Positions 1 to 40,602 of a stretch of 40,602 bases of DNA are shown here, piece by piece; the first letter of the stretch is position 1; each line of letters begins with the position of its first letter. Origin of the DNA: Gammaproteobacteria bacterium (GTDB taxonomy: Bacteria; Pseudomonadota; Gammaproteobacteria; Steroidobacterales; Steroidobacteraceae); NCBI GenBank assembly GCA_028293805.1, contig JAQGOC010000016.1:1-40602 (forward strand). The letters are read 5' to 3'. The position numbers and the translations under genes are program-made. The notes under the pieces were generated by a model. That model was not told the origin of the DNA and did not search any database. It saw nothing but the letters and a program-made list of their open reading frames with translations.

Positions 1-795
1 GACATGCTCAAGCTGACCCTGGAGGAGGAAGGCTGGGGCTCGCGTCCCATGATCACCCTCATGCCGACCGATCTGCTCGAGAAAATCATCCGCTACTACA
101 ACCAGCACGGCATCCGCACCACAGTGCACGTGTCGAGCGAGCTGCGCTCTCTGGACGCCCTCTATGCGGGCAGCGACACTCTCGCGCACCCCGTCATCCA
201 GGGACCCGTCAGCGATTCGTTCGTGAAGCTGATGGGAGCAAAGAAAACTCCCTTCGCGAGCACGCTGACCATCGGTGAGAACTACAGCCGTCTGGCCGAA
301 CATCCCGAATACCTCGATGAGCCCCTGTACGTCGCTTCGTTCAGTGCACAGGAACGGGAGCATCTGAAGACGGAGGTGCGCGCCGAGTATCAGAAGCGCC
401 CCTGGACGTGGTGGATGAAGCTCATGACGCCGGTAGCCATGGAGAATGTCCGCAAGGTCGACGCCGCCGGCGGCACGGTGGCCAGCGGCACCGATCAGAG
501 CAGCGGACCCGCGCTCCAGCACGAGTTGGAGCTGCTCAGCGCCGCGGGCATCGCGCCACTCAAAGTCATCCAGATCGCCACCCACAACAGTGCCGTGTTT
601 CTCGGCAAAGCCGACCGCATGGGCTCGATCGACTCCGGCCAGCTCGCCGACCTGGTGTTGTTGAGCAAGGATCCCACGGCCGACATCAAGAACGCCAAGT
701 CCATCGTGTTCGTGATGAAGGACGGCCAGATCATAGATGAGAGCAAGCTGCCACTTGCGGGCGGCAAGCAGCCGCGACGGTTCCCCGCCGGTTAG
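1..795 (+). CDS. Amidohydrolase family protein, C-terminal part (5' end outside window)
   Basis: The frame is open from base 1, so this is the 3' part of a longer metal-dependent hydrolase gene of the amidohydrolase/imidazolonepropionase type. About 264 residues are visible. Family marks are a TVHV strand near residue 40, the SGTDQ segment near residue 160 (position of the metal-binding Asp) and a typical C-terminus, IATHNSAVFLGKADRMGSI followed by GQLADLVLL and a closing beta-sandwich strand (VFVMKDGQIID). The substrate cannot be told from this part, and any signal peptide or HxH motif would lie upstream. Its stop codon overlaps the stop of the convergent ABC transporter gene by 4 bases. Confidence 0.85.
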   Translation, partial: DMLKLTLEEEGWGSRPMITLMPTDLLEKIIRYYNQHGIRTTVHVSSELRSLDALYAGSDTLAHPVIQGPVSDSFVKLMGAKKTPFASTLTIGENYSRLAEHPEYLDEPLYVASFSAQEREHLKTEVRAEYQKRPWTWWMKLMTPVAMENVRKVDAAGGTVASGTDQSSGPALQHELELLSAAGIAPLKVIQIATHNSAVFLGKADRMGSIDSGQLADLVLLSKDPTADIKNAKSIVFVMKDGQIIDESKLPLAGGKQPRRFPAG

Positions 796-2348
796 GGGTG
801 CAGGTGGATCGCGCTCTCGAGCCACTGCGCCACCTTGCCGGGCGGCATCCGGTCGGTGTCGCGATCCACCATGTAATTGGCTTCGCGCATCAGATCGATC
901 GGGATCGCGCCCACCAGCGGCTCGAGCGCCCGGTGCAATACCGGATCTGCCGCCCGCGCGGGTGAGACGAGGACGATCGCGTCGTAGGGCGGAATCACCT
1001 GCTGCGGATCTTCGAGGACGACAAGGTCGTATGCCTTTATGCGGCCGTCACTCGAGGCCGCGGAAATCACGTCGACCTCGTCGGACGTGGCGGCCCGATA
1101 CAGGAAAGTCGGTTGGAACTGCCGCTGCTGCCGAAAGCGCAAACCATACCGATCGCGCAGCGCTCGCCATTCGGAGCGTGCGAAGAATTCGAAGTCCCCG
1201 CCAATGCGCAGAGCCGGCGCATGCTGCGCAAGATCCGCGATCGTCCGAATGCCCAACGCCTCCGCACGGTCACGCCGCATTGCAAGCGCATAAGCATTCT
1301 CGAACCCGAGCGCTCCAAGCAGCAGAACACCATGTTCCCGGCGGAGCTGAACGCGCATCTCTTCCAGCATTTGCAGGCGTGGTGGCGCGTCGTGGCGGTT
1401 CATGACAGTCGACCAGACAGTGCCGGAATAATCGATGTACGCGTCGATTCCATTGCTCGCCAGCGCGCGGAACGCAATGACCGAGCCGAGATCTACGCGC
1501 GACGTGGAGGAATAGCCCTCCTTTTTGATTCTGTCGGCCATGAGCGCCGCCAGGATGTACTGCTCGGCGAAGTTCTTCGCGCCGATGACATAAGTCGATC
1601 TGCTGCCCGCGGCGACGGAGCCGACACCTGCGGCGGCAACCCCTGCAACCAACAGCCCGACACCGAGCCATATCTTGCGTGGCTTGCGCTTCGCGACACC
1701 CGCTTCAATCAGACCCAGAAGCTGGTCGGCCATGAGTGCCAATGCCACGGCAGCGATGCATCCGAACAGGACCGAGACCCAGTCCTCGATCTGCAGCCCG
1801 GAGAAGATGTAGTTGCCCAGGCTCGTCTGGCCAACGGGGGTCGACAGGGTCGCGCCCCCGATCACCCAGACGGCCGCGGTCCGCAGTCCGGCCATGAGAA
1901 CCGGTGCGGCCAGCGGCAGCTCTATGCGCAACAGCCGTTGCCGCTCTGTCATGCCGACGCCGCGCGCCGCCTCGATGACGGCCGGATCGAGGTTCGCCAA
2001 TCCGGTCACGCCGTTGCGCAGGATCGGCAGCATCGAATACAGCGTGAGAGCCAGCAGGGAAGGAAGAAATCCGAGTGCCGAGAACCCGTGACCGAATACA
2101 TGCCTCGAGGCGGAGGAAAGGGCCAGCAGGAGCGGATAGAACAAGGCTAGAAGAGCCAGGCTCGGCACCGTCTGTACGACACTCGCGAAGCCGAGTACCG
2201 GCCAGCGGACCCGGGCACTGCGGCTTGCCATCACCACCAGCGGGACGCTGATGAGAAAGCCCAGGGCCAGGGCAGCTGCGCTCAGCAGGACATGCTGGCT
2301 TAAATAATCCGGCAGCAGGCGCGCGGCTGCGGCGAAACGCTCATTCAC
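792..2348 (-). CDS. ABC importer permease fused to substrate-binding domain (OpuB/EgtU type)
   Basis: This 518-residue membrane protein has an N-terminal permease domain (residues about 1-235, several membrane segments, inner-membrane loop near the EAARGVGMTERQRLLRIELP stretch) and a C-terminal periplasmic binding domain (about 250-518). The binding domain starts with VIGAKNFAEQYILAALM, the typical opening of OpuAC/ProX-like glycine betaine, choline or carnitine binding proteins. Such permease-binder fusions are known in the OpuB, OpuC and EgtU (ergothioneine) families. The gene overlaps the upstream ATPase gene by 8 bases, so the two form one operon. Substrate is undecided between quaternary-amine osmoprotectants and ergothioneine. 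Confidence 0.88.
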   Translation of the reverse strand: MNERFAAAARLLPDYLSQHVLLSAAALALGFLISVPLVVMASRSARVRWPVLGFASVVQTVPSLALLALFYPLLLALSSASRHVFGHGFSALGFLPSLLALTLYSMLPILRNGVTGLANLDPAVIEAARGVGMTERQRLLRIELPLAAPVLMAGLRTAAVWVIGGATLSTPVGQTSLGNYIFSGLQIEDWVSVLFGCIAAVALALMADQLLGLIEAGVAKRKPRKIWLGVGLLVAGVAAAGVGSVAAGSRSTYVIGAKNFAEQYILAALMADRIKKEGYSSTSRVDLGSVIAFRALASNGIDAYIDYSGTVWSTVMNRHDAPPRLQMLEEMRVQLRREHGVLLLGALGFENAYALAMRRDRAEALGIRTIADLAQHAPALRIGGDFEFFARSEWRALRDRYGLRFRQQRQFQPTFLYRAATSDEVDVISAASSDGRIKAYDLVVLEDPQQVIPPYDAIVLVSPARAADPVLHRALEPLVGAIPIDLMREANYMVDRDTDRMPPGKVAQWLESAIHLHP

Positions 2349-3117
2349 GCCGCGTTCGTTCCTGCATGAGGATGCGAACGCGTTCGGCCTGCCGGCGGGG
2401 CATGTCCATCAATGCGCGAACGCCGGCGTCCGGATGTTCGGTGAGCAGCTGATGGGGCGCGCCGTCCGCGACGATTTCACCCTGGCGCACTACGATGATC
2501 CGATCCCCTAGAAGCACTGCTTCCATCACATCGTGCGTCACCATGACCGTTGTAAGCCCCATCGACTCGTGAAGGCGTCGGTATTCGGACCCGAGAGTAT
2601 CGCGCGTCACCGGATCGAGCGCCCCGAAAGGCTCATCCATGAGCATGATCGAAGGGCGCGCGGCGAGCGCACGGGCGACCCCAACGCGCTGTTGCTGCCC
2701 CCCGGAAAGCTCCGACGGCATGCGGGCTAGATAGCTGCGCGGCAGCTCGACCAGATCGATCAACTCCGCGGCACGCGCGGCGATCTGCGGTTTCGGCCAG
2801 CCGAGCAGCAGCGGCGTGATCCCGACGTTCTCCGCAACGCTCATGTGGGGAAACAGCCCGATCCCCTGGAACACATAACCGATGCGCCGGCGCAGACTGT
2901 ACCCGGGCACGGACTGCACCGATTCGCCCGCGACACAGACCAACCCCCGATCCGGCTCGATGAGCCGGTTGATCATCTTCAGCAGAGTGGTCTTGCCCGA
3001 TCCCGAATCACCGACGAGCGCCACGAATGCCTTCGGGGCGACGCTGAAGCTCACGTCGCGCACGGCGAAATCCCGGCCTTCGTCGAATGACTTGGAGACG
3101 TTTTGAAAGGAAATCAT
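2341..3117 (-). CDS. ABC importer ATP-binding protein (OpuB/EgtV type)
   Basis: A 258-residue cytoplasmic ATPase that powers the downstream fused permease. Visible motifs are Walker A GDSGSGKT (residues 36-43), Q-loop Gln84, signature LSGGQ (137-141), Walker B with D161-E162 (MLMDEP) and the switch His in VTHD. Length suits a short OpuBA/EgtV-like subunit with no C-terminal CBS pair. It is first in the operon, and the permease starts inside its 3' end. The start sits 53 bp from the divergent FAD monooxygenase frame at 3171. Confidence 0.9.
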   Translation of the reverse strand: MISFQNVSKSFDEGRDFAVRDVSFSVAPKAFVALVGDSGSGKTTLLKMINRLIEPDRGLVCVAGESVQSVPGYSLRRRIGYVFQGIGLFPHMSVAENVGITPLLLGWPKPQIAARAAELIDLVELPRSYLARMPSELSGGQQQRVGVARALAARPSIMLMDEPFGALDPVTRDTLGSEYRRLHESMGLTTVMVTHDVMEAVLLGDRIIVVRQGEIVADGAPHQLLTEHPDAGVRALMDMPRRQAERVRILMQERTRRE

Positions 3118-3170
3118 GGCCCTGCGGATTCTAACCGGACGGGCGCGATATAGCGCCTTGCGGCAGGGAA

Positions 3171-4469
3171 GTGGCCCCTGTTAAGAAGATGGCTATGATG
3201 AATAGTCCACCACACGATGTCCGCTCTATGGAAACACAGTGCTGTATTGCCGGAGGCGGACCTGCCGGCATGATGCTGGGCTTCCTGCTCGCACGCGCAG
3301 GGGTTCGCACGCTCGTGCTGGAGAAGCACGCCGATTTCCTCCGCGACTTCCGCGGCGACACCATTCATCCATCCACATTGACTGTCATGGACGAGCTCGG
3401 TCTTCTCGAGCGCTTCCTGAGGCTTCCGCATCAGAAACTCGAGCGGCTCGAGGGGTGGTTCGGCGATTACAAGATCAAGGTGGCGGACTTCGACAGGCTG
3501 CCGGCACGGTCCCCGTTCATCGCCCTCATGCCGCAGTGGGATTTCCTGAACTTCCTCGCGGAGGAGGGGCGAAGCTTACCCGAGCTGACCGTGATGACGC
3601 GCGCGGAAGTGACCGGCCTCCTGGGAACGGGCGGCCGGGTAACTGGCGTTCGCGCCAGGACGCCGGACGGCCCCTTGGAAGTGAATGCAGTGCTGACGGT
3701 CGGAGCTGACGGGCGCCGCTCCACGGTACGCGAGCAGGCCGGGCTCGAACTCGAGGACATCGGTGCGCCCATCGATGTCATGTGGTTCCGGGTGGGGCGC
3801 GAGGCATCCGGCCTGGATCGGGCCTTCACTCACGTGGTCCCCGGCAAGATCCTGATTACCCTCGATCGCGGCGACTATTGGCAGTGCGCGTATGTCATTC
3901 CCAAAGGTGCCGCGGAGTCGGTCAAGGCGCGCGGCCTGCCCGCCTTTCTCGAAGATGTGAGCCGCACGTCTCCCGCCCTGAAACCGCGCCTCTCCGACGT
4001 AAAAAGCTGGGATGACGTGCAGCTGCTGACGGTCGCCATCGATCGCCTCAAATGCTGGAGCGCCCCTGGCCTGCTCTGCATAGGCGACGCAGCGCACGCC
4101 ATGTCGCCCGTCGGAGGCGTGGGCATCAATCTCGCGATCCAGGATGCGGTTGCGACTGCGAACCTGCTGGGGGAAAAGCTTCGCCTCGGTCGCTTGACCG
4201 ACGCGGATGTTCAGGCCGTCCAGCAGCGCCGCGCCTGGCCGGCGAAAATGACCCAGGCGTTCCAGGTGGGGGCACAGAATGCCATATTGACGCCGGTGCT
4301 CACGGGTGCCAATCATGTGTTGCGGCCCCCGCTTCCCTTAAGGCTACTGACTCACGCACCGTGGCTGCGGGGGCTGGCGGCGCGCGTTATCGGCCTGGGC
4401 TTTCGGCCGGAGCACGTGCAGCCCGCGCTGCCCGGACGAAACGTTGGCGGAGCGATCAACCCAACCTGA
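3171..4469 (+). CDS. FAD-dependent monooxygenase (PHBH fold)
   Basis: A flavin-dependent aromatic hydroxylase-type enzyme of up to 432 residues. The dinucleotide-binding motif is IAGGGPAGMMLGFLLARAG near residues 26-44, followed by the acidic end of beta-2 (VLEKH). The second FAD motif, CIGDAAHAMSPVGGVGINLA, lies near residue 305 and is diagnostic of the PHBH/UbiH group. The start is uncertain: GTG at 3171, ATG at 3189 and ATG at 3228 (METQCCIAGGG) all precede the fold. The last is closest to the usual family N-terminus, but none has a strong ribosome site. Substrate unknown. The antiporter gene follows 16 bases after the stop, so the two may be co-transcribed. Confidence 0.88.
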   Translation: MAPVKKMAMMNSPPHDVRSMETQCCIAGGGPAGMMLGFLLARAGVRTLVLEKHADFLRDFRGDTIHPSTLTVMDELGLLERFLRLPHQKLERLEGWFGDYKIKVADFDRLPARSPFIALMPQWDFLNFLAEEGRSLPELTVMTRAEVTGLLGTGGRVTGVRARTPDGPLEVNAVLTVGADGRRSTVREQAGLELEDIGAPIDVMWFRVGREASGLDRAFTHVVPGKILITLDRGDYWQCAYVIPKGAAESVKARGLPAFLEDVSRTSPALKPRLSDVKSWDDVQLLTVAIDRLKCWSAPGLLCIGDAAHAMSPVGGVGINLAIQDAVATANLLGEKLRLGRLTDADVQAVQQRRAWPAKMTQAFQVGAQNAILTPVLTGANHVLRPPLPLRLLTHAPWLRGLAARVIGLGFRPEHVQPALPGRNVGGAINPT

Positions 4470-4485
4470 CGCGGAAGACCGAACA

Positions 4486-5766
4486 ATGAATGCGTCCGTG
4501 CACCAGACCGAGGACCTGCTGTTCTCGATTTTATTGCAGCTCATTGTCATGATCGGCGTTGCGCGGCTGATGAATACCCTACTGCGCAAATTCGGACAAC
4601 CCGGCGTCATCGGCGAGATCATCGCGGGCCTGCTGCTGGGCCCCTCGCTGCTCGGACATTTCTTCCCGCAGGCCTCGCATGCCGTGTTCGGGGACAAGGC
4701 TTCGACGCCGATCATCATCATCAGTCAGATCGGCCTCATCCTCCTCATGTTCCAGATCGGGATGGACTTCGAGTTCGCCCACCTGAGAAACCGGCGCAAT
4801 GCGCGCGGCGTACTCGGTATCACGCTCGCATCGGTCGGCGTACCGTTCTGTCTCGGGCTCATGATCGGACATTGGTCGGCCCCGGTGCTGGCTCCCGGCA
4901 TCGATCCCCTGGTGTACAGCCTGTTCTGCGGCGTAGGCCTGGCGATCACGGCGGTGCCGATTCTCGGGCGCATCCTGCGTGAATTCGGGTTGACGCGCAG
5001 TGACATTGGCGTCATCGCCATTTCCGCGGCAGCGCTGAATGACGTGGTGGGTTGGATCCTGCTGGCCGGCGTGTCCGCCTACGCGGCCGCGCACTTCTCG
5101 GGCACCCGCGTTGTCTTGCAGATCGGCGGACTGCTCCTCCTCCTGGGCGCGTTGTGGTTCGTACTACGGCCCGCCGTGAACAGGCTCATTGCGAGCAATC
5201 CATTACGCGACGGCGACGTCCCGCCCAATTTGATGGCCGCCGTCCTGTGCCTGATGCTGGCGCTCAGCATCTGCACGTACAAGCTCGGCATCTTCGCCAT
5301 CTTCGGCGGCTTTGCGGCGGGCCTGCTGTTCCATCGGCACGAAGCCTTCGTGAACGCCTGGCGACGCCAGGTAGGCCGCTTCGTGATGGTGTTCTTCCTG
5401 CCGGTGTTCTTCACCTTTACGGGCCTGCGAACCAACGTGCTCGGACTGTCCACACTGGCCGATGTGCAGTGGCTCATCGTAGTGCTCGGCGCCGCGGTAC
5501 TGGGCAAGATCATCCCCGTGTACCTCGCCGGCCGTCTCTCCGGCTTTGACCGTCACCAGTCCTGGGTGCTCGGAGCTTTGATGAACACGCGCGCGCTCAT
5601 GGAGCTGATCGTTCTCAACATTGGCTTCGACCTCGGCTTCATCCCGCAGAAGGTATTCACCATGCTGGTGATCATGGCGGTGGTCACGACGATCATGACA
5701 GGCCCGCTGCTGAAACTCCTGCTGCCGCGCGCGGGCCACGTGATTCCGGCGGGCGTCGAAGCCTAG
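4486..5766 (+). CDS. Cation:proton antiporter, CPA2 family
   Basis: An integral inner-membrane protein of about 426 residues with some 12-13 hydrophobic segments, belonging to the KefB/NapA-like CPA2 group. It exchanges Na+ or K+ for protons. The conserved core has TAVPILGRILREFGL and then AALNDVVGW, whose Asn-Asp pair is the ion-binding signature of electrogenic antiporters. There is no TrkA-N or TrkA-C regulatory tail. I chose ATG 4486 (MNASVHQ) because GGAAG lies 8 bases upstream. A TTG at 4444 would extend the frame into the monooxygenase gene and is unlikely. Confidence 0.88.
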   Translation: MNASVHQTEDLLFSILLQLIVMIGVARLMNTLLRKFGQPGVIGEIIAGLLLGPSLLGHFFPQASHAVFGDKASTPIIIISQIGLILLMFQIGMDFEFAHLRNRRNARGVLGITLASVGVPFCLGLMIGHWSAPVLAPGIDPLVYSLFCGVGLAITAVPILGRILREFGLTRSDIGVIAISAAALNDVVGWILLAGVSAYAAAHFSGTRVVLQIGGLLLLLGALWFVLRPAVNRLIASNPLRDGDVPPNLMAAVLCLMLALSICTYKLGIFAIFGGFAAGLLFHRHEAFVNAWRRQVGRFVMVFFLPVFFTFTGLRTNVLGLSTLADVQWLIVVLGAAVLGKIIPVYLAGRLSGFDRHQSWVLGALMNTRALMELIVLNIGFDLGFIPQKVFTMLVIMAVVTTIMTGPLLKLLLPRAGHVIPAGVEA

Positions 5767-5894
5767 CTCATCGCAGGCACCGGCAGCTGGCGATTTCCCG
5801 CTGTTTCCGCGTCCACGGCGGCGCCGCGCGACTGTGTGACAGACACAGACCTGACATAGACTGGCAGGCCCACACTGCAAGCGAGGAGCAAGCC

Positions 5895-6326
5895 ATGAAA
5901 ATCAAGAGACGCGGATCAGCCACCTGGAAAGGCGGGCTCAAGGACGGCGTCGGCAGCATCTCCACGGAGAGCGGCGCTCTGCAGGCTTATCCGTACGGCT
6001 TCGCAAGCCGCTTCGAGGGCAAGCGCGGCACCAATCCCGAGGAGCTCATTGCCGCAGCCCACGCGGGCTGCTTCACGATGGCGCTGTCCCTCATGCTGGG
6101 AGAGGCCAAGCTCGTGGCCGAACAGATGGAAACTTCCGCGGAGGTGACGCTCGAGCAGCTGGACGGCGGGTTTGCCATTACGGCCGTGCACCTGGCGCTG
6201 AAGGCAAGGATTCCGGGCGCGGACCAGCCGACTTTCGACCAGCTCGTCGGCAAGGCCAAGGTCGGCTGCCCGGTCTCGAAACTCCTCAAGGCCGAAATCA
6301 CTCTCGACGCCACGCTGCTGCCCTGA
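5895..6326 (+). CDS. osmC: OsmC family peroxiredoxin
   Basis: A 143-residue thiol peroxidase of the OsmC/Ohr superfamily, which reduces organic hydroperoxides in the cytoplasm. The two redox cysteines are C59 (in AAAHAGCFTMALS) and C125 (in VGCPVSKLL). The N-terminus (KRRGSATWKGGLKDGVGSIS) and the NPEELIAAAHAGCF block match OsmC rather than Ohr. AGGAG at 5884-5888 precedes the ATG. A strong hairpin follows the stop. Confidence 0.93.
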   Translation: MKIKRRGSATWKGGLKDGVGSISTESGALQAYPYGFASRFEGKRGTNPEELIAAAHAGCFTMALSLMLGEAKLVAEQMETSAEVTLEQLDGGFAITAVHLALKARIPGADQPTFDQLVGKAKVGCPVSKLLKAEITLDATLLP

Positions 6327-6350
6327 TCCGACGCGTTTGCGGAGCACGTT

Positions 6351-6382
6351 CCGCCCGGCGCTTGCCAAGAAGCGCCGGGCGG
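6351..6382. terminator. Bidirectional hairpin between osmC and the Prx-Grx gene
   Basis: A perfect 13-bp inverted repeat, CCGCCCGGCGCTT (6351-6363) and AAGCGCCGGGCGG (6370-6382), with a 6-base loop. It sits between two convergent genes, osmC ending at 6326 and the peroxiredoxin ending at 6391. There is no clear T-tract on either side, so strength as an intrinsic terminator is inferred from stem stability and position. Confidence 0.7.
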
Positions 6383-6390
6383 GTAGTCGG

Positions 6391-7179
6391 TCAACCCGGC
6401 GCAGCGGCTGGCTGGGCTACTGCCCTCGTGCCTGCACCGTTTTCGGCAGGCAATTTGCCCAGAAACTCCTGCAGGGCATCCGCGCCGCCGATCAGCTTGC
6501 CGCCGATGAACACCTGCGGCACTTTGGCCGCGCCCGATGCGGCGCGTACCGAGTTCATCGTGACGCCGTCGCCAATATAAATGCGCTCGTGGGGAATCCC
6601 CCGCTCTTCCAGTAGCTTTTGCGCGCGCGCGCAAAATGGACAGCCGTGTCGCGCAAACATCGTCACGGAGCCCATGCGCCGCGAGGGATCCAGATACGTC
6701 AACGTCGTGTCGGCATCGGAAACTTCGAACGGATCGCCCGGCTTATCCGGTTCGATGAACATCTTCTCGATGCGGCCGTCATTCACGAGCATCGAATAAC
6801 GCCAGGACCGCTTGCCCAGGCCCGCGTCGCTTTTGTCGACCAGCATTCCCATGGCGGCTGTGAACGCGCCGTCGGCATCCGGAAGGAACGTGAGTTCGTC
6901 GGCATTCTGCTCGCGTTGCCATGCGTCCATTACGAAGGGATCGTTTACGGCAAGGCAGATGATGCTATCCACACCATGCCTGCGCAACTCCGGCGCGAGC
7001 TCCACGAAACGCGGCACATGCCCCGTCGAGCACGTGGGTGTGTACGCTCCGGGAAGCGCAAACAGCGAGACGCGCCTACCTTTGAAGATCTCATCCGACC
7101 TGACGTTCGTCAGCTGGCCGTTGCGCAGCACCTTGAAGGTGACGTTAGGGACAGCGGTGCCTTCGCGGGTCGCGGGCAT
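6391..7179 (-). CDS. Hybrid peroxiredoxin 5 - glutaredoxin (glutathione-dependent peroxidase)
   Basis: A 262-residue two-domain peroxidase. Residues about 6-165 form a Prx5/AhpE-like domain with peroxidatic Cys50 in GAYTPTCS. Residues about 170-245 form a glutaredoxin with active site C180-P-F-C183 and the KVPQVFIGG cis-Pro strand and GG motif. In characterised hybrids the fused glutaredoxin uses glutathione to recycle the peroxidatic Cys, so the protein is a self-contained hydroperoxide reductase. AGGAG lies 7 bases upstream of the ATG. The last 15-20 residues are a low-complexity Ala/Pro tail. It faces osmC across a shared hairpin. Confidence 0.93.
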   Translation of the reverse strand: MPATREGTAVPNVTFKVLRNGQLTNVRSDEIFKGRRVSLFALPGAYTPTCSTGHVPRFVELAPELRRHGVDSIICLAVNDPFVMDAWQREQNADELTFLPDADGAFTAAMGMLVDKSDAGLGKRSWRYSMLVNDGRIEKMFIEPDKPGDPFEVSDADTTLTYLDPSRRMGSVTMFARHGCPFCARAQKLLEERGIPHERIYIGDGVTMNSVRAASGAAKVPQVFIGGKLIGGADALQEFLGKLPAENGAGTRAVAQPAAAPG

Positions 7180-7321
7180 GGCTCAGCTCCTGAGTGTGGA
7201 AGTCGACCGCGCGAAGGACGCAAGTTGGGGTCCCGTGCGGCGTGAGTACGGACTCCTGCACCTGCGCGAACATTTCGACCACCCGGCGCCGGATAGCTTC
7301 GCTGTGCTCGTTGGCTTCCGC

Positions 7322-7632
7322 ACTGAAGGCAAGCCTGGGCCGGTGATCGAGCAGTCCGCCGAGAGCTATGCGGCTACTTTCGACACCAAGGTACTGGGCA
7401 CCCTGCTGAGCATGAAGCTTGAGCTGCACGTGATGCTCCTCAACAGCGAGGCAGCATCATTAATGTATCCTCTGTTTTCGGTCGCACCGGCGTGGCGGGC
7501 GTCGGTTTACCTCGCCAGCAAGCACGCGGTCGATGGCCTGACCAAGGCCGCGGCGCTCGAGGTAGCGGGATGCACGCGTCCTTCATCACCGGCACGTCAA
7601 TCGCAGTCGACGGCGGCAAAGCGGCGCAGTGA
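7322..7632 (+). pseudogene. Decayed short-chain dehydrogenase/reductase gene
   Basis: Fragments of one SDR protein are spread over two frames. TEGKPGPVIEQSAESYAATF and VLGTLLSMKLELHVML lie at 7322-7440. GSIINVSSVFGRTGVAG is in the next frame at 7450-7500. ASVYLASKHAVDGLTKAAAL, holding the catalytic YxxxK, returns to the first frame from 7499. SFITGTSIAVDGGKAAQ and a stop are again in the other frame at 7576-7632. The Rossmann N-terminus is missing, and roughly 60 codons between the helix after YxxxK and the C-terminal strand have been deleted. The gene is clearly dead. The 140 bp upstream (7180-7321) carries no recognisable SDR sequence. Confidence 0.8.
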
Positions 7633-7698
7633 TTTTCGTGAACCTGCGGCAAGCCCGTGCGTGAAAACGGGCTTGCCGCTCAACCAGAGCGCGAAACC

Positions 7699-8082
7699 AT
7701 GCAACACAAGCTCACCAAGCTGCCCGGTCCCGAACACCCCATCACGATCGAAAGGAGCTCGGCCCACATCGTCGTTTCCGTTGCGGGCAGTGTGATCGCC
7801 GACTCTCGCGATTCGCTGACGCTTCGTGAGGCGGCATACCCGGCGGTGCACTACGTCCCCCGCAAGGACGTAGACATGTCGCTGCTGGAACGCACCGAAC
7901 ACAACACCTACTGCCCTTACAAGGGGGACTGCTCCTACTACAGCATCCCGGGCGGCGGCGCGAGAGCTGTGAACGCCGTATGGACTTACGAGGCTCCTTT
8001 CGCAGCCGTGGCCGAGATCAAGGATCACCTGGCCTTCTATCCCAACCGCGTCGATACGATCGAGCTGACCCCGGCGGCTTGA
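7699..8082 (+). CDS. DUF427 domain protein
   Basis: A 127-residue cytoplasmic protein that is essentially one DUF427 domain. It shows the family strings HPITIE near the N-terminus, DSLTLREA, the YVPRKDVDMSLLERTEHNTY region, CPYKGDCSYYS and the aromatic AFYPNRVD end. The biochemical function of DUF427 is unknown to me. I chose ATG 7699 because homologues begin just before HPITIE. A GTG at 7657 would add 14 atypical residues. The neighbouring dead SDR suggests the local block has been rearranged. Confidence 0.85.
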   Translation: MQHKLTKLPGPEHPITIERSSAHIVVSVAGSVIADSRDSLTLREAAYPAVHYVPRKDVDMSLLERTEHNTYCPYKGDCSYYSIPGGGARAVNAVWTYEAPFAAVAEIKDHLAFYPNRVDTIELTPAA

Positions 8083-8108
8083 GAAGGATGCCGCGGGCTG
8101 CGGCGCAC

Positions 8109-8135
8109 CCGCCGGACCGCAGTGTTGGCCGGCGG
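8109..8135. terminator. Hairpin between convergent DUF427 and PrnB-family genes
   Basis: A 7-bp perfect stem, CCGCCGG (8109-8115) and CCGGCGG (8129-8135), with a 13-base loop. It lies in the 60-bp gap between two convergent stops. No T-tract follows, so the terminator role is inferred from placement. Confidence 0.4.
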
Positions 8136-8142
8136 TGTCGGC

Positions 8143-9321
8143 TCAAAGGCCTGACGTCAAGGCTCTGAGTCTTTCCAGGTCGCCGTGTCGGGTGACGAGG
8201 TCTTCCCGTTTAGCGGCCACACGCAGGTCCCGAAGCGTCTCGAGAGAACGCAGCAGCACCGGCAACGGCGGCCCGCTCGCCGTAATGCCTTGCAGATCGT
8301 TCTCGACGAGGTTTGCCGCGGGTGCTTCAATAAAACGCCGCACCAGCATGTCGTGGTGCTGCGTGGCTGTGCGCGCGAAAAGCGCGCATACCTCCAGAAA
8401 CAAGCGGGCATTCTGCTGGAACCAGTCGCTGCGCGGATACTGATCCGCCATCGCCAGAAGCTCATCGAGAAGACTTCTGTGAGTCATGCACTCGCGCAAG
8501 CGTGCCTGGTCCTGGGGGAGCATGAAAAGCATCTTGTCGACCAGCAACTGCGCGTAGTACGGATCGTTGGCGCGGCACAGGCCGAGCAACAGGTCGATCT
8601 CATTGATGCCGGAGAAGTCGCCGGCGTTGGCGCCCCGGTACTCCTGCCGCCCGATACGGTAGGGCTTGTAATACGGCCGCACGCTGTAAAAGAACCGATC
8701 CACATCGAGCTTCGCAAACAGCCTGTCATTGATGCGGATGGCCTCGCTCAGAGCGAGCTTCGCGGCATCGAACAGCACGTCGGTAATGGGACTGGAGACG
8801 CCCAGCGGTACGATGCGCATCAGCGCATCGGCGGCCCGCTGGAATGCCAGAATCCCGCGCGTGTTCTCGTCGATAAAGAGAAATTCGTCCGGCAGCGAGG
8901 TGAAGCTCTTGCGGACCCCGGCCAGCGCCATGTTGTGAGTTGTCAGGTGCGCTGTGGCAAAACGCGGCACCATGCCCAGCGAGGCGCCAACGTGCATCGC
9001 CAGCGAGGATGCCTCCGGAAACGGAGACCGGTCCTCGCGCGCAGGATTGGTCAGCTCGTGTCTTCGCAAGGCCCCGAGGTAAAGGCCAACATTGCCGAGC
9101 ACGCCAAAGGCGCTCGCGAAACCGTCGCCCGTATTGCCTTCCGCCAGCAGCTCGACGATGTGCGCCCTGCCTTCGTCCCGTAACCTTTCCTTCAGCGAAT
9201 CCCCGACACCCACGACGCGGGAGCGGTCCTGCTGAGAGAAATAGAGGTTTTCAAGCTCGGTGTTCAGCGCGACGAACGACGTGCGAATCCAGCGATCGAA
9301 CGCTTCCGCTCTCTTCCTCAT
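8143..9321 (-). CDS. PrnB-family (DUF1864) protein, heme enzyme homologue
   Basis: A 392-residue soluble protein that I assign to the PrnB family. PrnB itself is the heme enzyme that rearranges 7-chlorotryptophan in pyrrolnitrin synthesis and is a distant relative of tryptophan/indoleamine 2,3-dioxygenases. Support comes from the all-helical character and from family-like blocks: VGLYLGALRRHE, ATAHLTTHN followed by SFTSLPDE, and SVRPYYKPYRIGRQEYRGA followed by an IDLLLGLC helix. No halogenase or other prn gene is near, so the substrate is unknown. ATG 9321 is preferred over 9363 because AGAGG sits 4 bases upstream. Heme ligation cannot be confirmed by eye. Confidence 0.65.
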   Translation of the reverse strand: MRKRAEAFDRWIRTSFVALNTELENLYFSQQDRSRVVGVGDSLKERLRDEGRAHIVELLAEGNTGDGFASAFGVLGNVGLYLGALRRHELTNPAREDRSPFPEASSLAMHVGASLGMVPRFATAHLTTHNMALAGVRKSFTSLPDEFLFIDENTRGILAFQRAADALMRIVPLGVSSPITDVLFDAAKLALSEAIRINDRLFAKLDVDRFFYSVRPYYKPYRIGRQEYRGANAGDFSGINEIDLLLGLCRANDPYYAQLLVDKMLFMLPQDQARLRECMTHRSLLDELLAMADQYPRSDWFQQNARLFLEVCALFARTATQHHDMLVRRFIEAPAANLVENDLQGITASGPPLPVLLRSLETLRDLRVAAKREDLVTRHGDLERLRALTSGL

Positions 9322-9515
9322 ACGACCTCTTTGCTCGAAGCGCACTATTGCTTTGGACCTCAAGCATTGTAGCCTCCTTCAGCACCGGACGGCGCCCTCA
9401 GGGCGCCCGGCCCGCGGCCTAATCCCGTGGGTCTTGAATGCGCTCCGGCAAAACTCCATGCTCGGGGCCCGGCAGAATGCCCCGGCACCCCTGGACTCCT
9501 GGAATCTGGAAACCT

Positions 9516-10034
9516 GTGACCCCCACCCTCGATCCCTGCGAACCCGCCCCGCTCGTTGTCCTCACGACCGGCGGCACGATAGACAAGACTTATTTCGACT
9601 CCCTGAGCCAGTACCAGATCGGAGAATCGGTCGTACAGCGGCTGCTGGAAATCGCCCGCGTCTCGTACCCGTTCCGCATCGTCGAAGCGCTTCGCAAGGA
9701 CAGCCTCGACCTGACCCCCGACGACCGGGAAATCTTGCGAGCACAGGTTGCCGGGCTGAAGGAGACACGCGTGGTGATTACTCACGGTACCGATACGATG
9801 ACGGAAACCGCCCGCATGGTTTCGAGCGTTCGCGACAAGACAATCGTGTTCACGGGGGCCCTGTCTCCTGCCCGATTCACGGAAAGCGACGCGACATTCA
9901 ACCTCGGTATGGCCTTCGCGACCGCCCAGGTAGCGGCTCCCGGGGTCTACATCACGATGAACGGCCGCGTTTTTCGAGCGGACGAGGTCCGTAAGGACCG
10001 CGACGCGGGCCGCTTTGTTCCGCACGGCGCATAG
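9516..10034 (+). CDS. Single-domain asparaginase-like protein
   Basis: About 172 residues, covering only the N-terminal catalytic domain of type I/II asparaginases, which are normally about 330 residues. Both nucleophile-site motifs are present: LTTGGTIDK (first Thr) near residue 20 and ITHGTDTM (Thr-Asp pair) near residue 90. The C-terminal domain that completes the active site of the tetrameric enzymes is absent, and the frame ends cleanly with RFVPHGA. Short stand-alone homologues exist, so this need not be a truncation. The start is uncertain: GTG 9516 follows GGAAA, and ATG 9438 or 9477 would add Pro/Trp-rich residues unlike the family. Confidence 0.75.
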   Translation: MTPTLDPCEPAPLVVLTTGGTIDKTYFDSLSQYQIGESVVQRLLEIARVSYPFRIVEALRKDSLDLTPDDREILRAQVAGLKETRVVITHGTDTMTETARMVSSVRDKTIVFTGALSPARFTESDATFNLGMAFATAQVAAPGVYITMNGRVFRADEVRKDRDAGRFVPHGA

Positions 10035-10069
10035 CGGTCAGCCTCCGTGTTTGCGCGCAGTGACATGGC

Positions 10070-10864
10070 TCATGCGATCGACAGGAGAACGCCGCCGTCG
10101 GCACGGATTGGCGCGCCGGTGATCGCCGAAGCTTCTCGCGAGCAGACGAAGGCCACCACGTTCGCGATTTCCATGGGTTCGATGAAGCGCTTCAACAGCG
10201 ACGTGGGTCGTGCATGCTCGAAGAAACCCTGCTCGACCTCCGCTACGGTTTTCCCCTGATCCCGCGCGAGATTGCCCAGAAACCCTCCGACCCCTTCCGA
10301 CAAAGTCGGGCCGGGCAGCACCGCATTCACCGTCACGCCGCTTTGCCTGAGCGCCTGTGCGAAGCCACGCGTGAGCGACAGCATCGCCGTCTTACTCATG
10401 CCGTAGTGGATCATCTCCGTCGGGATCTGGAGCGCCGACTCCGAGGAGATGAACACGATGCGGCCATAACCTTTGGCGCGCATGCGCGGCCCGAGAGCGC
10501 GGGTGAGGCGAACCGCGCCCAGGACATTGATGTCGAATGCCTTGCGCCACTCCTCATCGGTGATCTCGAACGCATCCTTCGGTTCGAACCAGCCGGCATT
10601 GTTGACCAGGATGTCGACGTCGCCGGCGGCGGCCAGGATGTCAGCGGCACCTTCCGCCGTCCCGACATCGCCGGGGGCCGAGTGAAAACGCGCCTGCGGC
10701 GCCTTGGCCTGCAGCGACGCGATTGCCTGGGCAACCCGCCCGGCGGTGCGTCCGTTGACAATGACCTCGGCCCCGCTGAGAGCCAGACGCTCCGCGATCG
10801 CCGCGCCGATCCCGGCTGTCGAGCCGGTCACCAGGGCGCGAAACCCTTTGAGATCGATTTCCAT
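10070..10864 (-). CDS. SDR family oxidoreductase
   Basis: A 264-residue classical short-chain dehydrogenase. Cofactor motif TGSTAGIG is at residues 13-20, NNAG follows near residue 88, the catalytic Ser lies in VFISSES, and YGMSK carries the Tyr and Lys. The C-terminus (ITGAPIRADGGVLLSI) is complete. ATG 10864 is preceded by AAGGGG at 9-bp spacing, and the longer frame to 11038 lacks homology. A basic residue after the Gly motif is not obvious, so NAD versus NADP is undecided. Substrate unknown. It is divergent from the metallopeptidase gene, with about 155 bp between starts. Confidence 0.9.
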   Translation of the reverse strand: MEIDLKGFRALVTGSTAGIGAAIAERLALSGAEVIVNGRTAGRVAQAIASLQAKAPQARFHSAPGDVGTAEGAADILAAAGDVDILVNNAGWFEPKDAFEITDEEWRKAFDINVLGAVRLTRALGPRMRAKGYGRIVFISSESALQIPTEMIHYGMSKTAMLSLTRGFAQALRQSGVTVNAVLPGPTLSEGVGGFLGNLARDQGKTVAEVEQGFFEHARPTSLLKRFIEPMEIANVVAFVCSREASAITGAPIRADGGVLLSIA

Positions 10865-11020
10865 GAAAAGCCCCTTGCGCACGCATGCTGCTGATGACAG
10901 GCCTCTCACTGTACCCCGAATAGTGCTCGTGCTGTTTACCCGCCACGGTATGCAAATTGCGAGCACTGCCTTGCGGCAAAGCCGCGGCCTGGGCCGCCAT
11001 CCCCTGCCAGGAGAATGACC

Positions 11021-11986
11021 GTGGACATGAACGATCAAGATGAAAGCCGCAACGTCGAGGACGTGCGGGGCTCAGGCGGCGGCGGCTTTCAGTTGAGGCC
11101 GGCCCACGGCGTGGGCCTCGGCACCATCGTTGTTGCCCTGATCGCCGGGTGGATCTTCGGCATCAACCCGCTGCAGATACTGGGATTGCTGAGCGGCAAT
11201 GTGCCGAGCGTGCAGACCACGCCGTCGCAAACGGCAACGCAGCCATCCGACAGCGACCCTCAGGTGAAGTTTGTATCGCAGGTCTTGCGCAGCACCGAGG
11301 TAGTGTGGACCGATGTGTTCCAGTCCATGGGCCGCACGTACGAATATCCCAAGCTGCGTTTGTTTCGTGACAGCTATCCGACCGCCTGCGGCGAGGGCGA
11401 AGCCGCCGCCGGGCCGTTCTACTGCTCCCTGGACCGCGCCGTATACCTGGATCTGAGCTTCTTCGATCTCATGACTCAACGGCTCGGCGCACCGGGCCAG
11501 TTCGCCCATGCGTACGTGATCGGCCACGAAGTGGGTCACCACGTGCAGAATCTGTTGGGCATACTCGACAAGGTGAACGCGGTCCGCGCGCACAGCAGCG
11601 AGGGGGATTCCAACGCGCTTAGCGTCAAACTGGAGCTGCAGGCGGATTGTCTGGCAGGCGTCTGGGCCAAGCGTGCCCAACAGGAGCGCGGCTGGCGGCT
11701 GGAGCAGGGAGATGCGCAGACGGCCCTGAACGCAGCCTCGCAAATCGGCGACGACACGCTGCAACGGCGCGAGCGCGGCACCGTCGTTCCCGAATCGTTC
11801 ACTCACGGCACCAGCGCGCAACGCGTCAGCTGGTTCAAACGCGGCATCGATTCGGGCGACCTCAACGCTTGCGACACATTCGCAGGCCAGGTCGCACGGG
11901 TTACACCCGGCTCGGGACCGCAAGTCCCGGCCGGTTCCCGTGTGGCGGCCTCGCGCTTAGTGCTCGCTGGCGCTCGAGGTTCATGA
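11021..11986 (+). CDS. Neutral zinc metallopeptidase, KPN_02809/YpfJ family
   Basis: A 321-residue membrane-anchored protein. An N-terminal glycine-rich stretch precedes a single membrane helix (about residues 32-52), a Ser/Thr/Gln-rich linker and a periplasmic zincin-like domain. The zinc motif HEVGHH is at about residues 169-174, and LELQADCLAG downstream supplies the likely third ligand. The physiological substrate is unknown in the family. GTG 11021 fits AGGAG at 11009-11013 best (7-base spacing). ATG 11015 is too close and ATG 11027 somewhat far. The stop overlaps the stop region of the convergent SDR gene by 6 bases. Confidence 0.9.
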   Translation: MDMNDQDESRNVEDVRGSGGGGFQLRPAHGVGLGTIVVALIAGWIFGINPLQILGLLSGNVPSVQTTPSQTATQPSDSDPQVKFVSQVLRSTEVVWTDVFQSMGRTYEYPKLRLFRDSYPTACGEGEAAAGPFYCSLDRAVYLDLSFFDLMTQRLGAPGQFAHAYVIGHEVGHHVQNLLGILDKVNAVRAHSSEGDSNALSVKLELQADCLAGVWAKRAQQERGWRLEQGDAQTALNAASQIGDDTLQRRERGTVVPESFTHGTSAQRVSWFKRGIDSGDLNACDTFAGQVARVTPGSGPQVPAGSRVAASRLVLAGARGS

Positions 11987-12790
11987 CTCGAGACGCTTGC
12001 CGTAGCGCTGCGCAGGTTTCTGGAGAGAAAGCCCGGGCCGCAGCACCTGACGGGCCGCCTCGAAGGCATTCCAGTCCGCAATGTCGGGCAACGACGGCAC
12101 TGTGACGAGCTCGCCCATATCGAAGCCCGCGAGGGCTGCGTCCACCATATCCTCTCCCGACATCACGATCTGCGCGGGCAGATGCTCGATGGGCGTGCCC
12201 GAGAGAGCCCAGAATTGCGTCGCCGTCGCGCCGGGAAGCACCACTTGCACACGCACTCCCTTGTCGGCGACCTCGTGTTGGAGCGACTGGCTGAACGCGA
12301 GCACGAAGGCCTTGGCGCCCCCGTAAACGCCGTTCAGGATTTCGGGTGCCACCGCGACGATCGAGGCGATGTTGATGATTGCGCCGGCGCCACGGGCTAC
12401 GAAGCCGGGCACCGCAGCATAGGTGAGTCGCATGAGGGCGCGCACATTCAGACCGATGAGGTCATCCATTCTGTCGACGTCCGAGCTCAACAGCGGAGCG
12501 GTTGCACCCACCCCGGCGTTGTTCACCAACAGCGTGACACTGCTGTCCGCGCGAAGATTGCCCTCGACGCGTGCCAAGTCCTGCTGGTCGTTCAGATCCG
12601 CCGCGAGGACTTCGACCGAGCGATGAGTCTCAGCGGTGATCCGGCGGGCGAGGTTTTCGAGACGGTCGCGATTGCGCGCGACCAGAACGAGGTCGTAGCC
12701 CCGCCGGGCGAGGCGATCGGCGTAAAGCGCGCCGATGCCGCCGGAGGCGCCGGTGATGAGCGCTGTTCCTGAGTTCCTGAGGCTAGCCAT
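11981..12790 (-). CDS. SDR family oxidoreductase next to GlxA-type regulator
   Basis: A 269-residue short-chain dehydrogenase with TGASGGIG at residues 13-20, NNAGVG, Ser in INIASIVA, and Tyr/Lys in YGGAKAF. The sequence after the catalytic Lys (SQSLQHEVADKGVRVQVVLPG) resembles the acyl-ketone or DltE-like SDR subgroup. ATG 12790 is chosen because AGGA lies 5 bases upstream. It is transcribed divergently from the GlxA-type regulator at 12910, a frequent arrangement in which the regulator controls the dehydrogenase. Confidence 0.9.
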   Translation of the reverse strand: MASLRNSGTALITGASGGIGALYADRLARRGYDLVLVARNRDRLENLARRITAETHRSVEVLAADLNDQQDLARVEGNLRADSSVTLLVNNAGVGATAPLLSSDVDRMDDLIGLNVRALMRLTYAAVPGFVARGAGAIINIASIVAVAPEILNGVYGGAKAFVLAFSQSLQHEVADKGVRVQVVLPGATATQFWALSGTPIEHLPAQIVMSGEDMVDAALAGFDMGELVTVPSLPDIADWNAFEAARQVLRPGLSLQKPAQRYGKRLES

Positions 12791-12844
12791 GGTCGGTATC
12801 CTGATCGGCCGGCGGGGGTGCCGGCGGTGTGACTGAGAAGCTAT

Positions 12845-12877
12845 ACCCCTGGACAATGTCCCGAATGCCGTATATAC
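12845..12877. promoter_or_regulatory. Candidate promoter/operator between SDR and GlxA-type regulator
   Basis: The 119-bp divergent intergenic region holds two palindromes: GGACA-A-TGTCC at 12851-12861 and GTATATAC at 12870-12877. On the plus strand TGGACA (12850-12855) and TATATA (12871-12876) could be a -35/-10 pair with a short 15-bp spacer. On the minus strand GGTATAGC around 12840-12850 could be a -10 for the SDR gene. The palindromes are candidate binding sites for the neighbouring regulator. Confidence 0.35.
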
Positions 12878-12909
12878 CACCTTTTAGGTCATTCACTGCG
12901 AAGGCAATC

Positions 12910-13848
12910 ATGCACCGCATCGGCCTCGTGATCTTTCCCGGTGCCCAGGTCCTGAGTCTGGCGCCGGTGTCGGTATTCGAGATGGCGAACCGGACCTCCG
13001 GCAAACCCCTCTACGATGTCCGCCTGCTCTCGGAATCCGGTGGTCCCATTCAAATGTCCATGGGCGTTAGGATCGAAACCGAAGCGTTCGATGAGCCGGA
13101 TTTCGACACGCTGATCGTGGGGGGTGCCACGGAGATTGAGGAGGCAAGCCCGAAGCTTCTGGCTTTCGTCCGTAAATCACTCGACATGTCGAGACGCGTC
13201 ACTGCACCGTGCACGGGTGCCTTCACCCTTGCGCAGGCGGGCATCCTCGACGGTCGGCGAGCGACGACCCACTGGGCCTATGCGCGCGAGCTTCAGGCGC
13301 GATTTCCGCGGATCAGAGTGGAAGAGGATCGTATCTTCATCGTCGATGGTTCGGTCTGGACGTCCGCCGGCATGTCTGCCGGGATCGACCTCGCGTTGGC
13401 GATGGTCGAGAAGGATCTGGGCATCGAGATCGCCCGCTCGGTGGCGAAGAAAATGGTGGTCTATCATCGCCGCGCCGGTGGCCAGTCGCAGTTCTCGGCC
13501 CTGCTGGAGCTGGAACCGAAATCGGACCGGATTCAAAGCGCCCTCGTCTACGCGAGGCGCAACCTACACACACCGCTGTCCGTCGAGCAACTCGCCGAGG
13601 CAGCGCATCTGAGCCCCCGCCAGTTCAGTCGTGCATTCCGGGCGGAGACCGGCCAGTCCCCTGCCAAGGCTGTCGAGAACCTGCGCGTCGAGGCCGCGCG
13701 ACTTCTGATGGAACAGGGCCAGCTGCCGATCGACGTAGTGGCCCGGGAGAGCGGATTCGCCGATCGCGAGCGCATGCGTCGCGCTTTTCTGCGAGCCTTT
13801 GGTCAACCCCCGCAGGTCATTAGACGCAACGCCCGCCTGGCGGCATAG
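12910..13848 (+). CDS. GlxA family transcriptional regulator (DJ-1/PfpI + AraC)
   Basis: A 312-residue regulator. Residues about 1-170 form a DJ-1/PfpI (class I glutamine amidotransferase-like) domain with the nucleophile-elbow Cys in APCTGAFTLAQAG and a nearby His in TTHW. Residues about 215-312 form an AraC/XylS double helix-turn-helix: LSVEQLAEAAHLSPRQFSRA, then the second HTH IDVVARESGFADRERMRRAF. Such proteins sense small metabolites with the DJ-1-like domain and act as activators. ATG 12910 follows GAAGG at 5-base spacing. The divergent SDR gene is the likely target. Confidence 0.92.
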   Translation: MHRIGLVIFPGAQVLSLAPVSVFEMANRTSGKPLYDVRLLSESGGPIQMSMGVRIETEAFDEPDFDTLIVGGATEIEEASPKLLAFVRKSLDMSRRVTAPCTGAFTLAQAGILDGRRATTHWAYARELQARFPRIRVEEDRIFIVDGSVWTSAGMSAGIDLALAMVEKDLGIEIARSVAKKMVVYHRRAGGQSQFSALLELEPKSDRIQSALVYARRNLHTPLSVEQLAEAAHLSPRQFSRAFRAETGQSPAKAVENLRVEAARLLMEQGQLPIDVVARESGFADRERMRRAFLRAFGQPPQVIRRNARLAA

Positions 13849-13892
13849 TCATGTTTCCCGGACTGTGATGCGCCCGGGCGCCAGCGTATTCG

Positions 13893-14282
13893 CTAAGACG
13901 CAGCCGGCCGGCGTCCGGCTGCCGCGCGATCGCGAGGCGTGCCGCCACTCATGGTCCAACAACTCTGCGCGCACTGCCGGCACAACTCCACGCACTGTTC
14001 CATGCCGCCGATTTCCTCGCAGCTTTGGGCACATGCCTCGCACGCGACGGCGCACAGCGCGCATTGCCGCTCGTGAAAGGCAGATCCGCTCAACATCAGA
14101 TCCGCAGCGCTTTGACACAGGGTCGCGCAACTGATCATGAGCCGGAAATGCTCCGGCTCCGTGTGCCGCCCTCCCGTGTCGAGACACAGGTTCATCGCGG
14201 TTTCGAGGCATTCCGCATGGCAGCGCTGACAGTGCTCGATGCAATCCTTCATCGCATCGCTGAGAGTGGACGTGTGCATCAT
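13893..14282 (-). CDS. Cys-rich four-helix-bundle copper-binding protein (Csp/DUF326-like)
   Basis: About 129 residues with 16 cysteines arranged as CxxxC and CxxC pairs along helices (DCIEHCQRCHAEC, CALCAVACEACAQSC, CVELCRQCAQSC). This is the pattern of the Csp copper-storage four-helix bundles, which hold many Cu(I) ions inside the bundle. No signal peptide is visible, so it is probably cytosolic (Csp3-like). The start is ATG 14282 or 14279, with GGAG about 10 bases upstream. It is the last gene of a four-gene minus-strand cluster. The tail after CWTMSGG is Arg/Ala-rich and not part of the bundle. Confidence 0.88.
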   Translation of the reverse strand: MMHTSTLSDAMKDCIEHCQRCHAECLETAMNLCLDTGGRHTEPEHFRLMISCATLCQSAADLMLSGSAFHERQCALCAVACEACAQSCEEIGGMEQCVELCRQCAQSCWTMSGGTPRDRAAAGRRPAAS

Positions 14283-14325
14283 GAGTCCCAAGCTCCGTAG
14301 CCGCTTGCCAGATGGTGCCAGCGCG

Positions 14326-14676
14326 TCACGGACGAGCCGGCTCCCGATGAAACGCTTTGCGGAGCTCCGCCTTGGCTTGGTTCAGCACCCGCTTGCGTTC
14401 GGCCGACAGGTTCCGGCCCCCTCGATTGATCTCAAAATTGAGCATCGACATGGCCGATCTGAAAGGGGTCGACTTGCGCCGCGTGCTCGCTTCGGCTGAT
14501 CGCTTCAAAGACAACGCCACCTGTCGCGCGCTGCGCGCCTTGAACACGCCACTCTCGAGGTCCAGCGCGTTGCTACGCTGCATGACGCCCGCCGACCATA
14601 GGGTGGCCGCTTTTCCTTTACCGCGGGCGCCGACCTGCTTTCCCTTTACAACTCGCTTCGCACGCTTCGCTGCCAT
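14326..14676 (-). CDS. DUF3175 domain protein
   Basis: A 116-residue basic protein. The N-terminus is Lys/Arg/Gly-rich (KRAKRVVKGKQVGARGKGK). The rest matches my recollection of DUF3175, with SNALDLESGVF, ARQVALSLKRSAEASTRRK, and SAMSMLNFEINRGGRNLS followed by an ERKRVLNQAKAELRK helix. Function unknown. GGGAGGGG lies 9 bases upstream of the ATG. It is 19 bases downstream of the EF-hand gene and 43 bases upstream of the copper-protein gene, so co-transcription is likely. Confidence 0.82.
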   Translation of the reverse strand: MAAKRAKRVVKGKQVGARGKGKAATLWSAGVMQRSNALDLESGVFKARSARQVALSLKRSAEASTRRKSTPFRSAMSMLNFEINRGGRNLSAERKRVLNQAKAELRKAFHREPARP

Positions 14677-14695
14677 ACAGAGCGACCCCTCCCGC

Positions 14696-14947
14696 TCAAT
14701 GGTTCAGCGACCACGCCGCGAATTCCTCGAATTCGATCACGCCATCCCGGTTGGTATCGATCTCATCGAAGCCGATCTGGCACTGCTCGGCGGTGAGGTC
14801 CTCGTCCACGCTGCGCATGAAGCGAATGAACTCTCCGAGCGTCAGGCGGCCGTCGTGATTGAGGTCGTTGAAGTCGAAATCTTCACGCAGCCGCCCCCGC
14901 TCCTCCGCACCGGGCTTGACGTAGTCCAGTGTGGTTCGATCACGCAT
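14696..14947 (-). CDS. Small EF-hand protein
   Basis: An 83-residue protein with two canonical EF-hand loops: DLNHDGRLTLGEF (residues about 28-40) and DTNRDGVIEFEEF (about 64-76). Acidic residues sit at loop positions 1, 3, 5 and 12, so both should bind Ca2+. No signal peptide, and no other domain. A calcium-responsive or calcium-buffering role is inference. Its start codon overlaps the 3' end of the DUF6496 gene by 8 bases, which indicates translational coupling. Confidence 0.88.
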   Translation of the reverse strand: MRDRTTLDYVKPGAEERGRLREDFDFNDLNHDGRLTLGEFIRFMRSVDEDLTAEQCQIGFDEIDTNRDGVIEFEEFAAWSLNH

Positions 14948-15449
14948 GAGCGCGAGTCTCGCGCGTACGCGCTGCCTTACGCGCGGCAGCCGAACGCCCT
15001 GAAGAACCCTTCGTGCGCGATGCCTTTCGTGCGGCTCCTGAGCGTTCGCTGCTCGTACGCCGACCCGCGGACGATTTCGCCTGCCGCGAAAGCGCGCCCG
15101 GTGAAGCGGCGCTGCGCCCTTCTCGCTTCAACGCCTGCGTCGAGGCACGAGATCGCTTGGCGGTGGACTTTGCTCGCGCCGGCGCGCCGTGACCCCGGGC
15201 ATAAGCGCGCGCGGCACTCTTGCGGGTCTTTTCGGATGTCGTCCCTTTCTTCGGAGGCTTCAAATCGACGCCTGCACGCCGTGCCTCCGAGAGCCCTATT
15301 GCAATAGCCTGCTTGGTCGAGCGAGCGCCGTGCTTGCCTGCGCGGATGTGGTCCATTTCCTGACGCACGAACTCCCCCGCCTGACTGCTCGCCGATTTGC
15401 CCTGACGCTTGTCCTTGCGGGCTCTCTCAATTGTCTGCTGCTCTGGCAT
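14940..15449 (-). CDS. DUF6496-type protein with Lys/Arg/Ala-rich tail
   Basis: A 169-residue, strongly basic protein. The N-terminal 70 residues form the conserved part (SSQAGEFVRQEMDHIRAGKH, then ARSTKQAIAIGLSEARRAGV and PPKKG), which I recall as DUF6496. The remaining 100 residues are a low-complexity Ala/Lys/Arg/Ser tail resembling histone H1 or AlgP-type C-termini, suggesting nucleic-acid binding. ATG 15449 is preferred because GGAG precedes it by 6 bases. It is first of the four-gene cluster. No function is established to my knowledge. Confidence 0.8.
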   Translation of the reverse strand: MPEQQTIERARKDKRQGKSASSQAGEFVRQEMDHIRAGKHGARSTKQAIAIGLSEARRAGVDLKPPKKGTTSEKTRKSAARAYARGHGAPARAKSTAKRSRASTQALKREGRSAASPGALSRQAKSSAGRRTSSERSGAARKASRTKGSSGRSAAARKAARTRETRAHA

Positions 15450-15566
15450 GTGAATCTCCGTTGACGGTCCACGCAATTGGTATCACCGCGCAAACTAACG
15501 GGATCACCGCGCGAAGTCTGTCCTACACGCGCCGCGCCGGCTTGTCAGAAGCGGCCTACAGACGGA

Positions 15567-16348
15567 CTAGTGCTCTTTGAACGAGTAGCCTACCGTCATG
15601 CCGATCGTACGGGGCCGCGAGACGATCGCCTGGTAGAACTGCGCGTAGTTGAACGGATCCGAGTACGAGCTGATGCCAGATTGTTGGTCAGATTATTGCA
15701 GTAGGCCGTCACCGCCCAATGGGACAATGTATAGCTCAGGCGCGTGTCCACCATGGTGTACCCCGGCACGACCGGAATCGTGGCCGAAAGGGCCGGCACC
15801 ACCGAGCTCTGATAATGCGCATTGATCGCGTAGCGCAGCTCCCCGCTTCCGATCATGATATTCCCGTACGTCAGGCCGACCGCCAGGCTGTTCTTCGGTG
15901 TGCCCGGAAGGGGCGAGCCAACGGGTGGGGGCGGGACGGACAGTCCGCCGAGGGCCAACTGGTTGTATGACGTCAACTTCGTCTGATCGTACGTATAATC
16001 GACCTGGCCGCTGAGATGAGTATTGAAGCTGACGAATAGCTCTGCTTCGATGCCGCGGCTGTACGCGTTACCGACGTTGACCGCTCCTGGAAGCACGCCC
16101 GCCATGGAGCGAGCCAGCCCGGAGATGTCTTGGATTCCGGCCTGCTCGAGTTGCTCGCCGGTGACTGCGGTAATACTGATCGGGATATTCTGAGCGGAGC
16201 TCGCGCGACGGGTTGCCGTCACGGTAACCTCGGTCAGGCCGTTGTCATCCGCCAGATCGGGCGCGCCATATAGAGCGGTCAGGACGGCGGCCGTCACGGC
16301 TGTCGCCCTCAGATAGGCGGACGGCGGAACGATGTTTTTCTTCTTCAC
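15567..16348 (-). pseudogene. TonB-dependent receptor, internally deleted and frameshifted
   Basis: The N-terminus is intact: GTG 16348 after GAGGAG, a hydrophobic signal sequence, then the plug opening with LTEVTVTATRR, NIPISITAVTGEQL and DISGLARSMAGV. Near 16085-16095 the sequence jumps directly to late beta-barrel strands (NAYSRGIEAELFVSF, LSGQVDYTYDQTKLTSYN, YTMVDTRLSYTLSHWAVTAY). Some 400-500 residues of a normal receptor are missing. Near 15683 one base is lost. In the other frame the true C-terminus follows (YSDPFNYAQFYQAIVSRPRT, then GMTVGYSFKEH and a stop at 15567), ending in the expected aromatic-rich strand. It was an outer-membrane receptor, and its substrate is unknown. Confidence 0.85.
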
Positions 16349-16742
16349 AGTGCGCGCGCTCCTCGAGCAAAATGCAGCCAGTGCATTTGCGGGGCGACTA
16401 CGAGCACTGCCGGGATTTTCCCCTGGACGGGAGATCGTCCCGGGGACAGGACGCGCCCCCGCAATCAGATCTCCCGGGCTTTTATCCCGCCGTGTATCCA
16501 CGTCCGCGGCGCGGCGCGTGGACTGCCTCTCTCGGACCAGTCGCCTGCCGCAAGGCAGGCCGGAACCCTAGACGCACATTTCAGGCAGGTGTTGCAAAGC
16601 TCATGCCGGAGCGCAGGACTGCGCGTCGCGTCCGAACATTGGCCTTAGGAAATAGGAGGTTACGAGGGGAGCGGTCGCTACTGCGCGGCCGCCCTGGCGA
16701 CCCCTCGCGCACTACGGCGGAGGAGGCCCGACTCAGCTTGCC
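16349..16742. other. 394-bp gap with inverted repeats (leader of the dead receptor)
   Basis: No gene is supported here. The stretch contains a 9-bp inverted repeat CGGGAGATC (16428-16436) and GATCTCCCG (16468-16476). Nested inside is an 11-base palindrome GTCCC-G-GGGAC (16437-16447). A further perfect hairpin GCCTGCC-GCAA-GGCAGGC lies at 16543-16560, with a GNRA loop on the plus strand. Together they could form a structured 5' leader for the minus-strand receptor gene. I do not recognise a known riboswitch class. Confidence 0.5.
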
Positions 16743-17558
16743 CTAACACCGTACGTCGGAGTTGGATGTCAAAAGGCCGTACAGGTCCGGCCTTCTGTCG
16801 CGGCGATAGGAGTAGCTCTGCAGGGCCTCCTCCCGGACCTGTTTGCTGATTTCGCCCATGATCAGAGCCTCCCCGGTACCGGCGGCCGCCAGGGCGCTGC
16901 CATCCGGACCGGTCAGACAGGAGCCGCCGAGGAAGCGCATGCCGTTTGCCACGCCGGCGTGATTGCAATACGCGACGAAGAGCTGATTTTCGATGGAGCG
17001 CGCCGGCACAATGAAGTCCGGCACTTCCGCATGCGGGGCGGCGAGCGCCGTGGGAACGAGCACGACGTCCGCGCCCAGCAGGGCGACGCTCCGCACGGCT
17101 TCGGGATACTCGACGTCATAGCAGATCAGCAGACCAAACCGGAGCCCGCCGAATTCAAAGGGAGGCTCGAAGCACGGGCCGGGCTGGTAGGCGGCGCGCT
17201 CATCGGGGCCGAACAGATGGGTCTTGCGGTAATGCGACAGCACCGCCCCATCCGGGCCGATGACCTGGACCGAATTGTAAATGCGCCCGCTGTGGATTTC
17301 CCGCTCGGCGTAGCCATAAGCGATCGCGATGCCATTGCGGCGGGCGATGCCGGCAATGTGCTGTGCCGAAGGTCCGTTGGGCTGCTCCGCCAGCGTCGCC
17401 ACCGCGGCGCCGATGTTGTAACCGCAGAGCCAGCATTCCGGACATAACAGGAGTTCCGCACCCGCGGCGGCAGCGGCTTGCGCAGTCGTCGCCAACGCCG
17501 CCAGATTGGCGGCGACCTCCGCGGGGAACCCGCCCGTCTGCCACAAAGCCAGTTTCAT
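16743..17558 (-). CDS. Carbon-nitrogen hydrolase (nitrilase superfamily amidase)
   Basis: A 271-residue cytoplasmic amidase. The catalytic Glu-Lys-Cys triad is visible: E41 (LLLCPECWLCGYN), K112 (YRKTHLFGPDE) and C146 (GLLICYDVEYPE). The pattern suits aliphatic or stereoselective amidases and omega-amidase-like members rather than true nitrilases. The exact substrate is unknown. The gene diverges from gamma-glutamyltransferase 150 bp away, so a role in gamma-glutamyl or deaminated-glutathione turnover is possible, but this is inference from context. Confidence 0.88.
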   Translation of the reverse strand: MKLALWQTGGFPAEVAANLAALATTAQAAAAAGAELLLCPECWLCGYNIGAAVATLAEQPNGPSAQHIAGIARRNGIAIAYGYAEREIHSGRIYNSVQVIGPDGAVLSHYRKTHLFGPDERAAYQPGPCFEPPFEFGGLRFGLLICYDVEYPEAVRSVALLGADVVLVPTALAAPHAEVPDFIVPARSIENQLFVAYCNHAGVANGMRFLGGSCLTGPDGSALAAAGTGEALIMGEISKQVREEALQSYSYRRDRRPDLYGLLTSNSDVRC

Positions 17559-17710
17559 TTTTTCGCTACGCTCCCGTATACGTTTCTGTCCGCATGATGC
17601 GCTCAGGTGACCCCGGACTCCAGGCAGCGCACGGCGCTCGTGCCACCCCTGAAAGACTTTGTGCGGATCTGGACTATCGCTTGCCCTCCGGATGAGGCAA
17701 AGGAGAGATC

Positions 17711-19450
17711 ATGAATCTTCGAGCTCGCGCCAGGCTGCCGTTCCTGGCGGCAATCGTCACATCGCAGCTGTGTTTTGCCGGCGGCGGCCTGCATCCGGAG
17801 GTCGCGGAGCATGGGATGGTGGCCAGCGTCCACGAGCTCGCCTCCCGAGCCGGCGTGGAAATGATGCAAGCCGGCGGCAACGCCGTCGATGCGGCGGTGG
17901 CAACCGGGTTCGCTCTCGCTGTGGTGCATCCCGCGGCGGGCAATATCGGCGGCGGCGGTTTCATGCTCATCCGCATGCACGATGGCCAAACCCACTTTCT
18001 GGACTTTCGCGAGAAGGCCCCGGGCAAGGCGACAGCCATCATGTACCAGGATGCGCAGGGCAAGGTAATCCCCAACCTCAGCGTCATCGGCTACAAGGCC
18101 GCGGGCGTACCGGGCTCCGTCAAGGGGCTGGTGTACGCGCAGCAGCACTTCGGCAAGCTGGATCTCGGGCGGGCCATGGCCCCCGCCATCCGCCTCGCGC
18201 GCGCCGGCTATGTACTCAGTTGGAAGGACGCGCAGCAGATGACCCGCGACACGAATCTGTCGCAGTTCGCGGATTCCAAACGCATCTTCCAGAACAACGG
18301 CAAGGGTTGGCGGCCCGGGGAGGTCTTCAGGCAACCTGAGCTGGCCCGCACGCTCGAACGTATCGCCGCCGCGCCCGATGATTTCTACCATGGGACCATT
18401 GCGCGCGAGATCGCCGAGTTCGTGCAGAAGGGCGGCGGCCTCATCACCGCAGAGGATCTGGCAAACTACGACGTGAAGGACCGTGCGCCGGTGCGTGGCA
18501 CCTATCGCGGGCTCGAAATCATCAGTGCGCCGCCGCCATCGTCGGGTGGAATCGCACTTCTGGAAACGCTCAACATCCTCGAAGGTTATGACCTCGCGAA
18601 GGCGGGGCTCGATGCGGCGCAGTCCATCCATCTGATCACCGAAGCGTACCGACGCGCTTTCTACGACCGCGCTCAATTTCTCGGCGATCCCGAGTTCAGC
18701 GCCCTTCCGGTGCTGCAACTCGCCGATAAAAAATACGCGGTCGCCTGGCGCGATTCGATTCACCCGCAACAGGCCAGCAGCTCCGCGGCGCTCGCGCGAC
18801 CCGCGATTTCCCCGGAGCTTGCCCGCTACGCGGCTGAGCATCCCGTCCTGGCACCGGTCAAGGAATCCACGCAGACCACGCACTACTCCGTCGTAGACGC
18901 CGCCGGGAATGCGGTTGCCGTGACCACAACGCTCAACGACTGGTTCGGCTCGAAGGTCACGGTCGGATCGCTCGGGTTTCTCCTCAATGACGAGATGGAC
19001 GACTTTTCCGCCAAGCCCGGCGTGCCCAACATGTTCGGACTCATTCAGGGCGAAGCCAACGCCGTGGGCCCCAACAAACGCCCGCTGTCGGCGATGACAC
19101 CGACCCTCGTCCTCAAAGGCGGCAAGCTCTGGCTCGTCCTGGGAAGCCCCGGAGGGCCGACGATCATCACGACGGTGGCCAACATCCTGATCGGTGTGGC
19201 GGACTATGGCCTGGACATTCAAGAGGCAGTGAACGCACCGCGCTTTCACCATCAGTGGGTGCCCGATCGCCTCCTCATGGAGCGCAACCGCTTCTCGCCG
19301 GATACGCTGCGCCTCCTGCAGGCTTGGGGCCACACCTTTACGTTCGGCGGCGGCGGCGATGGGGAATGTATCGAAATCGATCTCAGTACAGGCGTACGCC
19401 TGGGCGCCAGCGATGGACGCAATGAAACCGGGAAGGCCGTGGGGTATTAG
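17711..19450 (+). CDS. ggt: Gamma-glutamyltransferase
   Basis: A 579-residue Ntn-hydrolase precursor that cleaves gamma-glutamyl bonds of glutathione. A Sec-type signal (about residues 1-22) directs it to the periplasm. The small subunit begins at the autoprocessing Thr389 in QTTHYSVVD. Downstream are LNDEMDDFSAKPGVPN, VGPNKRPLSAMTPT and GSPGGPTIITTV, the glycine-rich loop of the oxyanion site. The large subunit shows GGNAVDAAVATGFAL and DFREKAPG. AGGAG lies 6 bases before the ATG. Length and motifs are full. Confidence 0.96.
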   Translation: MNLRARARLPFLAAIVTSQLCFAGGGLHPEVAEHGMVASVHELASRAGVEMMQAGGNAVDAAVATGFALAVVHPAAGNIGGGGFMLIRMHDGQTHFLDFREKAPGKATAIMYQDAQGKVIPNLSVIGYKAAGVPGSVKGLVYAQQHFGKLDLGRAMAPAIRLARAGYVLSWKDAQQMTRDTNLSQFADSKRIFQNNGKGWRPGEVFRQPELARTLERIAAAPDDFYHGTIAREIAEFVQKGGGLITAEDLANYDVKDRAPVRGTYRGLEIISAPPPSSGGIALLETLNILEGYDLAKAGLDAAQSIHLITEAYRRAFYDRAQFLGDPEFSALPVLQLADKKYAVAWRDSIHPQQASSSAALARPAISPELARYAAEHPVLAPVKESTQTTHYSVVDAAGNAVAVTTTLNDWFGSKVTVGSLGFLLNDEMDDFSAKPGVPNMFGLIQGEANAVGPNKRPLSAMTPTLVLKGGKLWLVLGSPGGPTIITTVANILIGVADYGLDIQEAVNAPRFHHQWVPDRLLMERNRFSPDTLRLLQAWGHTFTFGGGGDGECIEIDLSTGVRLGASDGRNETGKAVGY

Positions 19451-19590
19451 GAACCTGCGGCCGTACCGCGCGAGCTCGAATTGCCTGCAGGTCCGCGACT
19501 CGCTTCGGCCGGCTCACTCATCTAGGCTAGCGCTCCTGAAGCGTTCAAAATCGATCTTCCGCTCGCCGTCCATGAACCCCATTTATTCGG

Positions 19591-21516
19591 ATGTTCGCCA
19601 CCATGCCCACCGAAACATTTCCGATCGACCTTACCCGGCTACAGCCGCTGCAGCTGGACCCCGCCGTAACCGCTCTGACGGATGCGCAGAGGGCGACGCT
19701 CAAGCACAACATTCAGCTGTGCCGTGACGTTATCGTGTTTTTCACGGCGCTGGCCGGGGCGAAGGGACTGTCGGGGCACACGGGCGGCGCCTACGACACC
19801 GTTCCCGAGCTCACGATCATCCGGGCGTTCATCGCCAACGGCACGCCCATCGTGCCCATTTTTTACGACGAGGCCGGGCATCGCGTGGCATCGCAATATC
19901 TGCTCAGCGTGCTCAACGGCGCGCTGCCGGCGGAGAAACTGTTGCATTATCGGGAGTTCGGCAGCGGGCTGCCGGGCCATCCCGAAAAACTGCTGACGCC
20001 GGGTGTCGAATTCAGCTCCGGCCGTCTCGGCCATATGTGGGCATTCTGCAATGGCGTGGCCATGGCGAATCCGGGCAAGGCCGTCATTCTCCTCGGCTCC
20101 GACGGCAGCCAGATGGAGGGTGACAACGCCGAGGCCGCGCGCCTCACGGTAGGCAAGCAACTGAATGTGAAGGTGCTCGTCGACGACAACAACGTGACCA
20201 TCGCAGGCCACCCGCAGGAGTACATGGTCGGCTACGACTTGACCCGGACACTGTCCGGGCACGGCCTGCTGACCGAAACGACCCTGGGCGAGGACCTCGA
20301 TGCACTCTTCATCGATCTTTGCCGGATGTTCGCCGATGAGCGCCCGCATGCGCTCGTGATCAAGCGGCCGATGGCTCCGGGCATCGCGGGCGCCGAGGGC
20401 AACCCGAAGGCCCACGAGGTCCTCGAGGCCGAGACCGCGATCCAGTATCTGGAGAAGCGCGGCGGGTACGAACGGGCAATTGACATGCTCAAGGCGGCCA
20501 AACCCGCCAAGAGCCCGCTCACCTTCCGCGGCTCCGCGGGTGTCGGCAAGAATCGCGATGACTTCGGCAAAATCATCAACGAGATTCTCGAGGGCATGAG
20601 TGCAGCGGAGCGTGTCGCGAGCGTGCGCGTATTCGACAACGACCTCGAGGGCTCCTGCGGCCTCCACCATATCCGTAAGAAGCATCCCGAGGTCTTCGTC
20701 CGCGGCGGCATCATGGAGCGCGGCAACTATTCGGCCGCGGCCGGGTTCGGCTCCGCCCAAGGCAGGCAGGGAATCTACGGCACGTTCAGCGCCTTCCTGG
20801 AGATGTGTGTCAGCGAGATCACCATGGCGCGCCTGAATTTCTCGAACGTGTTGGCGCACTTCAGCCATAGCGGCGTCGATGACATGGCTGACAACACCTG
20901 CCACTTCGGCATCAACAGCATGTTTGCCGACGGCGGGGTAACTCCGGGCCACGGCGAGGACACCACCCGCCTTTACTTCCCGGTTGACCAGCATCAGTTC
21001 GCCGCGTGCGTCAAACGCGTTTTCAACGATCCAGGCCTGCGGTTTCTGTTTACGACGCGCGCCCCCGTGCCTGACATTCTCGGTGAGGACGGCAAGCCGT
21101 TGTACCAGGGAAAGCCGTTCGAGCCGGGCAGGGATTACATCGTGCGCGAGGCGCCCGCCGGCGGTGGCTACGTCGTTGCAACGGGGGAGACCGTGTATCG
21201 CGCGCTGGATGCGGTCATTCGCCTGAACGAGCAGGGTGTGAAGGTGGGCCTGGTCAACAAGGCGACGGTGAATGTCGTCGATCACGACATGATGAAGCGG
21301 CTCGCCGGTGCCCCCTTCGTACTCGTCGCGGAAGGCTGGAACGTGAAGACGGGGCTCGGCAGCCGTTTCGGGAGTTATCTCCTGCAGGCCGGCTTCAAAG
21401 GCCGGTACGACCATATCGGCACGTACAAGGAAGGCGCGGGCGGACTATGGCAGCAGATGGGATATCAGGGAGTGGACTCCGATGGCATCGTGCACGCCAC
21501 GAAGGCGCTGCTCTGA
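19591..21516 (+). CDS. Transketolase-like thiamine-diphosphate enzyme
   Basis: A 641-residue TPP enzyme with the transketolase three-domain order. The PP domain (about 1-290) has GSDGSQMEGDNAEAARLTVG and VDDNN, the Mg-TPP motif. The Pyr domain carries the likely cofactor-activating Glu376 in GGIMERGNYSAAAGFG, followed by YGTFSAFLEM. A C-terminal domain follows. The active-site loops differ from standard transketolase: SGHTGGAYDTVPE replaces the GHPGGPL block, and FADGGVTPGHGEDTTRLYF replaces GEDGPTHQPVE. Donor and acceptor sugars may therefore differ. The start is ATG 19591 or 19603, with no strong ribosome site. A terminator hairpin follows the stop. Confidence 0.8.
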   Translation: MFATMPTETFPIDLTRLQPLQLDPAVTALTDAQRATLKHNIQLCRDVIVFFTALAGAKGLSGHTGGAYDTVPELTIIRAFIANGTPIVPIFYDEAGHRVASQYLLSVLNGALPAEKLLHYREFGSGLPGHPEKLLTPGVEFSSGRLGHMWAFCNGVAMANPGKAVILLGSDGSQMEGDNAEAARLTVGKQLNVKVLVDDNNVTIAGHPQEYMVGYDLTRTLSGHGLLTETTLGEDLDALFIDLCRMFADERPHALVIKRPMAPGIAGAEGNPKAHEVLEAETAIQYLEKRGGYERAIDMLKAAKPAKSPLTFRGSAGVGKNRDDFGKIINEILEGMSAAERVASVRVFDNDLEGSCGLHHIRKKHPEVFVRGGIMERGNYSAAAGFGSAQGRQGIYGTFSAFLEMCVSEITMARLNFSNVLAHFSHSGVDDMADNTCHFGINSMFADGGVTPGHGEDTTRLYFPVDQHQFAACVKRVFNDPGLRFLFTTRAPVPDILGEDGKPLYQGKPFEPGRDYIVREAPAGGGYVVATGETVYRALDAVIRLNEQGVKVGLVNKATVNVVDHDMMKRLAGAPFVLVAEGWNVKTGLGSRFGSYLLQAGFKGRYDHIGTYKEGAGGLWQQMGYQGVDSDGIVHATKALL

Positions 21517-21558
21517 GGCGCAGGCAGGTCGTTCGAACCTGGACCGCACTGCGGTGCC

Positions 21559-21590
21559 GCGGGTCCGCACCCCTCATGCGGACCCGCTTT
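21559..21590 (+). terminator. Terminator after the transketolase-like gene
   Basis: A perfect 11-bp stem, GCGGGTCCGCA (21559-21569) and TGCGGACCCGC (21577-21587), with a 7-base loop, followed by TTT. It lies 43 bp after the stop and 38 bp before the convergent lipoprotein stop, so it probably serves both directions. Confidence 0.75.
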
Positions 21591-21627
21591 GCGGGCAATG
21601 GGCCGAATCATGCCGTGCGGGTGCGTG

Positions 21628-22017
21628 TCAGCGATTCGCCTTCAAGGATCTCGCTCTGGCCTTGACCATGTCGAGTTGCGCGTTTGCCTGATCCTTACAA
21701 GCCTTCTGCGCGTCGCCCCCGAGCGCCTCGCACTTTGCCAGAGCAATCTTATTCTCGCCTTCAGCCTGCGTCACCGCATCGTCGGCAGCCGCGCCTACGG
21801 CCTTGGAGTCCGCCTTGTCGACGTCCTTGGCGAGGTCGTTGCTGACCGCGGCGTCCGTCCTGGCTTCATTCTCCTGGGCCTTCAGGTCCTTCTTTTCAGC
21901 GGAAGCGGTCGCTTTCGCGACATCGCTATCGACCTTGGCCGGCGATTCGGCCTTGTTGCAGCCGGCCAGTGTCAACATCGTGACAGCCGCCAGCGTCCCG
22001 AAAAAATGTGCCCTCAT
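21628..22017 (-). CDS. Small Ala/Lys/Asp-rich lipoprotein
   Basis: A 129-residue predicted lipoprotein. The signal is MRAHFFGTLAAVTMLTLAGC with lipobox LAGC, so the mature protein starts at Cys20. The mature part is a charged, probably helical or coiled-coil chain (KATASAEKKDLKAQENEAR, VSNDLAKDVDKADSKAVG). It ends in a segment with two cysteines (AKCEALGGDAQKACKDQANA) resembling DUF-type periplasmic stress proteins. ATG 22017 is preceded by GGGGAGAG. It is separated from the upstream dps gene by 217 bp. Function unknown. Confidence 0.8.
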   Translation of the reverse strand: MRAHFFGTLAAVTMLTLAGCNKAESPAKVDSDVAKATASAEKKDLKAQENEARTDAAVSNDLAKDVDKADSKAVGAAADDAVTQAEGENKIALAKCEALGGDAQKACKDQANAQLDMVKARARSLKANR

Positions 22018-22234
22018 CGTCACTCTCCCCATTTGGTTGTCGATTTCGGCGGACCGGGCGCCGGCGCCCTGCCCGCTCGTACCGAGCTTCAGCAAGAGGT
22101 GTGCCGTCAGGGGCGAGGACTCCAACACATGCTGCGCCAGAGCCCTGGCTTCGTGGGTCGAGCGCGCATGGGCACCGTGCACCAACGGTATAGCCGCGCC
22201 CGTTGTCGGCAACGGGCGCCTCGTCCGCCGCGGG

Positions 22235-22765
22235 TCAACGCTGCCGGCTGGCCTCGAACAGAAACCAGGTGCGGCGTTCGGTTTCGTCGATCCAGTTCTC
22301 GATCAAGCTTGCGGTCGCGATGTCGCGCAGCTCGTCCACTACGTCGTGCACTTCGCGCAGCCGCGCAGCCAGCGCCTGGTTGTCCTCGCGCAGCTCGGCC
22401 AGCATGTCGAGGGGCTCGACGTAGTCTGCATCGTTATCCTTGATACGCTGCAGGCGGGCAATGTGCCCGATCGACCGGAGCGTCGAGCCACCCACCTTGC
22501 GGATACGCTCGGCGATCGGATCGCCCATCGCATAGATCTGATCCGCCTGCTCATCCAGCAGCAGGTGGTAGTCGCGGAAATGCGGACCGCTCATGTGCCA
22601 GTGAAAATTCTTTGTCTTGAAATATAAAGCGAACACATCGGCGAGGATCGCATTCATGCCGCCGGTGATGTCCGCCGAGGCCTTCGCACCAAGATCGCTC
22701 GGCGTCGCCAGCGGCGCTTTGCGCCGCTCCTTGAGTTCAGTTTTTTTCGCGTCTTTCATTGCCAT
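22235..22765 (-). CDS. dps: Dps family DNA-protecting ferritin
   Basis: A 176-residue ferritin-like protein forming 12-subunit shells that oxidise Fe(II) with peroxide and protect DNA. The inter-subunit ferroxidase ligands are recognisable: H55 in FHWHMSG, H67 and D71 in DYHLLLDE, and D82 and E86 in GDPIAERI. The N-terminal tail is Lys/Arg-rich (KDAKKTELKERRK), as in DNA-binding Dps proteins. GAGGC precedes the ATG. It fits with the other peroxide-defence genes in the window. Confidence 0.93.
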   Translation of the reverse strand: MAMKDAKKTELKERRKAPLATPSDLGAKASADITGGMNAILADVFALYFKTKNFHWHMSGPHFRDYHLLLDEQADQIYAMGDPIAERIRKVGGSTLRSIGHIARLQRIKDNDADYVEPLDMLAELREDNQALAARLREVHDVVDELRDIATASLIENWIDETERRTWFLFEASRQR

Positions 22766-22858
22766 GACTGTGCCTCGATGGTGGGATCGGCTGCCGATTA
22801 GAGCATGCCGGAGCGGGCCGCGCCCGCCAACTCTCGGCGCGATGCCGGACGCCGTGAG

Positions 22859-24082
22859 TCAGGGCATGATGACTCTGACGTGGATGGCCCTCGAGCCACC
22901 ATACACGCCGTGGTTGGCATCCGCCATGAGGAGACCGCCGTGCCAGGGAAGGATGGCCTGGTTCTGTGTACTGGCGTTGGCCAGAACTGTTTCGCGCAGT
23001 TCGCCGTGGGTCCATTGGAACATCGCAATGCGGCAAGGTATGCCGGGGTGAGTCGGCGGTCGGCCTTCCGGCCTTGCGGGGTCGCAGGCCTGTTCTTGCT
23101 CGGCGACGAGAAAGTACGGTGTCCCGTCCTGCCAGTCGCCCAGATTGATCTCGTGCACGTCACGGTAGCTGGAGGCCACGTCGTGAGCAATCCACGCCGC
23201 GCCAGGGTCGTCGGGCTGCTCATACCAGGTGATCCCCCGCGCATCCGTCGTACCACCCGGTCCCTCGTGTTCGTTTGCTGCGGTGATGACATCGTCCTTC
23301 ATGGACGATATTCTTCCAGCGGCAAAACTGTTGCCGACGTTGCCGGGACCGATGTAGTGCTTGACCCAGTTTGCGGTGCGGGCATTGCCGCCTGTCAGGC
23401 GCGGGTTCTCATACCAGAATACACCGCCGCTGTGATCAGCGCCCACGAGGTGCGGCGTGGGATCGGTGCCGATCCTGATGACCGCAATGTCGTCGCCCAC
23501 GTCGGCAACGTTGTAAACCAGCTGCCAGTGGCGGGGGTCGTTCTGGAACGCCACGAATTCAGGCGCTCCCAAACTGATCGCACCCGAACAGATGACATCG
23601 ATCCTGCCATCCCCATCGAGGTCCTCCAGCCGGATGTCGTGACAGCCATGATCCGGATTGATCACGCGGCGGGGCCACTGTCGGGTGACGCCTGCGATGT
23701 TGCCGTGATTCCCGGGATTGTCGAACCAGATGATCTTGTTGCCGATGGAGGCGATGATCCCGGGATAAGCGTCGCCGGGAAATTTGACGGCGCGCATCCG
23801 CTCGTACGCGCCGCCCTTTTTTGTGATGGTGGACCGCACCCACGGCCCCTCCATTTTGTGGCTGGTCGACCGATACAGGTATATGCCACCCCGTCCATTG
23901 CCGACGATGACGCTCGGAAACGCTCGCGAGGCGAAGTAATCGGCAACTTTTTCCAGGGGCTCGCCGACCGGGAAATCGGCATCGATGACCACGTCCTGGG
24001 TGATCGACTGCGCACCGGCCTTCCCGGCGGCAACCACGCTCAACGAAAGCGACGCAAGCAACACTGGCAACATCGCTTTCAT
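22859..24082 (-). CDS. Secreted FG-GAP/VCBS-like beta-propeller protein
   Basis: A 407-residue exported protein with a Sec signal at the N-terminus (MKAMLPVLLASLSLSVVAAG, cleaved near AGA-QS). The mature chain has repeated Trp/Tyr-rich blades such as IIWFDNPG, VFWYENPR and ITWYEQPD, each near a short GDD/DG strand. One Ca-binding loop, DLDGDGRIDV, is present. This fits FG-GAP/VCBS propellers, which are usually secreted or surface proteins of unknown ligand. ATG 24082 is chosen over 24109 for its GGAA ribosome site and signal start. No partner gene is evident. Confidence 0.75.
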   Translation of the reverse strand: MKAMLPVLLASLSLSVVAAGKAGAQSITQDVVIDADFPVGEPLEKVADYFASRAFPSVIVGNGRGGIYLYRSTSHKMEGPWVRSTITKKGGAYERMRAVKFPGDAYPGIIASIGNKIIWFDNPGNHGNIAGVTRQWPRRVINPDHGCHDIRLEDLDGDGRIDVICSGAISLGAPEFVAFQNDPRHWQLVYNVADVGDDIAVIRIGTDPTPHLVGADHSGGVFWYENPRLTGGNARTANWVKHYIGPGNVGNSFAAGRISSMKDDVITAANEHEGPGGTTDARGITWYEQPDDPGAAWIAHDVASSYRDVHEINLGDWQDGTPYFLVAEQEQACDPARPEGRPPTHPGIPCRIAMFQWTHGELRETVLANASTQNQAILPWHGGLLMADANHGVYGGSRAIHVRVIMP

Positions 24083-24502
24083 ATCGATTCCACGCGGGGG
24101 ATGATGCACGCGTGGCCGCCCGCGGCATTATTCTTCAGCAATCCTTTCAGCACAGGGGCGAAACTGGCAGTAGATCGGACCCGGGTCAAGCGCTGCCTGA
24201 GACTGCAAGGCGCTCTACGGGAACCAATGGCCGCTTCCGGCGTGTTGGTCAGCAGCGTGTACAGCTCGATGATGGCGCCCGAGCCGCTGCGTAACACCGG
24301 CTGCGCCTCCAACCGGTACTAGCCGCAGCACGCGCAGCCGGTCGCACTTCCTGCCGCGCATGCCCCCGAGGTTCCCGTCTCGTCGGTGATATCTCATTGG
24401 CCCGGACAGGGGCTTTTCCCATGAGATACGCCGGGGGGACCGGAACTTAAGTTGCGCCCGCGAATTTCGCTTAAGTGCCCAACCCATTGCCGCCTGCCAA
24501 AA
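24083..24502. other. 420-bp intergenic region with two stem-loops before the ROK gene
   Basis: No gene is supported. Two inverted repeats stand close together. The first is TATCTCATTGG (24390-24400) with CCCATGAGATA (24418-24428), pairing at 10 of 11 positions. The second is ACTTAAG (24445-24451) with CTTAAGT (24470-24476), perfect over 7 bp. They lie 27-113 bases upstream of the ROK start and could be a leader RNA or operators. The region from 24083 to about 24380 shows nothing further. Confidence 0.5.
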
Positions 24503-25585
24503 ATGCCCGATACACCCCCATCATCGCTGCTCGCTCACGGTGCTTCGCAACTGGCCGGCGTCACCGTGGACGCTTACAACGCCGAGCTGCGTAGCCCCGA
24601 GGGCTTCGTTGGCGATCGCGCCAGCAAGCGGGCTTTCCAGGCAATTCTCGACGACTGGCGCGAGCGCGTTCGCAAGGTTGGAGAGGACCCCTTCGGCGAT
24701 GCCCCAAGCGAGGATCTGCGCAAGAAGGAGCTCGACAAACTTCTGGTCGAAGGCGACGCCGAAGCGGCCGGCGTCCTGCACGGCGTCATCGAGGAGTTCT
24801 CACAGGAATTCGCCCAGGTCATTCGCCGTTTCCTGCGCCTGAAGAGTTGGAAAGGCACCGAGCGCATCGTGGTGGGCGGTGGCTTGCGTCAAAGCCGTAT
24901 CGGGGAGCTCTCGATCGGCCGCACTGCCGTCATCCTCAAGGCGGACGGGGTCGAGGTGGAATTGAAGCCCATCCGTTATCCATCCGATCATGCTGGGCTC
25001 ATCGGCAGCGTCCACCTCGTCCCATCCTGGATGCTGGCCGGGCACGACAGCATTCTCGCCGTCGATATCGGGGGCAGCAACATCCGCACCGGCATCGTCG
25101 AACCGCGGTTGAAGAAGAAGGCCGATCTGTCAGAGGCGACGGTCGGCCGGTTCGAGCTGTGGCGCCACTGCGATGACAGTCCCGCCCGCAACGATGCGGT
25201 CGCGCGTCTCATCGAGATGCTCACGGATCTCATCAAGCGCGCCGCCAAGGACGAATTGAAGCTCGCCCCTTTCATTGGCATCGGCTGTCCGGGCGTCATT
25301 CGCCCCGATGGCACCATCGACCGCGGCGGCCAGAACCTGCCGGGCAACTGGGAGGTCAAGAGCTTCAACCTGCCGCAACTGCTGCGCGAAGCAATCCCGA
25401 AGATCGGCGACCACGACACCGTGGTAGTCATGCACAACGACGCAGTCGTTCAGGGCCTGAGTGAGCTGCCGTTCATGCAGGATGTGAAGCACTGGGGCGT
25501 GCTGACGATCGGTACGGGCCTCGGCAATGCCCGCTTCACGAACCGCGAGGACGGTAAAGAGGCCGAGAAGAACGCCAAGAAATGA
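24503..25585 (+). CDS. ROK-family protein with circularly permuted motif order
   Basis: A 360-residue protein built from ROK sugar-kinase parts in swapped order. Normal ROK proteins begin with the phosphate loop DIGGTN and end with a VIGGG strand and a DDAGLIGA helix. Here the C-half comes first: a helical segment, ERIVVGGGLRQSRIGEL (VVGGG at residues 123-127) and PSDHAGLIGS (to 169). The N-half follows: LAVDIGGSNIRTG (DIGGSN 188-193), IGIGCPG (about 259-264), HNDAVVQG (catalytic-type Asp313) and GVLTIGTGLGNA (GTGLGN 337-342). The chain then stops after a charged tail. The CxCGxxGC zinc motif is absent. ATG 24503 precedes the first homologous helix. Kinase activity is likely but unproven. Confidence 0.8.
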   Translation: MPDTPPSSLLAHGASQLAGVTVDAYNAELRSPEGFVGDRASKRAFQAILDDWRERVRKVGEDPFGDAPSEDLRKKELDKLLVEGDAEAAGVLHGVIEEFSQEFAQVIRRFLRLKSWKGTERIVVGGGLRQSRIGELSIGRTAVILKADGVEVELKPIRYPSDHAGLIGSVHLVPSWMLAGHDSILAVDIGGSNIRTGIVEPRLKKKADLSEATVGRFELWRHCDDSPARNDAVARLIEMLTDLIKRAAKDELKLAPFIGIGCPGVIRPDGTIDRGGQNLPGNWEVKSFNLPQLLREAIPKIGDHDTVVVMHNDAVVQGLSELPFMQDVKHWGVLTIGTGLGNARFTNREDGKEAEKNAKK

Positions 25586-25902
25586 TGGCTTGGCAGAGCG
25601 CGGGGATGACAACGCCACTCGAGAAAACGCTCAAACGCGAGTTATCTCTGCAGGGCCGCCGCTATATAGTCGCGATCTCACCCGACGGTTTGAAGCTGAC
25701 GTTGAAAGGCAAGCGCAAGGGGAAGGAGTTGCGCTGGATCGACCTGGTGACTGGTGACGCGGCGCTGGCGGTTGCATTGAATGCGTCCCTGGGCACATTG
25801 GAAACACCGGGGGAAAACACCGGCACCATGCAAAAAGGTCCGGGCCGCCCAAGGACTTCGCCACGGTCCAAGCGCATTCCGCCACGGGCGAGGCGCGAAT
25901 AG
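25582..25902 (+). CDS. Hypothetical small basic protein coupled to the ROK gene
   Basis: Up to 106 residues. Its first ATG overlaps the ROK stop as ATGA, indicating translational coupling. An alternative ATG at 25606 (MTTPLEKTL) follows GCGGGG. The folded part seems to be residues 10-75 (LKRELSLQGRRYIVAISPDG, then KLTLKGKRKGKELRWIDLV). The C-terminus is a disordered Pro/Arg/Lys tail. I do not recognise the family. It may be a partner or modulator of the permuted ROK protein, judged only from the overlap. Confidence 0.6.
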   Translation: MMAWQSAGMTTPLEKTLKRELSLQGRRYIVAISPDGLKLTLKGKRKGKELRWIDLVTGDAALAVALNASLGTLETPGENTGTMQKGPGRPRTSPRSKRIPPRARRE

Positions 25903-25956
25903 TCCCGCCGCACGCGACGCTCGCGAACGAGGTACCCGTTCGTGCGTTAATGGACC

Positions 25957-27903
25957 ATGAAGGGTTCATCGATCGTCCGCTGGGGCCTGAAATATTTGGC
26001 CATGACGCTCGCGACGCTGCTCGTGGCGGTAGCATTGCTCGTCACCACCGTAACGCTGATGGACGCGAATCGTTTCCGTGGCCCCCTTGGCCGGTTTGTG
26101 GCCGCTCGCACCGGCCGAGAGATCCGGATCGACGGCGCGCTGCAAGCACACCTTTTCTCGCTCCATCCCCGGCTCACTTCCGAGCGCGTCGTGATCGGCA
26201 ACCCGCCGTGGACGCCGCCGGGCCGCACGGCGGAGATCGGACGGCTCTCGCTGGTATTCGAGCTCCCCCTGTTCGGCCACTCGTTCGCCATACAGCGACT
26301 CGAGCTGGAGGGGGCAATGCTGCATCTGGTGCGCGATTCCATTGGTCGCGCCAACTGGCAGTGGGCCGACCCGACGCGGACTGTGGGCAAGGGTCCGCCG
26401 CTCATCCGCAGCCTGTCCATGCCCAGCGCTCATGTCGATCTCGACGATGCCCGCCGCCACCTGCAGTTCGCAGGAACGGTTTCCGCTCAGGACGCATCCG
26501 GGGCGCAAGGAATCGTGCTCTTACGTATCGAAGGATCCGGGCACCTGAATGGCAGGGCCAACACCTTCGCCATCAACGGTGATCCGCTCGCTACCGTCAC
26601 CCGTGCGCGGCCCTACCGCTTCACGTTCGCCGAACGCTCGAGCGGCTCGCACCTCGCCGGCCGCGGGTTCCTGTCGCAGCCGTTCGATTTCCGTGCACTC
26701 GACACCACGTTCGAAGCAACGGGTGAAGATCTGAAAGACCTCTATTTCCTGACTGGCCTGACACTGCCGAATACCGGCACCTATCGCCTCTCGGGCAGGC
26801 TCACGCGGCAGGGAACGAGCTTCAAGTTCAGCGACCTGCTGGCAACCTCGGGACACAGCGATGTGCACGGTACCCTTTCGGTCGAGACGTCGAGCGGCAG
26901 GTCGCAGATCGACGCTGAGCTCCATTCGCAGCTCCTGCGCTTATCCGATCTCGGCGCTCGGGCCGCGGGACGCGTCTCCGAGCCACGGACAGCGAAACGC
27001 CTTCTGCTGCCTGACTCGACGCTGCCTCTTGTTGGCCTGCGTCGCAGCGATGCAGTAGTCAACTTCCACGCGCACGGTGTTGACGTGGGCCGCGTGTCAT
27101 TGCACGCGGTGGCGGCGAAGGTAACGATCGATCATGGCGTGCTCTCCGTAACGCCGCTATCGGCCGATTTCTTCGAAGGAAAGATCACCGGCGGCATCAG
27201 GTTCGATGCGACGAAGGAGGTCCCGACGACGGACCTGGACCTCAGAATCGCCGGCCTGCAACTCAGCCAGTTCGCTCGCAAGGATCAGGGACGGCCGCCG
27301 TTCGAAGGCGCGTTGCGGGTGCGCCTTGGGCTCACGGGCCATGGACGCTCGATTCACGAGCTCGCCGCCAGCGCCAACGGCACGGCGACCGCGGTTCTCC
27401 CGCACGGCGCGATTCGTGCCTCGTTGGCGGAGCTCACCGGAATCGATCTGCGCGGCCTGGGTCTGCTGCTCACGAAGAACAAGGAAGAGACCGGCATCCG
27501 TTGCGGGGTCGCGAGTTTTCAGGCTCACGAAGGTACGTTGACCGCGCAGACCCTGGTGGTCGACACGGACCCGGTCCTGATCACCGGCCAGGGCACCATT
27601 CACCTCGACTCCGAGGCTCTCGATCTTGCGTTCCACGGAAAGCCCAAGCACCTGCGGCTGTTGCGATTGCGCGCGCCGGTGTCGGTCCGTGGCACTCTCG
27701 CGCATCCCTCGATCGGTATCGAGGCGCGCCGCTCTGTCGCTCAAGCCGGCGCGGCCGTAGCCCTCGGGATCGTGCTGACCCCGCTGGCCGCAGTGTTGGC
27801 TTTCGTCGATCCCGGCCTCGCCAAGGACGCCGACTGCGCGGCTTTGCTTGCCGAACCCAAAAATGACACGACATCTGCGAGGGCGGGCGCGCCCACCCCC
27901 TGA
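25957..27903 (+). CDS. AsmA family protein
   Basis: A 648-residue inner-membrane-anchored periplasmic protein of the AsmA/YhjG type. One N-terminal membrane helix (about residues 12-34) is followed by the AsmA opening DANRFRGPLGRFVAARTGRE and a long beta-rich repeat region. The end shows the typical AsmA C-terminal block (DLDLRIAGLQLSQF, GTLTAQTLVVDTDPVLITGQ, LDLAFHGKPK) and a final hydrophobic stretch (AVALGIVLTPLAAVLAFVDPG). Family members act in lipid transport to the outer membrane. Upstream spacing to the small ORF is 54 bp. No strong ribosome site is visible before the ATG. Confidence 0.9.
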   Translation: MKGSSIVRWGLKYLAMTLATLLVAVALLVTTVTLMDANRFRGPLGRFVAARTGREIRIDGALQAHLFSLHPRLTSERVVIGNPPWTPPGRTAEIGRLSLVFELPLFGHSFAIQRLELEGAMLHLVRDSIGRANWQWADPTRTVGKGPPLIRSLSMPSAHVDLDDARRHLQFAGTVSAQDASGAQGIVLLRIEGSGHLNGRANTFAINGDPLATVTRARPYRFTFAERSSGSHLAGRGFLSQPFDFRALDTTFEATGEDLKDLYFLTGLTLPNTGTYRLSGRLTRQGTSFKFSDLLATSGHSDVHGTLSVETSSGRSQIDAELHSQLLRLSDLGARAAGRVSEPRTAKRLLLPDSTLPLVGLRRSDAVVNFHAHGVDVGRVSLHAVAAKVTIDHGVLSVTPLSADFFEGKITGGIRFDATKEVPTTDLDLRIAGLQLSQFARKDQGRPPFEGALRVRLGLTGHGRSIHELAASANGTATAVLPHGAIRASLAELTGIDLRGLGLLLTKNKEETGIRCGVASFQAHEGTLTAQTLVVDTDPVLITGQGTIHLDSEALDLAFHGKPKHLRLLRLRAPVSVRGTLAHPSIGIEARRSVAQAGAAVALGIVLTPLAAVLAFVDPGLAKDADCAALLAEPKNDTTSARAGAPTP

Positions 27904-28205
27904 GCAAGCAGACCTTGCCTTAAGCTCGGCAGCCCTGCCCGCGGCGGTATCGCAACCGCTAGCGGAACCGCTGGAAAGTTGCCGCGTTCATGTCGGGGTC
28001 TCGCGTCCGTTCCCGCGCCGTACACCGGCGCGATCCGATCCGGTGCGGCGGGACCGGTTCCAATAAAAAACAGTCTCTTACGGGACTTTGAACGGAGTCG
28101 CTGTGCCTGATTCGCGCCTCAAAAAATGCGCGGCGGGACTGAGGAGGTCGTATCTCGTTAGGTACCAGGCTGCTGGGAAATCTCGGCAGCGCACTCGTAG
28201 GGCGA

Positions 28206-29561
28206 TTGGCTGGAGCGCTGATCGGTGTCCTGACCTTCGGCGTGCTCGCCCGCAGCATCGGTGCGGCCGGGCTGGGGCAATATCGCACCGTCCTGACCAT
28301 GCTGCTGTTCACCGGAGTCGTATTTGATTTCGGGCTGTACTCGATCACGCTGCGTGAGCTCTCCCGCGAGAGCGGGGACGAGCCACGTATTCTCGGGAAC
28401 GCCGCCGCGCTGCGTATCTTCGCGACGCTCTGCGCGGTGTCGTTGCTTGCGCTGATTCTGTTCCTGACGGATTGCGACGAGACAGTACGGTACGGAGTGC
28501 TCATCGCCGGCGCCGGCTGGATCGGCTATCAGCTCAACGACGTACTGCGCGCGGTATTTCAGCTCAAGCTCGCCAAGCATCGCGGGGCCATCGCCGAGAC
28601 GGTTGGTGCATTGGTGGCGCTGCTCCTGGTGACCGATTTCGCGACCCGCGAGGCGGGGACGATCGCAATGCTGGGAGCGACGGCTGCCGGCTTCATCTGC
28701 ACGGCCGGCCTGGCGTGGGCCTATGCGGACCGGCTGCTGTCGTTCCGCCTCAAAGTGGAGCTTCCTGTCTGGCGTGCCCTGATCATCGCCGGCTTGCCGG
28801 TGGCCGGCTCGGTGTTGCTCCTCAACATCCAACTGCGAATCGACGTCCTGCTGCTTTCGATCGTTCATGACGCGAAGCAGGTCGGGCTCTATGATGCGCC
28901 CCTGAAGCTCTACGAGCTCCTGTTCGTCATTCCGTATCTGTTCGGCGGCATGATGATGCCGCTGTTCATGCGCGATCGCGGCAATGGCAGCGGCTCCTTC
29001 GGGCCACGCCTGAGCGCCGCGGTGAGCGCGAGTGTCATCATCTCGGCGCTCGCATGCGCGGTGCTGTTCGTGCATGCGAAGTCGGTCGTGGTCCTGCTGG
29101 CGGGCGCAGAGTTCGCGGACTCCGCCAGGCCGCTGCGGATTCTCGCCGCCGCCGCGCTGTTTGCGGGCATCTCGGCGATCCTGAGATTCGCCGCCACCGC
29201 CCTTCACCAGCCTGGCAGGATGCTGCGCGTGGACATCATCGGCGTGTCCGCCGCGCTAGCCGCGCACGCCATACTCATTCCGCCCTACGGGATCGTAGGT
29301 GCCGCGCTCGGCAAGTTATGTGGAGACATCGTGACGTCGACCGCAGCGATGGTGATGCTGCGTCAGCAATTCACGCGCGCCATCTTCAATTCGGTCCTGG
29401 TCGCCGTGGGCGGCGGGACGGCCCTGTTCGTCACGCTTTCCTTCGCCGACTCCATCGGGCTGCACTGGATGATGGCGATCGCGATCTGCGTGCCGGCAAT
29501 CGGGGGCGTGCTGCTATTGGTCCCCCACGTGCGCCGCGATCTGGGGTATCTGGCCGCCTGA
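28206..29561 (+). CDS. Polysaccharide flippase (Wzx/MOP superfamily)
   Basis: An inner-membrane lipid-linked oligosaccharide flippase or O-antigen/exopolysaccharide exporter, about 451 residues from this TTG, with 12 or so membrane segments. The N-terminal family pattern (LAGALIGVLTFGVLARSIGA) and Glu-Leu-rich cytoplasmic loops support the assignment. The coordinate given is the first conventional start codon. However, the open frame extends back to 28143 and encodes SLGTRLLGNLGSALVGR, which looks like the natural first helix. A GAGGAGG ribosome site at 28141-28147 precedes an ATC codon at 28152. The true start may therefore be the non-canonical ATC 28152. No glycosyltransferase genes are adjacent. 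Confidence 0.85.
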   Translation: MAGALIGVLTFGVLARSIGAAGLGQYRTVLTMLLFTGVVFDFGLYSITLRELSRESGDEPRILGNAAALRIFATLCAVSLLALILFLTDCDETVRYGVLIAGAGWIGYQLNDVLRAVFQLKLAKHRGAIAETVGALVALLLVTDFATREAGTIAMLGATAAGFICTAGLAWAYADRLLSFRLKVELPVWRALIIAGLPVAGSVLLLNIQLRIDVLLLSIVHDAKQVGLYDAPLKLYELLFVIPYLFGGMMMPLFMRDRGNGSGSFGPRLSAAVSASVIISALACAVLFVHAKSVVVLLAGAEFADSARPLRILAAAALFAGISAILRFAATALHQPGRMLRVDIIGVSAALAAHAILIPPYGIVGAALGKLCGDIVTSTAAMVMLRQQFTRAIFNSVLVAVGGGTALFVTLSFADSIGLHWMMAIAICVPAIGGVLLLVPHVRRDLGYLAA

Positions 29562-29690
29562 AACAGCTTGGCCGGAGTACGTCCCTGGCGTCCGGACCGG
29601 CCCGCAGCCTCGATTCCATTGCGGGCACTTAGGTCCTAAGATAGTCGCGAGCGACTTTCGACAACAACACTCGATCAGGGGAGAACCAGA

Positions 29691-30614
29691 ATGCCGCAGC
29701 AAAAGCTGCCCTCGGCCGCCGTCCCGGCGTTGCTTCTGGCCGCTTGGTGCGGCACGACGAGCGCTCGCGCCGATCAGCCTCCGCAGATTCCGACCTGCGA
29801 CAAGAGGATCGGCACGCTGGCGGTCACCGAACCGGAGAACAGGTGGTGGGTCCAATACAACCTGGAGTCCCCCGAAGCCCTGATCAAAGTTTATGTATCG
29901 CAATCCAAGTGCTTCACCCTCGTGGATCGCGGCAAGGGCCTGGCGGCCGCGCAGGTGGAGCGCTCGCTGGCCGGCAGCGGCGAGATGCGGGGTGGCGCGA
30001 ACATCGGCAAAGGCCAGATGAAGGCGGCCGACTACGTGCTGGTCCCCGACGTATCGATGAAAAACAACAATTCGGACGGGAAGAACTTCGGCGGCCTCCT
30101 CGGCGGCATGCTCCACGGAGTCGCCGGCGCAGTCATCGGCGGGGTAAGCCTCAAGAGCAAGACGGCCGACGTCGTACTGACTCTGACAGACGTGCGCTCC
30201 ACGGAGCAGGTGGCACTTGAACAGGGGCACTACAAGAAAACGGATCTTGGTTGGGGCGCCGGCAGCGGAGCTTTCTTCGGCGCGTTTGCCGCGGCAGGCG
30301 CCAGCAGCTATGCGAACACCGAAATCGGCCAGGTCGTAGCGGTGGCCTATGCCGATGCCTATACGAAATTGGTGAATGAAGTGAAGGGCATGACGCTGAA
30401 CGCGAAGGCGGACAACGCCTCGCAGTCGGTGACTATGGCGAAGCCGGGCAAGCTCTACGAAGCCGCCAGCGTGAAATCCAACGTGGTGCGCGATCTCGAC
30501 CCCGGCATGACGCTCTACCCCACCGGCGAGAAAGACAAGATCTGGTGGAAAGTGAGCGACGAGCTGGGCAACGAGGGCTGGGTGCCCTCCACTTTGTTCA
30601 ATCTCGCGAGGTAA
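29691..30614 (+). CDS. CsgG/HfaB-like protein with C-terminal SH3-like domain
   Basis: A 307-residue exported protein with a signal peptide (about residues 1-27, cleaved near ARA-DQ). Residues about 35-235 resemble the CsgG/HfaB periplasmic domain: RIGTLAVTEPE, SKCFTLVDRGKGLAAAQVER, AADYVLVPDVSMK, TADVVLTLTDVRSTEQVA. No lipobox Cys follows the signal, unlike true CsgG. Residues about 238-307 look like a bacterial SH3 (KLYEAASVKSNVVRDLDPG, then WWKVSDELGNEGWVPSTLF). GGGGAG lies 8 bases before the ATG. It probably assembles at the outer membrane or cell wall. The substrate is unknown. Confidence 0.75.
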   Translation: MPQQKLPSAAVPALLLAAWCGTTSARADQPPQIPTCDKRIGTLAVTEPENRWWVQYNLESPEALIKVYVSQSKCFTLVDRGKGLAAAQVERSLAGSGEMRGGANIGKGQMKAADYVLVPDVSMKNNNSDGKNFGGLLGGMLHGVAGAVIGGVSLKSKTADVVLTLTDVRSTEQVALEQGHYKKTDLGWGAGSGAFFGAFAAAGASSYANTEIGQVVAVAYADAYTKLVNEVKGMTLNAKADNASQSVTMAKPGKLYEAASVKSNVVRDLDPGMTLYPTGEKDKIWWKVSDELGNEGWVPSTLFNLAR

Positions 30615-30626
30615 GCTCGCTCCTGG

Positions 30627-30641
30627 CCGGCCCCGGGCCGG
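30627..30641. terminator. GC-rich hairpin between convergent CsgG-like and PQQ dehydrogenase genes
   Basis: CCGGCC (30627-30632) and GGCCGG (30636-30641) form a 6-bp stem with a 3-base loop, 13 bases after the CsgG-like stop. The following 80 bases are also rich in CCGGC/GCCGG repeats. No T-tract. Confidence 0.35.
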
Positions 30642-30721
30642 ATTGCGTCCGGCTCGGCATCGACAGCGTCGGGCCGGTGTTTGCTGTTGGAGCCGGCCGC
30701 GCCGGGAGCGAGGCTTCCTGA

Positions 30722-32890
30722 CTAGTGCTCCGTATGCGGCTGGGTGGGCGGCGAGCCCGGCGGCCATGGCGTGGGCGGGGCCTTCTTGAGCTCGTTCGCA
30801 CGCGCAGTGATGAACGCCCTGATTGCCTCGGTATCCTCCGGCTTCAGCACCGTGGCAAAGGAAGCCATCCCCCGGTCGGCGAGCACGCCTTTCAGCACGA
30901 CTTGATCAAACCCCTCCTGCGTATGGAGCAGCGGCGTGCGGGTGAGATCCGGGAAGTTGGCGCCCCGAGTTTGCCCTCTGTCGCCATGGCAGGCGGCGCA
31001 ATTCTGCGAGTATTTCTGGCTACCGGCCTCGACCACGTCCGCCGAAGCGGTCGCCGGCGGCGGGTCCAGCGGTAGCGGAGTGAACTCCTTCTCCGGGGGC
31101 AGTTGCACTTTGCCGTTCAGGGCGAAGACCAGCATGCGCGAGTAGTTGGGCGCGTAGTAGCCGCCCAAGGGGTTGCCCCCAACACTGGCCGCAATGTACT
31201 GCTGCCCGTCGAGCTCATAAGTGATCGGAGCGGCCAGCACCGCCGTCTGCGTCTTCGCACTCCAGAGTTTCTCGCCGGTGCGCGCGTCATAGGCCCGGAC
31301 CTCCTGCGCGCTGCCGCCTCCCTGGAACACCAGGCCGCCCGCGGTGGCCAGTGCGCCGCCGGTCGGACCCTGGTTCTTCTCACCCTTCCACACCTGCTTG
31401 CCCGTCAGCGGATCCCAGGCTTGGAGATAGCCGACGAAATCTTTCGGCAACTCGGGGTGGTCGCGGTAATAAGTGAACGGCGCGGCGAAGTCGAGACCGA
31501 GATTGTAGCCAACCGGGTTTGGCGTGAAGCTCGCATCCGCAACCATCGGGAAGTAGGCGAGCTGGGTCGGGATGTAGATCAGGCCCGTCTCGGGGTTGAA
31601 AGCATTCGAGTGCCAACCATGCGCGCCCTGGACGCCGGGAGCCAGGTTGAAGGGCTTGCCTACGGGAAAACGCGCCTCCGGTCTGACGCGCGGGCGCCCC
31701 GTCTTCATGTCCACGCCATCCGCCCAATTCACGGTCGTGAAAGGCACGGCGCGCAGCAACTTGCCGCTGGCGGCGTCGAGCATATAGAAAAAGCCGTTCT
31801 TGCACGGCTGCAGGATCACGCGCCGCTTCTTTCCGTCCACCGTCAGGTTCGCGATCGTCATGGGGCTCACGGCGTCATAGTCCCAGGTGTCGGCCGGCGT
31901 CGACTGGTAATGCCAGACGTATTCGCCCGTGTCCGCTTTGACGGCCACCACCGATGCGAGATACAGATTGTCTGCGTTGGTGGGATCGCGATACCGATCG
32001 TTCCACGGCGAGCCGTTGCCGGTGCCGAAGTAGACGAGGTCGGTTACGGGGTCGTAGACGATTGCGTCCCAGACCGTTCCGCCACCACCGAGCTTCCACC
32101 ACTCGCCACCCCACGTCGCGGCAGCCTTCCTCATGGCCTCATTCTCGAAGCCATTCCGCGGATTGCCGGGCACGGTATAGAAGCGCCAATCGAGCTTTCC
32201 TGTCTCCGCGTCGTAGGCGCTGATGTAGCCCCGCACGCCGTACTCGCCGCCGGATTCGCCGATCAGCACCCTCCCCTTGGCCACGCGCGGCGCGCTGGTG
32301 ATGGAATAGTGCTTGCCCGGATCGATCGTGAGGGTGGACCAGGCTTCCTTGCCGGTGCGCGCATCGATCGCCACCAGGCGGCCATCGAGGGTGCCGACAT
32401 AGATCTTGCCGTTCCACGCGGCAATTCCGCGGTTCACGATGCCGCAGCAGACGTTCCTGATCCACTCGCCAGGTGTTTTGGGGTTGTACTGCCAAAGCTG
32501 CCTGCCACTGCGCGCATCGAAGGCATACACCTTGCTCCAGGCGGTGGAGACGTAAATCACACCGTCGATGTACAGAGGCGTGCCGGCCTGCGTCAGATTG
32601 GTATCGTAATCGGCGAACCAGGCGAGCCCGAGCTGCTTGACGTTGTCGCGATTGATCCGGGCGAGGCGGCTGTAGCGCTGTTCCTCATAATTGCCGCCAT
32701 AGGTCATCCACTGCGAGGGCTCGGAGGCCGCATTGAGCAGGCGCTGGGCGGTTACATTTGCGGCCCCATTGCGCGCGGCCGCGGCAGGCCCCTGCGCAGA
32801 GGTCGAAAGCGGCTCGGAGCGCGGCACTCCTGAAACGACGACGAACAAGAGGGCGCACAGCCCCGGGACCAGGGTCCGGATACGAGTCAA
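30722..32890 (-). CDS. PQQ-dependent alcohol dehydrogenase with C-terminal cytochrome c (quinohemoprotein)
   Basis: A 722-residue periplasmic dehydrogenase. An eight-bladed PQQ propeller is followed by a cytochrome c domain with CAACH at about residues 631-635 and axial Met in GMASF near 675. The vicinal Cys-Cys of PQQ dehydrogenases is at 148-149 (NVCCG). Metal-site residues are the Glu in GESGGEYG, Asn in GTGNGSPW, and the catalytic Asp337 in TWDYDAVSPM. Asp339 two residues later matches the extra ligand of lanthanide-type enzymes. TTG 32890 is chosen for its GGGGGA ribosome site and because it starts a good signal sequence. ATG 32965 adds 25 residues without a ribosome site. No PQQ biosynthesis gene is nearby. 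Confidence 0.9.
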   Translation of the reverse strand: MTRIRTLVPGLCALLFVVVSGVPRSEPLSTSAQGPAAAARNGAANVTAQRLLNAASEPSQWMTYGGNYEEQRYSRLARINRDNVKQLGLAWFADYDTNLTQAGTPLYIDGVIYVSTAWSKVYAFDARSGRQLWQYNPKTPGEWIRNVCCGIVNRGIAAWNGKIYVGTLDGRLVAIDARTGKEAWSTLTIDPGKHYSITSAPRVAKGRVLIGESGGEYGVRGYISAYDAETGKLDWRFYTVPGNPRNGFENEAMRKAAATWGGEWWKLGGGGTVWDAIVYDPVTDLVYFGTGNGSPWNDRYRDPTNADNLYLASVVAVKADTGEYVWHYQSTPADTWDYDAVSPMTIANLTVDGKKRRVILQPCKNGFFYMLDAASGKLLRAVPFTTVNWADGVDMKTGRPRVRPEARFPVGKPFNLAPGVQGAHGWHSNAFNPETGLIYIPTQLAYFPMVADASFTPNPVGYNLGLDFAAPFTYYRDHPELPKDFVGYLQAWDPLTGKQVWKGEKNQGPTGGALATAGGLVFQGGGSAQEVRAYDARTGEKLWSAKTQTAVLAAPITYELDGQQYIAASVGGNPLGGYYAPNYSRMLVFALNGKVQLPPEKEFTPLPLDPPPATASADVVEAGSQKYSQNCAACHGDRGQTRGANFPDLTRTPLLHTQEGFDQVVLKGVLADRGMASFATVLKPEDTEAIRAFITARANELKKAPPTPWPPGSPPTQPHTEH

Positions 32891-32999
32891 AATAAGTCCC
32901 CCAAACCATCGGATGACGGGTTCGACTGGCGGCGGCGAAACCCTTTCGGCCGCCTGTCTGGCCATTGTAATCGCAAGGGAGATTCATCAGCAGGCCGTG

Positions 33000-33560
33000 G
33001 CGTCCTCAGCGTGGACACGTCACGACAAATCGGGCGAGCCCGCCAGGCCGCTTACTTCGCAAGCCCCGGCGCCGCCCTCGGAAAATGGCGCAGGCGGACC
33101 CGTCGCACCCTCGCCTCAACGTACCGACAGGTAGATCGGATTACCGAGTACCGTGCTATCGCGCACATCGAGCCAGATCCACTGTTGTTTGCCAGCGGCG
33201 CGCCCAGTGAAATCCAAAGGCCTGCGCCGCGGAGCCGCACTCGACCACCCAGATCCTCATCGCGTACCCGCAACTGCAATCCCGGCGAGTCAGCAGGGTG
33301 TTTCGCAGCGGTGATGTTGAAAGCGAGGCCAGCGCGTTGCGGCGCTATTTCGGTCTCAGGGACAGCTCGCGCTCGCAGCGCGCGAGCGCTCTGGAACGAA
33401 ACCGAAACTGAAGCCGAAGCTCGGGAATCCTCCCGGTGCCGGCAAGCGAAGGGACCGGGTCGAGCATGGCATCCGCAACTACGCCGGAGTAAAATCGCGA
33501 CGTCCGGGAGGGGTTCCAACCTATCCGGTGGATCGCCCGACCGGGTGTCCAGGAGGCGCT
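33000..33560. other. Gene-poor stretch upstream of a small ORF, with a possible remnant
   Basis: No intact gene is convincing. On the minus strand, two adjoining frames read like one decayed protein. One frame gives LAFNITAAKHPADSPGLQLR and VRDEDLGG (about 33360-33240). The other gives PLDFTGRAAGKQQWIWLDVR and STVLGNPIYLSVR, with a stop at 33116. I could not name the family. Long overlapping ORFs on the plus strand have Arg-rich shadow composition. Confidence 0.35.
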
Positions 33561-33749
33561 ATGAAAACTCATCGACCATGGCAGCCACACATGAGCTCTA
33601 CTCCGCTCTTCAATCCTTACGCTTCCCCGACTGGCCGGGGTACGACCCTCGATCGCTTCGGCCTTGTCGAGGAGGAAGAGGTTGAATCCTCCGGCGAGCA
33701 GTCAACCGATCAGGCGGCAGATCAGCCGCCTGTTGCAGAGCAGGACTGA
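33561..33749 (+). CDS. Small hypothetical acidic protein
   Basis: A 62-residue ORF with an excellent ribosome site, AGGAGG at 33551-33556, 4 bases before the ATG. The N-terminus is basic/aromatic (MKTHRPWQPHMSS), then FNPYASPTGRGTT. The C-terminal half is very acidic and Gln-rich (LVEEEEVESSGEQSTDQ), probably disordered. No family recognised. The strong initiation signal is the main reason to believe in it. Confidence 0.5.
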   Translation: MKTHRPWQPHMSSTPLFNPYASPTGRGTTLDRFGLVEEEEVESSGEQSTDQAADQPPVAEQD

Positions 33750-34075
33750 GCGCCGAAGAGCGGCTGGCTGGAAGGGCGCAGGGAACGCGCCATTTGCGCG
33801 AAACGACCCCCGCCAGGCGGGGGAGCGCGAAAATTGTTGCGGCCCACGATCGCATCGATTGCAGCGCCGACGAGGGCTGTCGATCGGCACGCTGCGCGCC
33901 CATACTTCGTGCCCATCCGCATGGTGAAGAGCCGTACCGCAGCGTGACAACCGAAGACGTGCCGGGCTACCGGGCAAGGGAGCTCAGTGGAGCGGCGCTC
34001 GCTATCCCGGTGCGCGGTCGCGAATTCGTGTTTTACGATCGGACGTCCGTAAGGCGTCGCGGCTTGGAGAGCTGA
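33750..34075. other. 326-bp stretch without a supported gene
   Basis: It holds only an Arg-rich ORF (33794-34075, plus) with no ribosome site and no recognisable family. Its 3' end abuts the response regulator start. The GGAGAG at 34066-34071 serves that next gene. I see no clear promoter or repeat. Confidence 0.4.
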
Positions 34076-34465
34076 ATGGCACGCGTCCTGTATCTCGATG
34101 ATGACAAGGAGCTGGTCTTTCTACTCTCCCGGGCGCTCGGCAAACGCGGACACGCCGTCACGGCATTCACTGACCCGGCCGCAGCGCTGCAGGCATTCGG
34201 CGAACAGCCGCACGACTTCGATCTCATCCTCACTGACATGTCCATGCCCGGCCTGAGCGGACTTGAATTCGCGCAGAAGATCCTCAAGATCGAGCCGCAG
34301 GCGGACGTGATCATCGCCAGCGGTTGCGACGATCCGAATTGGGCAAACCGCGCCCGCGCCTGCGGCGTGCGCGATGTCGTCGAGAAACCCGGCACCATCG
34401 ACGCACTGGCAGAGGTCATCGAGCGCCTGCTTGCATCGCAGCAACAACGCGAAGAGTGGTCTTGA
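34076..34465 (+). CDS. Single-domain response regulator
   Basis: A 129-residue receiver (CheY-like) domain with no output domain. The acidic pocket is D8-D9-D10 (LYLDDDKE), the phospho-acceptor is D54 in LILTDMSMPG, the switch Ser82 is in IIASG, and K104 is in VEKPG. It would be phosphorylated by a separate histidine kinase, none of which is in the window. GGAGAG lies 5 bases before the ATG. It may signal through protein contacts or a phosphorelay. The downstream EF-G gene is 378 bp away and probably not co-transcribed. Confidence 0.92.
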   Translation: MARVLYLDDDKELVFLLSRALGKRGHAVTAFTDPAAALQAFGEQPHDFDLILTDMSMPGLSGLEFAQKILKIEPQADVIIASGCDDPNWANRARACGVRDVVEKPGTIDALAEVIERLLASQQQREEWS

Positions 34466-34843
34466 GCTTGGCCTGCGCGCTCCCTGCGGCCGCTGGCAGC
34501 GCGGACGGTGCGCGCGGAGCTTGCCAGGCCCCTGCATAAGCCCCTGAATTTAGGGCAGAAAGGGGCAGACCCGAAACGGGCGAGAGCCGGACCTCGGAGC
34601 CGCCGCCGGCGCGTTCCAAAAGCGGGATCGCGACCGCCCCCTTGAAATTCTACGGTTGACTCGTGATATCAATAAGTTGCTGCTAATCTAGGCGGCTTGC
34701 CCCTCGAATCCCTGGATTTGCCCCCAAAAGGCACACGAAAGCGCCTATGCGCGATCAGCTGGGCGGCCATCGGCCGGGTATCGGCCGCGGCGCCGGCGGG
34801 TGGCTTGTTTTGATCCAATCTGAAACTGTCATGGAAATTTGCT
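34466..34843. other. 378-bp gap upstream of the EF-G gene, with AT-rich promoter-like patch
   Basis: No gene seen. The first half is GC-rich with short repeats of the GCCCCT/AGGGGC kind (34538-34568). The segment 34640-34690 is distinctly AT-richer than its surroundings and includes TTGAAA (34642), TTGACT (34656) and TAATCT (34684). None of the pairs has an ideal spacing, so a promoter for the EF-G gene here is plausible but not defined. GGAAA lies 8 bases before the ATG at 34844. Confidence 0.4.
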
Positions 34844-37000
34844 ATGCCCCGTACAACAGCTCTTTCTGATATCCGCAATATCGGCATCATCGCCCACGTC
34901 GACGCCGGGAAGACGACGACGACGGAGCGGATCCTGTACTACACGGGGCGCAAGCACACGATCATCGACATTCACGATACCAAGGATCTGAAGACGTCGA
35001 CGACCACCGACTATCTGGAGCAGGAACAGAAGCGCGGTATCACGATTCAAAGCGCCGCCGTGTCCGCCTTCTGGCGCGACAAGAAGATCAATCTCATCGA
35101 CACCCCGGGCCACGTCGATTTCACGATCGAGGTCAACAGGTCCCTGCGGGTGCTCGACGGCGCCGTCGTGGTATTCGACGGTGTGGCCGGCGTGGAGCCA
35201 CAATCGGAGACCAACTGGCGCCTCGCCGACAATTACGGCGTTCCCCGCTTTTGCTATGTCAACAAGATGGATCGCAGCGGCGCGAATTTCGTGCGCTGCG
35301 TCGACATGATCAGGAAGCGCCTCAGCGCCCGCCCGCTGCCCGTGCAGCTGCCGATCGGATCGGAAGACAATTTCAAGGGCATGATCGATCTGGTCGAGAT
35401 GAAAGCCCTGGTCTGGGATTCGGACGACAAGGACGCCGAGTGGCAGACCCTCGAGATTACGCCCGACCTCGCCGACAAGCTCCATATCACCGTGCCCAGC
35501 GATCGGAAGCTGTTGGCCGACGTCGCCAAGTACCGCACGGAGTTGGTCGATACCTGCCTCGAGCAGGATGACGAGGCCATGGAAGCCTACCTCACGGACG
35601 CCACGGTCCCCTCGGCCGACGTATTGCGCCGCGCCCTGCGCAAGGGCACGCTGCATTCCGCGTTTACTCCGGTGCTTTGCGGCTCATCCTACAAGAACAA
35701 GGGTGTGCAGCAGGTGCTCGATGCGGTGGTCGATTATCTGCCGGCTCCGACGGATGTGGCCTCCATCAAAACCGTCGACGCCGACGGCGAGCCGGTCGGC
35801 GAGCGCATTTGCTCCGATGACGAGCCGTTCTCCGCGCTGGCCTTCAAGGTCATCAACGATGCCTACGGCGCCCTCACCTTCATCCGTGTGTATTCGGGTG
35901 TCCTGACCAAGGGCGCGTCGGTGCAGAACTCCACGCGCGGCAAACGCGAGAAGATCGGCCGCATGGTCGAGATGTTCGCGAAAGAAGCGAACCCGGTGGA
36001 AGAGGCGCGCGCCGGCGACATCATTGCCCTCGTGTCCCTCGCGGATACGGAAACGGGCGATACGCTCTGCGATTCCGCGAATCCGGTGGTGCTGGAGCGC
36101 ATGCGCTTTCCAGACCCCGTCATCAGCGTGTCGGTGAAATCCAAGCTCAAGACCGAGCAGGAGAAGTTCGCCGCTGCGCTGGGCAAGATGGTCCGTGCCG
36201 ACCCTTCCCTGCACCTGGAAACCGATCGTGAGACCGGCCAGACGATCCTGCGCGGCATGGGCGAGCTTCACCTGGAGGTCACGCTCGACCGCATGCGCAC
36301 CGAATTCGGTGTCGAGGGCGTCATGGGCGAGCCGCAGGTGGCGTACCGCGAAACCTTCACCAAGAAAATCACGGAACAATACGTCCACAAGAAGCAGACC
36401 GGCGGCTCGGGCCAGTTCGCGGAAGTCTGGATCGTTTTCGAGCCGCTGGAGCGCAGCGCCGGCTTCGAGTTCGTCGATAAGACCGTGGGTGGCTCCGTAC
36501 CGCGGGAGTTTGTCCCGGCGGTGGAGAAAGGCCTGCGGAACCAGAAGGAAGACGGTGTGCTCGCACATTACCCGACGGTGGATTTCCGGGCGACGCTCAT
36601 CGACGGTAGTTATCACGACGTCGATTCGAATGCGCTGACCTTCGAGATCGCCGCCAAGGCCGCTTTCCGCGAAGGGCTCCGCAAGGCAGCGCCCATCCTG
36701 CTCGAGCCGGTGATGAAGGTCGAGACGGTAACGCCGAACGACCACCTCGGCGATGTCATCGGGGACATCAATCGCCGCCGCGGCACGATCCAGGACCAGC
36801 TGGAGCGCGGCAACAACATCGCGGTCGTGGCGGTAGTACCGCTATCGGAAATGTTTGGCTACATCGGACAACTGCGCGGCATGACGAGCGGCCGTGCGTC
36901 GTACACGATGGAGTTCTCGCATTACGAGCCCGTCCCGCGCCAGGTCGCTGAAGAGGTCATTGCCGAAGTCGCCAAGGCGAAAGCCGCCGCGCAGGCCTGA
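34844..37000 (+). CDS. Elongation factor G, stand-alone divergent copy
   Basis: A 718-residue translational GTPase with all five EF-G domains. G motifs are AHVDAGKT (17-24), RGITI (64-68), DTPGH (86-90) and NKMD (140-143). G5 is CGSSYKNKG instead of the usual GSAFKNKG. Domain IV-V hallmarks are present ([30 protein letters not shown]). The switch I segment between TG and EQEQ is about 5 residues longer than in E. coli-type EF-G and reads [19 protein letters not shown]. The gene is not next to rpsL, rpsG or tuf, so it is probably a second EF-G (fusA2-like) with a translocation, recycling or stress role. A strong hairpin follows. Confidence 0.9.
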
Positions 37001-37008
37001 TCGTGAGC

Positions 37009-37035
37009 CAGGGCAGCGGATTTTCCGCTGCCCTG
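37009..37035 (+). terminator. Terminator hairpin after EF-G gene
   Basis: CAGGGCAGCGGA (37009-37020) and TCCGCTGCCCTG (37024-37035) form a perfect 12-bp stem with a TTT loop, 8 bases past the stop. No T-run follows, but the stem is very stable. Confidence 0.7.
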
Positions 37036-37041
37036 TGGCTA

Positions 37042-37069
37042 CCCGCCTGACTAGCAGGAAACAGGCGGG
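37042..37069 (-). terminator. Second hairpin, 3' of the minus-strand lipoprotein gene
   Basis: CCCGCCTG (37042-37049) and CAGGCGGG (37062-37069) form an 8-bp perfect stem with a 12-base loop. It sits 17 bases beyond the lipoprotein stop (37086) on the minus strand, back to back with the EF-G hairpin. Confidence 0.5.
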
Positions 37070-37085
37070 CAGCGCGGCCGGGCGG

Positions 37086-37742
37086 CTATTTATGCTGCAG
37101 GCCCTGATCGGCCGCACGCAGCCAGTCGTCCCGACCGGCCGTGGAGGGTAGAGCCTGCGCGGCGTCGCGGGCACGCCCGTAGGTTTCGCGGGCGCCATTC
37201 GCATCTCCCGTCTTCGCCAAAGCCTCCGCAAGCGCCAGGAGATTCGGGGGATATTGCGGCTGCAGCACGACAGCCCGACGCGCAGCGACCAGTCCCGCGT
37301 CGCCATCGCCGGGTCCCAGCGGCCACCCCGGTGCTCGAACCAACACCAACGCCCGCACGCGCGCGGGCCCTGCATGGTCGTAGTTTGGATCGGCGGCTTC
37401 GGCGCTCGTCAGCGCCTCGAGCATGTTTTTCAACGACTCGCCTGCTCGGGTTGGATGTGCCTTCGCCTCCAGGCCGAGGGCGACCGCGTGTCCGTAGAGA
37501 CAGGCGGCGGCTTGCGGGTCGCGAGTGAGGCAGGCTTCGGCGTCGCGGCTGGCCTGGCTGGCCAACTCGTCGCGAACCTTCGAGTCGGATTCGCGGTCAC
37601 TGCGCTCTGCATCCGCCGCGATTGCTGCGGCCAGGCCCTCGACCGTGTCCGCGCTTGGCTTCTGCACGGTCGGACGTTTCGGTGCGGCCGTACATGCAGC
37701 AAGCAGGAGTATCAATACGCCACATCCGACCGACCTCTTCAC
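37086..37742 (-). CDS. TPR-like lipoprotein
   Basis: A 218-residue predicted lipoprotein: signal MKRSVGCGVLILLLAACTAA with lipobox LAAC. The mature part is helical, with Ala-rich repeats resembling tetratricopeptide units (SRDAEACLTRDPQAAACLYG, then LLALAEALAKTGDANGARET). The start is GTG 37742, and its first bases overlap the stop of the upstream PhnD-like gene (GTGA), so the two are translationally coupled. Family marks are weak; the name is descriptive. A scaffolding role for the neighbouring exporter system is inference. Confidence 0.8.
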   Translation of the reverse strand: MKRSVGCGVLILLLAACTAAPKRPTVQKPSADTVEGLAAAIAADAERSDRESDSKVRDELASQASRDAEACLTRDPQAAACLYGHAVALGLEAKAHPTRAGESLKNMLEALTSAEAADPNYDHAGPARVRALVLVRAPGWPLGPGDGDAGLVAARRAVVLQPQYPPNLLALAEALAKTGDANGARETYGRARDAAQALPSTAGRDDWLRAADQGLQHK

Positions 37743-38515
37743 GGCGGCGTTGCCGGACGGTCGGGAAGCCGGGGCAGCACGAAGCCCTGGAGACGCAGGG
37801 CCGCCAGAGTGTCGGCGCCGCCCGCTTCATGACCCATTTTGAGGAGTGCCGCCTGCAAGGCCCGTACGCGGGCCTCGGGTAATCGGGAGTCGACCACCGC
37901 GATGAGAGCAACCGGCAATGGAGGAGACTGCGTCACCGGCTTGAGGTCGGTTGCGAACGGTAAGGTCGGCAGCGCCGCGGCCTGAGTCTGATCGAGCAAC
38001 GCCGCGACTTTTTCGCCCGAAGCCACCTTCCTCAGGGCACTGAGTATCTGTCCGGTCGCTTCGATCTTGACGTCCGGCGGCAGCGGCCATGCCGCCAGAG
38101 CCCAATGCCGCACAAAATCGGGCGCATAGCCCGCAACACTGACTATGGTGTACCCGCTCATCGAGGCTGGGCCGGTCACGCGGCCGACTTTCGCTACCAG
38201 CGTCCACCGCTCCTCGGGCCCGGTGCCCACCATGTTCGCCTGCACCAGGGGCGTCAGATGGAGCTGCGCAGCGTGCTCGACAAAGAACGGATAAGGCACG
38301 AAAGCCAGCGCCGCCTCGGGACTGCCGAGCTTCGCCAGCCCACCCTCCTCGGTCGGGTCGTACACCGCCTTGAGACTACCCGGGGGCCAACCGGCAGCCG
38401 TCGCGGCGGCGCTCGCGAACTGGTCGACCAGCGGCTGGGCGTCCCCGGTTCCGCCGGGATACCCCGGAGCGCAGAACACGAGGGTTGCGACCGCAGCTGC
38501 CAATAATGTGACCAT
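37739..38515 (-). CDS. PhnD-like periplasmic binding protein
   Basis: A 258-residue exported protein. The N-terminus is a hydrophobic signal (VTLLAAAVATLVFCAPGYP). The body resembles PhnD/SsuA-type ligand-binding proteins: LVDQFASAAATAAGWPPGSL, PEAALAFVPYPFFVEHA, then a second lobe beginning VSVAGYAPDFV and ending VDSRLPEARVRALQAALLKM. There is no ABC permease or ATPase beside it. It is coupled to the TPR-like lipoprotein and diverges from the MMPL exporter gene 66 bp away. Ligand unknown. No strong ribosome site precedes ATG 38515. Confidence 0.72.
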   Translation of the reverse strand: MVTLLAAAVATLVFCAPGYPGGTGDAQPLVDQFASAAATAAGWPPGSLKAVYDPTEEGGLAKLGSPEAALAFVPYPFFVEHAAQLHLTPLVQANMVGTGPEERWTLVAKVGRVTGPASMSGYTIVSVAGYAPDFVRHWALAAWPLPPDVKIEATGQILSALRKVASGEKVAALLDQTQAAALPTLPFATDLKPVTQSPPLPVALIAVVDSRLPEARVRALQAALLKMGHEAGGADTLAALRLQGFVLPRLPDRPATPP

Positions 38516-38581
38516 GGCATTAGGCTATCATTCCCGCGCGCTGAGGGCTCACGCAGTCGGCAGGCGCGTTCATCCATCAGC

Positions 38582-40602
38582 GTGCCCGCCTCGCCCAAGG
38601 TGCTCCAGATTTTCCTCCATGTGTTGCGGTTGAGACGCTGGATCGTCGGCGCATTTCTGGTCCTGACTGTCGCCGGCATCTACGGCGCCACACGGATACC
38701 CAACAATTCCTCGATCGACCGTCTGATCGTTGCCGACGATCCGGTGGCGCGCGCCACGCTCGATTTCGAGCGAGTGTTTCCCGAAGGCGATCAGGCGCTC
38801 ATTTTGCTGGAGTCGCCGGACCCCCTGAGTCTCACAGCGCTGCGCGCCGCCAGTCGAGCCGAGAGCCAGCTCGCGAAGATTCCGCACGTCGAGGCACAGA
38901 GCCTCCTGACCCTTTACCGTCACGGGCGGCCGGCCGCGGAAATCACCCCTGCCGACGCTGAACGGGTGCGGGCGTTTGCGACGGGCACCCGGCTCTTCCG
39001 CCGCGCCGGGCTGCTGGGTGATCACTATCTCGGGATCGCGCTCGTATTGCGCGTGACCTCACCCGCCGAGCGCGACCGAACATTGGCGGCAATCGATTCG
39101 ATTGTCCTGCCGCTCGAAGCCCCCGGTGGCCCCTTTACCGCGGTCCGGCGCGTCGGATCGCCGTGGCTCGATGCCTGGCTCGAGCGCCAAACGAGTACGG
39201 CGACGAAACGGTTCATGCCGCTATTTGGCATCTTCCTGATGGCGTTGGTGCTCATCGTTTATCGCTCCTGGCGGGCACTGGGCGCCATCGTTCTCACCCT
39301 CGGCGCCGTGGTCGCGATTGCGGTGGGGCTGGCCGACATCTTCGGCTGGTCCAACACGGTCGTGTCGACGCTTGTCCCACTGACCGTGATGGTCACGACG
39401 ACCGCAACACTCGTATACATTCACTCGCGGTACATGGAGCCGGGCAATGCGCCGACTCTCCTCGAGCATCACGCACGCGCTCTCGCCAACAAATTCCTGC
39501 CATGCACGGCCTCGATGTTCGCGACCGCGGTCGGCTTCGCTGCACTCGCTGTTTCGGACATTCGCCCGGTACGCGAGATGGGCCTGTGGACGGCCTGCGG
39601 CCTGATCGTCGCCTGGATATCCTGTTTCACATTATTTCCCGCGCTGCAGTCGCTGCTGCGCACCCCGCTGCGGTCGGAACGTGTCCCGGCAGGCAAGTGG
39701 TTCCCCGGCTTCGTCGAAGTGCTCGTCCCTGCGAGCCGCCGCTACCGCTGGCCGCTGGTCGGGGGGGCCGTCGTGTTGATGTTGTGTGGGGCCGTCTCGT
39801 TGTTCGGCATACCCGGGAAGCTCGCACCGCTGCCGTTGGAGACCGATGCGCTGACTTACGTCAATCCGAGCGAGCGCGTGGCACAGGATACGCGTCGTTT
39901 TCAACAAACCGACGGGCTGGATGTGACCGACCTCTGGCTGCAGACGCGGTCCGGCCATGCGCTGGATCCGGACTTCCTGCATGCCGTCGAGAAATTGACG
40001 AGCCGACTCGAGCACGATTCGCGCATTACCGCGGTCGATGGTCCGACCTCGGTGCTGCGTTGGGCGCGCTATGTCGAATCCGGATCCGATCAGCTGCCGG
40101 ACGACGACGCCTCCTGGAAGAAACTCGCCGCCGATCTCGAACAGATCATGCTGACCGAGCCAGGTGCGCGCAATTATGTCGACGTGAAGGATCTCGCGAG
40201 TGTTCGGCTCAGCATCCGTGGACGCGCGGAGCTCTTCGGCCGAACAGGAGCCATGCGCAGGTTCATAGAGCAGACGTGGGCCGCGGTGCAGAAGGAGGAG
40301 CCGCCGCTGCGCGACGTTCGCGGCCAGGTTGTCGGCAAGGGAGCTCTTTCCGGAGAGATCACCGAGCGGCTGGTGCCCACGCTCTCGGAAAGCTTCGCGC
40401 TCACGGCAAGCGTCATCTTTCTCGCGTTCCTGGTGGTGTTTCGCAGCCCCTCCGCCCGCCTGATGACGATGATTCCCTCTCTGTTCGCGATCCTGTCCGT
40501 GTTTCTGGTGATGCGGGCAGCCGGCATTCCGCTCAATATCGCGACCATTCTCATCGGCTCGACCGTGCTGGGCGCGACTGAGAACGACCAGATTCACTTC
40601 TT
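38582..40602 (+). CDS. MMPL/RND superfamily exporter (3' end outside window)
   Basis: The frame is open from GTG 38582 to the window end (673 codons, no stop). An N-terminal membrane helix (WIVGAFLVLTVAGIYGA) is followed by a periplasmic loop beginning SSIDRLIVADDPVARATLDF. Next is a first block of helices, including RFMPLFGIFLMALVLIVYRS and VPLTVMVTTTATLVYIHSRY, and then a second copy of the same topology ending at GSTVLGATENDQIHF. This doubled layout is the RND/MMPL type, as in HpnN-like lipid and hopanoid exporters. The start lacks a strong ribosome site, but homologues begin close to it. The cargo is probably a lipid or hydrophobic molecule. Confidence 0.88.
   Translation, partial: MPASPKVLQIFLHVLRLRRWIVGAFLVLTVAGIYGATRIPNNSSIDRLIVADDPVARATLDFERVFPEGDQALILLESPDPLSLTALRAASRAESQLAKIPHVEAQSLLTLYRHGRPAAEITPADAERVRAFATGTRLFRRAGLLGDHYLGIALVLRVTSPAERDRTLAAIDSIVLPLEAPGGPFTAVRRVGSPWLDAWLERQTSTATKRFMPLFGIFLMALVLIVYRSWRALGAIVLTLGAVVAIAVGLADIFGWSNTVVSTLVPLTVMVTTTATLVYIHSRYMEPGNAPTLLEHHARALANKFLPCTASMFATAVGFAALAVSDIRPVREMGLWTACGLIVAWISCFTLFPALQSLLRTPLRSERVPAGKWFPGFVEVLVPASRRYRWPLVGGAVVLMLCGAVSLFGIPGKLAPLPLETDALTYVNPSERVAQDTRRFQQTDGLDVTDLWLQTRSGHALDPDFLHAVEKLTSRLEHDSRITAVDGPTSVLRWARYVESGSDQLPDDDASWKKLAADLEQIMLTEPGARNYVDVKDLASVRLSIRGRAELFGRTGAMRRFIEQTWAAVQKEEPPLRDVRGQVVGKGALSGEITERLVPTLSESFALTASVIFLAFLVVFRSPSARLMTMIPSLFAILSVFLVMRAAGIPLNIATILIGSTVLGATENDQIHF

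Follow-up and report, generated by a model that had tools for sequence, protein, structure and literature searches.

A putative sugar kinase family of the ROK fold, with its two halves in circularly permuted order, in Proteobacteria

The gene described here lies in a stretch of 40,602 nucleotides (contig JAQGOC010000016.1, assembly GCA_028293805.1) from a gammaproteobacterium of the Steroidobacteraceae, which, taken as a whole, is referred to below as the window. At 24503..25585 of the forward strand, an open reading frame (ORF) starting with ATG encodes 360 amino acids plus stop, without internal stop codons. It is flanked by a Dps/ferritin gene, a gene for a beta-propeller protein, an ORF of 106 amino acids, an AsmA-like gene and a polysaccharide-synthesis transporter gene, the last three of which are kept in the closest relative (L001). 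The beta-propeller-type gene (22859-24109, reverse strand) adjoins the Dps/ferritin gene, and in Pfam its product weakly matches the aldos-2-ulose dehydratase propeller and FG-GAP repeats. The 106-aa ORF (25582..25902, forward strand) overlaps the stop codon of the gene under study (ATGA) and has no Pfam match; it possibly encodes a small translationally coupled partner and, since a relative, sharing 83% identity, is found only in L001 among 69 loci, such a role may be limited to the window's lineage. The features discussed in the text are the following, all on the forward strand:

24442..24467 (+): GGAACTT...AATTT, an ECF-sigma-like element, 61 bases before the ATG, with a -10 part off the GTT consensus
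24503..25585 (+): circularly permuted ROK-type kinase gene, from the ORF reading and its relatives
24536..25024 (+): first half (residues 12-174), corresponding to the C-terminal half of an ordinary ROK by hhalign; structural support weak
24602..24625 (+): GFVGDRAS (residues 34-41), gapless against ROK GCLEAYAS in the alignment to glucokinase-type ROKs
24869..24883 (+): VVGGG (residues 123-127), adenosine-side ROK motif; GGG in 75/75 proteins
24983..25009 (+): SDHAGLIGS (residues 161-169), normally in the ROK C-terminal region; D162, L166 and G168 in 75/75
25025..25048 (+): linker from old C-terminus to old N-terminus (residues 175-182), where the best rotation cut falls
25049..25546 (+): second half (residues 183-348), corresponding to the N-terminal half of an ordinary ROK
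25064..25081 (+): DIGGSN, phosphate-1 loop (residues 188-193); D188, G190, G191 and N193 in 75/75
25433..25441 (+): HND (residues 311-313), including the putative catalytic Asp313; 75/75
25511..25528 (+): GTGLGN, phosphate-2 loop (residues 337-342); 75/75

ROK proteins are a very large and much-studied group of sugar kinases and repressors, the motif order of which has, to our knowledge, been treated as fixed. The window family shares with ROK (PF00480) the DIGGT loop, the catalytic Asp within ND, GTGxG, GGG and AGLxGA, but has the two halves swapped, does not keep ExGH and lacks the zinc motif CxCGxxGC, found in most, though not all, ROKs. A sequence-only reading of the window had placed VVGGG, SDHAGLIGS, DIGGSN, HND and GTGLGN along the protein and proposed a circular permutation. 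All these positions are exact in the translation of 24503..25585, where 18 residues separate GTGLGN from the chain end; CxCGxxGC, which the same reading had reported as missing, is absent from the window protein and from the whole family (0/75).

Homologues with the same order, which that reading had recommended looking for, do exist. Full-length distinct proteins, the window's included, amount to 75: motif order is swapped with respect to ordinary ROKs in every one of them, and GTGLGN is always followed by a short tail of 6-39 residues. The strict order GGG < D[IVL]GG[ST]N < HND < GTG[LI]GN is passed by 74, the remaining one (L152) featuring DIGGRN in place of DIGG[ST]N in an unchanged arrangement. 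The swapped order is a family trait, and not the oddity of a single protein. Its carriers include many bacteria of soils and plants, and in some of them stress-protection genes adjoin it.

A scan of genome contigs found 17 loci encoding relatives, with 50-87% identity, in Steroidobacter, Peristeroidobacter, Bradyrhizobium, Reyranella, Variovorax and metagenome-assembled genomes (MAGs). Their matches are colinear and span nearly the whole protein, from residue 12 or earlier to at least residue 348, so that the order is due neither to chance nor to a frameshift. Matches were also present in 206 plasmid records, mostly of Rhizobium (111) and Sinorhizobium (79), with 80% or more of the protein matched at a single place in 204; among those listed, annotated ones are mostly called "ROK family protein", some "hypothetical protein" and one "glucokinase". 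Whole-genome searches gave matches in 54 of 398 genomes of the phylum (22 full-length, the window's included, and 32 partial only), in 21 of 150 of one rhizobial order (20 full-length) and in 12 of 289 of the class to which this order belongs. Within the window's own group the gene was found in 3 out of 40 genomes searched, the window's included, indicating a patchy occurrence. In viral contigs 27 pattern matches were obtained, none of them a relative.

The permutation was evaluated with hhalign against a profile built from 22 ordinary ROK proteins; these stem from 25 loci of related genomes, among which L055 and L075 were left out for their wrong frames and L067 for lack of a frame. In the encoded order, the family gives two separate matches, wrongly ordered: profile positions 7-150 are covered by the second half (E 1.8e-9), positions 209-310 by the first (E 1.4e-5). 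Rotation at the linker produces a single colinear match, covering positions 8-310 of 315 (E 4.4e-14). When the cut was moved along the family in steps of 20 columns, the score reached its maximum, 103.1, at column 180 (after residue 180), as compared to 72.0 for the natural order; the best cut falls after residue 178 to 180, inside the linker. The first half alone matches positions 209-310 with a score of 46.2 (E 2.6e-6); the highest score among 200 column shuffles is 21.1, and reversing the alignment gives 16.4. Both ROK halves are matched, in swapped order, and the circular permutation proposed by the sequence-only reading is borne out by the single colinear match obtained after rotation, best at one cut. 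A circular permutation of ROK is strongly supported.

In Pfam, the window protein, as encoded, has no PF00480 match at E <= 1, and its second half alone reaches 21.6 bits, under the 22.9 cut-off; the rotated protein passes with 28.9 bits, over positions 2-291 of 294. One relative, L009, passes as encoded with 39.0 bits, and rotation takes it only to 40.3. HMMER comparisons of family profiles to single ROK sequences, in which the first half scored at most 7.1 bits among the 45 matches listed, were not used.

Three ordinary ROK profiles were compared, and the best-scoring one derives from proteobacterial glucokinase-like proteins (L044-L050), which differ from the window family in featuring the ordinary order, E[FL]GH and CGCGxxGC[LIV]E. 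To this profile the rotated family is colinear over positions 3-309 (E 2.1e-16, 292 columns, 25% identity). The best NCBIfam match is the polyphosphate/ATP glucokinase NF045942, whose 250-bit cut-off is not reached either as encoded (27.1) or rotated (35.4), and the best PDB sequence match of the rotated profile is 1woq, again a polyphosphate/ATP glucokinase. CxCGxxGC is also absent from two such sequences compared, but these keep EFGH or ELGH, and the order is the ordinary one. In spite of these matches, close kinship to polyphosphate glucokinases was not adopted, because their profile (20 proteins) matches the second half only (E 2.9e-9), and less well than the glucokinase-type profile does, and has no match to the first half.

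Residues expected at the ATP site and at the catalytic center are highly conserved. In all 75 proteins we find D188, G190, G191, N193, N312, D313, the GTGLGN loop and GGG at 125-127, as well as H12, G37, F45, D162, W220, C262-P-G, Q277-N278 and W283. The catalytic ND and GTGxG of ROKs are present throughout, within HND and GTGLGN, and the phosphate-1 loop D[IVL]GG[ST] carries S or T in 74 of 75. With these motifs invariant, the kinase engine looks intact. Work on MurK assigns to the conserved Asp of the superfamily the role of base, taking a proton from the sugar hydroxyl (PMC10465942, in the part of that paper used here). The substrate side is different. Where glucokinase-type ROKs have GCLEAYAS, the family has GFVGDRAS, the zinc Cys being replaced by Phe and the Glu by Gly, followed by Asp; F35 and D38 are each found in 74 proteins and G37 in all 75. 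The first segment aligns to the ROK strand bearing ExGH, the sugar-binding motif of ROKs, the Glu and His of which are not kept: the aligned positions, 16-19, feature an invariant L17 and a common P18, without conserved Glu or His. With ExGH, zinc Cys and Glu all replaced, the sugar pocket of the large domain looks new, and the substrate is probably not read as ROK glucokinases read glucose.

The same replacements would also suit a pseudo-kinase or sugar sensor, that is, a regulator keeping fold and nucleotide site and binding a metabolite without phosphorylating it, and the ROK family does include repressors, some of them among our structure matches. We regard such a function as rather unlikely: sensors usually lose some of DIGG(S/T)N, HND and GTGLGN, all kept here, and Pfam finds no DNA-binding domain in the window protein. 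Judging from the conserved residues, a kinase is the more likely of the two.

No tandem-duplicated intermediate was recognized by eye in the frames of L182-L186, L188-L191 and L135, where the extra length preceding the kinase does not look like a second ROK. When 101 genomes were searched with a peptide for stand-alone first-segment proteins, 11 had matches, every one of these lying within a frame of at least 359 aa. No unpermuted sister was found in 299 genomes with the rotated profile (E <= 1e-5); beyond permuted genes, this profile matched ordinary ROKs in 6 genomes, by its second half only, and a single short N-terminal remnant. Some family fragments were also observed. In the Bradyrhizobium barranii plasmid pCC1502_1 (L112:6060-6360), a decayed one, with broken frames, lies near response-regulator genes and matches query residues 221-345 with 37.7% identity. 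Two short ORFs on the reverse strand, L021:1432-1680 and L118:11607-11897, match about the first 45 residues (HGAxxLPxVxVDSYN...) and are probably decayed 5' fragments, the L118 one lying a few kb from an intact copy.

Instead of a permutation, the gene might be a chimera of two ROK genes, one supplying its C-terminal fragment as the upstream part and the other its N-terminal fragment as the downstream part, which would produce the observed order without any single gene being duplicated and trimmed. The two halves do differ in closeness to the glucokinase-type profile, the second alone (E 8e-17) contributing most of the rotated score and the first being weak (E 0.0047), and no duplicated intermediate was seen in the 11 loci looked at (those above and L187, without a frame). 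However, after rotation the profile runs colinear with almost the entire length of ROK, and the weaker score of the first half may be due to its matching the less conserved part of ROKs. A chimeric origin therefore appears improbable to us.

The fold predicted for the protein agrees with ROK strongly over residues 180-348 and weakly over 18-164. For the model of the N-terminal half, Foldseek finds no match at E <= 0.001, and Pfam, likewise, has none within this half, as would be the case if the first 170 residues were an unrelated fold placed on a truncated ROK domain. The eight best structure matches are nevertheless all later halves of ROK-type proteins, and the hhalign match to ROK 209-310 scores more than twice any of the 200 shuffles, making an unrelated fold very improbable. 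A frameshift, a rearranged pseudogene or an assembly artefact, for which nothing speaks in the window and only the decayed fragments L112, L021 and L118 elsewhere, is practically refuted by reading frames that stay open in 68 of 69 loci (that of L017 is broken where bases are masked) and by proteins sharing one order across many records; the missed frameshift which the sequence-only reading had considered was not found, the window ORF being intact and its relatives colinear in full length. Antisense frames of at least 80 aa form one cluster over the kinase gene in all 69 loci, for which the codon usage of G+C-rich DNA is the most likely cause.

Upstream regions were searched for promoters resembling those of the EcfG general stress regulon, for which the consulted parts of two reports give GGAAC-N16-CGTT in R. 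etli (EcfG1; PMC3892343) and GGAAC-N17-20-GTT in Sphingomonas (PMC6599016). A first scan, allowing spacers of 15-18 in 330-base windows, found the pattern in 32 of 75 members, as compared to 122 of 3750 random windows. A second, limited to GGAAC-N15-17-[CTG]GTT in the 170 bases before the H12 codon, again found 32 of 75 members with it on the sense strand and 4 on the antisense one, where 200 dinucleotide shuffles gave 0.47 on average and 3 at most, and random windows 104 out of 7500; in the set with less than 80% protein identity the count was 20 of 48. One member distinguishes each set of 32 from the other: the window (-283, spacer 18) is in the first only and L007 in the second only.

While a pattern similar to that of the alphaproteobacterial EcfG regulon precedes these members, the window and the Variovorax-type members lack it in full form. 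It is absent from nine loci (L013-L016, L130, L136-L139), belonging to two Variovorax, two MAGs and five genomes of the window's class. The window, L001, L154 and L155 share a GGAAC located 33-61 bases before the start and followed by ATT instead of GTT, making regulation by a different but related ECF sigma likely. EcfG has been reported as exclusive to Alphaproteobacteria; the nearest named relatives of the window are Gammaproteobacteria. Within the latter, Steroidobacter and Peristeroidobacter members (L003-L007) carry GGAAC-N15-17-[TG]GTT upstream. No sigma-70 promoter was detected when 24100-26000 was scanned; the two terminator-like sites of this interval are at chance level.

Gene neighborhoods were surveyed in 69 loci, the window included, a set with some redundancy (L155 and L002 are on the same contig, and several strains are close); annotation-based tables cover annotated records only. 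In 19 loci the kinase gene adjoins genes for compatible solutes. The trehalose-6-phosphate phosphatase gene otsB is near it in 12, in three arrangements: divergent, at 145-171 bases from the match (L053, L109, L110, L113, L116, L132); divergent, along with otsA and a GH15 gene (L140, L142, L143, L146); codirectional, again with GH15 and otsA (L141, L145), the L145 GH15 protein also featuring a trehalase-like N-terminal domain. A glycine-betaine ABC gene is divergent in five loci (L013-L016, L130) and a NAGGN-system peptidase in two (L107, L114). Mean protein identity between these groups is 48-64%. None of these genes is found at the remaining 50 loci, among which the window; otsB, in particular, has no match in the flanking stretches of 57 of 69.

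Where otsA, otsB and GH15 adjoin, the simplest role for the kinase would be to re-phosphorylate the freed glucose in a trehalose cycle. As a universal function this was rejected: besides the 57 loci without otsB, the window's genome contains a GT20 (otsA-type) match and no match to the otsB family, so that glucose re-phosphorylation cannot be the role everywhere.

These data may be combined as follows. A short linker would now connect the old C-terminus with the old N-terminus; the new ends would lie in the large domain, immediately behind GTGLGN and ahead of the stretch that bears ExGH and the zinc loop in ROK kinases. The permuted chain would still build a two-domain sugar-kinase fold, holding ATP between the domains through DIGG(S/T)N, GTGLGN and GGG, with Asp313, as suggested by the conserved residues, possibly acting as the base towards a hydroxyl group of the substrate, a sugar or a sugar-like compound. 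A stress sigma factor would turn the gene on; many of the alphaproteobacterial copies are probably part of the EcfG general stress regulon, and may serve compatible-solute metabolism. A stress-induced kinase is our best reading of the family, and to the overall interpretation, a naturally permuted ROK-fold kinase with a rebuilt substrate pocket and many alphaproteobacterial copies in the EcfG regulon, we assign a probability of about 0.7.

That kinase families of one fold group may be related by circular permutation is an accepted idea (PMC1079889); no permuted sugar kinase is mentioned in the sections of this work drawn on here, and its main text does not use the word ROK. PMC1976428 and PMC7701253, in the portions considered, use ROK-family and permutation terms only apart, and the words ROK and glucokinase are absent from the main text, as available, of papers on EcfG or stress, including the two cited above. 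The sequence-only reading knew of no described family with this order, and our literature search, by title and beginning of abstract, similarly found no permuted ROK, most subscription journals lying outside it, so that novelty is not proven; nor did it find papers linking ROK to otsB, trehalose-phosphatase or the general stress response. We hold at even odds the broader view of a whole permuted ROK kinase family, undescribed in the searched literature, in which the permutation, by opening the chain at the substrate-pocket rim, removed zinc loop and ExGH and gave a new specificity, put to use in the alphaproteobacterial general stress response and spread on plasmids and to Gammaproteobacteria.

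A conserved permuted family means that the ROK fold tolerates re-cutting in nature, and offers a natural case in which to test sugar-kinase folding and closure on the substrate. It is also a warning that relatives may escape notice when motif order or family scores are relied upon, as for the window protein in Pfam. The linkage of some members to trehalose, NAGGN and glycine-betaine genes, together with the EcfG-type promoter, points to a testable role in desiccation and osmotic stress in rhizobia. It appears that a common enzyme fold was re-cut in nature and that the result has been retained.
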